64,000 bases of DNA. Origin: Pseudidiomarina tainanensis. Its GTDB lineage: Bacteria > Pseudomonadota > Gammaproteobacteria > Enterobacterales > Alteromonadaceae. The stretch lies in NCBI RefSeq assembly GCF_004214835.1, contig NZ_PIQJ01000001.1:434001-498000 (forward strand), given 5' to 3'. Shown here in pieces: positions 1 to 64,000 of the stretch (positions within the stretch are counted from its first letter, which is position 1; every line of letters starts with the position of its first letter). The notes below the pieces were generated by a model. The model made no database searches and was not told where the DNA came from. It saw nothing but the letters and a program-made list of their open reading frames with translations. Position numbers and translations under genes: made by a program.

Positions 1-293
1 CTTGCTAAGTCGCGCAAAGAACTATTTGTCACTTGACCTAGTAACAATACTGAACGGTTGAAAGACACGACCTGTACCCGTGAATCGTCGAGGCGATCAT
101 CGCCCTTCAGTGCGGTGATAACTCGCACTTCAATGGTTTGGTCATCAATTTGAGTCCCAATACTGCGGGTGTCCGTGGCAGCTGAAATGCCAACTGCGGT
201 AGCTCCGACGAGTGCCGCGGCACAACCACTTAAGCTCACAACTAATGCGGTGATTAATACCGCTACAGGCAAAAACTTCCGACGTTCGGTCAT
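1..293 (-). CDS. dolP: BON-domain outer-membrane lipoprotein DolP (YraP), 3' part outside the window
   Basis: The gene is read on the minus strand from an ATG at 293 and runs off the left edge, so only about 97 codons are visible. The product opens with a lipoprotein signal ending in a lipobox (LSGC), followed by small residues and then the start of a BON domain (IDDQTIEVRVITALKGDD). DolP-type proteins bind anionic phospholipid and help maintain the outer membrane; that role is family knowledge. The ATG overlaps the diaA stop by one base (TAATG), so the two are probably translationally coupled. The order lpoA-yraN-diaA-dolP matches the enterobacterial arrangement, which supports the name. Confidence 0.85.
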   Translation of the reverse strand, partial: MTERRKFLPVAVLITALVVSLSGCAAALVGATAVGISAATDTRSIGTQIDDQTIEVRVITALKGDDRLDDSRVQVVSFNRSVLLLGQVTNSSLRDLA

Positions 294-862
294 TAATCTG
301 TCTCCTGAGGGAAAATTCGTTGTTCTGCGACACTGCACAGCATATTTGAAATTTGTAACAGGTGCTCACTTGCACGTGCGGCATTGCTGGTTGGAATACG
401 AATTTCAACGTCATCAGGACCGAGCAAGCCGGCAATATCTACATCGCTATTTTGCGTGAGTGCAATAATCAGCATATTGCGACTGAGTGCCGCTTCCATC
501 GCACGGCTAACACGCGGAGCACGCTCCGCGGCGTTAAATACAATAAGTACATCGTTCGGCTGGCCTACCGCTTGTATCTGTTGTGCAAACATCCGATTGT
601 ATTCAAGCGCACCGTAGTCGGCGTGCAATGATGTTACCGGAAACGGCGGGCGCTCGAAACTCAAGCCAGTCAGCATAATATGCGCAAAATGGCGTGACGT
701 TGCATGGGCAAGACCTTCACCACAGCAATAGACTTTACGTCCATTCAGGAGTGATTCGACTAATAGGTTGCACGCTAACTCAATGGGCTCTTGCAACATG
801 TCAGCCGCAGCAATTTGAGTTTGAATACATTCAGTAAATAAGGTTTTTATAGGATCCTGCAT
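293..862 (-). CDS. diaA: SIS-domain protein DiaA (GmhA-like phosphosugar isomerase fold)
   Basis: The 189-residue product is close to the usual DiaA length (about 196). A single SIS domain fills it, with a nucleotide/sugar-loop region near residue 48 (CCGEG, where most family members have CGNG) and a conserved C-terminal stretch GLLGPDDVEIRIP. In E. coli DiaA is a tetramer that binds DnaA and promotes timely initiation at oriC; function here is inferred from family and position next to yraN and dolP. It is less likely to be a true GmhA heptose isomerase, given this context. It lies 9 bases downstream of yraN and overlaps dolP by one base. Confidence 0.82.
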   Translation of the reverse strand: MQDPIKTLFTECIQTQIAAADMLQEPIELACNLLVESLLNGRKVYCCGEGLAHATSRHFAHIMLTGLSFERPPFPVTSLHADYGALEYNRMFAQQIQAVGQPNDVLIVFNAAERAPRVSRAMEAALSRNMLIIALTQNSDVDIAGLLGPDDVEIRIPTSNAARASEHLLQISNMLCSVAEQRIFPQETD

Positions 863-871
863 ATCACCTCG

Positions 872-1222
872 TTAAAACGCATCTTGCAACCACTGCGCTT
901 GCTCATAGTCCATGACAATGGCGACCACATCAAAGCGCATGCGCGTGACGTGCTCATTCAAATTTTGTTGTATAAGAAAGAGTTGAGCACAACGTCTGAT
1001 TCTTTGACACTGCGCAGCGGTAATCTGTTCCACGACACTGGCAAATTGCTCGTTACTGCGACTTTTCACTTCAACGAATACCCAAGTATCCGCTTCTCGC
1101 ATGATCAAATCAATTTCGCCCATATCGCAAGTATAGTTACTTTCGACATGCTCTAAACCGTGACGCTCAAGTAATCCACGGGCAAGATCTTCCCCGTCCT
1201 TACCCATATCTTTGCGTGACAT
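872..1222 (-). CDS. yraN: YraN/UPF0102 family endonuclease-like protein
   Basis: The 116-residue product has the UPF0102 pattern: an N-terminal G-E-D-x-A segment, then GEIDLIMRE and WVFVEVKSRS, which form the restriction-endonuclease-like core (E, D and E-x-K positions). The family is widely conserved and its biochemical role is not settled. It sits between lpoA and diaA, as in enterics, 18 bases downstream of lpoA, so it is probably in the same transcript. Confidence 0.88.
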   Translation of the reverse strand: MSRKDMGKDGEDLARGLLERHGLEHVESNYTCDMGEIDLIMREADTWVFVEVKSRSNEQFASVVEQITAAQCQRIRRCAQLFLIQQNLNEHVTRMRFDVVAIVMDYEQAQWLQDAF

Positions 1223-1240
1223 TCCTTGTCCCTCATTGAG

Positions 1241-3118
1241 TTACTGACCAGCGACAACCTCGTGCCCGTCGAAACGAGCCCAGTTTAACTCGCGAATCAC
1301 TTGGTTATTGTGAACGGTTAGCTCTCCTGTTAGCCCTTGGGCAGTAATGCCCGGCATCGTCTGTAATAGTGGCAATCGTTGGCTCAACAGTAACGCATCA
1401 TGGCCAAAGGCGACTAAGCGCGCTGTACTGTAGCCCCAATTGCTTCTTAACTCGAGTAAATCTTCGAGTTGTTGTGCTTCACTGTGCCCTGGCAATAGCC
1501 ATGGTGCATCGGTAAAGCGCACCGCGTCGAGATCATTCTCGCTTAAATCGTTACGCAGTGTGTGGCTACCCGAGTTTGCATAAACAGGCAGCGCTTTCAT
1601 AAATGGTGAGATGTTGACGTCAATAAAAGGCTTAAGCAGGCGGGTTTGCTCAATGCCTCCTACTAAGTAAACTGCATCGACGTCGGCTCGACTGCGCGCT
1701 TGCGCATCCACAATAATTTTACCTGCGGCGATTTTTACCTGGTAAATTCGCGCTTCACTGGCTGTTACCCCCAGTTGATCTTGCACTGCCGATTTCATCT
1801 CTTCCGTATTGCGATAATCGCCCATTGAAATCGCTGCGGGATCAGTAAACTGTTCTTGCCAAGCTGTTTTGAATACTTGCGCATGTTGCGAACCGCGTTC
1901 CGTCGCTGGCGCTAATACAATGGGATGGCGATGCCCTTGTTGCGCCATATGTTTGGCGGCTTGACGAATTTCTGTCTCGGCATCTAACGCAAAAAAGTAT
2001 TGTTGCGATAATGTGGTGGCGAGTTGACCACTCGGCTCATTGAGCGTTAGCCAAGGTAACGCTTCAGGTAGTAGCGTTGCATCAATAGCCGCTATATTCG
2101 GTTTCAACAATGGACCGATTAGCACATTCGCTTGGTATTGCTGGAGTAATTCAGGTAGCGATGCGAAATCTAGCGTATTGGTATCAATAAACTGCGCGTG
2201 TACTTGCGGTAATCGGCTTAAACCTTTAATTAGACCGTCACGCACGGCTAAACCTTGCTCTGCATATTGGCCTGTTAATGGGAGCAAAACGAGTGCGGTC
2301 TGGCGCGGCTGTGCGGTCAACACTATTAAATTATCAACGACGAATTGAGCCGGATGATTTGCAAATTCATTCTGCCACTGGGTTAGTGTGGAATCCAGCT
2401 GTTCAGGCGCCGCACTAATTTGGTGCAAAGACTTAACCAATGCCGACCAACCAGCTACTTCTTCACTGCGTTCAAAACTCGGTGGTAGCACGATACGTTC
2501 AGGTTTATTCACTTGACGCAAGGTCTGCCAAACTTGTTCGGGTGAGGTACTCTCCGGTGCCACATTTAGTAGTTGTAGATGATAGCTAGCGGCTTCTTCC
2601 CAATGTTGCTGGGCGCTTGCTGATTTTAATGCAAGCTCAAGAGTCTGAGTTGGATAATCTACTGATAAGCGCGGCTTAAGTAGCGGTTCGAGTAAAGACT
2701 CAACGTAGGTCCAACGCTCTTCGCGGCCAGCGAAACGCGCTTCTAACAACGCCATCAGTTGCTGTTGCGCACTGCTGAGTTCGTTTGATTCAAAGTGGCG
2801 TTGAACTTGCGCAATCACCGCTGCACTTTGTTGCCATTCGCCGTCGCGTTGAAACGTCGCCGCCGCTTGTAATAATGCATCAACTTGTTCGCTGCCGGTC
2901 ATCAATCGGGCATTGGCGAGCCAGCTCTGTGCAGATCGAAAACGTTCATCTAACGGAACTGCTGTAAATTCAGATTCTGATTCACTGGCCTCCGGTTGTG
3001 TTGATGGCGCACGCGGCCCCGACGAACAGCCATTGAGTCCACTGAAAAGTGCGACAATAACCATGCACAACAGGAGCTTCTTTGGCACAATAGCAACAGA
3101 CATTTTGAATTTACCCAT
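1241..3118 (-). CDS. lpoA: Penicillin-binding protein activator lipoprotein LpoA
   Basis: The 625-residue outer-membrane lipoprotein has a signal peptide ending in the lipobox LNGC. A TPR-like helical N-terminal half (about 50-260) is followed by a periplasmic-binding-protein-like C-terminal domain (about 275-620, starting at ALVLLPLTGQYAEQG). LpoA proteins reach through the peptidoglycan to activate PBP1A; that role is known from the family. The start at 3118 gives a five-residue extension before a second in-frame ATG at 3103. The second ATG would give a more typical signal length and a longer leader after the predicted promoter, so the start is uncertain. It is divergent from rsmI. Confidence 0.88.
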   Translation of the reverse strand: MGKFKMSVAIVPKKLLLCMVIVALFSGLNGCSSGPRAPSTQPEASESESEFTAVPLDERFRSAQSWLANARLMTGSEQVDALLQAAATFQRDGEWQQSAAVIAQVQRHFESNELSSAQQQLMALLEARFAGREERWTYVESLLEPLLKPRLSVDYPTQTLELALKSASAQQHWEEAASYHLQLLNVAPESTSPEQVWQTLRQVNKPERIVLPPSFERSEEVAGWSALVKSLHQISAAPEQLDSTLTQWQNEFANHPAQFVVDNLIVLTAQPRQTALVLLPLTGQYAEQGLAVRDGLIKGLSRLPQVHAQFIDTNTLDFASLPELLQQYQANVLIGPLLKPNIAAIDATLLPEALPWLTLNEPSGQLATTLSQQYFFALDAETEIRQAAKHMAQQGHRHPIVLAPATERGSQHAQVFKTAWQEQFTDPAAISMGDYRNTEEMKSAVQDQLGVTASEARIYQVKIAAGKIIVDAQARSRADVDAVYLVGGIEQTRLLKPFIDVNISPFMKALPVYANSGSHTLRNDLSENDLDAVRFTDAPWLLPGHSEAQQLEDLLELRSNWGYSTARLVAFGHDALLLSQRLPLLQTMPGITAQGLTGELTVHNNQVIRELNWARFDGHEVVAGQ

Positions 3119-3137
3119 AGTTTCTGCAATGGGTCAT

Positions 3138-3166
3138 ACTATAAACCGTACGGCAAGGCATCACAA
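3138..3166 (-). promoter_or_regulatory. Predicted sigma-70 promoter of the lpoA operon
   Basis: On the minus strand, TTGTGA (3166-3161) and TATAGT (3143-3138) are separated by 17 bases. This would place the transcript start near 3131, just upstream of lpoA. The match is by eye and the -35 box is imperfect. Confidence 0.45.
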
Positions 3167-3197
3167 TCGCGCCGCGAGGTTCTTACAAGGGGTTAAC

Positions 3198-4049
3198 ATG
3201 AGTACCGAAACCTTTGGCTGTTTATATATTGTGCCAACACCCATAGGTAATTTGGCGGATATGACGGAGCGTTCAATTCAAATCCTACGCTCTTGTGATG
3301 CTATTGCTGCTGAAGATACCCGCCATAGCGGACAGTTAATGCAGCATCTTGGTATTCGTGCCAACTTGTTTGCATTGCATGAACACAACGAGCGACAACG
3401 CGCAGAGCAAGTCATTGAGCGATTACAAAAGGGCGAAACCATTGCGCTTATCAGTGATGCCGGCACGCCTCTAATTTCTGATCCTGGCTATGTGTTAGTC
3501 CAACAATGTCGTCAAGCTGGTCTAAAGGTTGTTGCGTTACCGGGTGCCTGTGCATTTGTCACGGCGTTATCTGGTGCGGGGTTACCGACTGATCGGTTTA
3601 GTTTCGAAGGATTTTTACCAGCCAAACCGCAGCAACGTCGTAAACGGCTCGAGCAGGTGGCCACAGATACACGGACCTTGGTTTTTTATGAATCGCCACA
3701 TCGCATTGTCGACACCTTAGCGGATATGGTCACAACGATCGGCACCGAGCGTCTACTTGTTCTGGCACGTGAGCTCACCAAGCAATTTGAAACTTATTTA
3801 AGCGGTACAATTGCTGAAGTACAACAGCAAGTGCTGAGTGACAGTAATCAACAGCGTGGTGAAATGGTATTAATTCTTGGCGGCGCGCCTGAAGTTGAAG
3901 CTGATGACGTCAATCCTGCGGCGTTAAAAACACTAAATTTGTTGCGCAAAGAACTTCCTTTGAAAAAGGCCGCCGCGCTTGCCGCAGAAATTCATGGGGC
4001 GCGCAAAAACACACTGTATCAGCTGGCGCTCGAGCAAGATAACCAGTAG
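3198..4049 (+). CDS. rsmI: 16S rRNA (cytidine-1402 2'-O)-methyltransferase RsmI
   Basis: The 283-residue product is a tetrapyrrole-methylase-fold enzyme. Its N-terminus reads LYIVPTPIGNLADMTERS, with the AEDTRHSG and ISDAGTPLISDPG signatures that follow in RsmI, and GACAFVTALSGAG at mid-protein. RsmI methylates the ribose of C1402 in 16S rRNA using SAM. The ATG at 3198 follows an AAGGGG ribosome-binding site; upstream in-frame starts would extend it without homology. It is divergent from lpoA, as in E. coli. The gene ends only about 10 bases before rnpB, so the rnpB promoter must lie in its 3' end. Confidence 0.93.
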   Translation: MSTETFGCLYIVPTPIGNLADMTERSIQILRSCDAIAAEDTRHSGQLMQHLGIRANLFALHEHNERQRAEQVIERLQKGETIALISDAGTPLISDPGYVLVQQCRQAGLKVVALPGACAFVTALSGAGLPTDRFSFEGFLPAKPQQRRKRLEQVATDTRTLVFYESPHRIVDTLADMVTTIGTERLLVLARELTKQFETYLSGTIAEVQQQVLSDSNQQRGEMVLILGGAPEVEADDVNPAALKTLNLLRKELPLKKAAALAAEIHGARKNTLYQLALEQDNQ

Positions 4050-4059
4050 AATGCGCTCC
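4047..4059 (+). promoter_or_regulatory. Predicted -10 box and GC-rich discriminator of rnpB
   Basis: TAGAAT (4047-4052) overlaps the rsmI stop and is followed by GCGCTCC, directly before the mature rnpB 5' end. No convincing -35 box is visible. A GC-rich discriminator is typical of stringently controlled stable-RNA promoters; that control here is inference. Confidence 0.45.
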
Positions 4060-4400
<341 letters not shown>

Positions 4401-4416
<16 letters not shown>

Positions 4417-6668
4417 GACACATCTTTTTCAGTATCAGAACGACCCTCTAATACATCGCGATTAAATTGTTGAGTAAAACGAATAAACTCGTTCAGTGGC
4501 ATCGCTCGGCCGTAGAAGAAGCCTTGTTGGTAATGACATTTTTGCTGTTGTAAGAACTCAACTTGTTGTTCATGCTCAACGCCTTCAGCAACCACACTCA
4601 TATTCAACGTGTGAGCAATACGAATCAACACTTCAACTAGCGCTTTTTGTTGGCCTTGATGCGGTACATTATGCAAGAAGCTACGGTCAATCTTAATCAC
4701 ATCGATGGGGTAGGAGCGCAGGTAGTTCAAACTTGAGTAACCGGTACCAAAGTCATCAATAGCTAACGAAATACCGGCATCGCGCAGCTTTCTTAAGTTA
4801 GCGAACTGTCGTTCTTTATTGCGCATGAGCATTGATTCGGTAATTTCGAACATCAGGCGGTTGGTTGGAACATCGGCCGCAGCAATCACGTTAAGCCAGT
4901 GTGTTGCTGCTTGGCGGTCATTAAATTCGCGCGGCGAACGGTTAAGCGCAACGGCCAAATCAAGACCAGCTTCATGCATTTTCTTCCAATCGCGTACCAC
5001 CTGACGTAATACGAAATCACCTAACCCAATAATCGCACCGGTTTTTTCTGCAATCGGGATAAACTCCGCTGGCGAAATCGCGCCGCGTTCTGGGTGAGTC
5101 CATCTAATAAGCGCTTCACAACGTGTCAGTAACCCAGTTTCGGTTTCAATGACGGGTTGATAATGCACTTCAAATTGTTCCGCCTCGATGCCCTTAATAA
5201 TTTGATGGTGCAAATTAATATCGCGCTCGGTACTTTGGCGCAGTTGCTCATCAAAAAAGTGCACGCTCATTGCGCCTTGCGCTTTGGCTGCGTACATCGC
5301 TAATTCGGCGTGCTTCAATAGCTGTTGCACTTCTTGGCCGTCATGCGGGAACATCGCGATACCGGTACTGGCGGTCATATTAATATGGTTGTGCTCGATA
5401 TCGAGCGTGTGCAAGAGATCGTTCATAATCGCTTTGGCACGAATTTCGGCTTCGCTCGGGTCGTTGAGGTCACGTAGTACAATGGCAAATTCATCGCCGC
5501 CAATACGTGCTAATAAATCATCTTCACGAATACTGGTACGAATACGTTCCGCAACCCGCTGCAATAGCGCATCACCAACTTCATGGCCTAACACATCGTT
5601 GATTTCGCGTAAGTGATCAAGGTCGAGCACTAACAATGCAAATTTCTGCTGGTTGCGCAATGCTGATCGAATATCGGCGCCCAGTTGTTCCGAGAAGAAA
5701 TTACGATTTGGTAAATCGGTTAAGCCATCGTAACGCGCTTGATAGGCAATCGTTGAAATAGCGCCACGTAAGCGATGCTGGGTAAAAATCAGCATCAAGA
5801 ATGCGGATAAGATTACCGCTGTAAGGCCAATGCCAATCGCCCAATGCAACCAAAAGTCGGCGTTGGTGGCAACCCATTGGCCATCACGCGGAAACGCAGC
5901 GAGCTCCCAGCGACCGCGTGGGAAGGAAATTTCGGCAGTGAGTGCGTCGGCATTGAACACATCGGCATTGCCGGCAAACGGGATTGGATTCGGGTTTAAG
6001 TCATTTTTTGCATGACGAATGGCAAACGAATAATTTGGGTGTTGATAAAACCGGACGCCTTCAAGTAAGTGCACATGATCAATCACTAACGAGGCGACGC
6101 CCCACAATGACCGGTCGTTGCGAAAGATGGGCATCCGCGCAATCAGCGCATCACGACCTTGCGTCAGCCGCAATGGCCCCGTCAACACCACATCTTTGAC
6201 GGCGACGGCACGCAAAATACCTGCATATTGATCGGTATCAAGGCGATAATTAAAACCAATCATGGATTGGTTACCTTCAACCGGATAAACAAACTTAACG
6301 ATTAAATCAGGCGCAAGCGCGACATGCATGATGTCGAGATTAGAAGAGAGAAACTCATCGATGATATGTTGAAGACGAACACGGTCGGGCGAATCTTGCC
6401 ATAGAATTTCAGGACGCAGGGCACGTAACGCGAGCATGTTGGCTTGCAGGCGCTGTTCTATTTGGCCGCGCATCGAGCTTAAGTGTTCGCTAGCTCGACG
6501 TTTTTCTATTTCCAGTTGCTGCTGTCGCTCGCCGTCGACAACCAAGTACACCGCGTACAACAAAGCGGATGCAATAAATAGCACAACAACAAGGTAGCGC
6601 AATAAACGCCATCGTTCGGACTGCTTACCGAACTTATCTGGAAAACTCACAACATCTATCTGCTTCAT
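4401..6668 (-). CDS. Membrane CHASE-GGDEF-EAL cyclic-di-GMP turnover protein
   Basis: The 755-residue protein has a transmembrane helix near 24-44, an extracytoplasmic sensor region of CHASE type (about 75-230, with LTQGRDALIARMPIF), a second helix near 274-296, a GGDEF domain (motif intact at 390-394, RIGGDEFA) and an EAL domain (EAL at 518-520, with IDDFGTGYSSL and VAEGVEH retained). Both motif sets look intact, so it could be a diguanylate cyclase, a phosphodiesterase, or both; the sequence cannot decide. The signal sensed is unknown. It is monocistronic and divergent from mraZ. Its final codons and stop overlap the 3' end of rnpB on the opposite strand. Confidence 0.9.
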
Positions 6669-6784
6669 TTATATGAGAAAGCTTATTATTAGAATTATAT
6701 GCTGTTTGACATAGTATTCGCATCATCCTTTACCTAATCCTTTCCGTCAAGCGCTGTTACACATCGCAAACACATCATTTTTTC

Positions 6785-6814
6785 TTGACAGGTGGAAAGA
6801 TCGGCACCTAGACT
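6785..6814 (+). promoter_or_regulatory. Promoter of the dcw cluster (Pmra)
   Basis: A perfect -35 TTGACA (6785-6790), an 18-base spacer and TAGACT (6809-6814) lie just upstream of mraZ. Transcription would begin near 6821, at the edge of the MraZ operator, so MraZ binding would block it. Confidence 0.7.
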
Positions 6815-6822
6815 GTCACATT

Positions 6823-6848
6823 GTGGGGATTTGTGGGTAATAGTGGAT
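6823..6848 (+). promoter_or_regulatory. MraZ operator: three direct repeats at a 10-bp period
   Basis: GTGGGG (6823), GTGGGT (6833) and GTGGAT (6843) recur at exactly 10-bp spacing. MraZ is known to bind TGGGN repeats separated by 5 bases upstream of its own gene, so this is the expected autoregulatory site. The third repeat departs from consensus (TGGAT). The longer reading of mraZ starting at 6821 is therefore rejected, because it would run through this operator. Confidence 0.8.
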
Positions 6849-6856
6849 CAAATAAT

Positions 6857-7315
6857 ATGTTTCGTGGCGCAGCAGCACTCAGTCTAGATGACAAAGGTCG
6901 GCTCGCGATACCAGCAAAGTATCGCAAGAGTCTGCTTTTGGATTGTGACGGGCAAATGGTCTGCACCATCGACATCAAGCAACCCTGTTTATTGCTGTAT
7001 CCATTGCCACAATGGCAATTGATTGAACAGAAGCTCACCACCTTATCAAGCATGAACCCCGCGGAGCGTCGTCTCCAGCGTTTGCTACTGGGTCACGCCG
7101 AAGACTGCCAAATGGACAAAAATGGTCGCATTTTGATCGCACCAACACTGCGCCAACATGCTGACTTGAGCAAAAAGATCATGATCATTGGTCAGCTCAA
7201 CAAGTTCGAACTTTGGTCTGAAGCGGCATGGCAAGAGCAAATCGCAGCCGATATGGCAGCGGAGCAAGAAGACGACTTGGCACACAGTGATCGACTACAA
7301 GACTTCTCATTATAA
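6857..7315 (+). CDS. mraZ: Transcriptional regulator MraZ
   Basis: The 152-residue protein equals the E. coli length and has two SpoVT/AbrB-like swapped-hairpin repeats, each with the D-x-K-G-R signature ([10 protein letters not shown] near residue 9 and [11 protein letters not shown] near 85). MraZ binds DNA as a ring-shaped oligomer and represses the dcw operon. The ATG at 6857 gives the canonical N-terminus [15 protein letters not shown]. Its TAA stop overlaps the rsmH ATG (TAATG), indicating coupling. Confidence 0.95.
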
Positions 7316-8265
7316 TGACAACAGAAGCGCAACAACACGTCTCGGTGTTGTTACAAGAGTCCATAGAGGCTCTTGCGATCAAACCAGACGGAATTTATTT
7401 AGATGCAACCTTCGGTAGAGGGGGGCATTCACGCGCTATTCTGGCCGAATTAAACTCGCAAGGTAAACTCTACGCACTCGATCGCGACCCCACCGCCATC
7501 GCTGCTGCTGAAGCCTTGCGTGACGACCCGCGATTTACCATTATCCACACGCCATTCTCTCGCTTAGACGAGGTGCTTGAAACGCAGCAATTGCGCGGCA
7601 AGCTCGACGGTATTTTATTTGACCTCGGTGTCTCCTCCCCACAATTGGATGATGCTGAGCGAGGTTTTAGTTTCATGCGCGAAGGTCCACTCGATATGCG
7701 CATGGATACTAGCACCGGTATGACCGCAGCGGATTTCCTTAATACCGCAAGCGCTGATGACATTGCATTTGTACTGCGTGAGTACGGCGAGGAGCGCTTT
7801 GCTTGGCGTATCGCGCAAGCCATTGTGAAACAACGTGAAGAACAACCGCTCTCAACAACGCGTGAACTTGCCGAGTTAATTGCGCAGGCGGTGCCATTTA
7901 AGGACAAACACAAACATCCTGCTACCCGCAGCTTTCAGGGTATCCGTATTCATATCAACGGCGAGCTCGATGAAATCGAAACGGCCTTAACTGCCGCCGT
8001 GAGTGGTTTGAAACCAGAAGGGCGGCTTGCGGTGATTAGTTTTCATAGTCTCGAAGACCGCATGGTGAAGCGCTTTATGCGAGCGCAAGCACAGGGTCGA
8101 CCCATTCCAGCCGGGCTGCCAATCCGAGACGCGGACTTCGATCGCGGCCAAACTTTGCGCCTAGTTGGCAAAGCCATCAAACCATCGGCCGCAGAAATTA
8201 AAGTGAACCCCAGAGCGCGGAGCTCCGTGCTAAGAATTGCTGCGAGGTTAGATTATGAAAGCTAG
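7315..8265 (+). CDS. rsmH: 16S rRNA (cytosine-1402 N4)-methyltransferase RsmH (MraW)
   Basis: The 316-residue SAM-dependent methyltransferase has the glycine-rich SAM loop [14 protein letters not shown] (about 27-40), then [19 protein letters not shown] and a C-terminal [15 protein letters not shown], all characteristic of RsmH. It makes m4C1402 in 16S rRNA, the same nucleotide ribose-methylated by RsmI, whose gene is also in this window. Starts inside the mraZ stop codon and overlaps ftsL by 11 bases. Confidence 0.96.
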
Positions 8266-8572
8266 CCGAGTACCAGCGTTATTGACAGTTTTGTTTGAAG
8301 ATTTGCGCCAACACCTCGTGTTGGTTTTGCTGTTTTTAATGGTCATCGGTAGCGCCATGGCAGTGATTTACGTTTCACACAGCCATCGATTGCTGACTAT
8401 TGAGCGTGATGATCTCCTCTCACAACGCGATGAGATTGATATTGAGTGGCGCCATTTACAAATTGAACAGAATACCTTAACCGAACATAACCGCGTTGAG
8501 CGTATTGCCCAGCAACGCCTCAATATGGTGCGCGCTGAAGCCGAGCAGGAGGTGCTAGTGCCATGGCAATAA
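8255..8572 (+). CDS. ftsL: Cell division protein FtsL
   Basis: The 105-residue bitopic membrane protein has a short cytoplasmic N-terminus, one transmembrane helix (about 21-42, [20 protein letters not shown]) and a periplasmic leucine-zipper-like coiled coil ([20 protein letters not shown]). FtsL works with FtsB and FtsQ to activate FtsWI. Sequence conservation is low in this family, so position between rsmH and ftsI carries much of the call. It overlaps both neighbours. Confidence 0.93.
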
Positions 8573-10311
8573 CACCGAAGCCAAACCGCCGCGCTGTTAA
8601 AAAAGCGCAACCACATTTGAGCAAGGGACGTTTCTACTTCGCCTTGTTAGTGGTATTCGGCGTGTTTGGCTCGCTGGTGGCACGCGCCGCATACATTCAA
8701 TTGATTGAGCCTGAGCGCTTGATCTACGAAGGTGACCGTCGTTCGCTTCGCGCCGATGCAACCACCGTACAACGTGGCAGCATTTTAGACCGTAATGGCC
8801 GTGAATTAGCGGTTAGCGTGCCAGTACAAACCGTTTGGGCGGATCCGAAGCGGGTTCATGAAGGGGACGGCTTGGCGAATCGCGAACGTTGGTTAGCGCT
8901 TGCTGAAGTGTTCCGGACCGACGTAAACAACTTGCTTGAAAAAGTAGCCGATCCGTCGCGTCGCTTCGTTTATCTGGAACGTAAAGTGACACCTGGCGTT
9001 GCTGACTTTGTGCGGCAGCTGGGTATCCCTGGTGTTTATCTCAAAACAGAGTCGCGTCGCTTTTATCCAGCTGGTGAAATTGCCGCTCATGTGGTGGGCT
9101 TTACCGATATCGACGGACTCGGTATTGAAGGTTTAGAAGCGATTTACAATCAAGTGCTCACCGGTGTACCCGGCGAGCGAGTTTATCGCAAGGATGCGGC
9201 AGGACGGGTTGTTGAAGAAATTCGGGTGACCGAAGCGCAACAACCACAACAATTGACGCTGAGTATTGATCAACGTCTGCAATCACTGGCTTATGCCGAA
9301 GTCAAAAAGGCCGTGCGCTATCACCAGGCGACTTCGGGCTCGGCAGTGATTCTAGACGTGAAAACCGGCGAGGTACTCGCAATGGTCAACAGCCCGTCCT
9401 ACAACCCTAATAACCGCAATGATTTGCAGCCACATAAATTGCGTAATCGGGCGATTACTGATGCCTATGAACCAGGTTCAACGGTGAAGCCACTAGCGGT
9501 GATTGCCGGGTTAGAAGCGGGCGCGATTAAACCTGATGATGTGATTAATACCAGTCCGGGTTGGTTACGCTTGGGCGGACGCCGCGTGAGCGATCCGATT
9601 AATCGTGGTGAGCAAACAATTACACAAATTTTAGAGAACTCTAGCAACGTTGGCACTGCCAAAATCGCACTAGCTACGGGAATTAACAACATGTTAGATA
9701 CCTACGCAGCGGTGGGATTTGGGAATGATACAGGGGTTGCCATGTTGGGTGAGAGTTTTGGGATTTTACAGAATCGGCAACGCTGGTCCGATTTTGAGAT
9801 TGCGACGTTGTCGTACGGTTATGGTATGTCCGCCACCACGCTTCAATTAGCGCAAATGTACGCGATAATTGGCAACGGTGGTAAGCGTGTTCCGCTGACC
9901 ATTCAGCGCCGCGAAGGTGCGCCGGAAGGTGAACAGGTTATTTCAGAAAATACAGCAAAGACTGTGTTAGCCATGCTTGAAAGCGTGGTTGCCAATGGCT
10001 CAGGTAAGCGTGCGCAGGTGCGCGGTTATCGCGTGGCTGGGAAAACCGGTACTTCGCGGAAGGCTATTGCTGGCGGCTATGGCGAAGAGTATGTGACTTT
10101 ATTCGCTGGTATTGCGCCAGTCAGTAATCCGCGCTTAGCGGTGGTGGTGACCGTCAACGAACCGAGCGGCGACGAGTATTATGGCAGTGAGGTGTCAGCA
10201 CCTGTGTTTGCTGAAATTGTGAGTGATGCGTTACGCGTGATGAACATTCCACCAGATAATTTGGCCGATGCGCAGTTAAAAGCTGCCGGTTTTGGAGGTT
10301 CAGATGATTGA
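8563..10311 (+). CDS. ftsI: Septal peptidoglycan transpeptidase FtsI (PBP3)
   Basis: The 582-residue class B penicillin-binding protein has a transmembrane anchor near 25-45, a pedestal domain beginning with RGSILDRNGRELAVS, and a transpeptidase domain with all three active-site motifs: S306-T-V-K309, the SSN triad (NSSNVG) and KTG (AGKTGTSRK). It cross-links septal peptidoglycan in the divisome with FtsW. Its start overlaps ftsL by 10 bases and its end overlaps the murE start. Confidence 0.97.
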   Translation: MAITPKPNRRAVKKAQPHLSKGRFYFALLVVFGVFGSLVARAAYIQLIEPERLIYEGDRRSLRADATTVQRGSILDRNGRELAVSVPVQTVWADPKRVHEGDGLANRERWLALAEVFRTDVNNLLEKVADPSRRFVYLERKVTPGVADFVRQLGIPGVYLKTESRRFYPAGEIAAHVVGFTDIDGLGIEGLEAIYNQVLTGVPGERVYRKDAAGRVVEEIRVTEAQQPQQLTLSIDQRLQSLAYAEVKKAVRYHQATSGSAVILDVKTGEVLAMVNSPSYNPNNRNDLQPHKLRNRAITDAYEPGSTVKPLAVIAGLEAGAIKPDDVINTSPGWLRLGGRRVSDPINRGEQTITQILENSSNVGTAKIALATGINNMLDTYAAVGFGNDTGVAMLGESFGILQNRQRWSDFEIATLSYGYGMSATTLQLAQMYAIIGNGGKRVPLTIQRREGAPEGEQVISENTAKTVLAMLESVVANGSGKRAQVRGYRVAGKTGTSRKAIAGGYGEEYVTLFAGIAPVSNPRLAVVVTVNEPSGDEYYGSEVSAPVFAEIVSDALRVMNIPPDNLADAQLKAAGFGGSDD

Positions 10312-11794
10312 TCTGATGACCTTACTCCCAGATTATCCGTTACAACTTCCGGCTGTAAAAGTCGGCGGTTTGAAGCTCGACAGTCGACAAGTTGCAGCGA
10401 ATGATGCGTTTGTGGCGGTGCCTGGCTATCAAGTGGATGGTCGTCAATATATCGATGCTGCCATTCAAGCCGGTGCTGCTGTTGTACTAGCCGACTCAGA
10501 AACGGTCGGCATGGAGTTGCGCGGCCGCACTTGGGTAATTGAAGTGCCGCAATTAAAGAACAAACTGTCGGCCATTGCCGGGCGCTTTTTCCATGAACCT
10601 TCGCAGTCGCTGCAGGTGATTGGCGTGACGGGTACCAACGGCAAAACCTCGGTCACCTACATTGCGGCGCAATTGCTTGAGTCGCTTGGCGTGCCTTGTG
10701 GTGTGATTGGTACAACCGGCTCAGGCTTTCCTGGTCGCTTGTTACCTGAAACACACACCACACCTGATGCAATTGCCGTGCAACATCGATTGCATGTCAT
10801 GCGTAGCGAAGGCGCGCAGGCGGTGGCGATGGAAGTATCATCACACGCACTGGTACAGCGCCGCGTTGAAGCTGTGCACTTTAAAGTTGGTGTGGCAACA
10901 AATATCAGTCGTGATCACCTCGATTATCACGGCACTATGGCGAACTATGCGGGCGCGAAGCGGCGCTTATTCACCGAGTTAGATACCCAATTTAGCGTGT
11001 TAAATGCAGATGACTCAGCGGTTGCCGCTTGGTTACCTGATCGTAGCGATAGTTGGCGCTTCAGCTTAACGCCACAAAGCGCCGCCCGCAGTATCTGGGC
11101 TGAGCAAGTGAAATACCAACATGACGGCACCCAGTTTAATTTGCATGTGCGCTATGACGCGCAGCACAGCGAAACATTAGCAGTGCAGTCACCACTCCTA
11201 GGCGGCTTTAACGTGTACAACTTGCTTGCGGCAATGGCCGCAGTGATTAGTTTAGGGCACGAACCACAACAAGTAGCCGCTGCTTGTAATGATTTACATG
11301 CGGTACCTGGGCGTATGGAGGCCTTTGGTGGTAGCAACGGCAAACCTCTGGTGATTGTTGATTACGCTCATACGCCAGACGCACTCCAGCAAGTTCTTGG
11401 TGCATTGCGCCGGCACTGTGCTGGCCAATTATGGTGTGTCTTTGGTTGTGGTGGTGACAGAGACCGCGGCAAGCGTCCCCAAATGGGTGCGGTTGCTGCC
11501 GACATGGCAGATCGGGTCGTCGTGACTGATGACAACCCGCGTACCGAGTTACCTGAGCAAATTGTGCAGGATATCGTGGCCGGTATGCCAACTCGCCAGC
11601 GTGTGCAGGTGATTATGGGGCGCGAAAACGCCGTCCGCCAAGTTATTGCCCAAGCCAAAGCTAATGATGTTGTGCTGTTAGCGGGTAAGGGTCATGAAGA
11701 CTATCAGGTAATTGGACAACAACGTATTGATTATAACGAGCGAGCCTTGGTTGCTGAAATCATCGCCGCACCAGCCGCGGAGGAGCTCTCATGA
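10304..11794 (+). CDS. murE: UDP-MurNAc-tripeptide synthetase, meso-diaminopimelate adding (MurE)
   Basis: The 496-residue Mur ligase has the ATP loop GVTGTNGKTSVTYI, the central VSSHAL and NISRDHLDYH motifs, and the C-terminal DNPRTE motif that is diagnostic of meso-diaminopimelate rather than lysine ligases. I chose the ATG at 10304, preceded by GGAGG at 10294, rather than a TTG at 10292. The start lies inside the last codons of ftsI and the stop overlaps the murF start as ATGA. Confidence 0.96.
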   Translation: MIDLMTLLPDYPLQLPAVKVGGLKLDSRQVAANDAFVAVPGYQVDGRQYIDAAIQAGAAVVLADSETVGMELRGRTWVIEVPQLKNKLSAIAGRFFHEPSQSLQVIGVTGTNGKTSVTYIAAQLLESLGVPCGVIGTTGSGFPGRLLPETHTTPDAIAVQHRLHVMRSEGAQAVAMEVSSHALVQRRVEAVHFKVGVATNISRDHLDYHGTMANYAGAKRRLFTELDTQFSVLNADDSAVAAWLPDRSDSWRFSLTPQSAARSIWAEQVKYQHDGTQFNLHVRYDAQHSETLAVQSPLLGGFNVYNLLAAMAAVISLGHEPQQVAAACNDLHAVPGRMEAFGGSNGKPLVIVDYAHTPDALQQVLGALRRHCAGQLWCVFGCGGDRDRGKRPQMGAVAADMADRVVVTDDNPRTELPEQIVQDIVAGMPTRQRVQVIMGRENAVRQVIAQAKANDVVLLAGKGHEDYQVIGQQRIDYNERALVAEIIAAPAAEELS

Positions 11795-13233
11795 TTCGTA
11801 TTGATTTAGCATGGATCGCCGCTGCTGTTGAAGGGCGTTTAGTCGGTACTAACCGCACGATCGATCAGGTCAGCACAGATACACGAACGCTGCCGCAAGA
11901 TTGCTTGTTTATTGCTTTAAAAGGGCCAAATTTTGACGCGCATGACTTCGCTGCGCAAGCGCTACAAAGCGGTGCGGCAGCGATTATGGTTGAGCGTGAA
12001 CTAACCGATGACGTTTGTGCCAAAGCACCCCAAATTATTGTCAATGACACTCGCTATGCACTGGGATTACTCGGCGCGGCCGTGAAAGCGAAAGTCGCAC
12101 CAAAAACAGTCGCTATTACGGGCAGCAGCGGGAAAACAACCGTGAAAGAAATGCTTGCCGCAATATTGCGTCAGCGTGGCGAGGTGCTCGCAACAGCCGG
12201 TAACTTCAACAATGACATTGGCGTGCCATTAACCTTGTTGCGGATTGAGCCACAACATGAGTTTGCAGTGATTGAGCTAGGCGCTAATCACCTGGGTGAA
12301 ATCGCATACACGACACGACTCACGCAACCAGATGTTGCCATTATCAATAACGTGGCACCGGCGCATGTTGAGGGCTTTGGTGATATTCACGGTGTGTATC
12401 GTGCGAAATCAGAAATTTTCCGTGGGCTCGGGCCGCATGGTCTTGCACTCACGCCATTGCACTCGCAGTTTGCCCAAGGTTGGGCGCAAATGCTGGCGGG
12501 TACCAAGCACGAAACCTTTGGGCGGGTGCAAGATTCAGGTGAACAACAGCCAACCGTGCGTGCAACAAACGTGCAAGTTGACGCCCAAGGTTGTGCTGAA
12601 TTCGATATCGAATTGACTGGTGAGCAATCACAAACCGGCCATATTAAACTGAACCTGCCTGGTTTACACAATGTTGACAACGCACTAGTAGCCATTCGTG
12701 CTGCAGTTGCGGTAGGTTGTGCGCTCGCCGATGCACAGACCGCATTAGCGCAATTAACGCCAGTTGCTGGACGCTTGAATGTGATCCGTTTGAATGATCA
12801 TATTCAACTGATTGACGACACCTACAACGCCAATGTTGGCTCGGTGAAAGCTGCGCTGGACATGCTCGCAGTATATCCCGGTTACCGCATGATGGTACTC
12901 GGCGACATGGGCGAGTTAGGCAGCCAAGCGCGCGAATATCATGAAGAAGTCGGCGCTTATGCCATTACCGCCGGTATCGATAACCTATATACCTTAGGCG
13001 TGCTTAGTCAAAGTGCGAGTGAAGTCTTTAATGGTCGTGGTGGACGCCACTTTTCAACATTGGAAAATGCGGTGACGGCGATTGTCGAAACAGTCAACCA
13101 AGCACCAGCACCTATTACCATTTTAGTGAAAGGGTCACGCAGTGCGCATATGGAACGCGTGGTGCAGGCTCTTAAAGAACGTCAGGAAGAATTAAAACCA
13201 ATGGCTTCAACAGAAGGAAAGCACGCATGTTAG
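11791..13233 (+). CDS. murF: UDP-MurNAc-tripeptide:D-Ala-D-Ala ligase MurF
   Basis: The 480-residue Mur ligase has the ATP loop [16 protein letters not shown] near residue 108, [10 protein letters not shown], and [16 protein letters not shown] in the C-terminal half. It adds D-Ala-D-Ala to complete the pentapeptide precursor in the cytoplasm. It shares ATGA with murE and overlaps mraY by 7 bases. Confidence 0.96.
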
Positions 13234-14309
13234 TGTGGTTAGCGGAATACCTCACGCAATTTGCGAGTGCGTTTAACGTCATCTCGTACCTCACCATGCG
13301 CGCGATTTTAAGTGTGTTGACCGCATTATTGATTTCGTTGTGGATGGGGCCGACCCTCATTAAATATCTACAACGTTTACAAGTTGGCCAAGCGGTGCGT
13401 GACGACGGTCCACAAAGTCACTTGAGCAAAGCCGGTACACCAACCATGGGTGGTGTGTTGATTATTGCTTCAATCGTGTTTTCAACCTTACTTTGGGCTG
13501 ATTTAACGAATCATTATGTGCAAGTTGTACTTGCCGTTGTACTCGGCTTTGGTGCAGTGGGCTTTGTTGACGATTACCGTAAAGTCGTCCAAAAAAATCC
13601 GCGCGGTTTGCCGGCACGTTGGAAGTACTTTTGGCAATCGCTTATCGCGACGCTCGCAGCAGTCTATTTATACGCGCATGCAACTGTGGGTGCAGAAACC
13701 CAGTTGCTGGTACCATTTTTTAAAGATGTTATGCCGCAACTTGGCCTCATGTATATCTTGTTGGCCTATTTCGTCATTGTGGGTACCAGTAACGCTGTGA
13801 ACCTGACCGATGGCCTTGATGGCTTGGCGATTGTACCAACGATAATGGTCGCTGGTGCATTGGGTGTCTTCGCTTATGCTTCAGGTAACGCTAATTTTGC
13901 CAGTTATTTAAATATCCCATTCCTACCGCTCTCCGGTGAGCTCCTGATTGTATGTACCGCTATATTTGGTGCTGGTCTCGGCTTCCTCTGGTTTAACACC
14001 TACCCAGCACTGGTATTCATGGGGGATGTTGGTTCATTGACGCTAGGTGCAGCACTTGGTGTGATTGCGGTGATGGTGAGACAAGAACTCGTGCTGTTCA
14101 TTATGGGTGGTGTGTTCGTGATGGAAACGCTGAGTGTGATGTTACAAGTCGGTTCGTATAAATTGCGCGGCAAACGGGTCTTTCGCATGGCACCTATTCA
14201 TCATCACTACGAATTAAAAGGCTGGCCGGAGCCGCGCGTCATCGTGCGCTTTTGGATTTTAAGCTTGGTGTTCGTATTGATTGGTTTAGCAACCTTGAAA
14301 CTGAGATAA
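13227..14309 (+). CDS. mraY: Phospho-MurNAc-pentapeptide translocase MraY
   Basis: The 360-residue polytopic membrane enzyme (about ten helices) transfers phospho-MurNAc-pentapeptide to undecaprenyl phosphate, forming lipid I. Family motifs seen are [17 protein letters not shown] with adjacent aspartates, [13 protein letters not shown], and [15 protein letters not shown], the triple-His loop of MraY. Only three bases separate it from murD. Confidence 0.97.
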
Positions 14310-14312
14310 CAG

Positions 14313-15677
14313 ATGAAACTAGCAGCATTAGATACATATGAAACAATCGGTGTGGTCGGCCTCGGCCAGACTGGGTTGTCGTGTGTGCACTATTTGCTGC
14401 AGCGCGATATTACGCCGGTTATTTTCGATACGCGTGCAGAGCCGCCAGGGCTGAAAGAATTGCAGAGCCTCGACGTTGAACTCGAGATACACACCGGCGC
14501 GCTCGAACTTGAACATGTTTTAGCAATGGACTTACTGATTGTGAGTCCTGGTGTTGATTTGCGTACGCCAGCTTTGCAATTAGCCATAGACGCCGCAATT
14601 CCAGTTGTTGGTGATATGGATTTATTTGCGCGCCATGCCAACAAGCCGGTTATTGGTATTACCGGCTCCAATGGTAAGTCAACGGTAACCCGATTAGTGA
14701 CTGAATTACTAACTGCGGTGGGCAAGAAAGTTGCGATGGGCGGCAATATTGGCGTCCCAGTTTTAGATTTAGTGGGGCAGCCAGCGGATGTGTTTGTGTT
14801 TGAACTTTCAAGTTTCCAACTTGAGTTGATGCATGACCTGCACCTGCGTGCCGGAACTATTTTGAATATTAGTGACGATCACATGGACCGCTACAGCGAT
14901 TTACGTGATTACACCAACGCCAAACATCGTATTTATAACCGCGTTGATGTCGCTGTTTGGAATCGTGAACAAGAAATGACTGCGCCATCATTGGTGCCCC
15001 TCAATGCACAGTTGACCTTTGGTTTATCGCCGAGCACTGAAGATGGCACGGATAAATTTGGCCTCGTTGATAACAACGGCGAAATCGCGATTAGTTTTGC
15101 TGGCAAACCCATATTAAAAGCCAGCGAGTTACAACTTACTGGTGTGCATAACCTGCTCAATATGCAAGCTGCGCTGGCATTAGTGTATGCCTTTGGCGTT
15201 GAGCCAGAACAGGTGCTGGAGGCCGCGCGTCAGTTCAAAGGGTTACCGCATCGTTGTGAACTCATCGGTGAGTATCAGCAAGTACAGTGGGTTAACGACT
15301 CGAAGGCAACGAATATTGGCGCCGCTGAAGCGGCAATTTTCGGTACCCGCGAGTTGGTTAAAGGGAAATTGATTCTGATTGCTGGCGGCGATGGTAAAGG
15401 TGCTGACTTCGTTCATTTCCGTGCCGCTTTGCAGCAAGTGGATGTGCTGATTGTGCTGGGTAAAGATGGTGAGCGAATCGCCAATCAAGTCGAGCATGCA
15501 GTGCGGGTGAAAACACTCGAAGAAGCCGTTGAAACAGCCGCGCAATTGGCTACGCCAAATAGTATGGTGTTGTTGTCACCAGCTTGCGCCAGTTTAGATA
15601 TGTTTAAGAACTACGAGCAGCGTGGTGAGCAATTCCGCGCCGCAGTGGAGGCCCATTATGGTCGCAAGAGCGCATAA
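14313..15677 (+). CDS. murD: UDP-MurNAc-L-alanine:D-glutamate ligase MurD
   Basis: The 454-residue Mur ligase has an N-terminal Rossmann-like domain ([17 protein letters not shown]), the ATP loop [33 protein letters not shown], and the C-terminal [16 protein letters not shown] and GGDGKGADF motifs. It adds D-glutamate to UDP-MurNAc-Ala. Its 3' end overlaps ftsW by 20 bases. Confidence 0.97.
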
Positions 15678-16944
15678 AGCGCGTACATCACATAGCGCCG
15701 AGCAGCAGCTGGAACTTGGTATCCAGTCGTCGCTTGAGGCGATGAGTGTACCGCCTTCGCAACGCTGGCGTGATTGGTGGATCGCCACTGACCGTACGCT
15801 TTTGTATGACCGTATGCTCCTCTGGTTGGCACTGGCGCTCATGGCGATTGGCTTGGTCATGGTAACGTCAGCCTCGTTTCCAGTAGCCGAGCGACTTACC
15901 GGTAATCCATTCCATTTTATGATTCGTCATGGCATTTATGTTGGCCTTGGCGTTGCGCTGATGTTGACGGTGATTCAAGTGCCCATCCAGTGGTGGTCGA
16001 GCGGCAGTAGCTCGCTGTTACTCATTTCAATGGGCATGCTGATTATGGTGTTGTTTATTGGTCATGAAGTAAATGGCGCCAAACGCTGGATTAAACTCGG
16101 TCCGCTCACGTTGCAAGTGGCCGAAGTCGCTAAACTATTTTTTGTTATTTACATGTCGAGCTACTTAACCCGCCGAGTTGGTGAGGTACAAGAAAACCTC
16201 AAAGGCTTCTTGAAGCCATTATTGGTGCTGTTCTTGTTCGCCGGGTTGCTGCTCTTACAACCAGACTTTGGCTCGTTAGTCGTCATGTCGTGTATTGCGG
16301 TGGGGATGCTATTTTTGGCTGGTGCGCGGTTATGGCAATTCTTCGGCGTAATGATTGCTTTTGCAGCGGCAATTGTTTTGCTGATTGTTAAAGAGCCATA
16401 TCGGATGCGTCGCGTTGTGTCCTTTTTAGACCCGTGGGAAGACCCTTTCGGTAGCGGTTATCAGTTAACCCAATCACTCATGGCGTTTGGTCGAGGTGAT
16501 TGGTTCGGGCAAGGCCTTGGTAACAGTATTCAAAAATTACAGTACTTGCCCGAGGCGCATACCGACTTCATTATGGCCGTGGTCGGCGAAGAGTTGGGCT
16601 TCTTTGGCATTGTATTAATTCTAGTGCTGTCGTTTGCCTTGGTGATTCGCACCATGCAACTTGGCCGCAAAGCCCTGCATGCCGGTCATCAATACGGTGG
16701 CTTTGTCGCCTATGGCATTGGGATTTGGTTCGCATTTCAAGCCATGGTCAATATTGGCGCTGCTGCTGGCATTTTGCCGACCAAAGGCCTGACATTGCCA
16801 CTGATTAGTTATGGCGGTACCAGCTTACTGATTAGCTGTGTGGCTATCGGCATTTTATTGCGAGTCGATTATGAGGTTCGCGTTAGTCAGATTAAAGTTG
16901 CGCCGCGTCGACGCAGCGCCACAAAAGCCGGAGGTGCTGCATGA
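15658..16944 (+). CDS. ftsW: Septal peptidoglycan glycosyltransferase FtsW
   Basis: The 428-residue SEDS-family protein has about ten transmembrane helices. The signature segments [32 protein letters not shown], and [10 protein letters not shown] near the C-terminus are present. FtsW polymerises lipid II at the septum together with FtsI. I chose the ATG at 15658, preceded by GGAGG at about 15647, over a GTG at 15622; both lie inside murD. It overlaps murG by 4 bases. Confidence 0.95.
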
Positions 16945-18041
16945 ATCGCATCATGATCGCAGCTGCCGGAACCGGTGGTCATGTCTTCCCCGCATTAGCC
17001 GTTGCTGAGCAACTTCGAGGCTATGGTTGGGAAGTCGTGTGGTTAGGTACCACCGAGCAACGCTTAGAGAGCAAGGTTGTACCAGCCGCTGGCTTTAAAT
17101 TGGAACAAATTACCATGCAAGGTGTGCGTGGGCATGGTCTGTTGCGCAAGTTGGGTACGCCGTGGCGCTTATTTAAGGCATTTCGTCAATGCCGACACTT
17201 GTTAAAAAACCACCAATCACAATTATTGCTGTCGTTTGGTGGCTATGTGTGTGGTCCAGCGGGGCTAGCAGCTCGTTCGCTGGGTATTCCATTATTGGTG
17301 CATGAACAAAACGCCGTAGCCGGCATGACCAATAAAGTACTAGCGCGTATTGCCGACCACGTAATGGTAGGTTTTGCGGCGGCAAAAGCGCAACTACCAA
17401 ATGCCGAAGTGGTCGGTAACCCATTGCGTGCTGACTGGCTGAAGCCAAATGGGAATAAAGCACCAAGTGATAGTGTGCGCTTACTTATTGTTGGCGGCAG
17501 CCTTGGTGCGCAAGCATTGAACCAAGCAGTGCCTGCGGCAATCGGGCAGTTAAGTGCTGAACTTCAGCAACAATTGAGCGTCCACCATCAATGTGGTCAA
17601 GGGCGGAGCCATGAGGTGCAACAAGCATACAGCAATGCAACTGTTGCAAATTTAGTCGTCGAAGATTTTATCGATGATATGCACAGCGCGTACAGCTCAG
17701 CTGATTTAGTGATTTGCCGAGCAGGTGCGCTGACTGTGGCTGAACTCGCTGTGGTTGCAACGCCAGCGATTTTCGTGCCATTACCGCACGCTGTCGATGA
17801 TCATCAAACGGCGAATGCCAATGAATTAGTTCGCGCTGGTGCGGCACGTTTATTGCCACAAGCGCAATTACAAGAAATTACGCCATTAGTGCAGCTACTA
17901 AACGAGTTACTGCAAGATCGCGAAACCCGCGAACTGATGCAAAAGAATGCAGCGCAAGCTGCTTATCCGAATGCCACAGAGGTGGTTGTGAGTCAATGTG
18001 AGCGTTGGGCAAATCCAGAACAAATTAACGTAGGCAAATAG
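16941..18041 (+). CDS. murG: UDP-GlcNAc:lipid I N-acetylglucosaminyltransferase MurG
   Basis: The 366-residue GT28 enzyme has the N-terminal glycine-rich lipid-binding loop [15 protein letters not shown], the [14 protein letters not shown] segment, [11 protein letters not shown] in the C-domain and the donor-binding [11 protein letters not shown] with a following DDHQTANA. It converts lipid I to lipid II at the inner face of the membrane. The start overlaps the ftsW stop (ATGA). Confidence 0.97.
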
Positions 18042-18043
18042 TA

Positions 18044-19537
18044 ATGAAGCAAGAGAAGTCAGCCCCATTTACAGTCGTCAGTGTGCCGGAAATGCGCCGC
18101 GTGCGTCGCATTCACTTTGTCGGCATTGGTGGCGCCGGTATGGGCGGCATCGCTGAAGTGCTACTGAACCAAGGATATACCATTGCTGGTTCTGACATTG
18201 CTGAAAACGCCAATACGCAACGCTTGCGTAACTTCGGCGCAGAAATATTTATTGGTCATGCTGCGGCAAATATTGAGGGTGCTGACGTCATTGTTGTCTC
18301 ATCTGCTATCAAGGCGGATAACCCAGAGTTAGTTGCGGCGAAAGAACAGATGATTCCGCAGGTTCGTCGTGCGGAGATGTTAGCTGAGTTAATGCGTTTC
18401 CGGCATGGCGTGGCGATTGCCGGTACGCATGGTAAAACCACAACCACCAGTTTAATTGCGAGTGTGTTTGCCGAAGCCCAGTTAGATCCGACTTTTGTGA
18501 TCGGTGGTTTGCTTAATAGTGCCGGTACGAACGCACGACTGGGCACCAGCAAATATCTCATTGCGGAAGCCGATGAGTCCGACGCGTCGTTCTTGCACTT
18601 ACAACCGATGGTGGCCGTGGTGACCAACATTGAAGCAGACCACATGGACACCTATGGTGGTGACTTTAATAAGTTGCTCGATACTTACATCGATTTTCTG
18701 CACAACCTACCGTTCTATGGTTTGGCTGTGATGTGTGTCGATGATCCCGTAGTGCGCGATTTACTCCCACGTGTTGGCCGCCAAATCATCACGTATGGTT
18801 TTAGCGAAGATGCCGAAGTGCGTGCCGCAAATTATCAGCAACATGGCGGGCAGAGCTCATTTACCGTGTATCGACCTCACCATCAGCCATTGCAAGTCAC
18901 TGTGAATTTGCCAGGAAAACACAATGCCTTGAATGCGCTTGCTGCGATTGCTGTGGCAACCGATGAAGGTGTCAGTGACGACGCCATTATTGCAGCATTG
19001 GAAAAATTTGGTGGCATCGGTCGTCGCTTTGAGCACCTCGGTGCGTTTGCTAGCGAACACAACGGTCTGACTGGTGACGTCCTGTTAGTTGATGATTACG
19101 GTCATCATCCGTCTGAAGTTGCGGTGACTATTGCCGCGGCGCGCGCTGGTTGGCCCGATCGCCGTATCGTGATGGCGTTTCAGCCGCATCGTTACTCGCG
19201 AACGCGCGATTTATTTGATGATTTTGTCAATGTGTTAAGCGAAGTTGATGTGTTGTTGCTGCTGGATGTGTATAGTGCCGGCGAAGCACCGGTGACAGGT
19301 GCCGACAGCCGTGCTTTAGCGCGCGCAATTCGTATGCGCGGGCAAATGGAACCGATTTATGTGGGTGACCGAGCGTCACTTTACAAAGTACTCGCTGATG
19401 TATTGCAACCGCAAGATATGTTATTGGCGCAGGGCGCTGGCAACATTGGCGCGATTGCCCGCGATTTAGTTGCCACTGAATTGGCACCAAGCGAGTTGCG
19501 TCAGAAAGCTGAAGACTTGCAAGGAGAAACCAAGTAA
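18044..19537 (+). CDS. murC: UDP-N-acetylmuramate:L-alanine ligase MurC
   Basis: The 497-residue Mur ligase has [17 protein letters not shown] at the N-terminus, the ATP loop [25 protein letters not shown], and [10 protein letters not shown] with FQPHRYSRT in the C-terminal half. It adds the first amino acid, L-alanine, to UDP-MurNAc. It sits 2 bases after murG and overlaps the ddl start by one base. Confidence 0.97.
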
Positions 19538-20460
19538 TGGTCGCGAAGACAAAGTTTGGCAAAGTCGCTGTATTGTACGGCGGCCATTCAGCAGAGCGCG
19601 AAGTGTCGTTGCGCTCCGGCCAGGCCGTTCTCGCTGCATTGCAAGCGCAAGATATTGACGCGCATGGTTTTGACCCAGCTGAACAGCCATTGACGGCGTT
19701 AGTCGAACAACAGTTTACCCGGGCATTTATTGTATTGCATGGGCGCGGTGGTGAAGATGGCACTATTCAAGGTGCACTCGAATATTTAGGCATTCCGTAC
19801 ACCGGCAGTGGCGTGTTAGGGTGCGCGCTGGCGATGGATAAAGTACGCACGAAGCAAGTGTGGCAATCCGCTGGTTTGCCAGTTGCGCAAAGTGCTGTCA
19901 TCGCTCGTGGGCGTGCTATCGATTGGCAATCGCTGATCACTGATTTGGGCGGCAAGGTGATGGTGAAGCCGGCCCAAGAAGGTAGCAGTATTGGCATGAG
20001 CCCAGCGCGCAATGCTGCAGAGCTTGAGCAAGCAGTTGCTTTGGCACACAAATACGATCGTGAAGCCTTGGTTGAGAGCTGGTTGAGTGGTCCTGAGTAT
20101 ACCGTATCGATTCTCGGCGACCGTGCTTTACCGGCAATTCGTGTGCAGTCGACTCATGAATTTTATGACTATGACGCGAAGTACCAGGCGGGAGATACGC
20201 AATATCATTGCCCTGCAGGTTTAAGCGAACTTGAAGAACGCGCCTTAGAGCAATTGGCTGTAACGGCATTTCATGCGGTTGGCGGCAAGGGCTGGGGTCG
20301 CATTGATGTGATGTGCGATCACAACGGTAATTTTAAGTTACTTGAAGCAAACATGGTGCCAGGCATGACCACCAAGAGCTTGGTACCGATGGCAGCAAAA
20401 GCGGTGGGCATGAGCTTCGAGCAACTGGTTTTAAGCATTCTCGAACTTAGCGAGGTGTAG
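19537..20460 (+). CDS. ddl: D-alanine:D-alanine ligase (DdlB type)
   Basis: The 307-residue ATP-grasp enzyme matches DdlB length. It has GGHSAEREVSLRSG, HGRGGEDGTIQGALE, KPAQEGSSIGM, and the C-terminal EANMVPGMT motif. It makes the dipeptide used by MurF. Its position between murC and ftsQ is the standard dcw arrangement. The ftsQ GTG follows the stop after one base. Confidence 0.96.
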   Translation: MVAKTKFGKVAVLYGGHSAEREVSLRSGQAVLAALQAQDIDAHGFDPAEQPLTALVEQQFTRAFIVLHGRGGEDGTIQGALEYLGIPYTGSGVLGCALAMDKVRTKQVWQSAGLPVAQSAVIARGRAIDWQSLITDLGGKVMVKPAQEGSSIGMSPARNAAELEQAVALAHKYDREALVESWLSGPEYTVSILGDRALPAIRVQSTHEFYDYDAKYQAGDTQYHCPAGLSELEERALEQLAVTAFHAVGGKGWGRIDVMCDHNGNFKLLEANMVPGMTTKSLVPMAAKAVGMSFEQLVLSILELSEV

Positions 20461-20461
20461 G

Positions 20462-21199
20462 GTGGCGGCAATCCGCTGGCAGTTTTGGCTGGGATTTAGT
20501 TTTTTTCTCAGCGTCGTCATCGGAGCCATAGCGGGCGTCGCGTGGTTGTATTACTTGGCGATGGACGCCAACGAAGTGCCATTGAAGCGGTTAGTGGTGC
20601 AAGGCGAATTGAGGTTTTTAGAGCGCAATCAGGTACGTGATGCGCTGGCAGGCGAAGAGCTCGGTAGTTTTTTTTCGGCGGATGTGAATGTCATTCGCGA
20701 GCGCTTAGAAGCCGAGCCGTGGATAGAACAAGCATCCGTGCGCAAAGAATGGCCGGATATTTTAAAAGTGTTTTTGGTTGAGCAAAAACCGCTTGGCCAC
20801 TGGAATGAAGCGATGCGACCACACGCTTTAGTGAGCGCAGCGGGTGAAGTGTTCGAGGTCGACAAGTCAGTTATTGACGTGTTGTTACCGAAGTTAAATG
20901 GCCCAGAACACGCAGTGAAAGAAACGGTGGAGCAGTATCAGCAAGTTAGCGAACTGCTTCAGATTAACGGCCACCAAGTGGTGGCGCTGACGCTGACAGA
21001 GCGTTTTGCAGTGGATGTCGAGTTGCTGTCCGGCATTCAGTTGCGTTTAGGCCGCGAGGGCTTGTTGGAACGGGTACAACGCTTTATTGATGTGTTCCCG
21101 ACCATCGTTCGCCATAAAGCGCAGCCAATAGATTATGTGGATTTACGTTATGACACCGGCGTTGCGGTGGCGTGGAAAGAAGAAGAAGAGAGAAAGTAG
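20462..21199 (+). CDS. ftsQ: Cell division protein FtsQ
   Basis: The 245-residue bitopic protein starts with GTG and has one transmembrane helix (about 10-32), a POTRA domain (VPLKRLVVQGELRFLERNQV) and the FtsQ beta domain. It links FtsL/FtsB to the early divisome. Its place between ddl and ftsA is diagnostic. Confidence 0.95.
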   Translation: MAAIRWQFWLGFSFFLSVVIGAIAGVAWLYYLAMDANEVPLKRLVVQGELRFLERNQVRDALAGEELGSFFSADVNVIRERLEAEPWIEQASVRKEWPDILKVFLVEQKPLGHWNEAMRPHALVSAAGEVFEVDKSVIDVLLPKLNGPEHAVKETVEQYQQVSELLQINGHQVVALTLTERFAVDVELLSGIQLRLGREGLLERVQRFIDVFPTIVRHKAQPIDYVDLRYDTGVAVAWKEEEERK

Positions 21200-21200
21200 C

Positions 21201-22433
21201 ATGTCAAAAGCGGCAGAACGGAACATGGTAGTAGGGCTAGATATCGGTACCAGCAAAGTGGTGGCGCTGATAGGCGAAGTGATGCCTGACGGTGACATCA
21301 GCGTCATTGGCGTTGGTGCTGCAGCTGCGCGCGGCATGGATAAAGGTGGCGTCAACGATTTGAACTTAGTGGTGCAGTCGATTCAACGGGCGGTAGAAGA
21401 AGCCGAGTTGATGGCCGACTGCCGCATTGCTTCGGTTTATTTGAATATCTCCGGTCGTCATATTGCCTGCCAAAATGAATCAGGCATGGTGCCAATCAAC
21501 GAAGCGGAAGTGACGCAAGACGACGTCGATAGCGTCATTCATGCCGCGAAATCAGTTCCGATTGCGCAAGAACGCCGCATTCTTCATGTGTTGCCGCAAG
21601 AATTTATTATCGATTCGCAAGAGAGTATTAAGAGCCCAATCGGCATGTCCGGTGTGCGTATGGAAGCTCGCGTTCACATTATTACCTGCGCCAATGACAT
21701 GGCGAAGAATATTGAAAAGGCAGTCGAGCGTTGCGGATTAAGTGTCGACCGTCTGATTTTCTCGGCGTTGGCATCAAGCTATGCGGTGCTAACCGACGAT
21801 GAAAAAGATCTCGGCGTGGCGCTAGTGGATATGGGCGCTGGCACGATTGATATCAATATTTATACTGGCGGTGTATTGCGCCATACGGCTGTGATTCCAG
21901 CGGCGGGTAACCAGGTAACCAGCGATATTGCGAAAATATTCCGGACGCCATTGAATCACGCTGAAGAGATTAAAACCAAATACGCGTGTGCACTTCGCGA
22001 ACTCGTTGGCAAAGATGATCATATTGAAGTGCCTTCGGTGGGCGGTCGCCCATCGCGAAGCATGGAGCGCCATATTTTGGCCGAAGTGGTGGAACCGAGG
22101 TACCAAGAGTTATTTGAACTGATCCGCGACCAGATCACGCAAAGCGGCTTAGAAGATCAAATAGCGGCAGGTATTGTGCTGACCGGTGGCTGCGGCCGTA
22201 TGGAAGGTGCAATTGAATTTGCTGAAGAAATATTTCAAATGCCAGTGCGCTTGGGTGAGCCACTTGGCATGCACGGATTGAGCGATTACGTACAAGATCC
22301 AACCTATGCGACAGCGGTTGGTTTGTTACGTTATGGCCAACAAGATGTCCAAAATCGTCAAACTGAAGCGAGCTCAACGAACGTTATAGGAATGGGGAAA
22401 CGTTTATTGAGCTGGTTTAAGGGTGAATTTTAA
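21201..22433 (+). CDS. ftsA: Cell division actin-like protein FtsA
   Basis: The 410-residue actin-fold ATPase has VGLDIGTSKVVALIGE at the N-terminus, DMGAGTIDINIYTGG and VLTGGCGRMEGA. The C-terminal amphipathic helix KRLLSWFKGEF is the membrane-targeting sequence that tethers FtsZ. The ATG at 21201 lies one base after the ftsQ stop; a longer reading frame starting inside ftsQ is not supported. Confidence 0.97.
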   Translation: MSKAAERNMVVGLDIGTSKVVALIGEVMPDGDISVIGVGAAAARGMDKGGVNDLNLVVQSIQRAVEEAELMADCRIASVYLNISGRHIACQNESGMVPINEAEVTQDDVDSVIHAAKSVPIAQERRILHVLPQEFIIDSQESIKSPIGMSGVRMEARVHIITCANDMAKNIEKAVERCGLSVDRLIFSALASSYAVLTDDEKDLGVALVDMGAGTIDINIYTGGVLRHTAVIPAAGNQVTSDIAKIFRTPLNHAEEIKTKYACALRELVGKDDHIEVPSVGGRPSRSMERHILAEVVEPRYQELFELIRDQITQSGLEDQIAAGIVLTGGCGRMEGAIEFAEEIFQMPVRLGEPLGMHGLSDYVQDPTYATAVGLLRYGQQDVQNRQTEASSTNVIGMGKRLLSWFKGEF

Positions 22434-22446
22434 TTAAAACAACATT

Positions 22447-22474
22447 TTGGATATGACTTTAGGGGTAGTACAAT
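22447..22474 (+). promoter_or_regulatory. Possible ftsZ promoter
   Basis: TTGGAT (22447-22452) and TACAAT (22469-22474) with a 16-base spacer lie in the 64-base ftsA-ftsZ gap, ahead of a strong AAAGGAG ribosome-binding site at 22484. Additional promoters near ftsZ are usual in dcw clusters; this one is unproven. Confidence 0.4.
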
Positions 22475-22497
22475 AAGCAGGTTAAAGGAGAATTAAC

Positions 22498-23721
22498 ATG
22501 TCAGAAGAAGTGTTTGAAGTACTCAACAACTTTGATACTGATGCGGTGATTAAAGTCATCGGCGTCGGTGGCGGCGGCGGCAACGCCGTGAAACACATGA
22601 TCAGTGAGTCGATTGAAGGCGTACAATTTATTGTCGCTAACACCGATGCGCAGGCATTGCGTAATCACGGCGCTCACGTAACGATTCAACTTGGCAGTGA
22701 TATCACCAAAGGACTCGGTGCTGGCGCCAATCCAGAAGTGGGTCGCCAAGCTGCTGAAGAAGCACGCGACGAAATTCGCAAGCAATTGCAAGGTGCCGAC
22801 ATGGTATTTATTGCCGCTGGTATGGGCGGTGGTACCGGTACCGGTGCAGCTCCTGTGGTTGCTGAAGTCGCGCGTGAATTAGGCATCTTGACCGTGGCAG
22901 TGGTAACCAAACCATTCCCATTCGAAGGTCAACGCCGTATGGCTGCTGCCAAAGAGGGGATTGAACAGCTGGGTCGTCATGTTGACTCACTGATTACCAT
23001 ACCGAACGAAAAACTTTTGAAAGTTTTAGGTAAAGGCACCAGTTTGCTAGATGCATTTGCTAAGGCAAACGACGTATTATTGGGCGCGGTTCAAGGTATC
23101 TCTGACCTCATTACTCGTGACGGCTTAATCAACGTCGACTTTGCTGACGTACGTGCGGTCATGCGCGAAATGGGTACGGCAATGATGGGTACCGGCGTGG
23201 CGCGTGGTGAAGACCGTGCACAAGAAGCAGCTGAAATGGCAATCAACAGCCCGCTATTGGAAGACATCGATCTTTCTGGTGCGCGTGGCGTATTGTTGAA
23301 CATTACCGCTGGCATGGACTTAAGCATGGAAGAGTTCGAGATTGTCGGTAACGTCGTGAAAGGCTTTGTGTCTGAAAACGCGACCGTGATTGTCGGTACC
23401 GTTATCGATATGGATATGTCGGAAGAGTTGCGCGTCACCGTTGTTGCAACCGGTATTGGTGGTGAGCGAAAGCCTGATATTTCGCTGGTTAATCGTCGCG
23501 AACCAGCGCCAAGTTATGGCAGCCGTAGCGGTAGTAGTGCAGCTAGTAGCAGTAACTACAGCAATACGGCAACTGCTCGCCAGCTTGAACCAGAAGTAGA
23601 TGAAGAGCCGATGGAGGCAGAGCCGGTGGCGTCAAAGCCAGCGTCAAAACCTCAGGCAAATCAAGGCAAAGATATGGATTATCTCGACATCCCGGCATTT
23701 TTACGCCGACAAGTCGATTAG
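22498..23721 (+). CDS. ftsZ: Tubulin-like division GTPase FtsZ
   Basis: The 407-residue GTPase has [13 protein letters not shown] near residue 22, the tubulin signature [12 protein letters not shown] near 110, and [11 protein letters not shown] in the T7 region. A Ser/Glu-rich linker follows, then the conserved C-terminal peptide [12 protein letters not shown] that binds FtsA and ZipA. It forms the Z ring at mid-cell. Confidence 0.98.
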
Positions 23722-23734
23722 AAACTGGGCTTTC

Positions 23735-23763
23735 TTGCGGTTTTTTAGATAATCCGGTAAACT
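23735..23763 (+). promoter_or_regulatory. Possible lpxC promoter
   Basis: TTGCGG (23735-23740), a 17-base spacer and TAAACT (23758-23763) lie in the 100-base ftsZ-lpxC gap. The match is moderate and I saw no clean terminator for ftsZ, so read-through into lpxC is also possible. Confidence 0.35.
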
Positions 23764-23821
23764 ATTGCGCCTTTTGCTAGTCAAAGGACTAGAAACTTCT
23801 TTAACTTAGAGAAGAACAGAC

Positions 23822-24736
23822 ATGATTAAACAACGTACAATCAAGCAGCCGATTGCAACCACTGGTGTTGGTTTGCATAAAGGCAACAAGGTTCAGCTCA
23901 CGCTGCGCCCAGCACCTGTGAATGCAGGTCTGGTGTTTCGCCGTGTTGACTTGAATCCTGCGGTTGATATTCCAGCTAACGCCGAGTTAGTGCGGGATAC
24001 GCGTATGTGTACCTGTCTGATTAACGATGACAACGTGCGTGTATCTACCGTTGAGCATTTGCTCGCGGCGGTCGCAGCGATGGGCATCGACAACCTTGTT
24101 ATTGAAGTAGATAGCCACGAAATCCCGATCATGGACGGAAGCTCTCACCCCTTTGTATACCTGCTACAGAGCGCGGGCATTGAAGAGCAAGGCGCAGCGA
24201 AAAAGTTTATCAAAATCAAACAGCCGGTTCGGGTTGAAGAAGGCGATAAGTGGGCGGAACTGTTACCCCATAACGGTTTCCGTATCGACTTTGCGATCGA
24301 CTTTGACCACCCGGCGATTGCCGACACCGGCCAAGTACTAAGCATTGATTTCAGTAGCAGCAATTTCATTAAAGAAATTAGCCGTGCGCGTACTTTTGGT
24401 TTCATGAAAGACATCGAAATGCTACGTGCGAATAACCTCGCCTTAGGTGGTAGCTTCGACAACGCCGTGGTGCTGGATGAATTCCGTATTCTGAACAGCG
24501 ACGGCTTACGTTACGACGATGAGTTCGTTAAACACAAAATTCTTGATGCTATCGGTGACCTATATATGGGTGGCTATGCAATTCTGGGTAACTTGCGCGC
24601 CTTCAAATCGGGCCATGCACTGAATAATCAGTTATTGCGTGCGGTTCTGCAGAATCAAGAAGCGTGGGAATTTGTGACCTTTGAGGACGAAGTGGAAGCA
24701 GCACCAATCGCTTTCGCCAACCCAGTTATCGCGTAG
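23822..24736 (+). CDS. lpxC: UDP-3-O-acyl-N-acetylglucosamine deacetylase LpxC
   Basis: The 304-residue zinc amidase catalyses the committed step of lipid A synthesis. Zinc-ligand motifs are intact: STVEHLLAA (first His), and [10 protein letters not shown], which supplies the second His and the Asp. [10 protein letters not shown] is also typical. Its place after ftsZ is conserved. A strong terminator follows, embedded within a repeat element. Confidence 0.97.
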
Positions 24737-24747
24737 AAAAACAACGA

Positions 24748-24846
24748 CGATATTAGCTGTTAGATATTAGACAAGACCGCTACGGCTGAAGCTGGAAGCG
24801 GTCTTTTTCGCTTTTGCCAATATCTAATATCTAACAGCTAATATCG
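24748..24846. repeat. CGATATTAG palindromic repeat, copy A, enclosing a terminator
   Basis: Outer arms CGATATTAGCTGTTAGATAT (from 24748) and its near-complement ending TAACAGCTAATATCG (at 24846) bracket the lpxC terminator between the convergent lpxC and dciA genes. The core differs from the other copies, which have a conserved CGGGTAT-GTTTT segment. The flanks CAACGA and CTCTTG extend the inverted match less perfectly. It is one of five copies in the window. Confidence 0.85.
24773..24808 (+). terminator. Rho-independent terminator of lpxC
   Basis: Stem AAGACCGCT (24773-24781) pairs perfectly with AGCGGTCTT (24797-24805), loop 15 bases, followed by a run of T to 24808. Confidence 0.9.
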
Positions 24847-24855
24847 CTCTTGCTC

Positions 24856-25332
24856 TTAGTTTTTCTCGTATTTCGCCGCCAGCGCAAGCAATTGCGACCG
24901 CAACGGTTCCTCGCACAAGGCCGCTTGCTGCCGTAATTTCGCCACCGTCTCATCATCATTTTTTTCCGCATTTTGAGTGGGTTGCGGCGCTGTTTCAGCA
25001 AGCTTAGGCGAAGGCGTATTGATTTTTGGACGCACCTGCACCTCAAGACGAGAGATATGCCCCGTAGATTCATCTTGAAAATGCGTTATAATGCGGCTTT
25101 GCTGAAGTTTTATGCGGCTGGCTAAGGCTGCCGATGAGGCTTCGAGCACGAGGGTGTGCGCACGAACCGACACCACTTTACAATGAGCCAACAGCGGCGA
25201 CAGCTGCAATGCAACAAAACATTGTTGCAATTGCTGTTGCCAGCGTTGGTATTGCTCTGTAAAGTCAGTAAAACGCTGTAAGCGCTGACCGCCAAACAGT
25301 TGTTGGATATCGCGAGGTCGTTTTCGAGCCAT
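24856..25332 (-). CDS. dciA: DUF721/DciA-family protein, probable DnaB helicase loader
   Basis: The 158-residue protein has the DUF721 pattern at its N-terminus (RDIQQLFGG...RLQRFTDFTEQYQRWQQQLQ) and a small alpha/beta domain with SVRAHTLVLEASSAALASRIKLQQ. A Pro/Gln-rich linker and charged C-terminal helix follow. DciA is the ancestral loader of the replicative helicase DnaB in bacteria lacking DnaC; that function is family knowledge. It is convergent with lpxC and divergent from the M23 peptidase. Its lpxC-secA location is common in gammaproteobacteria. Confidence 0.8.
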   Translation of the reverse strand: MARKRPRDIQQLFGGQRLQRFTDFTEQYQRWQQQLQQCFVALQLSPLLAHCKVVSVRAHTLVLEASSAALASRIKLQQSRIITHFQDESTGHISRLEVQVRPKINTPSPKLAETAPQPTQNAEKNDDETVAKLRQQAALCEEPLRSQLLALAAKYEKN

Positions 25333-25373
25333 GTTTGCGTGCCATTTAATTATAATTAGCAGCGAGAGATTGC

Positions 25374-26306
25374 ATGAGTTTATCAGTCTTCTACCGAGGC
25401 ACCAAAGTAAAATTCAGCTTTGAGCTGAGCCGTCGACGCTTGATGTCGCTGGCCGGCTTAGCTGCACTTGGTGTACTTGCTGTAACAAAGCCGTGGGAGC
25501 CGCAGGGATTAAATCCAGAAGCCGCACGCGCAAAAATTACAGAAGAGAAAATCGCGTTGGCTGCACAACAGCAAGCTGTACGTGAACTAAAAGACGAAAC
25601 CGAGAAAAAACTCACCGCCATGACCATCTATTTGGGTGAGATGCAGTCGCAACTGCGTCGCCTCGATGCACTTGGTAAACGGCTAGCATCGGTTGCTGAT
25701 CTTGATAACGGCGAATTTGCCTTTGAGCAACCGCTGGTTGAGATCATGGGGGGACCTGAAGCGTCCATTACTGATGCGCCTAAAGTCGATGGCCGCGATG
25801 TCATCGACAAAATCGAAGGCATGATGGGTGAACTTGCCAGTAAACAAAAACAGTTGTCGCTACTTGAGTCAGTGATGATGAGTCACCATATCTCAGCAGA
25901 GAGCTTTATTGCCGGGCGTCCAGTTGATTCAGGTTGGCTTTCGTCACAGTACGGTATTCGTAAAGATCCATTCAATGGTCGTCCTGCCATGCATAAAGGT
26001 CTCGACTTCGCCAGTTTAGAAGAAGGTGCGGGTGTATATGCAACTGGTGCCGGTGTCGTCACATGGGCTGGTGAGCGTTCAGGTTATGGTCAGTTGATTG
26101 AAATTGATCACGGTGGTGGGTTGAAAACTCGCTACGGCCACAGCAAAGAATTATTGGTGAAAGAAGGTGATGTTGTTACCCGCGGGCAAAAAATTGCTCT
26201 GCTCGGAAGCACTGGTCGCTCTACGGGGCCACACGTTCATTACGAAGTGCTGCGCAACAATCGTCAAATCGACCCATATAAATATGTCTATCGTTCGGCC
26301 GACTAA
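25374..26306 (+). CDS. M23-family peptidoglycan metallopeptidase with N-terminal membrane anchor
   Basis: The 310-residue protein has a transmembrane or uncleaved signal segment (about 20-40), a coiled-coil stretch (about 55-165), and a C-terminal LytM/M23 domain starting at SSQYGIRKDPFNG. The zinc-binding motifs are complete: H-x-x-x-D in MHKGLDFA and H-x-H in GPHVHYEVL. M23 enzymes cut peptide cross-links in the cell wall. It is placed between dciA and secA, where Enterobacteria carry the secM regulator; no SecM arrest motif is seen here. Its substrate is not determined. Confidence 0.88.
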   Translation: MSLSVFYRGTKVKFSFELSRRRLMSLAGLAALGVLAVTKPWEPQGLNPEAARAKITEEKIALAAQQQAVRELKDETEKKLTAMTIYLGEMQSQLRRLDALGKRLASVADLDNGEFAFEQPLVEIMGGPEASITDAPKVDGRDVIDKIEGMMGELASKQKQLSLLESVMMSHHISAESFIAGRPVDSGWLSSQYGIRKDPFNGRPAMHKGLDFASLEEGAGVYATGAGVVTWAGERSGYGQLIEIDHGGGLKTRYGHSKELLVKEGDVVTRGQKIALLGSTGRSTGPHVHYEVLRNNRQIDPYKYVYRSAD

Positions 26307-26342
26307 GGCCGTTCGATTGTTACAACAGGAACATAGATTCAC

Positions 26343-29042
26343 ATGTTAGGTAGTATATTCCGCAAGGTATTTGGTAGCCGCAACGACCGTATTCTGAAAG
26401 GTTTGCAAAAGAAAGTTCAGCAAATCAACGCACTTGAGCCTGAATTTGAAGCGCTTAGCGACGAAGAACTCAAACAAAAAACCGTCGAGTTTAAGCAACG
26501 AATCGAGCAGGGTGAAAAACTCGATGATCTACTCGTTGAAGCGTTCGCGACAGTGCGTGAAGCATCGAAGCGTGTATTTAAAATGCGGCACTTCGATGTG
26601 CAATTGGTCGGCGGGATGATCTTAAACGACAACCGCATTGCTGAAATGCGTACCGGTGAGGGTAAAACGCTAACGGCAACTCTGCCAGCTTACCTAAACG
26701 CATTAAGCGGTAAGGGCGTGCACATTGTAACCGTCAACGATTACTTAGCACGCCGTGACGCCGAAACGAACCGCCCATTGTTTGAATTCCTTGGATTAAC
26801 GGTTGATTTCAACATCCCAGGAATGAATCCAACCGATAAACGTGCCGCATACGCTGCCGACATTACTTACGGTACCAACAACGAATTCGGCTTCGACTAC
26901 TTGCGTGACAACATGGCGTTTAGCCCGCAAGAGCGCGTTCAACGTGATTTAAATTATGCGATTGTGGATGAAGTTGACTCCATTTTAATTGACGAAGCGC
27001 GGACACCGCTGATTATCTCAGGTGCAGCTGAAGATAGTTCTGACATGTACATCAAGATGAACGAGATTGTTCCGCTGTTGGTGCGTCAGGAAAAAGAAGA
27101 CACCGAAGAAGAGCGCGGCGACGGCGATTTCACAGTTGACGAAAAATCAAAGCAAGTACATATGACCGAACACGGTCAAGAACATGTCGAAGAGATTTTG
27201 AAAGAACGCGGTATGTTGGCTGAAGATGACTCGTTGTTCTCAGCGGCAAATATTACCTTATTGCACCATGTGAATGCCGCATTACGTGCGCATCACTTGT
27301 TCCAAAAAGATGTCGACTACATTGTCAAAGAAGACCAGATTGTGATTGTTGATGAACACACCGGTCGGACAATGGAAGGGCGCCGTTGGTCAGAGGGCTT
27401 GCACCAAGCCATTGAAGCCAAAGAAGGCGTGAAGATTCAAAACGAAAACCAAACGTTGGCATCGATTACGTTCCAGAACTACTTCCGCTTGTACACCAAG
27501 CTGGCAGGTATGACGGGTACGGCAGATACCGAAGCATTCGAATTCCAGTCGATTTACGGCTTAGAAACGGTGGTGATTCCAACCAACCGTCCAATGATCC
27601 GTGATGATCGCGCTGATTTAATCTTCATCACTGCCGAAGAAAAATATGAAGCGATAGTGGCTGATATTGAAGAGTGCCGTACTGCCAAGCGTCCGGTATT
27701 GGTCGGTACCATTTCGATTGAAAGCTCTGAGCTACTCTCGCGGTTGTTGAAGAAGAAAAAAATTCCGCATAACGTGTTGAATGCCAAGTTCCACGCGCGT
27801 GAAGCAGAAATTGTTGCGCAGGCAGGTTTGCCGGGCGCGGTAACGATTGCAACCAACATGGCGGGTCGTGGTACCGATATCGTGTTGGGTGGCAACTTGC
27901 AGACCGAAATTGCTGACATGAAAGACCCAACCCCAGAAAAAATCGAGCAAGCGAAGGCGGAGTGGCAGAAGCGCCACGATGCCGTTATCGAAGCGGGTGG
28001 TTTGCATATTATCGGTACCGAGCGCCATGAATCACGTCGTATCGATAACCAGCTTCGTGGTCGTTCTGGCCGTCAAGGTGACCCAGGCTCGTCACGTTTT
28101 TACTTGTCACTCGAAGATAGCTTGATGCGCATGTTCGCATCAGAGCGCATGGCGACCATGATGAAGCGTTTAGGCATGAAGCGCGGTGAAGCTATTGAGC
28201 ACCCGTGGGTGAGCCGTGCGATTGAGAACGCGCAACGTAAAGTTGAAGGTCGAAACTTCGATATTCGTAAGCAATTGCTTGAATACGATGATGTTGCCAA
28301 CGACCAACGTAAAGTGGTGTACGAGCAACGCAACGAGTTGCTTGATGAAGGCGATATTTCTGAAACCATTGAAGCCATTCGTGCAGACGTTATCGACCGT
28401 GTGATCAGTGAATACATTCCGCCACAGTCGTTGGTAGAAATGTGGGACATTGAAGGGCTTGAAGAGCGTTTACGTGCCGACTTCGCGTTACCGTTGCCGA
28501 TTCAACAATGGTTGGATTCAGACGATAAATTGCATGAAGAAATCCTCCGTGAACGCATTCTTGATGAGCTCGTAAAAGCTTATAAAGACAAAGAAAAAAT
28601 GGTTGGTGAGCAGGTGATTCGCCAGTTCGAGAAAACCATTATGTTGCAAAGCCTCGATATGCACTGGAAAGAGCACTTGGCGGCAATGGATCACTTGCGT
28701 CAAGGCATTCACCTACGCGGCTATGCACAGAAGAACCCAAAACAAGAATACAAGCGTGAAGCATTTGAGTTATTTGCTGAGATGTTAGAAGCGCTGAAAC
28801 TTGAAGTAGTGACGATTCTGAGCAAAGTGCGCGTGCGTGCCGAAGAAGACGTGGAAGCTGTTGAAGCGAAGCGCCGTGCCGCAGAAGCAGCTCAGCAAAA
28901 AGAATATCAGCACGAAGGCGTGCCAACCAGCGGTGCTGAGCCATCACCACAGCAAGCCGCAGCGGCAGCTCAAGTGGGTCGTAACGATCCTTGCCCATGT
29001 GGTTCTGGTAAGAAATTTAAACAGTGCCATGGCCGCATCTAA
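26343..29042 (+). CDS. secA: Preprotein translocase ATPase SecA
   Basis: The 899-residue motor protein drives Sec-dependent export. It has the Walker A motif [63 protein letters not shown] and the C-terminal zinc-binding tail [14 protein letters not shown]. The ATG at 26343 follows an AGGA site. It overlaps mutT by 14 bases. Confidence 0.98.
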
Positions 29043-29439
29043 GCGTATCCACGTCGCTGTCGGGGTGATTCAAAACCCTGACGGCGATGTGTTCATTAGT
29101 CGTCGTCACGCCCACCTTCACCAAGGTAACAAATGGGAATTTCCCGGCGGTAAAGTTGAAGCCGACGAGGATGTCTACCAAGCTCTTTGCCGTGAGTTAC
29201 TTGAAGAGTGCAATATCACGGTTACGGCCGCTGCGCCATTTACTGCCATTAGCTTTGATTATCCAGATAAGCAGGTTTTGTTGGATGTGTGGGTGGTGAC
29301 TGATTTTCAGGGTGCTGTTCGCCAACAAGAAGGTCAGGAATGGGCCTGGGTACCGTTGCATCAACTCGACGCTTATCCGTTTCCAGCCGCTAACCAGCCG
29401 ATTATCGACCGATTGCTTGCGCAGAACGCGCGTTACTAA
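29029..29439 (+). CDS. mutT: 8-oxo-dGTP diphosphatase MutT
   Basis: The 136-residue Nudix hydrolase removes oxidised GTP from the nucleotide pool. The Nudix box is present: [18 protein letters not shown] continuing with LEECNI; the usual Gly near its end is Asn. The ATG at 29029 lies inside the secA tail (14-base overlap) and gives the expected N-terminus [13 protein letters not shown] longer frame reading upstream through secA is rejected. It is convergent with zapD; yacG, which sits between mutT and zapD in E. coli, is absent. Confidence 0.92.
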
Positions 29440-29463
29440 TTCGAAAAAGTATAACTTAGGGTG

Positions 29464-30240
29464 TTATGGACACCGCGCAAGCTCAAAATCGACTTGTTCG
29501 TCGACGGATGCTTTGCCGTTGATAGGTTCATAGCGTAAAAAGCGAATACTGAAACGCTGTTTATGGCCTGAAATCACTGGATACGCCGCTAAGTCCGCAG
29601 GCACTCGAATACGCAATAGACTCAACGGCTCGGTACTTTCTTGTAATAAACCGTTTGGTGCACTTACCGGTTGAAACCGTGCCTGACCGCGCATCAACTC
29701 CAACTCTAATAGCAGACCATTCACCAAAATCTCAAGTTCAGACCACCAACGCGCGGCGTCTCCATCACGTACTTGCTGCGGTTGATGTAACCAAAAATGC
29801 AGCTGCGGCACATCAAAATTACAGGTGCCGCCCGGCATGGCAAAGCGTTGACGAATTGCACTGAGCAACCGATCTTGCTTGAGGTTGCTACCGACGCGAT
29901 TGATGGGTTGAATCGCCTGCAAGGCGTGATTCACATGATTTGAAGTCTGCTCTAACGAATCCTGATTCACATCAGGGTGTTGCGCCCAAACTTTTAATTG
30001 CGCTTTGCGCCGCTCTAAATCTTTTTGTACGTCGGTGCGCACGTCACTGCGTTCACATAAATCGAGAATAGCGAAGAGCGCACTGAAATATCGGGTGTAG
30101 TTCTGTAACGTCACCGGGGTGTCCGGTTGTAAGGCTTGCAGGATATGTTCCAGGCGCAAATACGTACGCACCCGCTCCAAAAGCGGGTACTCGTAGACTA
30201 TGGTTGCATGATTATTATTGTTATCCATCTGCACTATCAT
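29464..30240 (-). CDS. zapD: Cell division protein ZapD
   Basis: The 258-residue protein matches ZapD (YacF, about 247 residues) with VYEYPLLERVRTYLRLEHIL near its N-terminus. It bundles FtsZ protofilaments. The ATG at 30240 gives four extra residues compared with a second ATG at 30228; neither has a clear ribosome-binding site, so the start is unsettled. It follows coaE, as in enterics, and is the last gene of the pil-coaE-zapD run. Confidence 0.92.
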   Translation of the reverse strand: MIVQMDNNNNHATIVYEYPLLERVRTYLRLEHILQALQPDTPVTLQNYTRYFSALFAILDLCERSDVRTDVQKDLERRKAQLKVWAQHPDVNQDSLEQTSNHVNHALQAIQPINRVGSNLKQDRLLSAIRQRFAMPGGTCNFDVPQLHFWLHQPQQVRDGDAARWWSELEILVNGLLLELELMRGQARFQPVSAPNGLLQESTEPLSLLRIRVPADLAAYPVISGHKQRFSIRFLRYEPINGKASVDEQVDFELARCP

Positions 30241-30259
30241 AGCCGCTTATTAAGAAGTT

Positions 30260-30871
30260 TCAATGAGTTGAGCGTTTCGCGAGTGCTAAACGTAGGTAAA
30301 GCTCGTGAAGTTTTTCGACTTGCGCAACCAATTGCGCTTCGTCAGCTTCATTATTAATAATATTATCAGCCGCCTGTAAGCGCTGTTCGCGCGAGGCCTG
30401 GGCGTTCATAATCGATTGCACTTGATCAGCGCTGACATCATCGCGTTGTTGCGTGCGTTCTAGTTGGGTCGCTTCACTTACATCCACAACCAATACCCGA
30501 TCACACAGCTTCGTTAGACGGTTTTCGACCAATAGTGGTGCCGACAAGATCACATAAGGTGATTGCGCTTGCTGTAATTGTGTCAGAATTTGCTGCCGAA
30601 TCAGCGGATGCGTGAGTTCATTGAGCCATTGTTTGTCTTCAGGGTGTTGAAAAATCCGCTCACGCAGCCAGGCACGATTTAAGGTGCCGTCCTCGAACAA
30701 TGCTTGCTGACCATAACGGTCACTCACTGCGGCGAGTGCTTCACCACCTTTATCCATAATATGACGAGCGATAACATCGGCATCCACGACAACAATGTCG
30801 TGCTGCTGAAATAAATTAGTGACCGTGGTTTTCCCACTACCAATGCCACCTGTAACACCAACCACGAACAT
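30260..30871 (-). CDS. coaE: Dephospho-CoA kinase CoaE
   Basis: The 203-residue P-loop kinase starts with VGVTGGIGSGKTTVTNLF and has VVDADVIARHIMDKG, both family signatures. It catalyses the last step of coenzyme A synthesis. Its ATG overlaps the pilD stop by one base, so pilD-coaE is coupled; the grouping pilBCD-coaE-zapD is common in gammaproteobacteria. Confidence 0.96.
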   Translation of the reverse strand: MFVVGVTGGIGSGKTTVTNLFQQHDIVVVDADVIARHIMDKGGEALAAVSDRYGQQALFEDGTLNRAWLRERIFQHPEDKQWLNELTHPLIRQQILTQLQQAQSPYVILSAPLLVENRLTKLCDRVLVVDVSEATQLERTQQRDDVSADQVQSIMNAQASREQRLQAADNIINNEADEAQLVAQVEKLHELYLRLALAKRSTH

Positions 30872-31737
30872 TAACGTGTAACCCAGTTGAGATAACTGGT
30901 CATGAGGGGCTCACCCCAAAGCATCGCAATCACGCCGCCGCAAATCAAAAATGGACCAAACGGGATCGGCTGACCTTGTTTGTTGCGGTTGATGCTCTGC
31001 CACACGATTCCAATCACGGCGCCGCTGGCAGCGGCCGCAATAATCGTGACCGGCAGCAATTGATAGCCATGCCACGCGCCAAATGCAGCTAAGAGCTTAA
31101 AATCGCCGTAACCCATACCTTCCTTGCCAGTCAGCAGTTTAAAGCCCCAGTAGACGCTCCACAGCGCTAAATAGCCCGCCATTGCACCGATCACGGCATC
31201 TTTTAATGGAAGGTGGCCGCTGTAGATAGCAAACCCAAGCCCTGTCCATAGCATCAAGTAGGTCATTTGGTCCGGCAATAGCATGTGGTCGGCATCAATA
31301 AAGAACATGCTGATCAGCAGGCAAGCGAGGAATAAATAAACGAAAGTCGTGAATGTGAAGCCGAGGTTCCACACGACAACCGCAAAAATCATGCCTGTTA
31401 AGAGTTCAATCGCCGGATAACGCGCCGAGATGTGTACGCCACAACTGCGACACTTTGCCTTTAACAGCAACCAGCTAATAACGGGGATATTGTCATACCA
31501 TTTAATCGCCGCTTGGCACTTCGGACAATGCGAGTTTGGTTTGGCGAGGTTAAAGGTTTCATGCGGCGGTGGCTCAACGCCATTCACTTCTGCGCACTCT
31601 CGCTGCCACTGGCGTTGCATCATGACCGGAAAACGGCCAATGACCACATTTAAGAAGCTGCCCACAACAAGCCCGAGCAACAAACCGAAAACCGTGACCC
31701 ACCAAGTTTGCGCCGGGTAATCGACAATAAATTCCAT
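30871..31737 (-). CDS. pilD: Type IV prepilin peptidase and methyltransferase PilD
   Basis: The 288-residue inner-membrane enzyme has the zinc-binding CPKC...CRSC pair (about 72-98) and the two catalytic aspartate regions FFIDADHMLLPD and GYGDFKLLAA. It cleaves the prepilin leader and N-methylates the new terminus, for pilA here and any pseudopilins elsewhere. It is one base from pilC. Confidence 0.96.
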   Translation of the reverse strand: MEFIVDYPAQTWWVTVFGLLLGLVVGSFLNVVIGRFPVMMQRQWQRECAEVNGVEPPPHETFNLAKPNSHCPKCQAAIKWYDNIPVISWLLLKAKCRSCGVHISARYPAIELLTGMIFAVVVWNLGFTFTTFVYLFLACLLISMFFIDADHMLLPDQMTYLMLWTGLGFAIYSGHLPLKDAVIGAMAGYLALWSVYWGFKLLTGKEGMGYGDFKLLAAFGAWHGYQLLPVTIIAAAASGAVIGIVWQSINRNKQGQPIPFGPFLICGGVIAMLWGEPLMTSYLNWVTR

Positions 31738-31738
31738 G

Positions 31739-32965
31739 TTAACTAACCACCTTACCGAGCGAGAAGATTGGCAAGTACATGGCCACGATCAAGCCACCCA
31801 CGAGCACACCAATGACGACCATGATCATCGGCTCGAGTAGGGCGGTTAAGTTATCCACGAGGTCATCTACTTCGCGCTCATAGATACTCGCAACTTTCGC
31901 TAACATATCGTCGAGTGAGCCGGATTCTTCACCAATGAATACCATCTGTTCGGCAAGCGTTGGGAACAAATCTTGGGATTGCATCGCGGTATTCATTTGC
32001 ATACCTGTGGTGACTTCTTCACGAATTCGGAAAATGGCATCGCGGTAAACAGCGTTGCCTGACGCACCGGCCGCAGATTCAAGCGCATTAATTAATGGCA
32101 CACCAGCGGCGAACGTCGTCGACAATGTTCGAGCAAACCGCGCGACGGCGGCCTTATTGAGAATCTCTTTAATGACAGGGATCTTCAGCGAGTAGGCGTC
32201 GACTTTATCGCGTAACTTTTGACTCTTCGAATATGCCCGCTTAAACAACCAACCAGCAACCACGAATCCTGCAGCAACGTACATAAAGTACGCTTGTACG
32301 ATTTCCGAGAGCGTTACCACGAACTGTGTCATCGCGGGTAACTCAGCACCGAAATCTTTAAATACAGCTTCGAATTGCGGTACCACGAAAACTAACAAGA
32401 TGATGGTAACTACCAGCGCAACGACAATAACCGACGCCGGATATACTAAGGCCTTCTTAATTTTCGCTTTAAGCGCTTCGGATTTTTCACGATAAGTCGC
32501 TATACGATCAAAAATGGTTTCCAGTGAGCCAGAGTCTTCGCCTGACTCCACGAGGTCACAATAGAGCGTATCGAAAATGGCAGGGTGCTTACGTAGTGCC
32601 GATGCCAGCGGAGAACCCGCTCCAACGTCGTTGGCAATGGTCAGCATGAGATCCCGAATCTTTGGGTTTTCGACCCCTTTGGCGACCATCTCCAATGACT
32701 GCAGAAGCGGGACGCCAGCACTTAACATAGTCGCGATTTGACGAGTAAAAAGCGCAATGTCACCGCCGGTAATTTTCTTATTACCGAACAGCGATTTGCC
32801 TTTTTTCTTGACGGTTTTTGGGGTGACGCCTTGATCACGCAGTTTGGCGCGGACATGTTTATCGTTGTCGGCACGCATCAAACCTTTGACACGTTGGCCG
32901 CGTTTGTTGATGCCGGTCCAGGCAAACTCGGAAATTTCTTTGATGGCTTGCGGCTTTTTGGCCAT
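31739..32965 (-). CDS. pilC: Type IV pilus inner-membrane platform protein PilC
   Basis: The 408-residue protein has two T2SSF domains (about 75-195 and 280-400), each with the G-V-P-L signature (SAGVPLLQSLEM and AAGVPLINALES), and about three membrane helices. It links the PilB motor to the growing pilus. It follows pilB after 31 bases. Confidence 0.96.
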   Translation of the reverse strand: MAKKPQAIKEISEFAWTGINKRGQRVKGLMRADNDKHVRAKLRDQGVTPKTVKKKGKSLFGNKKITGGDIALFTRQIATMLSAGVPLLQSLEMVAKGVENPKIRDLMLTIANDVGAGSPLASALRKHPAIFDTLYCDLVESGEDSGSLETIFDRIATYREKSEALKAKIKKALVYPASVIVVALVVTIILLVFVVPQFEAVFKDFGAELPAMTQFVVTLSEIVQAYFMYVAAGFVVAGWLFKRAYSKSQKLRDKVDAYSLKIPVIKEILNKAAVARFARTLSTTFAAGVPLINALESAAGASGNAVYRDAIFRIREEVTTGMQMNTAMQSQDLFPTLAEQMVFIGEESGSLDDMLAKVASIYEREVDDLVDNLTALLEPMIMVVIGVLVGGLIVAMYLPIFSLGKVVS

Positions 32966-32996
32966 GACAGCACCTTTATTATTCTGATTATTTTAA

Positions 32997-34694
32997 TTAG
33001 AAGTTGGTGACACGGTTGGCTTCCGCCAGGCTAATGGTACCTTTTAAAACTTTGAGCAACGCCGACTGACGCAATGAATTAATGCCATCGCGCCGTGCTT
33101 GTTTCGCAATCTCTAACGATGAAGCTCCCTGCATTATAAGATCAGCGATGCTATCTGTAATGGGCATAACCTCGTATACACCTGTACGACCTTTATACCC
33201 GCCGGTGCACTGATCGCAACCGACCGCCTTAAATATTTTCGCAGTCTTTACCTGTTCTTCTGAAAAGCCTTGGCGCAACATTTCTTCTTTCGGCAATTTT
33301 TCTTCGTCTTTGCAGGTGTTACATAAACGACGAGCAAGGCGCTGCGCAATGATTAATGTGACTGAACCAGCAATGTTGTACGACGGCACGCCCATGTTCA
33401 TCAAACGTGTTAAGGTTTCTGCGGCCGAGTTGGTGTGGAGGGTAGAGAGTACTAAGTGACCCGTTTGTGCCGCTTTAATCGCAATTTCCGCGGTTTCTAA
33501 GTCACGAATCTCACCCACCATGACCACGTCCGGGTCTTGTCGTAAGAACGAGCGCAACGCGTCGGCGAAGGTTAAACCAGCCTTCACGTTAATCTGCACT
33601 TGGTTGATACCCATCAAGTTGATTTCCACCGGGTCTTCCGCGGTAGAAATATTGCGCTCCGGGGTATTTAAGATGTTCAAACCGGTATATAGCGAAACGG
33701 TTTTACCAGAACCAGTCGGACCGGTGACCAGAATCATGCCCTGCGGTTTTTCCAACGCCTCTTCATAAAGCTCTTGCTGATCAGGCTCATAACCAAGTGA
33801 TTCAATCCCAATCATGGCCGCCGCAGCATCAAGTATCCGCAGTACAATTTTTTCACCATACAGCGTTGGTAGGGTACTCACCCGGAAATCAATCGCTTTG
33901 TGCTTCGATAACTTGAGTTTGATACGACCATCTTGCGGTAAGCGCCGTTCCGCGATATCAAGTTGTGACATAACTTTTAAACGCGCCGCGATACGTCCCG
34001 CCAGCTGTACCGGCGGCTTAGCAATTTCATGGAGTACGCCGTCGATACGAAATCGTACGCGATATTCCTGTTCGTACGGTTCGAAGTGCAAATCTGATGC
34101 GCCGCGTTTAATCGCATCCAAGAGCATTTTGTTGATGTAGATGACAATCGGCGCATCGTTCTTAGTATCCGCCGAAACGGCACCGGTGTCATCTTGACGC
34201 TCGCTTTCAGCGTCAATATCCCGCAACTCTTGTTCATCTTCTGCGGTAACGCCCAATGCCGAGGAGTCATTTTCGAGAACGCTATCAATGAGTTTTTGGA
34301 GCTTGCTCTCTTCCACCAATACCGCTTCTGCTTGCATGCGGGTACGAAACTGGAATTCATCAAGCGTTTCAATGCGGGTTGGATCCGAAACTGCGACGTA
34401 CAGCACGTTGCCGCGCATATACAGCGGAATCGCGTGATTCTTGCGAATTAATCGTTCATTAATAAATTCTTGTGGAATGTAATCTGGATTAAAGGCGTCG
34501 AGATCGAGCCAAGGGGCGTTTGATTCGAGATAACAAAAATTGGCGAGTTCGCTTGGCGAAATAAGCTTCTGGTCAATTAAGCACGCACTAAACGGAAGTT
34601 TATTTTCCCAAGCATACTCACTGCATTTGGTGAGCTTATCTTCAGGGATTAATTTATCACGCAGCAACAGCGCCGCGAGGGAGTGATGCAGCAT
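32997..34694 (-). CDS. pilB: Type IV pilus extension ATPase PilB
   Basis: The 565-residue hexameric ATPase has an N-terminal GspE/MshEN domain, Walker [15 protein letters not shown], the Asp box and Walker B region [12 protein letters not shown], the His box and a tetracysteine zinc site (CNTC...CDQC). It powers pilus assembly. It lies downstream of pilA, separated by a terminator-like hairpin, so it may be read at reduced level from the pilA promoter or from its own. Confidence 0.97.
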
Positions 34695-34715
34695 GATTTA
34701 CCTTATCTGAATATT

Positions 34716-34743
34716 TAAAAGTTGGCTCCCTAGGGAGCCAACT
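34716..34743 (-). terminator. Terminator after pilA
   Basis: A perfect palindrome with arms AGTTGGCTCCC and GGGAGCCAACT around a TA centre (34720-34743). On the minus strand it is followed by TTTT, typical of an intrinsic terminator. It would leave a pilA-only transcript with partial read-through into pilB. Confidence 0.8.
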
Positions 34744-34786
34744 GAGCAACTTTCAATCTTGAGATAAAAAATGTCAAATTAAAAAG

Positions 34787-35335
34787 TTAACCTGCTGGAA
34801 CTGTGGTTGCCACAGCTTCACCCGTACAGCCATCTACACGAGAATTGCCTTCTGCGTCGTAGTCTGAACAAGTGATGTCCCAAGACATATTACCACCGAC
34901 CAATTTTGGCGTAAGATTTACAACAATATATGAGCCGTCAGTATCGGTAGCATCTAATTCAGCAATAATACCTGTCACATCATCGGTACCTTCCGCAGTT
35001 CCGTCTCCATCAGCGTCAACTGGGACTTGCGCAGTTGCAACTGTTGCAGTGCGAACACCCGTTACTGATACGGTCGTACCATCTAAATCTATACGGCCCG
35101 GAATTCCGTCTTGACCAGCAGTACTGCAGTTATCTGCGTCAAAGATTCCACGCTTTTGATAACACATAGCAATACCGGTTTTATATGATGCAAGTGCAGC
35201 CATTCCTGTACCAGCTTTAGCACGCTGGGTGTAGTCGCTGTACATAGGAATTGCTACAGCAGCCAAGATACCGATAATCGCAACAACGATCATCAATTCG
35301 ATTAAGGTAAAACCTTTTTGTACTTGCGCTTTCAT
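34787..35335 (-). CDS. pilA: Type IV major pilin (PilA-like)
   Basis: The 182-residue prepilin has an 8-residue leader ending in KG, cut before [14 protein letters not shown], with Glu5 of the mature form present. A globular domain follows with two cysteine pairs (CYQKRG/C and C/C near the end of the protein). Pilin forms the fibre used in twitching, adhesion and DNA uptake. It heads the pilABCD group on the minus strand. A long leader RNA upstream carries a predicted cyclic-di-GMP riboswitch. Confidence 0.93.
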
Positions 35336-35384
35336 GAAATATCTCCCGAAAGTAATTTCAACTTATTTAGTTATTGTAGTTGTT

Positions 35385-35421
35385 AAAAAGTAGCATCCAG
35401 ATGCAATTCAGCACTTGGATG
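35385..35421 (-). terminator. Predicted terminator in the pilA leader (riboswitch expression platform)
   Basis: On the minus strand CATCCAAGTGC (35421-35411) pairs with GCATCTGGATG (35404-35394) apart from one A-C mismatch and one G-T wobble, around the loop TGAATT. Four bases then five T follow. A competing hairpin TGGTCG/CGGCCA just upstream shares the first bases of this stem, so it could act as the alternative fold. Which state ligand favours cannot be told by eye. Confidence 0.6.
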
Positions 35422-35524
35422 GCCGCTTTTAACGACCACTACAAGTCTTCTGCATCAGCCGAAAGAACAAGTGGTATTTGCTTTGTCGACTTGTATCGGA
35501 AAGCTACTTCATCCACCAGACTTT

Positions 35525-35622
35525 AGCCTGCAGCCCCGCTATCCGCTGGAAATTTATATAGCATCCCAGTTGGACCGGAGGTTTTGCGTCACCACCTCTC
35601 GGTGGCTTTGCCTTTTAAAGCA
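35525..35622 (-). promoter_or_regulatory. Cyclic-di-GMP-I (GEMM-I) riboswitch aptamer in the pilA leader
   Basis: The minus-strand RNA carries the conserved GEMM-I landmarks in order. These are GGCAAAGCC, a short hairpin CCACC-GAGA-GGTGG with a GNRA tetraloop, TGACGCAAA, CCTCCGG opening the second helix, and GGATAGCGGGG closing it. These match the Vibrio Vc2 aptamer (GGCAAA, GACGCAAAGCC, CTCCGG, GGTAGCGGGG). The GG of GGCAAA aligns with the ligand-contact position 20 in Vc2, so cyclic-di-GMP is the likely ligand. It sits 190 bases upstream of pilA with a terminator between. Boundaries are approximate; the P1 pairing CCAGGC/GTCTGG is tentative. Confidence 0.88.
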
Positions 35623-35672
35623 TGCCTGGCCCCTAAGCCCATTTCTGGTGCTTAGTTGCGCATTGCATGTAA

Positions 35673-35700
35673 AACATAGCAGATGATTTAAATTCGTCAA
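35673..35700 (-). promoter_or_regulatory. Predicted promoter of the pilA leader transcript
   Basis: On the minus strand TTGACG (35700-35695), a 16-base spacer and TATGTT (35678-35673) lie directly downstream of the nadC stop, placing the start near 35666, upstream of the riboswitch. Confidence 0.5.
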
Positions 35701-35703
35701 TAG

Positions 35704-36612
<909 letters not shown>

Positions 36613-36655
36613 TTATTGTAGGGCGACCAGCCTCTTCTCACAAGGCGCTTCGTGA

Positions 36656-37285
36656 TTATTCACGCATACTTAGAATTTCTCGGGTTTCTAACAAATACAG
36701 TTCAAACAATTTGTAATGCGTACTATTGAGTATTTGCGTGACATTAACGCGTGACTTATTGAGTTTGGTTGCTAAAGCCTGATGGGTCATTGGCATAAAT
36801 CGCAGATAGTAACTAAGCACTTGCGCTTGCGTTGTTGTTAAGGCTGTAAGTAACGCATCGGCGAATTTGGTTGTCAGAGATAATCGCTCATTTAGGTCGT
36901 TGTTTTCAGTTTGAATACACAAACGTTCTTTTTTAATTGTTCTCAACGCTTTTTCAGCAAGCTTTTCAGCGCGGTGTTTACTCGTCGTGTACTCGCTAGC
37001 ATCTTGAGTTACAACGCCCACGCCAATGCGTACATCCCAATCTTCCCGTTGCTGCTTGGATTTAAGAAACAAGCGTAGCAATAACGCAATTGTTACGGCT
37101 TGCTCGGCGTGCTCGGTTTCGATAACGAAGCGACTCCCTCGAAAAACTTCATATGAAAGTGGGATATAGTCATGAATCAGCCTCAACCCAAGCTCAATAT
37201 GCGCACCGAGATGTCGGCGGCTATCAGCGCTTTGATTAGGAGATTCAACGATATCTCCCATTAACGCAGCAAATTGAGCAGGCAT
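36656..37285 (-). CDS. SatD-like protein with C-terminal helix-turn-helix
   Basis: The 209-residue protein begins with a SatD-type signature (ALMGDIVESPN) and a central RIGVGVV...SKHRAEKLAEKALRTIKK segment that fits SatD-like proteins. The last 60 residues (TTTQAQVLSYYLRFMPMTHQALATKLNKSRVNVTQIL) look like a helix-turn-helix of the sigma-region-4 kind. It lies between nadC and the toxin-antitoxin pair, divergent from the latter, with two palindromes in the shared promoter region. Its role is unknown; the HTH suggests a regulator. Identity to SatD is from pattern memory, not a search. Confidence 0.6.
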   Translation of the reverse strand: MPAQFAALMGDIVESPNQSADSRRHLGAHIELGLRLIHDYIPLSYEVFRGSRFVIETEHAEQAVTIALLLRLFLKSKQQREDWDVRIGVGVVTQDASEYTTSKHRAEKLAEKALRTIKKERLCIQTENNDLNERLSLTTKFADALLTALTTTQAQVLSYYLRFMPMTHQALATKLNKSRVNVTQILNSTHYKLFELYLLETREILSMRE

Positions 37286-37322
37286 GTGATGAGTTCCTTA
37301 GATAATAAAGCAAGGCAATAAA

Positions 37323-37368
37323 GTAATTAAATATAATTACATCGAAAAAAGTAATCAAATTAAATTAC
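37323..37368. promoter_or_regulatory. Two GTAAT...ATTAC palindromes between the SatD-like and toxin-antitoxin genes
   Basis: GTAATTAAATATAATTAC (37323-37340) and GTAATCAAATTAAATTAC (37351-37368) are 18-bp dyads whose centres lie 28 bases apart in the AT-rich intergenic region. They could be binding sites for the SatD-like HTH protein or for the antitoxin; no other evidence chooses between them. Confidence 0.5.
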
Positions 37369-37428
37369 CTAAAAGTATCTTACTATCAAAATTTAAAGTG
37401 GAATAGCTTGATGAAATGGACTAATTTA

Positions 37429-37448
37429 ATTAAATCGTTCGATTTAAT
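37429..37448. promoter_or_regulatory. Likely autoregulatory operator of the toxin-antitoxin pair
   Basis: A dyad with 9-bp arms, ATTAAATCG and CGATTTAAT, separated by TT, ends 10 bases before the antitoxin ATG. Type II antitoxins usually repress their own promoter by binding such dyads. Confidence 0.55.
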
Positions 37449-37458
37449 CGGAGTTAAT

Positions 37459-37719
37459 ATGAAGACGGTCACCGCCAATGAAGCGAAAACGCATTTCGGC
37501 GAACTCATCATGAGTGTGCAGAGCGCTCCCGTAAGAATAAATAAGAACGGTAAGCCAGTTGCTGTGATGATGTCAGTTGAAGAATATGAATTAATTGAGC
37601 ACATGAAGCTCGAAGCACTGAAAGCAAGGCTGAAAGCGTCTGAAGAGCAAGCGCGAGCAGGTCTGCTTCACGATGGAGAAACTGTATTCACGGATATACT
37701 CGCTGGTAAATATGACTGA
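37459..37719 (+). CDS. Phd/YefM-family antitoxin
   Basis: The 86-residue protein has the Phd/YefM N-terminal DNA-binding domain (TVTANEAKTHFGELI...INKNGKPVAVMMSVEEYE) and an extended helical C-terminus that would wrap the toxin. The ATG at 37459 has a CGGAG site; an upstream start at 37408 adds residues not seen in the family. The stop overlaps the toxin ATG as TGATG. It neutralises the ParE-like partner and probably represses the operon. Confidence 0.9.
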   Translation: MKTVTANEAKTHFGELIMSVQSAPVRINKNGKPVAVMMSVEEYELIEHMKLEALKARLKASEEQARAGLLHDGETVFTDILAGKYD

Positions 37720-38006
37720 TGCTTGATTATAAATTTACGCCGTTAGCACTAGATGACCTTGTGGAAATTCGGGAGTATACAGTTGGTCGATGGGGAGTAT
37801 TAAAAGCGAATGATTACATTGAACAAATCGAATCGACAATAAAGCTATTATGTGAATTTCCTCAACTAGGGAAACTGAATATAAATTTAGATTCTAAATA
37901 TCAGAGTTATCCATTTGAGAGTCATATAATTTTTTACATGGTTGAGCAAAACACCATAGTCATTCACGGAATAATACATCAACGTATGCTGCCAACGAGG
38001 CTTTGA
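37719..38006 (+). CDS. RelE/ParE-family toxin
   Basis: The 95-residue protein shows the RelE/ParE fold pattern: FTPLALDDLVEIREYTVGRWG, then FPQLGKLNINL and a C-terminal strand region ending HGIIHQRMLP. ParE members poison DNA gyrase and RelE members cut mRNA; the H-Q-R-M-L-P tail suggests ParE, but this is inference. It overlaps the antitoxin stop by one base and ends 8 bases before ampD. It was probably gained by transfer, since nadC and ampD are normally adjacent. Confidence 0.88.
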   Translation: MLDYKFTPLALDDLVEIREYTVGRWGVLKANDYIEQIESTIKLLCEFPQLGKLNINLDSKYQSYPFESHIIFYMVEQNTIVIHGIIHQRMLPTRL

Positions 38007-38014
38007 GATGTTCT

Positions 38015-38563
38015 ATGATTAACAACGGCTGGTTAAAACAAGCAACCAAGCGCGAATCACCGCATGCCGACGAGCGTCCTGATCCAGAAGATATTAACTT
38101 GCTGGTGGTGCATGGAATCAGTTTGCCAGCCGGGGAGTTTGGTGGGCCGTATATTGATGACCTATTTATGGGTACGCTCGATACGACCGCCCATCCAGAT
38201 TTCAGCATACTTGAAGGCCTACGCGTTTCCGCCCACTGCCTAATTAGACGCGACGGCGAGCTCTTACAATACGTCCCATTTCATCGTCGTGCATGGCATG
38301 CGGGTCGCTCGCAATATTGCGGTCGCCGCCATTGTAATGATTTTAGTATTGGCATTGAGCTTGAGGGAACCGACGAGCAGCCGTACACTAAAGCACAATA
38401 TCAGCGTTTAGCGGAAGTGGTCGAACAACTCTTGCAGCACTACCCAGCGTTAACGCGGCATCGTATAGTAGGGCACCAACATATTGCGCCGGTGCGCAAG
38501 ACCGACCCAGGCCCAGCATTTGATTGGTCATACTTCAAACAACTTGTTAGCGAAAAGGTATAA
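38015..38563 (+). CDS. ampD: 1,6-anhydro-N-acetylmuramyl-L-alanine amidase AmpD
   Basis: The 182-residue zinc amidase is almost the same length as E. coli AmpD (183). It has the zinc ligands His33 (LVVHGIS), and the C-terminal His and Asp in VGHQHIAPVRKTDPGPAFDW, plus the catalytic Glu in IGIELEGTDEQPY. It recycles anhydro-muropeptides in the cytoplasm, lowering the signal that induces AmpC-type beta-lactamase. The ATG at 38015 is chosen over a TTG at 38003. Confidence 0.95.
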   Translation: MINNGWLKQATKRESPHADERPDPEDINLLVVHGISLPAGEFGGPYIDDLFMGTLDTTAHPDFSILEGLRVSAHCLIRRDGELLQYVPFHRRAWHAGRSQYCGRRHCNDFSIGIELEGTDEQPYTKAQYQRLAEVVEQLLQHYPALTRHRIVGHQHIAPVRKTDPGPAFDWSYFKQLVSEKV

Positions 38564-38565
38564 GC

Positions 38566-39357
38566 ATGTACTTGTTGGCAATATTGCTTGCGTATTCATT
38601 AGAACGAACGCTCGAGATTACTCGCAACCTGCACTGGCGCCGTATTATTCTGCGCTGGCAACACTGGCAACACTGGCAAGTACGCAATACCAAGTTGGAA
38701 GACTGGCGCCAGCATGATCTCGGATACGTGCTCTGGGCGATTATCCCTGCGTTGCTTATTGGATTTGTTCTCCTCCTGCTCGACAACGTTCTGCTTACGT
38801 TTTTAGTCAGCAGCGCCGGACTACTCAGTGCTATTCAAGCACCCGCCGCACGCGCAGCATACAAAGCCTATCTGCAAGCAGAGCAAGACGAAGATGGCGC
38901 AGAACAAGCAAAGCAACTGAGATTGCTGCAACAAGCATCAGGCCGCAACGAAGCTGCACCGGTCGAACACCTACTCTTGTGGATACACTTGCGCCATTAC
39001 TTTGCGGTGATGATTTATTTCGTGTTACTTGGCGTAGCTGGCGCGCTGGTGTACGCCACACTGCGCGACATGCGTCACCCACATAATTCGCGCTGGCAAT
39101 TAGTCAATCAACTGATTGATTGGTTACCAACACGCTTGATGACCTTAGGCTTCTTACTTGTCGGCAATTTCTCAAAAGCAATGGCAACGTGGCTCAACTC
39201 CATCGGCAATAAACCACAAAATAACTTTATTGCACTGACCAAAGTTGCAGAGCTTGCCGAGGACCTCACTGCTCCGACCACTACCGCGCTTGTGAAGCGT
39301 AACTTCTTGTTATATATCGTTTTCGTTGCGTTATTGACGATTGGCGGCTGGCTCTAA
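38566..39357 (+). CDS. ampE: AmpE-like inner-membrane protein
   Basis: The 263-residue protein has about four membrane helices and the AmpE hallmark near the C-terminus, DWLPTRLMTLGFLLVGNFSKAM. It follows ampD after 2 bases, the standard ampDE pair. AmpE is thought to act with AmpD in peptidoglycan recycling and beta-lactamase signalling, but its activity is not established. Confidence 0.85.
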   Translation: MYLLAILLAYSLERTLEITRNLHWRRIILRWQHWQHWQVRNTKLEDWRQHDLGYVLWAIIPALLIGFVLLLLDNVLLTFLVSSAGLLSAIQAPAARAAYKAYLQAEQDEDGAEQAKQLRLLQQASGRNEAAPVEHLLLWIHLRHYFAVMIYFVLLGVAGALVYATLRDMRHPHNSRWQLVNQLIDWLPTRLMTLGFLLVGNFSKAMATWLNSIGNKPQNNFIALTKVAELAEDLTAPTTTALVKRNFLLYIVFVALLTIGGWL

Positions 39358-39367
39358 GCGGAATCTG

Positions 39368-39397
39368 TTTGGCTTTTCTACGCCACTGATCTAAAAT
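39368..39397 (+). promoter_or_regulatory. Predicted pdhR operon promoter
   Basis: TTTGGC (39368-39373), an 18-base spacer and TAAAAT (39392-39397) place the start near 39404, overlapping the PdhR operator just downstream. Transcription would run through repeat copy B before reaching pdhR. Confidence 0.55.
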
Positions 39398-39405
39398 GCT
39401 GGTCT

Positions 39406-39420
39406 ATTGGTATGACCAAA
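39406..39420. promoter_or_regulatory. PdhR operator
   Basis: ATTGGTATGACCAAA matches the E. coli PdhR box ATTGGTNNNACCAAT at all but the last base. Pyruvate relieves PdhR binding, so the site should autoregulate pdhR-aceEF here as in enterics. Confidence 0.88.
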
Positions 39421-39432
39421 AACCAACAAGAG

Positions 39433-39555
39433 CGATATTAGCTATTGGATATTAGATATTAGCTCCGACGTATCGGGCATTTGTTGTTTGTCTAATATCC
39501 AATAGCAAATATCGAAGTGGCTCTTCGAATATCTAATATCTAATAGCTAATATCG
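39433..39555 (+). repeat. CGATATTAG palindromic repeat, copy B, in the pdhR leader
   Basis: Left arm from 39433 (CGATATTAGCTATTGGATAT), first right arm ending at 39514, then a second right-type arm at 39526-39555. The core has the family segment GACGTATCGGG. An 82-bp unit (39433-39514) is thus nested in a 123-bp composite. The element ends 15 bases before the pdhR ATG, inside the predicted 5' leader. Confidence 0.88.
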
Positions 39556-39570
39556 GGTTTGACGTTAACT

Positions 39571-40326
39571 ATGACTTTCCAGCGCATACAGCAAACCAAA
39601 CTATCCGACGTCATCATGGACCGCATTGAAGGCATGATCGTCGACGGCACGCTCGAAGCAGGAGCGCGGCTCCCGTCTGAGCGCGATTTAGCCGCGCAAT
39701 TCTCGGTATCGCGGCCAAGCCTGCGCGAAGCTATTCAAAAACTCGAAGCCCGCGGCTTAGTTGAGCGACGTCAAGGTGGCGGCACCTACGTGTGCGATAA
39801 CATGCAAGAGCGTGTTGCTGAACCTTTGCTAGACTTACTGGCGCAACATCCGGAATCACAATTTGATTTGCTTGAGTTTCGTCATGCGCTTGAAGGTATC
39901 TCGTCGTATTATGCCGCCATGCGCGGCACTGCCGCAGATATTGAAGCAATTGCTGCGGCGTTTGAGGCATTACAAAAGGACCCAGGTGGGGAGCTTGCCG
40001 CACAGGCGCAGGCACTGACCGAATTCAATTTGCGTATTACCGAAGCGTCACACAATGTGATCCTATTGCACTTGGTACGCAGTATGCTGCCACTGTTGCA
40101 GAAAAATATTCAGCAAAACCTGCATGACCTCGCGCACAAGCCCGGGGTCATGCAGCAGTTACATGAACATCGGCAGCAAATTGTTGCTGCCATCACGGCT
40201 GGTGAACCCGAACAAGCGCGTGAAGCTTGTCATCAGTTGCTAGCCTATATTGAACATGCGTTGCTCGCCTCGAACCGTGAACAGTCGCGGATTCAGCGGT
40301 CGCTACGCCGAACTCAGCAAGGGTAA
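39571..40326 (+). CDS. pdhR: Pyruvate dehydrogenase complex repressor PdhR
   Basis: The 251-residue GntR/FadR-family regulator has an N-terminal winged helix (LPSERDLAAQFSVSRPSLREAIQKLEARGLVERRQGGGTYV) and a C-terminal all-helical FCD ligand domain with the conserved metal-binding Asp/His pattern. The ATG at 39571 follows no strong ribosome-binding site; a TTG at 39559 is less likely. It heads pdhR-aceE-aceF and has its own operator upstream. Confidence 0.93.
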   Translation: MTFQRIQQTKLSDVIMDRIEGMIVDGTLEAGARLPSERDLAAQFSVSRPSLREAIQKLEARGLVERRQGGGTYVCDNMQERVAEPLLDLLAQHPESQFDLLEFRHALEGISSYYAAMRGTAADIEAIAAAFEALQKDPGGELAAQAQALTEFNLRITEASHNVILLHLVRSMLPLLQKNIQQNLHDLAHKPGVMQQLHEHRQQIVAAITAGEPEQAREACHQLLAYIEHALLASNREQSRIQRSLRRTQQG

Positions 40327-40336
40327 GGACAGAAGT

Positions 40337-43006
40337 ATGACTGACCATTTAAAAGACGACATCGACCCGCAAGAAACGCGCGAGTGGCTTGAAGCTCTCG
40401 AGGTCGTGTTGGAAGAAGACGGCCCAGAACGTGGCCATTTCTTGCTCGAAAGCTTAATTGAAAAAGCTCGCCGTAGCGGTGCGTATCTACCATTTAATGC
40501 AACCACGGCTTACCTCAACACGATTCCGGCCAGCCAAGAGCCGGAAATGCCAGGTAACCGCACCATCGAACATCGCATTCGTTCGGCGATTCGTTGGAAC
40601 GCATTGGCGATGGTTTTGCGGGCTTCGAAGAAAGATCTAGAGCTTGGCGGTCATATCTCCAGCTTCGCGTCATCAGCCATGCTGTACGATGTTGGTTTCA
40701 ACCACTTTTTCCGTGCGCCAACCGAGCAAGACGGCGGTGACTATCTATACATTCAAGGTCACGCATGTCCAGGTATCTATGCGCGCGCATTCTTGGAAGG
40801 CCGTATTAGCGAAGACCAATTAAACAATTTCCGTCAAGAAGTGGATGGCAACGGTATTCCTTCATACCCACACCCGCACTTGATGCCTGATTTCTGGCAG
40901 TTCCCAACAGTATCTATGGGTTTGGGCCCAATGCAGGCGATTTACCAAGCACGTTACTTGAAGTACCTCACTGATCGCGGCATCAAAGATTGCTCAAATC
41001 AGCGCGTGTACTGTTTCTTAGGTGATGGTGAGGTGGATGAACCGGAAAGCTTGGGTGCAATTGGCTTAGCAACCCGCGAAGGTTTGGATAACCTGACCTT
41101 CATCGTGAACTGTAACTTGCAGCGCTTAGACGGTCCGGTACGTGGTAACGGCAAGATCATTCAAGAGCTTGAAGGCACGTTCCGTGGCGCGGGCTGGGAA
41201 GTAATTAAAGTGATTTGGGGCCGCTATTGGGATCCTCTCCTGTATCGCGATACCGAAGGTAAACTTGCCGACATCATGCAAAGCAGCGTTGACGGTGAAT
41301 ATCAGAACTACAAAGCGAAAGGTGGTGCGTATACCCGTGAGCACTTCTTCGGTAAAACGGAAGAAACCAAAGCCATGGTCGCGAACCTCACCGACGAGGA
41401 TATCTGGCGCTTAAACCGCGGTGGTCACGATCCAATGAAAGTGTACGCTGCTTATCACAAAGCGGTGAACACCAAAGGTCGTCCGCAGGTCATCTTAGCG
41501 AAAACCGTCAAAGGTTACGGTATGGGTGCCGCTGGTGAAGGTAAAAACATTGCGCACCAAGTGAAGAAAATGGATATGGAAGCGATCAAACACTTCCGCG
41601 ACCGCTTTAACATTCCAATTAAAGACAGCGAGCTTGAAGACATTCCGTTCTACAAGTTCCCTGAAGACAGCGAAGAAATGAAGTATATGCGCGAGCGCCG
41701 TGAGTCGCTTGGCGGCTTTATGCCGAAGCGTCTACCGCAAACGACGGTTGAGCTTGAAATTCCTTCGTTGAAAGCATTTGAGGCAGTGACCAAAGGTTCT
41801 GGTGAGCGTGAAATCTCAAGCACCATGGCGTTTGTTCGTGTTCTCACAGCGTTGTTAAAAGACAAGAAAATTGGTCAGCGTATTGTGCCGATTATCCCTG
41901 ACGAAGCACGTACCTTTGGTATGGAAGGTTTGTTCCGTCAAGTAGGTATCTACTCGAGTCAAGGTCAGAAATACGAACCACAAGACTCTGATCAAGTTGC
42001 TTATTACCGTGAAGATAAAAAAGGCCAAGTACTGCAAGAAGGTATCAATGAGCTAGGCGCCATGGCGTCGTGGGTGGCGGCCGCAACCAGCTACTCGACC
42101 AACAATGAGCCGATGATTCCGTTCTATATTTATTACTCGATGTTTGGTTTCCAACGTGTGGGTGACTTGGTATGGGCGGCAGGCGATAGCCAAGCGCGCG
42201 GTTTCTTGGTCGGCGGTACGGCTGGACGCACGACCCTAAACGGCGAAGGTTTGCAGCACCAAGACGGTAGCAGTCATATCTTGTTCAACACCGTGCCAAA
42301 CTGCATCACGTATGACCCAACGTATGGTTATGAAGTGGCAGTGATTGTTCAAGACGGCTTACGTCGTATGTATGGTGAGCAAGAGAACGTGTTCTATTAC
42401 ATCACCGTGATGAATGAGAACTACCAACAGCCAGAAATGCCAGAGGGCGTGGAAGAGGGAATCCTCAAAGGCTTATACGAGTTCGAAACGCACAAAGCGA
42501 AAAGTGCCAAGGGTGAAGTTCAGTTGTTAGGCTCGGGTACTATTTTGCAACAAGTACGCGAAGCGGCGAAATTATTAGCCGATGACTTCGGTATTACTGC
42601 GAAGGTCTACAGTGCGACGTCATTCAACGAATTGGCGCGCGATGGCTATGACGTTGAGCGTTACAACATGCTCAACCCAGGTAAGAAGCAGAAAACCGCT
42701 TATGTCACTGATGTATTGAGCAAGGCGAAAGGCCCAACGATTGCCGCAACGGATTACATGAAACAGTACGCTGACCAGATCCGTGCATGGGTACCAACAC
42801 CATATCGTGTATTGGGTACAGATGGCTTCGGGCGCTCAGATAGCCGCGATAATTTACGTCGTCACTTTGAAGTGAATGCACATTACATTGCAGTAGCTGC
42901 GTTGACTGAGCTGGCGAAAGCGGGCGATATCGATGCCAAGGTAGTGGAAAAAGCTATCAAAGACTTCGGCATTGATACGAACAAAATCAACCCACTGTAC
43001 GCGTAA
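40337..43006 (+). CDS. aceE: Pyruvate dehydrogenase E1 component AceE (homodimeric type)
   Basis: The 889-residue thiamine-diphosphate enzyme has essentially E. coli length (887). It shows SSAMLYDVGFNHFFRAP, the ThDP motif GDGEVDEPES, and GEGLQHQDGSSH. It decarboxylates pyruvate and reductively acetylates the E2 lipoyl group. The ATG at 40337 lies 10 bases after pdhR; a frame opening inside pdhR is rejected. Confidence 0.97.
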   Translation: MTDHLKDDIDPQETREWLEALEVVLEEDGPERGHFLLESLIEKARRSGAYLPFNATTAYLNTIPASQEPEMPGNRTIEHRIRSAIRWNALAMVLRASKKDLELGGHISSFASSAMLYDVGFNHFFRAPTEQDGGDYLYIQGHACPGIYARAFLEGRISEDQLNNFRQEVDGNGIPSYPHPHLMPDFWQFPTVSMGLGPMQAIYQARYLKYLTDRGIKDCSNQRVYCFLGDGEVDEPESLGAIGLATREGLDNLTFIVNCNLQRLDGPVRGNGKIIQELEGTFRGAGWEVIKVIWGRYWDPLLYRDTEGKLADIMQSSVDGEYQNYKAKGGAYTREHFFGKTEETKAMVANLTDEDIWRLNRGGHDPMKVYAAYHKAVNTKGRPQVILAKTVKGYGMGAAGEGKNIAHQVKKMDMEAIKHFRDRFNIPIKDSELEDIPFYKFPEDSEEMKYMRERRESLGGFMPKRLPQTTVELEIPSLKAFEAVTKGSGEREISSTMAFVRVLTALLKDKKIGQRIVPIIPDEARTFGMEGLFRQVGIYSSQGQKYEPQDSDQVAYYREDKKGQVLQEGINELGAMASWVAAATSYSTNNEPMIPFYIYYSMFGFQRVGDLVWAAGDSQARGFLVGGTAGRTTLNGEGLQHQDGSSHILFNTVPNCITYDPTYGYEVAVIVQDGLRRMYGEQENVFYYITVMNENYQQPEMPEGVEEGILKGLYEFETHKAKSAKGEVQLLGSGTILQQVREAAKLLADDFGITAKVYSATSFNELARDGYDVERYNMLNPGKKQKTAYVTDVLSKAKGPTIAATDYMKQYADQIRAWVPTPYRVLGTDGFGRSDSRDNLRRHFEVNAHYIAVAALTELAKAGDIDAKVVEKAIKDFGIDTNKINPLYA

Positions 43007-43027
43007 GCAACGGGAGCGGAGGCAATA

Positions 43028-44752
43028 ATGGCAGATTTAAAAGAAGTAAAAGCCCCCGATGTGGGCGGTGATGAAGTTGAAGTCATCGAGATATTAGTTA
43101 GCAAAGGCGATAGCCTTGAAGCAGAAGACTCGCTGATTACCGTTGAGAGCGATAAGGCGTCGATGGATATCCCGGCGCCATTTGCTGGCGTCGTCGCTGA
43201 AATGAAAGTCAAAGTGGGCGACAAAATCAAAGAAGGCGACCTGTTGGCGATGTTCGAAGCAGCGCAGGAGTCTGACGCAGTAGATGAAACGGTGTCTGAC
43301 GCCGCGTCAGCGGGGTCTGACACCCAACCTACTGGCTCAGCAGACGAAGATGAATCACCTAGCGCAGCAGAGTCATCAAACAAAGACAAGCCAGCAGGCG
43401 GCGAGAAGAAAGTGATAGAAGTCACAGTCCCTGACATCGGCGAAGATGGCGAAGTCGACGTGATCGAAGTGTTGGTGAGTGAAGGCGACGAAATCAACGC
43501 TGAAGACGGTTTGATCACTCTTGAAACCGACAAGGCAACGATGGACGTACCAAGCCCAGAAGCGGGTGTGGTGAAGTCAGTGGAAGTCAAAGTCGGCGAC
43601 AAAGTTAAACAAGGCTCACTCGTTGTGATGCTCGAAGTATCCGCCGCTCCGGTGTCTGACGCCGCGCCAGCGGGGTCTGACACCCAATCTACCGGCTCAG
43701 CAGACGAAGAAAAGTCACCAGCTAAAGCTGAGGCATCCAACGACGGCAAAGACCCCGACAAATCCGCCGAGCGTAAACCTCCGGTTCCTGATCACCCGCT
43801 CGACAAAAAATCGAAAGCGGAAGGCTTGGCCTATGCATCGCCTGCTGTGCGCCGGTTGGCTCATGAGTTTGGTGTTAACTTAAACCAAGTGAAAGGCTCA
43901 GGTCGCAAAGAACGCATCTTGAAAGAAGACGTGCAAGAGTACGTGAAGTATGAATTGTCACGCCCGAAAGCAACAGCTTCTAGTGGTGTCGCTCAAGGTG
44001 CTGGCGGCTTACAAGTGATTGCGCCACCGAAAGTGGACTTCAGCAAGTTTGGTGAAATTGAAGAAGTGCCATTAACGCGCATCCAGAAGATTTCAGGCCC
44101 GAATCTGCACCGCAACTGGGTGACGATTCCACATGTCACGCAATTTGATGAAGCGGATATCACTGAGCTTGAAGCCTTCCGTAAGCAGGAAAACGAGCTG
44201 CAAGCGAAGAAAAAAGACGGTGTGAAGATCACCCCGTTAGTATTCATTATGAAAGCGGTTGCCAAAGCATTGCGCGAGTATCCGGTATTCAATTCGTCGC
44301 TGGCGGACGATGGCGAACACCTGATCATGAAGAAATACGTGCACATCGGTATTGCGGTCGATACGCCAAATGGCTTGGTGGTTCCAGTGATTCGTGATGT
44401 CGATAAGAAGGGCATCTATGAATTGTCGGACGAACTCCTTGAAATCAGTGCGAAAGCGCGTGACGGCAAGCTGAAAGCGCAAGACATGCAAGGCGGTTGT
44501 TTCTCAATTTCTAGCCTTGGCGGCATTGGCGGTACAGCCTTTACGCCGATTGTGAATGCGCCTGATGTCGCAATTTTGGGTGTATCGAAGAGTGAGATGA
44601 AGCCGAAATGGAATGGCAAAGACTTCGAGCCACGCTTGATGTTGCCATTGAGCTTAAGCTACGACCATCGTGTCATTGACGGTGCCGTAGCCGCGCGATT
44701 TAGTGTGTACTTGAGCGCAGTGCTTTCTGACATTCGCAAATTAGTTCTATAA
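43028..44752 (+). CDS. aceF: Pyruvate dehydrogenase E2, dihydrolipoamide acetyltransferase AceF
   Basis: The 574-residue protein has two lipoyl domains (about 2-75 with lipoyl Lys43 in SDKAS, and about 128-200 with TDKAT), a peripheral-subunit-binding domain ([21 protein letters not shown]) and the catalytic core with [10 protein letters not shown]. coli has three lipoyl domains; two here is within family range. The two interdomain linkers are unusually acidic and near-identical ([11 protein letters not shown] and [11 protein letters not shown]). The matching DNA is an imperfect palindrome at 43291 and 43651, exactly 360 bases apart. Confidence 0.96.
43291..43324 (+). repeat. Palindromic repeat translated within aceF, copy 1
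   Basis: The left arm GGTGTCTGACGCCGC and right arm GCGGGGTCTGACACC are inverted repeats with two mismatches around a 4-base centre. The copy codes for linker residues 88-99. Confidence 0.7.
43651..43684 (+). repeat. Palindromic repeat translated within aceF, copy 2
   Basis: Same sequence as the copy at 43291 except one base in the centre (C for T). It codes for the second linker, residues 208-219. Confidence 0.7.
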
Positions 44753-44754
44753 AT

Positions 44755-44799
44755 TAAACAAATCGTGCCGGGGCTGTTATAATCAGCCCCAACGTTTTT
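44755..44799 (+). promoter_or_regulatory. lpd promoter region overlapping a GC hairpin
   Basis: GGGGCTG (44770-44776) pairs with CAGCCCC (44784-44790) around TTATAAT and is followed by AACGTTTTT. It could terminate aceF. The loop also contains a perfect TATAAT (44778-44783), with TTAAAC 18 bases upstream, which could start an lpd transcript. Both may apply. Confidence 0.45.
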
Positions 44800-44835
44800 A
44801 CCGAAGAGTTTTTACCGAATTCTAACGAGGTTGAT

Positions 44836-46260
44836 ATGAGCAAAGAAGTGAAGGCCCAAGTTGTCGTTCTCGGTGGCGGCCCAGGTGGTTACTCGGCAGC
44901 GTTTCGTGCTGCTGACTTAGGTTTAGAAACCGTATTGGTTGAGCGCTACAGCACCTTAGGCGGCGTTTGTTTGAACGTCGGTTGTATTCCTTCGAAAGCA
45001 TTGTTGCACATTGCCAAGCATATTGAAGATGCGAAGCACATGGGCGCTGAAGGTGTCGAATTCGGCGAACCAAAAATCGACCTCGACAAAATTCGTTCTC
45101 ATAAAGAAAAAGTTATCGGTCAGTTAACCGGTGGCTTAGGTCAAATGTCGAAAATGCGTAAAGTGAAAGTTGTGAATGGCGTTGGCGAATTCGCGAGCGA
45201 CAAACAACTGAAAGTAAAAGACGCAGAAGGCAACGAAACCGTGGTGAACTTCGAGCACGCGATTATCGCCGCTGGTTCACAATCGATTAAATTACCATTC
45301 GTACCGCACGACGATGAGCGTATTTGGGATTCAACGGATGCGTTAGAATTACCATTTGTTCCAGGTCGTATGTTGATTTTGGGCGGCGGTATCATCGGTT
45401 TAGAAATGGGCTGTGTATACAGCGCACTAGGTGCGAAAGTTGACGTAGTCGAAATGACCGAGCAGCTGATTCCACCAGCTGATAAAGACATTATCAAAGC
45501 ATTCACCAAGTCGATTTCGAAGAAGTTCGACAACATCATGTTGAACACCAAAGCGGCGAAAGTAGAAGCTAAGAAAGACGGCATTCACGTGACCTTCGAA
45601 GGCGACAAAGCTCCAGAGAAGCCAGTGAAGTATGACGCGGTATTGGTTGCCGTAGGTCGTGCACCAAACGGTAAGAAACTTGGCGCAGAAAATGCTGGCG
45701 TGAATGTGACTGACCGTGGCTTCATTGAAGTTGACAACCAAATGCGCACCAACGTGAAGAACATCTTCGCGATCGGTGACATCGTTGGTCAACCAATGTT
45801 GGCGCACAAAGCGGTTCACGAAGGCCACGTTGCTGCCGAAGTCATTGCCGGTAAGAAACACTTCTTCGATCCGAAAGTGATTCCTTCAATTGCTTATACT
45901 GATCCAGAAGTGGCATGGGCAGGTTTGACCGAGAAAGAAGCGAAAGAGCAAGGCGTCGAGTACGAAGCAGCCGTATTCCCATGGTCAGCTTCTGGCCGTG
46001 CGATTGCGCAAGGCGCAACGGACGGCTTCACCAAGTTGTTGTTCGATAAAAACAACCGCATCATCGGTGGTGCTATCGTTGGTTCAAACGCGGGTGAGTT
46101 ACTCGGCGAAATCTGCTTGGCCATCGAAATGGGCTGCGACGCAGAAGACATTGCGCTGACCATTCACGCGCACCCAACCCTACACGAATCAGTAGGTTTG
46201 GCCGCTGAAGTGTTCGAAGGCTCAATCACCGACCTCCCGAACAAAAAAGCGAAAAAGTAG
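44836..46260 (+). CDS. lpd: Dihydrolipoamide dehydrogenase Lpd
   Basis: The 474-residue FAD disulfide oxidoreductase has GGGPGGYSAAFRAADLG (FAD), GGVCLNVGCIPSKALL with the redox-active cysteines, GGGIIGLEMG (NAD) and the catalytic HAHPTLHE near the C-terminus. It reoxidises the lipoyl groups of pyruvate and 2-oxoglutarate dehydrogenases and the glycine cleavage system. Confidence 0.98.
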   Translation: MSKEVKAQVVVLGGGPGGYSAAFRAADLGLETVLVERYSTLGGVCLNVGCIPSKALLHIAKHIEDAKHMGAEGVEFGEPKIDLDKIRSHKEKVIGQLTGGLGQMSKMRKVKVVNGVGEFASDKQLKVKDAEGNETVVNFEHAIIAAGSQSIKLPFVPHDDERIWDSTDALELPFVPGRMLILGGGIIGLEMGCVYSALGAKVDVVEMTEQLIPPADKDIIKAFTKSISKKFDNIMLNTKAAKVEAKKDGIHVTFEGDKAPEKPVKYDAVLVAVGRAPNGKKLGAENAGVNVTDRGFIEVDNQMRTNVKNIFAIGDIVGQPMLAHKAVHEGHVAAEVIAGKKHFFDPKVIPSIAYTDPEVAWAGLTEKEAKEQGVEYEAAVFPWSASGRAIAQGATDGFTKLLFDKNNRIIGGAIVGSNAGELLGEICLAIEMGCDAEDIALTIHAHPTLHESVGLAAEVFEGSITDLPNKKAKK

Positions 46261-46268
46261 TTAATACC

Positions 46269-46300
46269 AAAACCCCGTGACTCACCTCACGGGGTTTTTT
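46269..46300 (+). terminator. Rho-independent terminator of lpd
   Basis: Perfect 12-bp stem AAAACCCCGTGA / TCACGGGGTTTT with loop CTCACC, followed by more T. Confidence 0.95.
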
Positions 46301-46359
46301 CTTTCCCTTCCCGAAACAATTTGCGACAAAAAATCCGGCAGCTGCGGTACTTAGCATAG

Positions 46360-46380
46360 CTTTTGTGTTGTACACAAAAG
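46360..46380. promoter_or_regulatory. Palindrome upstream of the M13 peptidase gene
   Basis: CTTTTGTGT and ACACAAAAG are 9-bp inverted arms separated by TGT, 77 bases before the ATG. It may be a regulator-binding site; I do not recognise the regulator. Confidence 0.4.
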
Positions 46381-46456
46381 GCGCATGGCTTAAGGTAGAA
46401 AGGTTATTAGAGATTTACTGACAAAGCGATTGGTCAATAAGATAAACGGGGAACCT

Positions 46457-48529
46457 ATGAATAAAGTAAGTACTATTGCGCTGAGCGTTGCGCTCGCGTT
46501 AGGCGTAGCTGCATGCTCGCCACAACAAACCACCGAACAACAAAACCAACAAGCCAAGCAAGAGCAACCACAGCAGCAACTGACTTCAGGCTTGCGTCTA
46601 GACGCTTTTAATACCGACGTACGCCCACAAGACGATCTGTTCCAATTCGTGAATGGTACCTGGTATGAAAATACTGAAATACCAGCCGACAAATCACGTA
46701 TCGGCTCGTTCCTTGAATTGCGTGAGCGTAATCAAGAACGTCTACGTACACTGATTGAAACCGCGTCAGCTCAAGAAGCGGAAGAGGGCTCAAATGCTCA
46801 AAAAATCGGTGACTTCTTCAACAGCTATATGGACGTCGAAAAGTTAAATAGCCTGGGTTACACGCCAATCGCAGCAGACTTGCAAGCCATTGCACAAGTT
46901 GAAACTCATGCCGATGTCGTTGAACGCTTCGCTGAGCTGGCGAAAATTGGCGTCAGTGGTCCATTTGGCTTCTATGTTTACGGCGACAAGAAAAACCCTG
47001 ATTACAATGCACTGTATATGGGTCAGTCAGGTTTGAGCTTGCCAGACCGCGATTACTATCTCAAAGACGAAGAGAAATTCGTTGAGATTCGTAACGCTTA
47101 TAAAGCCTACATCAAAGATATTTTGGCGTTGGTGGATTACGAAGAAGCCGAAGCAGCAGCGGATGCGATTTTAGAACTCGAAACCAAAATTGCTCAAGCA
47201 CATTGGAGCCGCGTGCAAAGTCGCGACGCAGAAGCGACCTATAATCCAAAATCAACCGACGAAATGGTTGCGTTGATGGGTAGTTTTGATTTCCCAACCT
47301 ACGCAAAAATCACCGGTATTGACGTTGCTGACCAATACATTGTGTCTCAGTTGAGCTACTTTGAAACATTTGGCGACATGTTCGACGATGTGAGCGTTGA
47401 AACGTGGAAGCATTACATGACATTGCGCACAGTGAACCGCTTTGCGTCAATGCTCACTGAAGAAATCAACGATCGTAACTTCGCATTCTACGGCAAAGTA
47501 CTCCGTGGTACGCCAGAGCAAGAGCCGCGCTGGAAACGTGGTGTAGACGCAACCGATAACGCATTAGGCGAAGTGTTGGGTCAGTTATACGTTGCAGAAT
47601 ACTTCCCGCCGGCAGCCAAAGCGCGCATGGAAGAGTTGGTCGACAACTTGATTGTGGCTTATGGCGAGTCGATTAAAGATCTTGAATGGATGTCTGACGA
47701 GACCAAAGAAAAAGCGCTCGAAAAACTCAGCAAGTTTACCCCATATGTGGGCTATCCGAGCGAATGGCGCGATTATTCAGGCTTGGTTGTTTCTGACGAT
47801 AACTTGGTCGAAAACGTGAAGCGTTCGTACGCGTTTGACTACCAAGAGAATATCGCTGAAATTGGCCAGCCGGTTAAAGAAGAAGACTGGGGTATGACAC
47901 CACAGACCGTGAACGCGTATTACAGCCCAGTGCGTAATGAAATTGTGTTCCCGGCAGGTATCTTGCAACCGCCATTCTTTGACATGAATGCTGAAGACGC
48001 TGTGAACTACGGCGGTATCGGTGCGGTTATCGGTCACGAACTAGGCCATGGTTTTGATGACCAAGGTTCGAAGTATGACGGCGACGGTAACTTGAATAGC
48101 TGGTGGACTGACGGCGACCGCGAAGCATTTGATGCGCGTGGCTCACAATTAGCTGCTCAGTATGATAGCTATGAAGTGATTCCAGAAACCTTCATCAACG
48201 GTAAATTGACCTTGGGTGAGAATATTGGTGACTTGGCTGGTTTAACCATTGCCTATCGTGCTTATGTCAATTCATTGAACGGCAAAGAATCGCCAGTCAT
48301 GGACGGCTTTACCGGTGAGCAACGCGTATTCTTAGGCTGGGCACAAGTATGGAAAAACAAAGCACGTGACGAATTCGTTCGTAACCAAGTGCTGAGCGAT
48401 CCGCACTCACCAGCAGACTATCGCGTTAACGGTACTGTCGTTAACATTCCAGCGTTTTACGAAGCCTTTGATGTGAAGCCAGGCGATGAGTTGTACTTAC
48501 CGCCAGAAGAGCGCGTTACCATTTGGTAA
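46457..48529 (+). CDS. M13-family (neprilysin/PepO-like) zinc endopeptidase lipoprotein
   Basis: The 690-residue protein starts with a lipoprotein signal (LGVAAC lipobox) and a Gln-rich spacer, then a full M13 peptidase. The zinc site HELGH lies in VIGHELGHGFDDQG; the third ligand motif ENIGDLAG and the NAYY substrate-binding segment are also there. M13 enzymes degrade oligopeptides, here probably in the periplasm. The ATG at 46457 follows a GGGGAAC site; an upstream ATG at 46430 precedes the signal. It is flanked by two hairpins and is probably monocistronic. Confidence 0.92.
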   Translation: MNKVSTIALSVALALGVAACSPQQTTEQQNQQAKQEQPQQQLTSGLRLDAFNTDVRPQDDLFQFVNGTWYENTEIPADKSRIGSFLELRERNQERLRTLIETASAQEAEEGSNAQKIGDFFNSYMDVEKLNSLGYTPIAADLQAIAQVETHADVVERFAELAKIGVSGPFGFYVYGDKKNPDYNALYMGQSGLSLPDRDYYLKDEEKFVEIRNAYKAYIKDILALVDYEEAEAAADAILELETKIAQAHWSRVQSRDAEATYNPKSTDEMVALMGSFDFPTYAKITGIDVADQYIVSQLSYFETFGDMFDDVSVETWKHYMTLRTVNRFASMLTEEINDRNFAFYGKVLRGTPEQEPRWKRGVDATDNALGEVLGQLYVAEYFPPAAKARMEELVDNLIVAYGESIKDLEWMSDETKEKALEKLSKFTPYVGYPSEWRDYSGLVVSDDNLVENVKRSYAFDYQENIAEIGQPVKEEDWGMTPQTVNAYYSPVRNEIVFPAGILQPPFFDMNAEDAVNYGGIGAVIGHELGHGFDDQGSKYDGDGNLNSWWTDGDREAFDARGSQLAAQYDSYEVIPETFINGKLTLGENIGDLAGLTIAYRAYVNSLNGKESPVMDGFTGEQRVFLGWAQVWKNKARDEFVRNQVLSDPHSPADYRVNGTVVNIPAFYEAFDVKPGDELYLPPEERVTIW

Positions 48530-48552
48530 GGCAAGTTGGCTAATTAAGTGCA

Positions 48553-48588
48553 AAACCCACTTCTGGTAATTACCCCAGAAGTGGGTTT
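48553..48588 (+). terminator. Probable terminator of the M13 peptidase gene
   Basis: A perfect 14-bp stem AAACCCACTTCTGG / CCAGAAGTGGGTTT, loop 8 bases. Only three T follow directly, so efficiency is uncertain. Confidence 0.55.
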
Positions 48589-48600
48589 ATACTATCTGCC

Positions 48601-48972
48601 ATGCAAATATTGTTGAAACTGATGATTATTGTAAGCTTATTGCTGGCGCCGTTTTCGGGGCAAGCATGGGAAGCTATGCCAGTAACGCCAGATCAGCACA
48701 TGCAACATCAAATATCTGATCAAGACATGGAAGGCACTCATGCCAATCACGATTGTTGCGATACTGAAAAGGCACAAGTTTCAGCAAACCCTCACACCAA
48801 CTGCGATAACAGTTGCGGTGATTGTCAGCATCACTGTAGCTCTTCAGCCAGTGGTTTGATTACCGCGATTCAATTACAAACTAACCTAAGTATTTTCGAG
48901 CAATGGCCAAGCCTGCAAGCTGTGCCGTTGTCGCGTCAAGAAGGCCAACTGCGCCCTCCAATGTCTGCCTAA
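48601..48972 (+). CDS. Small His/Cys-rich exported protein, probable metal-binding partner of CusBA
   Basis: The 123-residue protein has a signal peptide (LLKLMIIVSLLLAPFSGQA) and a mid-section rich in His and Cys (NHDCCDTEK, CDNSCGDCQHHCS), typical of secreted metal-binding or metal-response proteins. It precedes cusB by 65 bases and ends with a short Arg/Pro tail. I do not recognise a named family; small proteins of this type often accompany Cus or Cop loci. No good ribosome-binding site is visible at 48601, so the start could be the internal ATG at 48622. Confidence 0.65.
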   Translation: MQILLKLMIIVSLLLAPFSGQAWEAMPVTPDQHMQHQISDQDMEGTHANHDCCDTEKAQVSANPHTNCDNSCGDCQHHCSSSASGLITAIQLQTNLSIFEQWPSLQAVPLSRQEGQLRPPMSA

Positions 48973-49037
48973 TTAAAACTCGTTGCAACGCAAGCACCGA
49001 TGCTTGTGCGTTTTAATTTTTATTGGCAGGTTTTCTT

Positions 49038-50267
49038 ATGACAATTTTACGTTTATTCACTGCAATACTGTGTTTGGCATTCGCGTTGCCGCAGGGTCAC
49101 GCGCAAGAGTTCGAACTCAACCATAATCACAGCGAACAAAGCGAACAGTCTCAACAAAGCACCGAATATGTGTGCCCAATGCACAGTCATATTATCAGTG
49201 ATGAGCCCGGCACGTGCCCGATTTGCGGCATGGATCTTGAGCCGCGGCAGCGCCAAGAAGAGAAGTCGGTGCAAGTGAGTGGTTCGATGCAGCAAAATCT
49301 TGCCATTCGTACCACCGCCGTGACATACGATACGTTGTGGCGTTATTACCCAACCATCGCGCAGGTGGCTTGGAATGATAACGCGCGCCATCATGTGCAT
49401 GCCCGCGCCGCCGGTTGGATCGAAAAGCTTTATGTGCGTAGCGAAGGGAAGCAAGTCCAGAAAGGCGATCGTATTTATGACATATACAGCCGTGAACTTG
49501 TGGTGGCGCAGCAGGATTTACTTCAAGTTTTGAGCAACAGTGCGAGCAATGCGAGATTAGTGCGCGATGCCAAGCTACGTCTTGAGTTACTTGGCTTTGC
49601 TCCGCAACTTATTAAGGAAATCGAGCAGAGTCGCGAAATCATGTATCGCGTGCCCGTGTTTGCCCCGCAGGCAGGTGTTGTTACGCAGCTTAACGTTGCA
49701 GAAGGCATGTACGTAGAGCCAGGTTTAGCCATGCTCACACTTACAGGTGATGAAAGTTTTTGGCTCATTGCCGATGTACCTGAGCGATACAGCGATTGGC
49801 TTCGCGTAGGCGCGCCGGTTGATGTGACTTTGCCACAGGCGAACCTCAACGGTTACGAAACCGAAATCGAATACATTTATCCATCGCTTGATGAGCGTGC
49901 AAGAACGCAGCGCGTGCGGATTAAACTTCCCAATAGCCAAGTGGGTAATAGCTTATTAGTTGGTATGCAAGCGCAGGTTGAGTTATATGGTGGACCCAAG
50001 CGTGAAGCGTTGACGGTGCCACTAAGTAGCCTGATTGTTACCGGTGCAAACAATCGCGTGATCGTGAAAACCACTGACAATACGTTCGAGCAACGTGACG
50101 TTCACGTCGGACTGGTGATCGGCGACCAAGCAGAAATTTTGCACGGTCTCGAAGCCGGTGAGCGAGTCGTTGTTTCCGGTCAATTCTTATTAGATTCAGA
50201 AGCGACTTTGTTAAATAGCCGCGCAACCGGCGAACAGGAGGCAACTGATGCTCACGCACATCATTAA
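49038..50267 (+). CDS. cusB: CusB-like heavy-metal efflux adaptor with N-terminal metal-binding domain
   Basis: The 409-residue periplasmic adaptor has a signal peptide and a His-rich stretch. A heavy-metal-binding domain follows (about 44-70, [20 protein letters not shown]), then the membrane-fusion-protein barrel-sandwich ([25 protein letters not shown]) and beta-barrel domains. It links the CusA pump to an outer-membrane channel. The ATG at 49038 is favoured over a TTG at 49023. It overlaps cusA by 20 bases. No cusC or cusF is in the visible locus. Confidence 0.9.
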
Positions 50268-53200
50268 TGCCTCGCTACGCAACCGCATGCTGGTGCTGAT
50301 TGCCGCCATGCTTGCGGCGTGGTTTGGCTGGCGCGCGATGACCACCACACCACTCGATGCGATACCTGACCTTTCCGATGTGCAGGTGATTGTGAAAACA
50401 AGTTATCCGGGTCAAGCGCCGCAACTGGTTGAAGAGCAAGTCACTTGGCCGCTAGCGAACGTCATGCTTGCGGTTCCGGGCGCATCTGAAGTACGCGGTT
50501 ACTCGTTTTTCGGTGATTCATATTTATATATTTTGTTTGAAGATGGCACCGATATTTATTGGGCGCGCAGCCGAGTTCTTGAATATCTGAGTCAGGCACA
50601 ACAGCAACTACCAGCTGGCGTGACGCCTGAACTAGGCCCTGATGCCAGCGGTGTCGGCTGGGTATTTCAATACGTGCTTACCGATACCACAGGCACGCAC
50701 GATCTGGGTCAGCTGACTAGTTTGCAAAACTGGTTCTTAAAGCAAGAGCTACAAAGCGTGAGCGGCGTATCGGAGATTGCGACAGTCGGCGGCATGGTGC
50801 AAGCCTATCAAGTGGTGATTGAGCCGCAGCGCCTGCAAACTTATGGTTTAACCATTGTTGATATCCGTCAAGCTATTCAAGCAGCTAACCAAGAAGTTGG
50901 CGGCGGTATTGTGGAAATGGCTGAAGCAGAATTTATGGTGCGCGGTACCGGCTATATTCAGTCGCTCGACGATTTACGTCAGTTGCCACTCAATGTGCGT
51001 AGCAGCGCAGGCACAGCCATCACATTGGATGACGTGGCGACAGTACGTCGTGGGCCGCTGAGTCGTCGCGGTATCGCTGAGTTTAACGGTGAAGGCGAAG
51101 TGGTCGGCGGAATTGTGGTGATGCGTCATGGCGAGAACGCGTTAGCAACCATCGAACGTGTGCGCGATAAGCTTAAAACTCTGCAACAAGGCCTTCCGGA
51201 AGGCGTTGAAATTACGCCGGTATATGACCGCTCGCAATTGATTGAACGCGCAGTCGACAACTTAACCAATAAACTTATTGAAGAGATGGCCTTTGTTGCT
51301 CTGGTAACGGTGCTGTTTTTATTGCACATGCGCTCGGCTCTGGTGGCGATTATTACGTTGCCGCTGGCCGTACTGATCAGCTTTATGGTGATGCGTTGGC
51401 TTGGTATCAACGCCAATATCATGAGCCTTGGCGGTATTGCGATTGCCATCGGTGCATTGGTTGATGCTGCCATTGTGATGGTTGAGAACGCGCATAAACA
51501 TCTTGAGCGTTACCGTGAACAGCATGGCGATGAACCACGTGGCGCTGAACATTGGCAGGTTATGGCAAAAGCCACAGCGGAAGTTGGTCCTGCACTATTT
51601 TTATCGCTACTCATTATTACCTTAAGTTTCGTTCCGGTGTTCGCGTTAGAGCAGCAAGAAGGTAGGCTATTTGCACCGCTTGCATACACGAAAACGTTTG
51701 CGATGGCTGCGGCCGCATTGCTGTCGATTACACTCGTACCGGTGTTAATGGGCTATTTCGTACGTGGTAAAATTATCAGCGAGCAGCGTAATCCCATCAC
51801 ACGGCTACTGGTTGCATTGTATCGTCCCTTACTAAATGTGGTATTGAATTGGCCGCGATTCACGATTGTCTTTGCGATACTGGCGGCAGTGAGTGCTTAC
51901 TATCCTTATAGCAAGATTGGTAGCGAGTTTATGCCAACCATGCAAGAAGGTGATTTACTATATATGCCAACCACAATGCCGGGAATTAGCCCTGCGGCGG
52001 TTGGTCAATTGCTACAACAAACCGATCGGTTGATTAAGCAAGTACCTGAAGTTGATACCGTGTTTGGTAAGACCGGTCGCGCCCAAACGGCAACCGACCC
52101 AGCGCCGTTAACCATGCTCGAAACCACCATTCAGCTGAAACCGCAAAGTGAGTGGCGAGAAGGCTTTACTATTCACGATATTATCGCTGAATTGGATGCC
52201 ACCGTACGTGTGCCAGGTATCACGAATGCGTGGGTGCAACCAATTAAAACGCGCATTGATATGCTTTCAACCGGCTTGAAAACGCCACTGGGTCTAAAAA
52301 TCGCAGGGCCTGACTTAAGTGAAATTCAGCGTATTGGTGCCGACCTAGAACAGCGCTTACAGGATGTTGCGGGAGTTAAATCAGTATTTGCGGAACGCCC
52401 AGCAAGCGGACGTTATATTGAAATTCGTCCTGATTTAGCTCGTGCAGCGCGTTACGGTTTAAGCCAAGCCGATATCCAAACTGCCATCCAATTCGGTATC
52501 GGTGGTGCGACGATTGCGGAAACTGTCGAAGGTACTGAGCGCTATCCAATTACCTTACGTTATCCGCGTGCAGATCGTGATCATGTTGAGCGTTTGAAAA
52601 CCTTACCCTTAGTGAGCAAAGATGGTGCATGGGTAACGCTGGAACAAGTTGCTAGCGTCGAAGTTACCGTCGGGCCGGCCATGATCCGTAGCGAAAATGC
52701 TCGCCCAACGGGGTGGGTCTTCGTCGATGTCGCCGATAATGTTGCAGTTGGTGATGTATTAACAGCAGCACAGCCTCTTGTAAGTGAGTACCAACTTCCA
52801 CCGCGGTACAGCGTCAGTTGGTCAGGGCAATATGAGTCAATGCAACGCGTTCAAGCGAAACTCAAAGAAGTCGTGCCAGTCACCCTAGCGGTTATTCTGA
52901 TCCTGCTTTACTTAACTTTCCGTTCTTTTAAACAAGCGGTGCTCATTATGGCAACCTTGCCGCTGGCGCTTGCCGGAAGCTTATGGTTCATCTGGTTGCT
53001 TGGTTACAACTTATCCATTGCCGTCGTGGTCGGGATGATCGCACTGGCAGGCGTCGCGGCTGAGTTCGGGGTCGTGATGCTGTTGTATCTCAATAACGCC
53101 TGGCGTGACAGTCAGTCGCGCTCGGAACAAGGATTACACGATGCGATTATGGAAGGTGCGGTTCAGCGTGTTCGGCCTAAGGCAATGACGGTAATTACTA

Positions 53201-53385
53201 TTATTGCTGGCTTGTTGCCAATTATGCTCACCCACGGTACCGGAAGTGAAGTGATGCAGCGCATCGCAGCGCCCATGATTGGCGGTATGGTCGCTGCGCC
53301 ACTACTTAGCTTATTCGTGCTACCAGCCGTGTATTGGTTGTATCACCGCTACACGTTAGCTCGTGCCGAGCATAAACAGGCGTAA
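50248..53385 (+). CDS. cusA: CusA-type heavy-metal RND efflux pump
   Basis: The 1045-residue RND transporter has 12 predicted membrane helices. The three methionines of the CusA metal path are conserved by motif: [25 protein letters not shown] and RIDMLSTG. The transmembrane proton-relay region [15 protein letters not shown] is also present. This supports Cu(I)/Ag(I) export rather than drugs, though cobalt/zinc pumps share much of this. The gene end overlaps a toxin fragment on the other strand. Confidence 0.95.
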
Positions 53386-53541
53386 CTGTTGCTCGTCTCG
53401 CATCACATGCACAATGATAACCCGCTGCTGTTCGCATTTACAAAAAATGCGACACGGCGGGACGACTAATTCACGATAAACCGAGTTTGGTAATTCAGGA
53501 GGTATGCGACCACGTCGTGGGAATTTTGGTAGCTCGGCGCT
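53356..53541 (-). pseudogene. C-terminal remnant of a RelE/ParE-family toxin gene
   Basis: A minus-strand frame of 61 codons, running from a stop codon at 53544-53542 to TAA at 53358-53356, reads FPRRGRIPPELPN, then VYRELVVPPCRIF and [13 protein letters not shown]. This is the C-terminal half of a RelE/ParE toxin; the usual N-terminal third is missing and no start codon fits. The 3' end overlaps cusA by 30 bases. It directly follows the antitoxin remnant, so a deletion probably removed the middle of a toxin-antitoxin pair. Confidence 0.75.
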
Positions 53542-53569
53542 TCAAGCTAGTAACCAGTTCAACTTTCAC
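53495..53569 (-). pseudogene. N-terminal remnant of a Phd-family antitoxin gene
   Basis: From a GTG at 53569 the minus strand reads KVELVTSLKRRATKI, the start of a Phd-family antitoxin. About 17 codons in, it becomes unrelated sequence and stops at 53495. Beyond the junction near 53521 the toxin frame takes over. A dyad CACTTT/AAAGTG at 53600-53615 upstream may be the old operator. Confidence 0.65.
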
Positions 53570-53599
53570 AATACATTCTCATTCGTAGCAAAGAAGTAT

Positions 53600-53615
53600 C
53601 ACTTTGTTTAAAGTG
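53600..53615. promoter_or_regulatory. Short dyad upstream of the antitoxin remnant
   Basis: CACTTT and AAAGTG arms around GTTT, 31 bases before the remnant start. Possibly the operator of the lost toxin-antitoxin pair. Confidence 0.35.
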
Positions 53616-53621
53616 CCACTC

Positions 53622-53652
53622 ACGAATAACGAATAACGAATAACGAATAACG
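53622..53652. repeat. 7-bp tandem repeat
   Basis: The heptamer ACGAATA is repeated four times, followed by ACG, ending 2 bases before the stop codon of the MBL hydrolase gene. Confidence 0.9.
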
Positions 53653-53653
53653 T

Positions 53654-54406
53654 TTAAAGCAGCACCTGCCACCCTTGCGGTGGCTGAAGTTCACGAAGTT
53701 GTTTATGCACCGCATCAGCCACATCAGGTTTCAAGTGATTAATCCATACTCGGCGGGGCTGTGAATGCAGCCCCTCAAGCAATCGCAAACATAACTGCGG
53801 CGTTAAATGGCAGGATTGATTCGCAACCGATTCAAGTTCATTCGGAAATGAGCATTCAAAAATGATGTCATCGAGTGGCCCCAGTGCGTTGATATTCTCA
53901 ATCACGCTGTCGGCATAACCCGTGTCGGCTACAAACGCCGTGGTTTGGTTCTCTTTGCGGATTGCAAAACCGAAGGTGGGAACAGTGTGGTAGGTACGAA
54001 ATGGCTCAATGCACACATCACCAATACAAATCTGTTCACCGGCGCTGATTTCCTGCAGACGCAACAAGGGTTTGTCTTTGGACGGGAGCTCCCGCATATC
54101 TGGCCAAATCACCCAATTAAAAACATGTTCTCGCAGTGCCTCTAGGGTGTCGTGGGAACCATACACTGTCACTGGCGAGCTGGCATCGGCAACGTTAAAG
54201 AGATTACCCAGTAACATGGGTAAACAGCAGATATGATCACTGTGGCTGTGGCTTAAAAAAATATGCCGTACTTGCTGCATTTGTTTCAGTAACAACTGCG
54301 TGACGCCAGTGCCGGCATCAATCAAGAGCGATTCATTCACTTGCAAGCAAGTAGTGCCAGTGAGCCCACCTAAGCCACCACTGGCACCTAACACATTGAT
54401 GTTCAT
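53654..54406 (-). CDS. MBL-fold metallohydrolase, class II cyclic-nucleotide phosphodiesterase-like
   Basis: The 250-residue protein has the metallo-beta-lactamase signature FLSHSHSDHICCLPMLL (H-x-H-x-D-H) near residue 51 and further metal-ligand regions (RTYHTVPTFGFAI, AFVADTGYAD). The pattern fits class II cyclic-nucleotide phosphodiesterases or RNase-Z-like enzymes; which substrate it cuts is not shown. Its ATG overlaps the stop of the RND pump gene (ATGA), so it is coupled to the pump, an unusual partner. Confidence 0.75.
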   Translation of the reverse strand: MNINVLGASGGLGGLTGTTCLQVNESLLIDAGTGVTQLLLKQMQQVRHIFLSHSHSDHICCLPMLLGNLFNVADASSPVTVYGSHDTLEALREHVFNWVIWPDMRELPSKDKPLLRLQEISAGEQICIGDVCIEPFRTYHTVPTFGFAIRKENQTTAFVADTGYADSVIENINALGPLDDIIFECSFPNELESVANQSCHLTPQLCLRLLEGLHSQPRRVWINHLKPDVADAVHKQLRELQPPQGWQVLL

Positions 54407-57400
54407 TTAACGCGCATCACCAAAGCATACATGACAGGAACCACCACTAATGTTAACAAGGTGGCGAAGCCGAGACCAAACATGATAACTACGGCCATGC
54501 TGACAAAAAAGTCGTCAAATAACAATGGAATCATGCCGACAATGGTGGTCGCTGCTGTCATTGTAACCGGCCGCACACGGCTGACTGATGCATCAACTAA
54601 CGCTTGCAACGCTTCTTTGCCAGAGTGCAATTCCACGCGAACCTGCTCGAGCAAGACCACACCGTTTTTGATCAACATGCCGGAGAGACTCAGAAAGCCC
54701 AATAATGCCATGAATCCGAAGGGTTGATTGGTCAGCACAAGGCCCAAGGTGACGCCAATGACGCTCAACGGCACGGTGGTCCATAACACACCGGCCTGAC
54801 GAATCGAGCTAAATAGCAATACGGTAATGATAAACATCACCAAAAACGCTAACGGCAGTGCTTGGAAAATCGCACCGGTGGCTTTATTGGAAGCCTCAAA
54901 CTCGCCGCCCCAAGTCAGCTCATAACCCGCTGGCAGTTCGATTGCTTCAATCGCAGGGCGCACCCGAGCAAGCACCATCGCTGGGGTTTCATCGCCAAAA
55001 ATATTGTGATCCGCCATCACCGTAATCGTCCGTTTGCGGTCACGACGAACAATCAAATTATCCTCAGCCATGAGTTGCACATCGCGAACGACCTGACCTA
55101 ACGGCACATGCTGCTGGAGCGCCGAGCTGTACACTTGTAGTTCTTGCCAATTATCAATGTCACTACGTTCGTTAGCTGGCGCTCGCATGACAATCGGTAG
55201 CAAGTCGGTGCCATCGCGATAAATACCAACGGTTTGCCCGGCAAAATTGCGTTTAAGAACGTCGTCTACATCGGCTTTCGTTATACCCAACCGCCGTGCC
55301 GCCGCCTCATTGAAATCGGTAACTAATACTTTCGTACGCTGGCGCCAGTTGTCCCTTAAATTACGAACGCCTGAGTCTTGCGCCATAATTTCTCTAGCTT
55401 GCGCAGCCAATTGACGCAATATCACAGGGTCAGGCCCACTAAAACGAGCTTCAATTTTGGCTGCTTGGGTCGGGCCCATTTCAAGAGGCTTCATTTTGTA
55501 TTCAACGTCAGGTTGCTCTGTACGTAAGAAGTCTTCGAAATCGAGCAATACCTGTTCGAGTTGGTCGGTGTTGTCAGCGCGAAGTATCAGCTGTGCATAA
55601 CTTTCGTAAGACTTCTCAACTAAGTAGGTTAGCGTGAAGCGCGGAGCACCTTGACCAATCGTTGCCGCGGTAAACACCAATCCGTCGCTGTCAGATTGTT
55701 CGTTGAGGTAATGTTCAAGTTGTTTCACTTGCTGTGCCGTCGCGCGAATATCAGTACCTTGCGGATACCACAAATCCACGAATGCCATGGGCGTTGTGCT
55801 CGGCGGGAAAAATGATTGCTTAATGGTCGTGAAACCGTAACCCGCCGCAATGAGTAACAGTAACATGACCGCAATCGTGGTTTTGCGCCATGCCAAGAAA
55901 CGATGAAGCATCACACGATAACCCCGGAATACCCAGTGGTTATAAACATGGTCGTCATCTTCAGGTTGCTCGCGAGCCGAGCGCGCACGTGCGTCTTTGC
56001 GGAATAGAATATTTCCTAAGAACGGCGTAAGCGTGATCGCCGTAAACCAGCTTAATAGCAATGAAATAAACAATACCCAAAAAAGTGAGTTTGCATATTC
56101 ACCGCTTGCGTCGCGCGAAAGACCAATCGGCGCAAACGCAATCACGGCAATAGCCGTAGCACCCAGTAAGGGCCAAATATTCTGTTGGACGACGTCACTG
56201 GCTGCCTGAATGCGCGACAAGCCACGCCGGACGCCAACTAGCATACCTTCGGCAATCACAATGGCGTTATCAACCAACATACCCAGCGCAATAATCAGCG
56301 CACCAAGCGATACCCGTTGCAATTGGATATCCATCAGATACATAAAAATGAAGCTACCGAGAACGGTAATGAGGAGTACCCCACCAATCAGCACGCCGGA
56401 GCGCAAGCCCATGGTCAATAGTAGCGCAATCACAACAATCACGACTGCTTCAGCAAGATTGATGAGGAAGTTATTTACTGAATGATCAACTTCGGAAGGT
56501 TGGTCATAAATTTTGTCGACTTGCATACCAACGGGCTGGGCATAGCGCAGTTCATCCAGCTTTTGCATTACTCGCGCACCAACTTCAACAACGTTCACGT
56601 CTTCAGCAAAAGACAGCGCCAACCATAATGAGTCGCGCCCGTTGTAGCGTACTAAGTGCGTTGGAATCTCTTGGTATTCACGGGTTACCGTTGCGACGTC
56701 GCGCAGCAAAATACGCTCGTCAGCGCCAGGATTGCTGATCATTAAATTGGCCAGCTCGTCCACACTATTAAATTCGCCGCTGGTTTGTAAACGAATACGC
56801 TCTTGACCCACCTGCACCCGGCCAGCGTCGCTAACCGCGTTTTGGGTTTGTAACAGATTGACGAGTTGTTGCGGCGGAATGCCAAAGTTAGCTAGCTTCT
56901 CGCGCGAAACCTCAACAATAACTTGTTCGTTTTGTTTGCCCGCCACCATGACTTTACCGACGCCTTTAACCAGCACTAATTCGCGGCGCAAATAATCGGT
57001 GTAGTCAGCAATGTCTTGATAACTGTATCCGTCACCGCTGATGGCAAAAGTCATACCGTAAACATCGGCAAAGTCATCTTTGACCATCGGCTCGCCGCTA
57101 CCAGGCGGTAGGGTTTTGCGCGAGTCGTTGACTTTACGACGCAACTCATCCCACACCTGCGGCATTTGATGCTTACGCAAGGTGCTATGCATTTCGATAG
57201 TGATTTGACTTAAACCCGGTTGTGAGACCGACGTAATGTGGTCGACATAGCTGAGCTCTTGAATCGCGTTTTCAAGCCGGTAGGTCACTTCTTCTTCAAC
57301 TTGCTGTGCTGTAGCGCCTGGATATTGCGTAATCACCATCGCTTGCTTCAAGGTGAACTCCGGATCTTCCAAACGTCCGATATTTTGTAGCGCCACCAAG

Positions 57401-57474
57401 CCACCCAACAAAAGAATCAGCAGCAGCATCCAACTGGTGGTGCTGCGCTTCATACTGAAGCGTGCAATATTCAT
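54403..57474 (-). CDS. RND-family efflux pump, inner-membrane subunit
   Basis: The 1023-residue transporter has two sets of six helices and large periplasmic loops. Landmarks: QYPGATAQQVEEEVTYRLE near the N-terminus and GMLVDNAIVIAEGMLVG in helix 4, where the first Asp of the proton relay is kept and the second is Asn. It resembles the AcrB/TriC-type exporters more than the metal pumps; its substrate is unknown. The chosen ATG at 57474 overlaps the adaptor gene stop by one base. Confidence 0.9.
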   Translation of the reverse strand: MNIARFSMKRSTTSWMLLLILLLGGLVALQNIGRLEDPEFTLKQAMVITQYPGATAQQVEEEVTYRLENAIQELSYVDHITSVSQPGLSQITIEMHSTLRKHQMPQVWDELRRKVNDSRKTLPPGSGEPMVKDDFADVYGMTFAISGDGYSYQDIADYTDYLRRELVLVKGVGKVMVAGKQNEQVIVEVSREKLANFGIPPQQLVNLLQTQNAVSDAGRVQVGQERIRLQTSGEFNSVDELANLMISNPGADERILLRDVATVTREYQEIPTHLVRYNGRDSLWLALSFAEDVNVVEVGARVMQKLDELRYAQPVGMQVDKIYDQPSEVDHSVNNFLINLAEAVVIVVIALLLTMGLRSGVLIGGVLLITVLGSFIFMYLMDIQLQRVSLGALIIALGMLVDNAIVIAEGMLVGVRRGLSRIQAASDVVQQNIWPLLGATAIAVIAFAPIGLSRDASGEYANSLFWVLFISLLLSWFTAITLTPFLGNILFRKDARARSAREQPEDDDHVYNHWVFRGYRVMLHRFLAWRKTTIAVMLLLLIAAGYGFTTIKQSFFPPSTTPMAFVDLWYPQGTDIRATAQQVKQLEHYLNEQSDSDGLVFTAATIGQGAPRFTLTYLVEKSYESYAQLILRADNTDQLEQVLLDFEDFLRTEQPDVEYKMKPLEMGPTQAAKIEARFSGPDPVILRQLAAQAREIMAQDSGVRNLRDNWRQRTKVLVTDFNEAAARRLGITKADVDDVLKRNFAGQTVGIYRDGTDLLPIVMRAPANERSDIDNWQELQVYSSALQQHVPLGQVVRDVQLMAEDNLIVRRDRKRTITVMADHNIFGDETPAMVLARVRPAIEAIELPAGYELTWGGEFEASNKATGAIFQALPLAFLVMFIITVLLFSSIRQAGVLWTTVPLSVIGVTLGLVLTNQPFGFMALLGFLSLSGMLIKNGVVLLEQVRVELHSGKEALQALVDASVSRVRPVTMTAATTIVGMIPLLFDDFFVSMAVVIMFGLGFATLLTLVVVPVMYALVMRVK

Positions 57475-58562
57475 CACAGACCACGCTCCTTCACCCAAGG
57501 TCGCACACGTTGGTTATTGCTAATCGCATGAACACCGGCAATCACAATTTGGTCGCCGGCAGCGAGACCGTCGGTGATTTCTGCTCCGCGATTTGTCAAC
57601 GCACGCACGTTGACCTCACGCTGAGTCACGCGCTCAGTTTGCGGGTCATATACCCACACAAAATGACCTTGGTCTGGGGCTTTTGTTGGTGGCGAAAATA
57701 ACGCCGATGCGGGTACAATCAGCGCCGCATCCAGTTGCTGCGAAACCGCTTGAGCATCCACCGCGACCATCGCTGACATCCCCGGCAACACATTTAAATT
57801 TTCGGGTGTGGGTAACGTGAACACGACCTTGTAGGTGTTGGTTGCGGGGTCGGCAGTGGTGTCCCACTCTTTCGGTGTCGCTTTAAATTTTTGCTCAGGT
57901 GCCGCCGCAAAAATAACATCCGGCTGATAATTCGTGTTGCGTTGTACCCGCGCAAACAACCCTTCTGGTACGCGAATACTTACATCAATCGCATTATTCA
58001 TCTGTAATGTGGCAATCGCACGCTGTGGCTGCACCGTTTCGTAACGTTCGACAAAAACATGTGCCACAGTGCCCGCGAAAGGTGCGCGTAACTCGGTATA
58101 ACGCACATTCGCGCGTGCCGTTTCCAAATTGGCTCGTGCTACTTCTAGATTGGACTTCACTTCATCGAATTGCTGTGGTGAAATCACCCCTTGTTCGACG
58201 AGGTTTTCGGTCCGACGAAACTGAGCTTGCGCCAATTCAAACCGTGCCTGCGCTTGATCTAACACCAATTGGTAGTCGGTCGGGTCAAGCTTGGCAATCA
58301 ACTCGCCTTGTTTCACTTCATTACCAGCCTTAACCGGAAACTCAGTAATTTCACCACCAACGCGAAACGCCAATTGTGCCACTTGCGCCGCCTCAACTAC
58401 CGCCGGAAAATGACGAATCCGCTGATCATCAGAGAAGTTAACCGTGTAGAGCTTCACCGGCTGCACCACTTCTTCCTGAGCAACGGGCGCAACGCCTTCG
58501 CTACAGCCAACTAAGCTGGTGAGGGCGGCAAGTCCGGTCAGCATTAAAGCCTGAATGCGCAT
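57474..58562 (-). CDS. RND efflux periplasmic adaptor (membrane fusion) lipoprotein
   Basis: The 362-residue protein begins with a lipoprotein signal (LTSLVGC), followed by the barrel-sandwich hybrid region (AFRVGGEITEFPVKAGNEVKQGELIAKLDPTDY) and an alpha-helical hairpin, a beta-barrel and a membrane-proximal domain. It forms the operon adaptor-pump-MBL on the minus strand. Repeat copy C lies immediately upstream and lysR is divergent beyond it. No outer-membrane channel gene is in this operon. Confidence 0.93.
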   Translation of the reverse strand: MRIQALMLTGLAALTSLVGCSEGVAPVAQEEVVQPVKLYTVNFSDDQRIRHFPAVVEAAQVAQLAFRVGGEITEFPVKAGNEVKQGELIAKLDPTDYQLVLDQAQARFELAQAQFRRTENLVEQGVISPQQFDEVKSNLEVARANLETARANVRYTELRAPFAGTVAHVFVERYETVQPQRAIATLQMNNAIDVSIRVPEGLFARVQRNTNYQPDVIFAAAPEQKFKATPKEWDTTADPATNTYKVVFTLPTPENLNVLPGMSAMVAVDAQAVSQQLDAALIVPASALFSPPTKAPDQGHFVWVYDPQTERVTQREVNVRALTNRGAEITDGLAAGDQIVIAGVHAISNNQRVRPWVKERGL

Positions 58563-58585
58563 AAATTCTCCTTTAAAAGCAACGA

Positions 58586-58708
58586 CGATATTAGCTATTG
58601 GATATTAGATATTAGAAAAGCCAATTCGATATTAGCTATTGGATACTCGAACTGATGTATCAGGTATGTGTGTTTTCCCTAATATCTAATATCCAATAGC
58701 TAATATCG
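58586..58708 (+). repeat. CGATATTAG palindromic repeat, copy C, between the RND operon and lysR
   Basis: Two left-type arms (58586 and 58627) and one right arm ending at 58708 give a 123-bp composite with an 82-bp unit nested at its right. The core GATGTATCAGGTAT...GTTTTC matches copy E. It lies in the divergent promoter region of the pump operon and the lysR gene. Confidence 0.88.
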
Positions 58709-58794
58709 CACTTGATTTTACCTTGTTTCTTGTTAATTTATATTGAATTAATCTTGACTACATATTCAGTAAAGTTTAATAAGGATAATCATTC

Positions 58795-59667
58795 ATGAAA
58801 ATTCAGCAGCTCCAAATGCTCAATGCGTTAAGTGAAACGGGTACCTTGCAAGGTGCAGCCGAGCAACTGCATCGAACGCAAGCTGCTGTCAGTATGGCAC
58901 TTAAAAAGCTTGAGGACGAGGTAGGTTTTCCATTGTTTGACCGTGATGGCTATCGTTTAAAACTCACTGCTTTTGGCGAACAGTTTCTGCGGCAGGCGCG
59001 AGAAGTATTGAGGCAACAGCAACGGCTGCAAAGCTTAACGCAACAATTACGCGAAGGAGCGGAGCCACTATTACGCATTTCTTACGATCATACCTGTGCG
59101 CCGGCCAGTTTGTTTAAAGCGATGCGAGCCGTGCAAGAGCGCTATCCAGCAACTGATTTATTATTGAATGGCGAAGCGCAATTAAAATCATTACGAGCGG
59201 TGCGTGAAGGTGAGGCGGATTTAGCTCTGACACCGTGGCTACCCGTGTTTCGCCAACATGGTGACTTTGAAACCAAGCTTGTGCGGCCTTTCGAACTTTT
59301 AGTTGCTATCTCGCCAAGCCTCGCAGCCAAGCATGGGCTGCCTAAACAGCGCCGTGATTTACTCGATATCCCGATGCTCATGCCGCAAAACCAAGACGTC
59401 GGCATAAACCTCGATAGAATGATCCGTATGCCCGGACAACAGCGCATTCGTGTGAATGATTCCATTGCACAACGTGAATTATTAGTTGCTGGTATGGGGT
59501 GGGGCATCGTGCCGGGAGATATTATTGTGGATGAGCTGGCGCGCGGTGATCTCGTGCGAATCGACATTCCCGATTTCATCAACCAAGTTCACTTAGAGGT
59601 GCATTTGGTGCGTTCAGCCGAGCGTATAGCTGGCCCCGCCGCCCAAATAATCTGGGATTACTTTTGA
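58795..59667 (+). CDS. LysR-family transcriptional regulator
   Basis: The 290-residue protein has the N-terminal LysR helix-turn-helix (LQMLNALSETGTLQGAAEQLHRTQAAVSMALKKLEDEVGFPLF) and a periplasmic-binding-like effector domain. An AAGGA site precedes the ATG. It is divergent from the RND operon and a likely regulator of it, by LysR custom; the inducer is unknown. Repeat copies C and D flank the gene on both sides. Confidence 0.92.
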   Translation: MKIQQLQMLNALSETGTLQGAAEQLHRTQAAVSMALKKLEDEVGFPLFDRDGYRLKLTAFGEQFLRQAREVLRQQQRLQSLTQQLREGAEPLLRISYDHTCAPASLFKAMRAVQERYPATDLLLNGEAQLKSLRAVREGEADLALTPWLPVFRQHGDFETKLVRPFELLVAISPSLAAKHGLPKQRRDLLDIPMLMPQNQDVGINLDRMIRMPGQQRIRVNDSIAQRELLVAGMGWGIVPGDIIVDELARGDLVRIDIPDFINQVHLEVHLVRSAERIAGPAAQIIWDYF

Positions 59668-59677
59668 AAATCAAAAG

Positions 59678-59765
59678 TGATATTAGCTATTGGATATTAG
59701 ATATTAGAATAAAACGAATACCCGCTACTTTTGCGCAAATATCCAATATCTAATAGCTAATATCG
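59678..59765 (-). repeat. CGATATTAG palindromic repeat, copy D, inverted
   Basis: 88 bp between the convergent lysR and small exported-protein genes. Read on the minus strand its core GCGGGTATTCGTTTTATT aligns with copy E (CGGGTAT...GTTTTC), so this copy is inverted relative to B, C and E. Confidence 0.88.
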
Positions 59766-59774
59766 TACTTGTAT

Positions 59775-60098
59775 TTAAACCAGCTTTTTCCAGATTAAGG
59801 GCTGCTTAATTTCTGGAATATAAATTGCGTAACCAAACTGCACGCGTAATGCCGCCCCAGTAGCTTGTAAACTCAAGTGCGAGTCGCTTTTAATGTCATT
59901 CGATGTCTCGTTGCGAATATCGTTACGCGCAATATCGACACTGTGATCCCAGCTACCAATAGCTCGCTCAGCAGAATAAACAAAGCGGTACACTGGCATA
60001 TCAACAAATTCGGTTGACTCGACGGATTCAGCTAAAACTGGGGCTGCAGAAGTAAGTGCTGCAGCTAAGAAAAGACCTTTCAATAGATGTGTGTTCAT
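59775..60098 (-). CDS. Small predicted periplasmic protein, unknown function
   Basis: The 107-residue protein starts with a signal peptide (HLLKGLFLAAALTSAAPVLA) and has no domain I recognise. The mature part is polar with many Asn, Asp and Ser, ending QPLIWKKLV. The ATG at 60098 has a GGGGGA site 7 bases upstream; a longer frame from 60113 is unlikely. Repeat copy D lies just beyond its 3' end and copy E about 100 bases upstream. Confidence 0.7.
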   Translation of the reverse strand: MNTHLLKGLFLAAALTSAAPVLAESVESTEFVDMPVYRFVYSAERAIGSWDHSVDIARNDIRNETSNDIKSDSHLSLQATGAALRVQFGYAIYIPEIKQPLIWKKLV

Positions 60099-60197
60099 GA
60101 CTAATCCCCCCACGAGATGTCATCTATTAAGATAGTCCAAATTTGTGAAAGGTTTATGTCGGAATTGTAAAAAAGCGTAACTGTTGGAAACCAAGTA

Positions 60198-60286
60198 CGA
60201 TATAAGCTATTGGATATTGGATATTAGAACTGATGTATCGGGTATATATGTTTTCTCTAATATCTAATATCCAATAGCTAATATCG
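60198..60286 (+). repeat. CGATATTAG palindromic repeat, copy E, upstream of acnB
   Basis: The cleanest copy: 31-bp arms with only two mismatches around a 27-bp core TGATGTATCGGGTATATATG-TTTTC. Flanks CAAG and CTTTTG extend the inverted match slightly. It lies between the divergent small exported-protein gene and acnB, about 130 bases before the acnB start. Confidence 0.9.
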
Positions 60287-60368
60287 CTTTTGCTCTCCAT
60301 TCACAGCTTTTATCGCAAAGATTGACGTATATATCCCCTTATGAATTTTATTCAGTCACAAAACCTCG

Positions 60369-60374
60369 TATAAT
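60369..60374 (+). promoter_or_regulatory. Possible acnB -10 box
   Basis: A perfect TATAAT 40 bases before the acnB start. No matching -35 box is seen at the usual spacing, so an activator-dependent promoter is possible. The rest of the 316-base gap holds repeat copy E and nothing else I can name. Confidence 0.4.
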
Positions 60375-60414
60375 TCTGCGCACTTTTAAACCGCAACAGC
60401 AAAAGGGGTACCCA

Positions 60415-63003
60415 GTGCTGCAAGAATATCGTAAGCATGTCGAAGAGCGGGCCGCAGAAGGCATTCCGCCAAAACCACTGACAGCAGAGCAAGTTGCTGA
60501 TTTAGTTGAATTATTGAAAAACCCACCAGCCGGTGAAGAAGACTTCCTGGTTGAACTTATTTCTGAGCGTGTGCCTCCAGGCGTTGACGAAGCAGCCTAT
60601 GTAAAAGCTGGCTTCTTGTCAGCTATCGTGAAAGGCGAAACCAGCAGCCCAGTTATCAGCAAAGATGCTGCGGTATCATTGCTCGGTAACATGCACGGTG
60701 GTTATAACATCGTGACGTTGGTTGAGTTGCTTGATGACGCGGAACTGGGCGAATTAGCTGCGGCAGAATTGAAGCACACATTGCTTATGTTTGATGCCTT
60801 CCACGATGTGGAAGAGAAAATGAAAAACGGCAACGCATTGGCGAAAGAAGTAATTGAATCATGGGCCGATGCCGAGTGGTTTACTAGCCGTGACGAAATG
60901 CCAGAAGCGATTAAAGCAACGGTATTCAAAGTAACTGGCGAAACTAACACGGACGATTTGTCACCAGCACCAGATGCTTGGTCGCGCCCAGATATTCCGT
61001 TACACGCCAAAGCAATGTACAAAATGCCACGCGAAGGCGTGACTGATGCGGCGAAGCAAATTGAAGAGCTGAAGCAAAAAGGTCACCCAGTTGCATTCGT
61101 TGGTGACGTTGTAGGTACCGGTTCATCGCGTAAGTCAGCAACCAACTCAGTACTTTGGTTCATCGGTGAAGACATGCCAGGCACGCCAAACAAGCGCGCT
61201 GGCGGTATCTGTATTGGTGGCAAGGTTGCACCAATCTTCTTCAACACCATGAAAGACGCAGGCGCGTTGGTGTTTGAAGCAGACGTTGAAAAAATGAACA
61301 TGGGTGATGTGATCACTATTTACCCATATGCCGGCAAAATCGAAAATGAAGCGGGCGACGTTATTGCTGAATACGACTACGCTTCACGCGTGATTCTAGA
61401 CGAAGTTCGTGCTGGCGGTCGTATCAACCTGATCATCGGTCGCGGTTTGACTGAGAAAGCTCGCGAATCTTTAGGTATGGGTCCATCTGACTTGTTCTTG
61501 AAGCCTGAGCAACCGGCTGACACTGGCAAAGGTTATACCTTAGCGCAGAAGATGGTTGGTAAAGCTTGTGGTATGGAAGGCGTACGCCCAGGCACCTATT
61601 GCGAACCGAAAATGACCACTGTAGGTTCGCAAGATACGACTGGCCCTATGACCCGTGACGAGTTGAAAGACTTGGCATGTTTAGGTTTCACCGCTGATTT
61701 GACTATGCAGTCATTCTGTCACACGGCAGCGTATCCGAAGCCTGTCGATATCGAAACGCAACACACCTTGCCAGATTTCATCATGAACCGTGGTGGTGTC
61801 AGCTTGCGTCCGGGCGACGGTATTATCCACAGCTGGTTGAACCGTATGTTGTTACCTGACACCGTTGGTACGGGTGGTGACTCGCATACGCGTTTCCCAT
61901 TGGGTATTTCGTTCCCAGCAGGTTCTGGCTTAGTCGCGTTCGCGGCAGCAACAGGCGTTATGCCGTTGGATATGCCAGAGTCAGTATTGGTGCGTTTCAA
62001 AGGTGAAATGCAGCCAGGAATCACGTTACGTGACTTAGTACACGCTATTCCTGCGTTTGCCATTAAAGAAGGCTTACTGACCGTTGAAAAACGCGGTAAG
62101 AAGAACATCTTCTCGGGTCGCATTCTTGAAATTGAAGGCTTGGATCACTTAACGGTTGAGCAAGCATTCGAATTATCAGACGCTTCAGCAGAGCGTTCAG
62201 CTGCAGGTTGTACTATCAACTTGTCAGAAGAATCAGTGGCTGAGTACTTACGTTCGAACATCACCATGTTGCGCTGGATGATCAACGAAGGCTACGGTGA
62301 TTCACGTACGCTCGAGCGTCGTGCACGTAAGATGGAAGAGTGGTTAGCGAACCCGCAATTAATGCGTGCTGATGCTGATGCTGAATACACAGCTGTCATC
62401 GAAATCGATTTGGCTGATATCAAAGAGCCAATTGTTTGTTGCCCGAATGACCCAGACGACGCGAAATTCTTGAGTGAAGTTGCTGGCGATAAAGTTGACG
62501 AAGTGTTCATTGGTTCATGTATGACCAACATTGGTCACTTCCGCGCAGCAGGTAAGTTGCTTGAGAAGAACACCCAAGAGCTGAACACGCGTTTGTGGAT
62601 TGCACCACCAACCAAGATGGACGAAGCGCAGTTACGCGAAGAAGGTTACTACAACATCTACGCGAACAACGGCGTGCGCACTGAAATGCCAGGTTGTTCA
62701 CTGTGTATGGGTAACCAAGCACGTGTTGAGCCAGGTGCTACTGTATTGTCGACGTCAACGCGTAACTTCCCGAACCGTTTAGGTGACGGAGCAAACGTGT
62801 ACTTAACCTCAGCTGAATTGGCTGCAGTAGGCGCTATCTTAGGTAAATTGCCAACGCCTGCAGAGTACATGGAATACGCGCAAGATATTAACGCGATGGC
62901 TGGCGAAGTTTATAAGTACTTAAACTTCGATCAGATGGACGCTTTCCGCGAGGCAGAAGCCGCCGCCAAAGCCAACATCATCCCAACCATTAACGTGGCG
63001 TAG
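60415..63003 (+). CDS. acnB: Bifunctional aconitate hydratase 2 / 2-methylisocitrate dehydratase AcnB
   Basis: The 862-residue enzyme is close to E. coli AcnB (865). It begins [20 protein letters not shown] and so uses a GTG start, preceded by AAAGGGG. It has [18 protein letters not shown], the substrate-binding [19 protein letters not shown] and the 4Fe-4S ligand site in CSLCMGNQA plus an upstream Cys. It isomerises citrate to isocitrate. An in-frame ATG at 60322 would add 31 residues and is rejected. lpd and acnB, near neighbours in E. coli, are 14 kb apart here. Confidence 0.97.
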
Positions 63004-63035
63004 CCCGGCGTTCTACGCCGGGTGGCGCGAAGCGC
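63004..63035 (+). other. Two adjacent hairpins after acnB
   Basis: CCCGGCG/CGCCGGG (63004-63022) is followed by GGCGC/GCGCC around GAA (63023-63035). They begin directly at the acnB stop and could protect the mRNA 3' end or belong to a REP-like family. Confidence 0.5.
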
Positions 63036-63053
63036 CGTTAATATCCGGGGCTT

Positions 63054-63122
63054 CCGCAGTGTCCGTGACCTCGCATCCGCAGTGTCCGTGACCTCGCATC
63101 CGCGGTGTCCGCGACCTCGCCA
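63054..63122. repeat. 23-bp tandem repeat, three units
   Basis: Units start at 63054, 63077 and 63100. The first two are identical (beginning CCGCAGTGTCCGTGACCTCG); the third has four changes. Confidence 0.92.
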
Positions 63123-63133
63123 CAACAGTCTAT

Positions 63134-63165
63134 AAAAAGAGCTCTCCCCTCGAGCTCTTTTTTTT
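63134..63165 (+). terminator. Rho-independent terminator of acnB
   Basis: Stem AAAAAGAGCTC / GAGCTCTTTTT (11 bp) with loop TCCCCTC and a run of eight T. Confidence 0.93.
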
Positions 63166-63302
63166 GCCAAAAATTCAATCTGTTAAAAAAAATTATAAAT
63201 TTATCTTGCGATAACTTAATCTTTGCATAATCTTAACGTAACTGCTTACGCAGTACGCAGATGTAAAACAACAACAATAATTCCAGCTCACGGAGAGCTC
63301 CA

Positions 63303-63830
63303 ATGAACAAACTCAAACTCGCCCTTGTGGCCCTCGCCGCCCTTACTTTAAGTGCTTGCGCCATGGGTCCTCAACTCGCGCAACCTTACCAATTAACTGC
63401 TCCTCCAGCTATTCAAGACAATAGCGGGGAATACATGAGCCCGTACACTTCAGACGGCGTGTTAGCTGAATGGGTTAACAATGCTCGTAACGCTGAAATG
63501 GGCGCTGCAATCGGCGGTATGGCCGGTGCTTACGCTGGACAAAAGCTTGCAGAAAACATTCCATTTATCGGTGGTTGGTTGGGTCAAGAAATCGGTAATA
63601 CAGTTGGCCGTGAAGTCGCTTTAGAAATGGCCGGTGGTGAAGAAGTTATCCGTGGTACTTCAGATATTTCTTTCAACAGCCTGTATGAGCTTTCGGTATG
63701 GATGTACGTCACACATTCAGCGCATCCGCATTATCAAGATGCACTCGAATCCGCGATGTCGATCTACCCAGAATTGAAAACAGTGTATACCCAGTCGCTT
63801 TATCAAGCTTCTGCGCAAGCAGGTTTTTAA
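63303..63830 (+). CDS. Glycine-zipper lipoprotein, unknown function
   Basis: The 175-residue product has a lipoprotein signal with lipobox LSAC and a central glycine-rich segment (AAIGGMAGAYAGQKLAEN...GGWLGQEIGNTVGREVA) that could be a glycine zipper inserting in membrane. The C-terminal half has no recognisable domain. A GGAGAG ribosome-binding site precedes the ATG. A second lipoprotein gene follows after 31 bases, so the two probably form an operon. Confidence 0.75.
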   Translation: MNKLKLALVALAALTLSACAMGPQLAQPYQLTAPPAIQDNSGEYMSPYTSDGVLAEWVNNARNAEMGAAIGGMAGAYAGQKLAENIPFIGGWLGQEIGNTVGREVALEMAGGEEVIRGTSDISFNSLYELSVWMYVTHSAHPHYQDALESAMSIYPELKTVYTQSLYQASAQAGF

Positions 63831-63861
63831 TTTCTAAGTTAACCAATCAAAGGCATTTGTT

Positions 63862-64000
63862 ATGAAATATTTAGTGATGACAGCCGCCTTGGCAAGCACA
63901 CTTGTGCTTGCCGGCTGCTCAAGTACGACAATTGATAATAGCGCTGGTCGCGCAACTGTCTATGAAGATGCGCGTTCGCCAGGCAAGGTGCAAGGGGTTG
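63862..64000 (+). CDS. Lipoprotein, 5' part only (possibly CsgG/LpoB-like)
   Basis: The gene begins at 63862 with a lipoprotein signal (AALASTLVLAGC) and runs off the window after about 46 codons. The visible mature part (GRATVYEDARSPGKVQGV) faintly recalls CsgG/LpoB-type lipoproteins, which activate PBP1B, but too little is present to decide. Confidence 0.55.
   Translation, partial: MKYLVMTAALASTLVLAGCSSTTIDNSAGRATVYEDARSPGKVQGV

Follow-up and report, generated by a model that had tools for sequence, protein, structure and literature searches.

Type IV pili are usually connected to c-di-GMP through proteins, and class I c-di-GMP riboswitches bind their ligand with nanomolar affinity. Among the closest described systems, Cdi-2-4 of Clostridioides difficile is a c-di-GMP riboswitch ahead of the major type IV pilin gene pilA1, and the available part of PMC6366702 describes it as a class II ON switch acting through transcription read-through. 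The first-pass annotation of the DNA studied here had cited Clostridioides as a precedent, which is correct in that a pilA1 c-di-GMP riboswitch exists, and incorrect in that it belongs to class II and not to class I. In Vibrio cholerae, gbpA is preceded by the class I switch Vc1, and orthologues of gbpA and tfoX are preceded by Vc1 and Vc2 homologues (PMC6366702, available part); Vc1 has a long leader in which no intrinsic terminator is apparent, according to the accessible portion of PMC4744006. Class I switches act in both directions: the two of V. cholerae respond oppositely, and Bc2 of B. thuringiensis is an ON switch (PMC6366702, same part). Finally, the Geobacter GEMM-Ib switches carry A20 and prefer cGAMP (PMC6456294, in part, where Idiomarina appears for a GGDEF structure), and while the first-pass annotation had cited Geobacter for pilin riboswitches as well, the accessible portion of PMC13194489 names Geobacter GEMM switches upstream of two other genes.

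The window, i.e., the whole stretch of 64,000 nucleotides analysed here, belongs to a Pseudidiomarina genome of 2.37 Mb and has a class I aptamer ahead of its major pilin gene, pilA. It resembles Vc1 and Vc2 in aptamer architecture, in pocket letters and in its γ-proteobacterial host, and Vc1 also in its long leader. It differs from them in its target, the major type IV pilin, and in its expression platform, a hairpin competing with the aptamer helix P1 (anti-P1) that was found in one genus only. Like Cdi-2-4, it precedes the major type IV pilin gene, but it is of class I, lacks a conserved terminator and is predicted to be OFF. The Geobacter GEMM-Ib switches belong to the same aptamer class, whereas the pilA leaders studied here have G20 in 21/21 cases.

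The aptamer itself is already covered by the Rfam family RF01051, and what appears to be new is the pilA target and the platform in this lineage. A search of the open-access literature returned neither a class I switch ahead of pilA in a γ-proteobacterium nor an anti-P1 platform, although absence there is no proof. The earlier remark that no case was described in the lineage is in line with this search, which returned nothing on a Pseudidiomarina riboswitch or on this switch. The pilA riboswitch is a clean, testable case and not a new kind of RNA.

The pilA leader and its aptamer

Named relatives of PilB with 79-98% identity are found in Pseudidiomarina species and in Idiomarina loihiensis. 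The minus-strand gene order, as given by Pfam content, is nadC, pilA, pilB, pilC, pilD, and the gap between nadC and pilA contains the promoter TTGACG-16-TATGTT (35700-35673), the aptamer, and then 190 nt up to the pilA ATG at 35335. The features of this region are the following.

35673..35700, minus strand: sigma70-type promoter of the pilA transcript, with -35 TTGACG (35700-35695), a 16-nt spacer and extended -10 TGCTATGTT (TATGTT 35678-35673)
35526..35622, minus strand: c-di-GMP-I (GEMM-I) aptamer with P2 and its GNRA loop, and P3; RF01051 59.3 bits; pocket G20 = 35612, A47 = 35585, C92 = 35530
35334..35349, minus strand: pilA ribosome-binding site (RBS), UCGGGAG at 35349-35343, up to the A (35335) and U of the start codon AUG
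34787..35335, minus strand: pilA, coding for the major type IV pilin of 182 aa (N_methyl domain, PF07963, at E 1.3e-9), with pilB-, pilC- and pilD-type frames downstream on the same strand

The pilA promoter matches the consensus at 9/12 positions and has a TG ahead of the -10. Its pattern with the 16-nt spacer recurs in 21/21 riboswitch-bearing pilA leaders of the genus (referred to below by locus number where needed), with TTGACC in L046 and TATTTT in L033. From this pattern, transcription would be expected to start near 35667, about 45 nt upstream of the aptamer. The RBS UCGGGAG is kept in 19 of the 20 aligned leaders, L043 having GCGGGAG, and it reads CTGGAGAA in the remaining leader, L033, which was omitted from the alignments, from the local and constrained folding, and from the anti-RBS and anti-P1 pairing counts because its platform is not alignable.

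The 325-nt leader (35336-35660) folds better than 100/100 of its shuffles (z -4.85). Its nucleotide identity to the window exceeds that of pilA in 15/17 comparisons, e.g., 92% versus 66% in P. marina (PilA 54% at the amino acid level), the exceptions being L046 and L051, where the leader is slightly less similar than pilA; L033, L042, and L054 do not enter this table, their pilA start being shifted or a contig end being reached. PilA (34787-35335) has 96% amino acid identity to its counterpart in L041 (P. woesei) and 54% to that in L037 (P. marina), and the leader (35336-35670) has 86% and 92% identity, respectively. These opposite nearest relatives suggest that the pilin coding region may have been exchanged beneath a conserved leader.

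The Rfam model RF01051 matches the window with 59.3 bits, well above its gathering cut-off of 35. Its E value is 4.7e-9 when all families are run on the window, and the match at 35526-35622 on the minus strand is the sole one in the 2.37 Mb genome (E 4.1e-11). The first-pass annotation had read GEMM-I landmarks in this leader and had proposed precisely this covariance check; the score bears the reading out, and the landmarks follow on the minus strand in the claimed order: GGCAAA (35612-35607), GAGA as the GNRA loop (35600-35597), GACGCAAA (35590-35583), CCTCCGG (35581-35575), and GATAGCGGGG (35543-35534). Across the 20 leaders, all P2 cells are paired, five of the six P2 pairs have both partners exchanged in one species or more, and the covariation score of the helix is reached by 0/500 shuffles. 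P3 is nearly invariant and hence uninformative in this respect. The P2 loop is GNRA in 20/20 leaders with six sequence variants, and this retention of the motif despite the different sequences matches the expectation for a docking loop. The pocket positions 20, 47, and 92, whose numbering we take to be that of the Vc2 structure, are G, A, and C in 20/21 leaders, window included; the exception is L054, with T at 92, whose assembly is 77% complete. This is a genuine class I c-di-GMP riboswitch aptamer, and it would be expected to bind c-di-GMP in the pilA leader. The signal supply in the window genome comprises 31 GGDEF matches (30 above the curated cut-off) and 17 EAL matches.

Distribution in the genus and in the family

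RF01051 is found in 21 of the 26 genomes of the genus, and all 21 have one match ahead of pilA. The genus has 24 matches in total, 3 of them away from pilA (L032, L034, L036). In one genome, G210, RF01051 is absent and no clear pilA is seen either. An Rfam run on 15 of the 20 pilB loci found in the genus (L085-L099; L100, L101, L102, L142, and L144 were left out) gave an aptamer of the same clan ahead of pilA in 14/15 titled contigs, the exception being P. taiwanensis. The aptamer-free pilA leaders (L063, L066, L068, L078) enter none of the structure counts given here. In P. taiwanensis (L063, also L092), the aptamer-free leader retains the promoter TTGACG..TATGTT, and GCCAGGCAT joins AGTCTG directly, as though the stretch between the P1 strands had been deleted. 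This leader, with its promoter and without an aptamer, is a natural comparison for function.

Across the family Alteromonadaceae, window's genus included, 120 of the 196 sampled genomes have RF01051. Other members of the family share the aptamer family, but the loci examined in them do not show its association with the pilin: a PilA-like pilin within about 1.5 kb (E 0.01) was found at 0/60 of the RF01051 loci fetched from outside the genus. Since these loci are part of the outside matches, a rare pilA-linked aptamer elsewhere is possible. By Pfam, nine downstream proteins outside the genus include two GGDEF proteins and one each of a GbpA-like LPMO, a subtilase, a ParA-like ATPase, a DUF3718 protein, an alginate lyase, a reprolysin-like protein, and a protein of no family. 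The search in the other direction, from 47 pilB-bearing loci outside the genus, gave 0/47 RF01051 matches at the cut-off, for loci that were picked by pilB and that in some cases stop at contig ends; they are part of the 59 returned, L152-L163 (12) having been left out.

Two exclusive folds share the strand 3' of the aptamer

35515..35630, minus strand: extended aptamer helix P1, with 5' strand GCCAGG (35630-35625) and CUUU (35620-35617), and 3' strand AAAG (35524-35521) and UCUGGU (35520-35515)
35450..35533, minus strand: anti-P1 hairpin (expression platform), CUGCA-GGCU-AAAG (35533-35521) pairing with CUUU-C-GGCU-GA-UGCAG (35465-35450)

The strand directly 3' of the aptamer, CUGCAGGCUAAAG, can pair with the upstream GCCAGG..CUUU, which gives P1, or with CUUUCGGCUGAUGCAG about 55 nt downstream, which gives anti-P1. 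The two computed folds are mutually exclusive, as the anti-P1 hairpin and the aptamer both use the 3' P1 strand and C92, and such exclusive pairings around a shared ligand contact correspond to the usual architecture of a switch.

P1 has 98.5% of its cells paired in the 20 leaders, but it is nearly invariant and therefore lacks support from covariation. The anti-P1 pairing holds in 99.1% of the cells in the same leaders, as compared with 20-50% in slid versions. It shows one two-sided exchange, C-G to U-A in L050, and six pairs with a one-sided change that keeps the pairing; this covariation is slight, its score being equalled by 24/500 shuffles. The anti-P1 core is part of the local minimum free energy (MFE) fold in 20/20 leaders, with mild z values (+0.7 to -2.1, positive in L046 and L054), and in most leaders the anti-P1 loop contains an ATG, a candidate start for a leader peptide. 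MFE folding of the whole leader was dropped as a guide to mechanism because species differ and the aptamer is often not formed. Given this inconsistency, we relied on local folds, constraints, and comparison.

The covariance model of the anti-P1 platform, R1, matches 20 of the 26 genomes of the genus, i.e., the 20 used to build it, and 0/369 other genomes of the family in a search whose filters can drop weak matches. On the evidence of these model searches, the anti-P1 platform is specific to the genus. L033 has no R1 match, yet it has an analogous hairpin across C92 (GCAGG-C-GAAGUC with GGCUUC-UCUGC).

Masking of the RBS as the predicted output

35496..35512, minus strand: anti-RBS in the loop of the anti-P1 hairpin, AUGAAGUA-GC-UUUCCGA, 15 bp complementary to UCGGGAG-A-UAUUUCAU
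35459..35465, minus strand: second anti-Shine-Dalgarno (anti-SD) sequence, CUUUCGG, a complement of UCGGGAG within the 3' strand of the anti-P1 hairpin

The position of these sequences within the anti-P1 hairpin points to a mechanism at the level of translation. Transcription would proceed from the conserved promoter about 45 nt ahead of the aptamer, and the two exclusive folds would then compete for the strand CUGC(92)AGGCUAAAG. When the ligand is absent, this strand would pair with CUUUCGGCUGAUGCAG and remove C92 from the pocket; the two RBS-complementary sequences would be locked in the anti-P1 hairpin, the RBS would be open and pilin would be made. When c-di-GMP is bound, P1 would be clamped on the shared strand and the anti-P1 hairpin would break, so that the freed anti-RBS sequences could pair with UCGGGAG..AUG and pilin translation would drop. 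That the class I riboswitch in the pilA 5' leader (about 330 nt) turns translation OFF seems to us an evenly balanced proposition. The fuller statement, in which c-di-GMP is a direct repressor of major type IV pilin translation in Pseudidiomarina/Idiomarina through a genus-specific anti-P1 platform whose freed strands mask the RBS, is put forward tentatively and with rather less than even weight.

The evidence on the output is mixed. In the window, the loop anti-RBS AUGAAGUAGCUUUCCGA makes 15 pairs with UCGGGAGAUAUUUCAU, in a duplex of -15.9 kcal/mol that is equalled by 1/300 shuffles. It is strong in 8/20 leaders (at most 11/300 shuffles), weaker in 2 (28 and 51/300), and at chance level in 10, and we rejected a uniform 15-bp anti-RBS across the genus on these counts. 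The second sequence, CUUUCGG, is the top SD complement of the whole leader in 12/21 species and is outdone by one to four regions in 9. As a control, both were compared with 44 start regions of the window, taken from ATG-started frames of at least 150 codons with uncurated starts. The pilA start ranks 2 of 44 for the loop anti-RBS and 19 of 44 for CUUUCGG, which other start regions of the window fit equally well, so that CUUUCGG is not supported as a gene-specific anti-SD.

When each fold was imposed, the SD was more open with anti-P1 than with P1 in 17/20 leaders (mean 0.46 versus 0.32; 0.30 versus 0.06 in the window), but the energies needed to open it are nearly equal (mean 3.0 versus 3.2 kcal/mol; 4.0 versus 4.3 in the window). 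The energy model without ligand favours P1 over anti-P1 in 7/20 leaders (L038-L042, L048, L054). These folding results and those on the complementary sequences together leave translational repression at an even chance. In the window, forcing P1 costs about 3 kcal/mol (2.8 and 3.0), a cost that ligand binding could pay. The inner anti-P1 stem could also survive the formation of P1, in which case the anti-RBS would stay hidden. Overall, the folding evidence behind the OFF sign is modest, and the start-region control weakens part of it.

A single-copy riboswitch ahead of pilA that most of a marine genus shares would put the supply of pilin under direct control of a second messenger. If the translational OFF reading is true, the sign and the level of this control are opposite to those of the C. 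difficile pilA1 switch. That reading would also provide a worked-out mechanism for class I switches of γ-proteobacteria. Their action is poorly known, since the paper on Vc1 saw neither a terminator nor an anti-SD and, in its available part, no worked-out mechanism is apparent (PMC4744006). The visible anti-P1 hairpin and anti-RBS, together with the aptamer-free P. taiwanensis leader that has a promoter, make the question testable.

The strongest rival keeps the aptamer and the two folds and reverses the sign, so that c-di-GMP raises pilin, e.g., because the formation of P1 allows an open structure to arise in the 3' hairpin or in the start region. We regard it as unlikely, but as the alternative to be taken most seriously. 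Precedents exist, since pilA1 of C. difficile is activated through its class II switch, the one pilA c-di-GMP riboswitch described there (PMC6366702, available part), and lowered c-di-GMP gives less expression from the class I switch Vc1 (PMC4744006, available part). In the leaders themselves, the SD is no more open with anti-P1 in 3/20 (L035, L043, L048), against the 17/20 where it is, and the SD complements are located in the very element that the ligand would free, which argues against an ON switch.

Less probable still is a control of elongation or stability that dispenses with an intrinsic terminator, in which the long leader would be open to Rho-dependent termination or RNase attack in one of its two folds. 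In the leader of about 330 nt, two hairpin domains are conserved and a U run is not, as such a control would allow; furthermore, neither V. cholerae class I switch is reported as a transcription terminator in the part of PMC6366702 at hand, and neither terminator nor anti-SD is apparent for Vc1 in that of PMC4744006. Still, the complementarity to the SD offers the translational reading a simpler route than Rho or RNase.

An intrinsic terminator is not conserved

35374..35444, minus strand: 3' hairpin closed by UUGUAGU (35444-35438) and ACUACAA (35380-35374), enclosing CATCCA..TGGATG (35421-35394), T5 (35389-35385), and the GGTCG/CGGCC stem

The first-pass annotation had proposed that cyclic-di-GMP directly controls pilin transcription through a terminator hairpin with T5 and a competing hairpin. 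The part of this proposal that stands is a class I aptamer whose position would suit a control of pilA through its RNA; the route through a transcriptional terminator is unsupported. The hairpin CATCCA..TGGATG (35421-35394) and the T5 (35389-35385) do exist, but the stem has an internal A/C mismatch and CTAC precedes the T5, so that the T run is not next to the stem. The overlapping GGTCG/CGGCC hairpin (35437-35421) exists as described. Neither feature is conserved, whereas the anti-P1 hairpin, which had not been listed, is.

The 3' domain as a whole folds in 20/20 leaders (z -1.5 to -5.6). A closing helix of the UUGUAGU/ACUACAA type is the best one in 16/20, the exceptions being L035, L038, L039, and L041, although its low complexity (GUU/AAC repeats) means that this conservation tells less than the counts imply; the window's own MFE prefers an alternative closing helix for the hairpin. 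What follows the closing helix is mostly A-rich, and U-rich in L043. The T run, 5 long in the window, is shorter in those nearest relatives where the hairpin is retained: 4 (L037), 3 (L038, L039, L041), and 2 (L048). A pattern scan that demands an unbroken stem, and that a mismatched stem would escape, gave no terminator-like site on the minus strand between 34600 and 36700, all 6 sites being on the plus strand, and none in 19 of the 21 leaders, the other two being L033 and L035.

With no conserved T run and pattern scans that are mostly empty, we rejected an intrinsic terminator as the general mechanism. Single species may still have a terminator, as L042 and L043 have T5 runs a short way past the 3' hairpin. 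The specific version, in which c-di-GMP selects between the CATCCA..TGGATG terminator with its T5 and the overlapping GGTCG/CGGCC hairpin, appears very improbable. It can draw on the presence of hairpin and T5 in the window, on the terminator-like sites elsewhere in the leaders L033 and L035, and on the T5 runs of L042 and L043, but it has to contend with the fading T run, the intervening CTAC, and the empty scans. Moreover, neither hairpin overlaps the aptamer or anti-P1 strands, which leaves no visible link to ligand binding.

Ligand specificity

A pocket tuned to another dinucleotide (3',3'-cGAMP) or an aptamer of the variant class c-di-GMP-I-GGC (RF03167) can practically be dismissed: RF03167 scores 54.8 bits on the window, slightly below its cut-off of 59, and passes it in P. 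aestuarii (61.5), but its consensus carries G at the A47 position (GACGCGAA) where 21/21 leaders have A, and 21/21 leaders have G20, a letter that, as the A20G change in a cGAMP switch, shifts selectivity to c-di-GMP (PMC6456294, available part). We thus rejected the GGC variant, on its score and on the A at position 47, and the cGAMP (GEMM-Ib) identity, which needs A20. Because P. aestuarii exceeds the RF03167 cut-off, automatic annotation will at times apply the GGC label to these leaders.

Other c-di-GMP elements in the family and in the window

Three loci may associate c-di-GMP-I matches with another type of pilus. In L172 (genome G072), two tandem c-di-GMP-I type aptamers, 12 nt apart (1500-1692), lie upstream of an ORF that resembles a fimbrial chaperone by sequence. 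In L032 (G214) and L036 (G201), both from the window's genus, a second c-di-GMP-I match lies about 610 nt ahead of a chaperone-like ORF, identified as PapD_N by Pfam in L032. The matches in L032 and L036 suggest that chaperone-usher pili may likewise be under c-di-GMP-I switches.

Other Alteromonadaceae have c-di-GMP-I aptamers ahead of genes with a GGDEF domain (L012, L024, and similar loci), a possible feedback loop; according to the available part of the review PMC6366702, c-di-GMP riboswitches rarely control c-di-GMP enzymes. In the window itself, a GGDEF and an EAL match adjoin each other at about 4506-5738 on the minus strand, either one within an open frame of 755 aa, near the RNase P RNA (4061-4419), with no link to pilA seen. 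Finally, PilB (33000-34694, minus strand) has an MshEN domain (PF05157), one of the recognised receptor domain types for c-di-GMP (PMC5013675, available part), and the control of the pilus by c-di-GMP may therefore have a protein arm as well.
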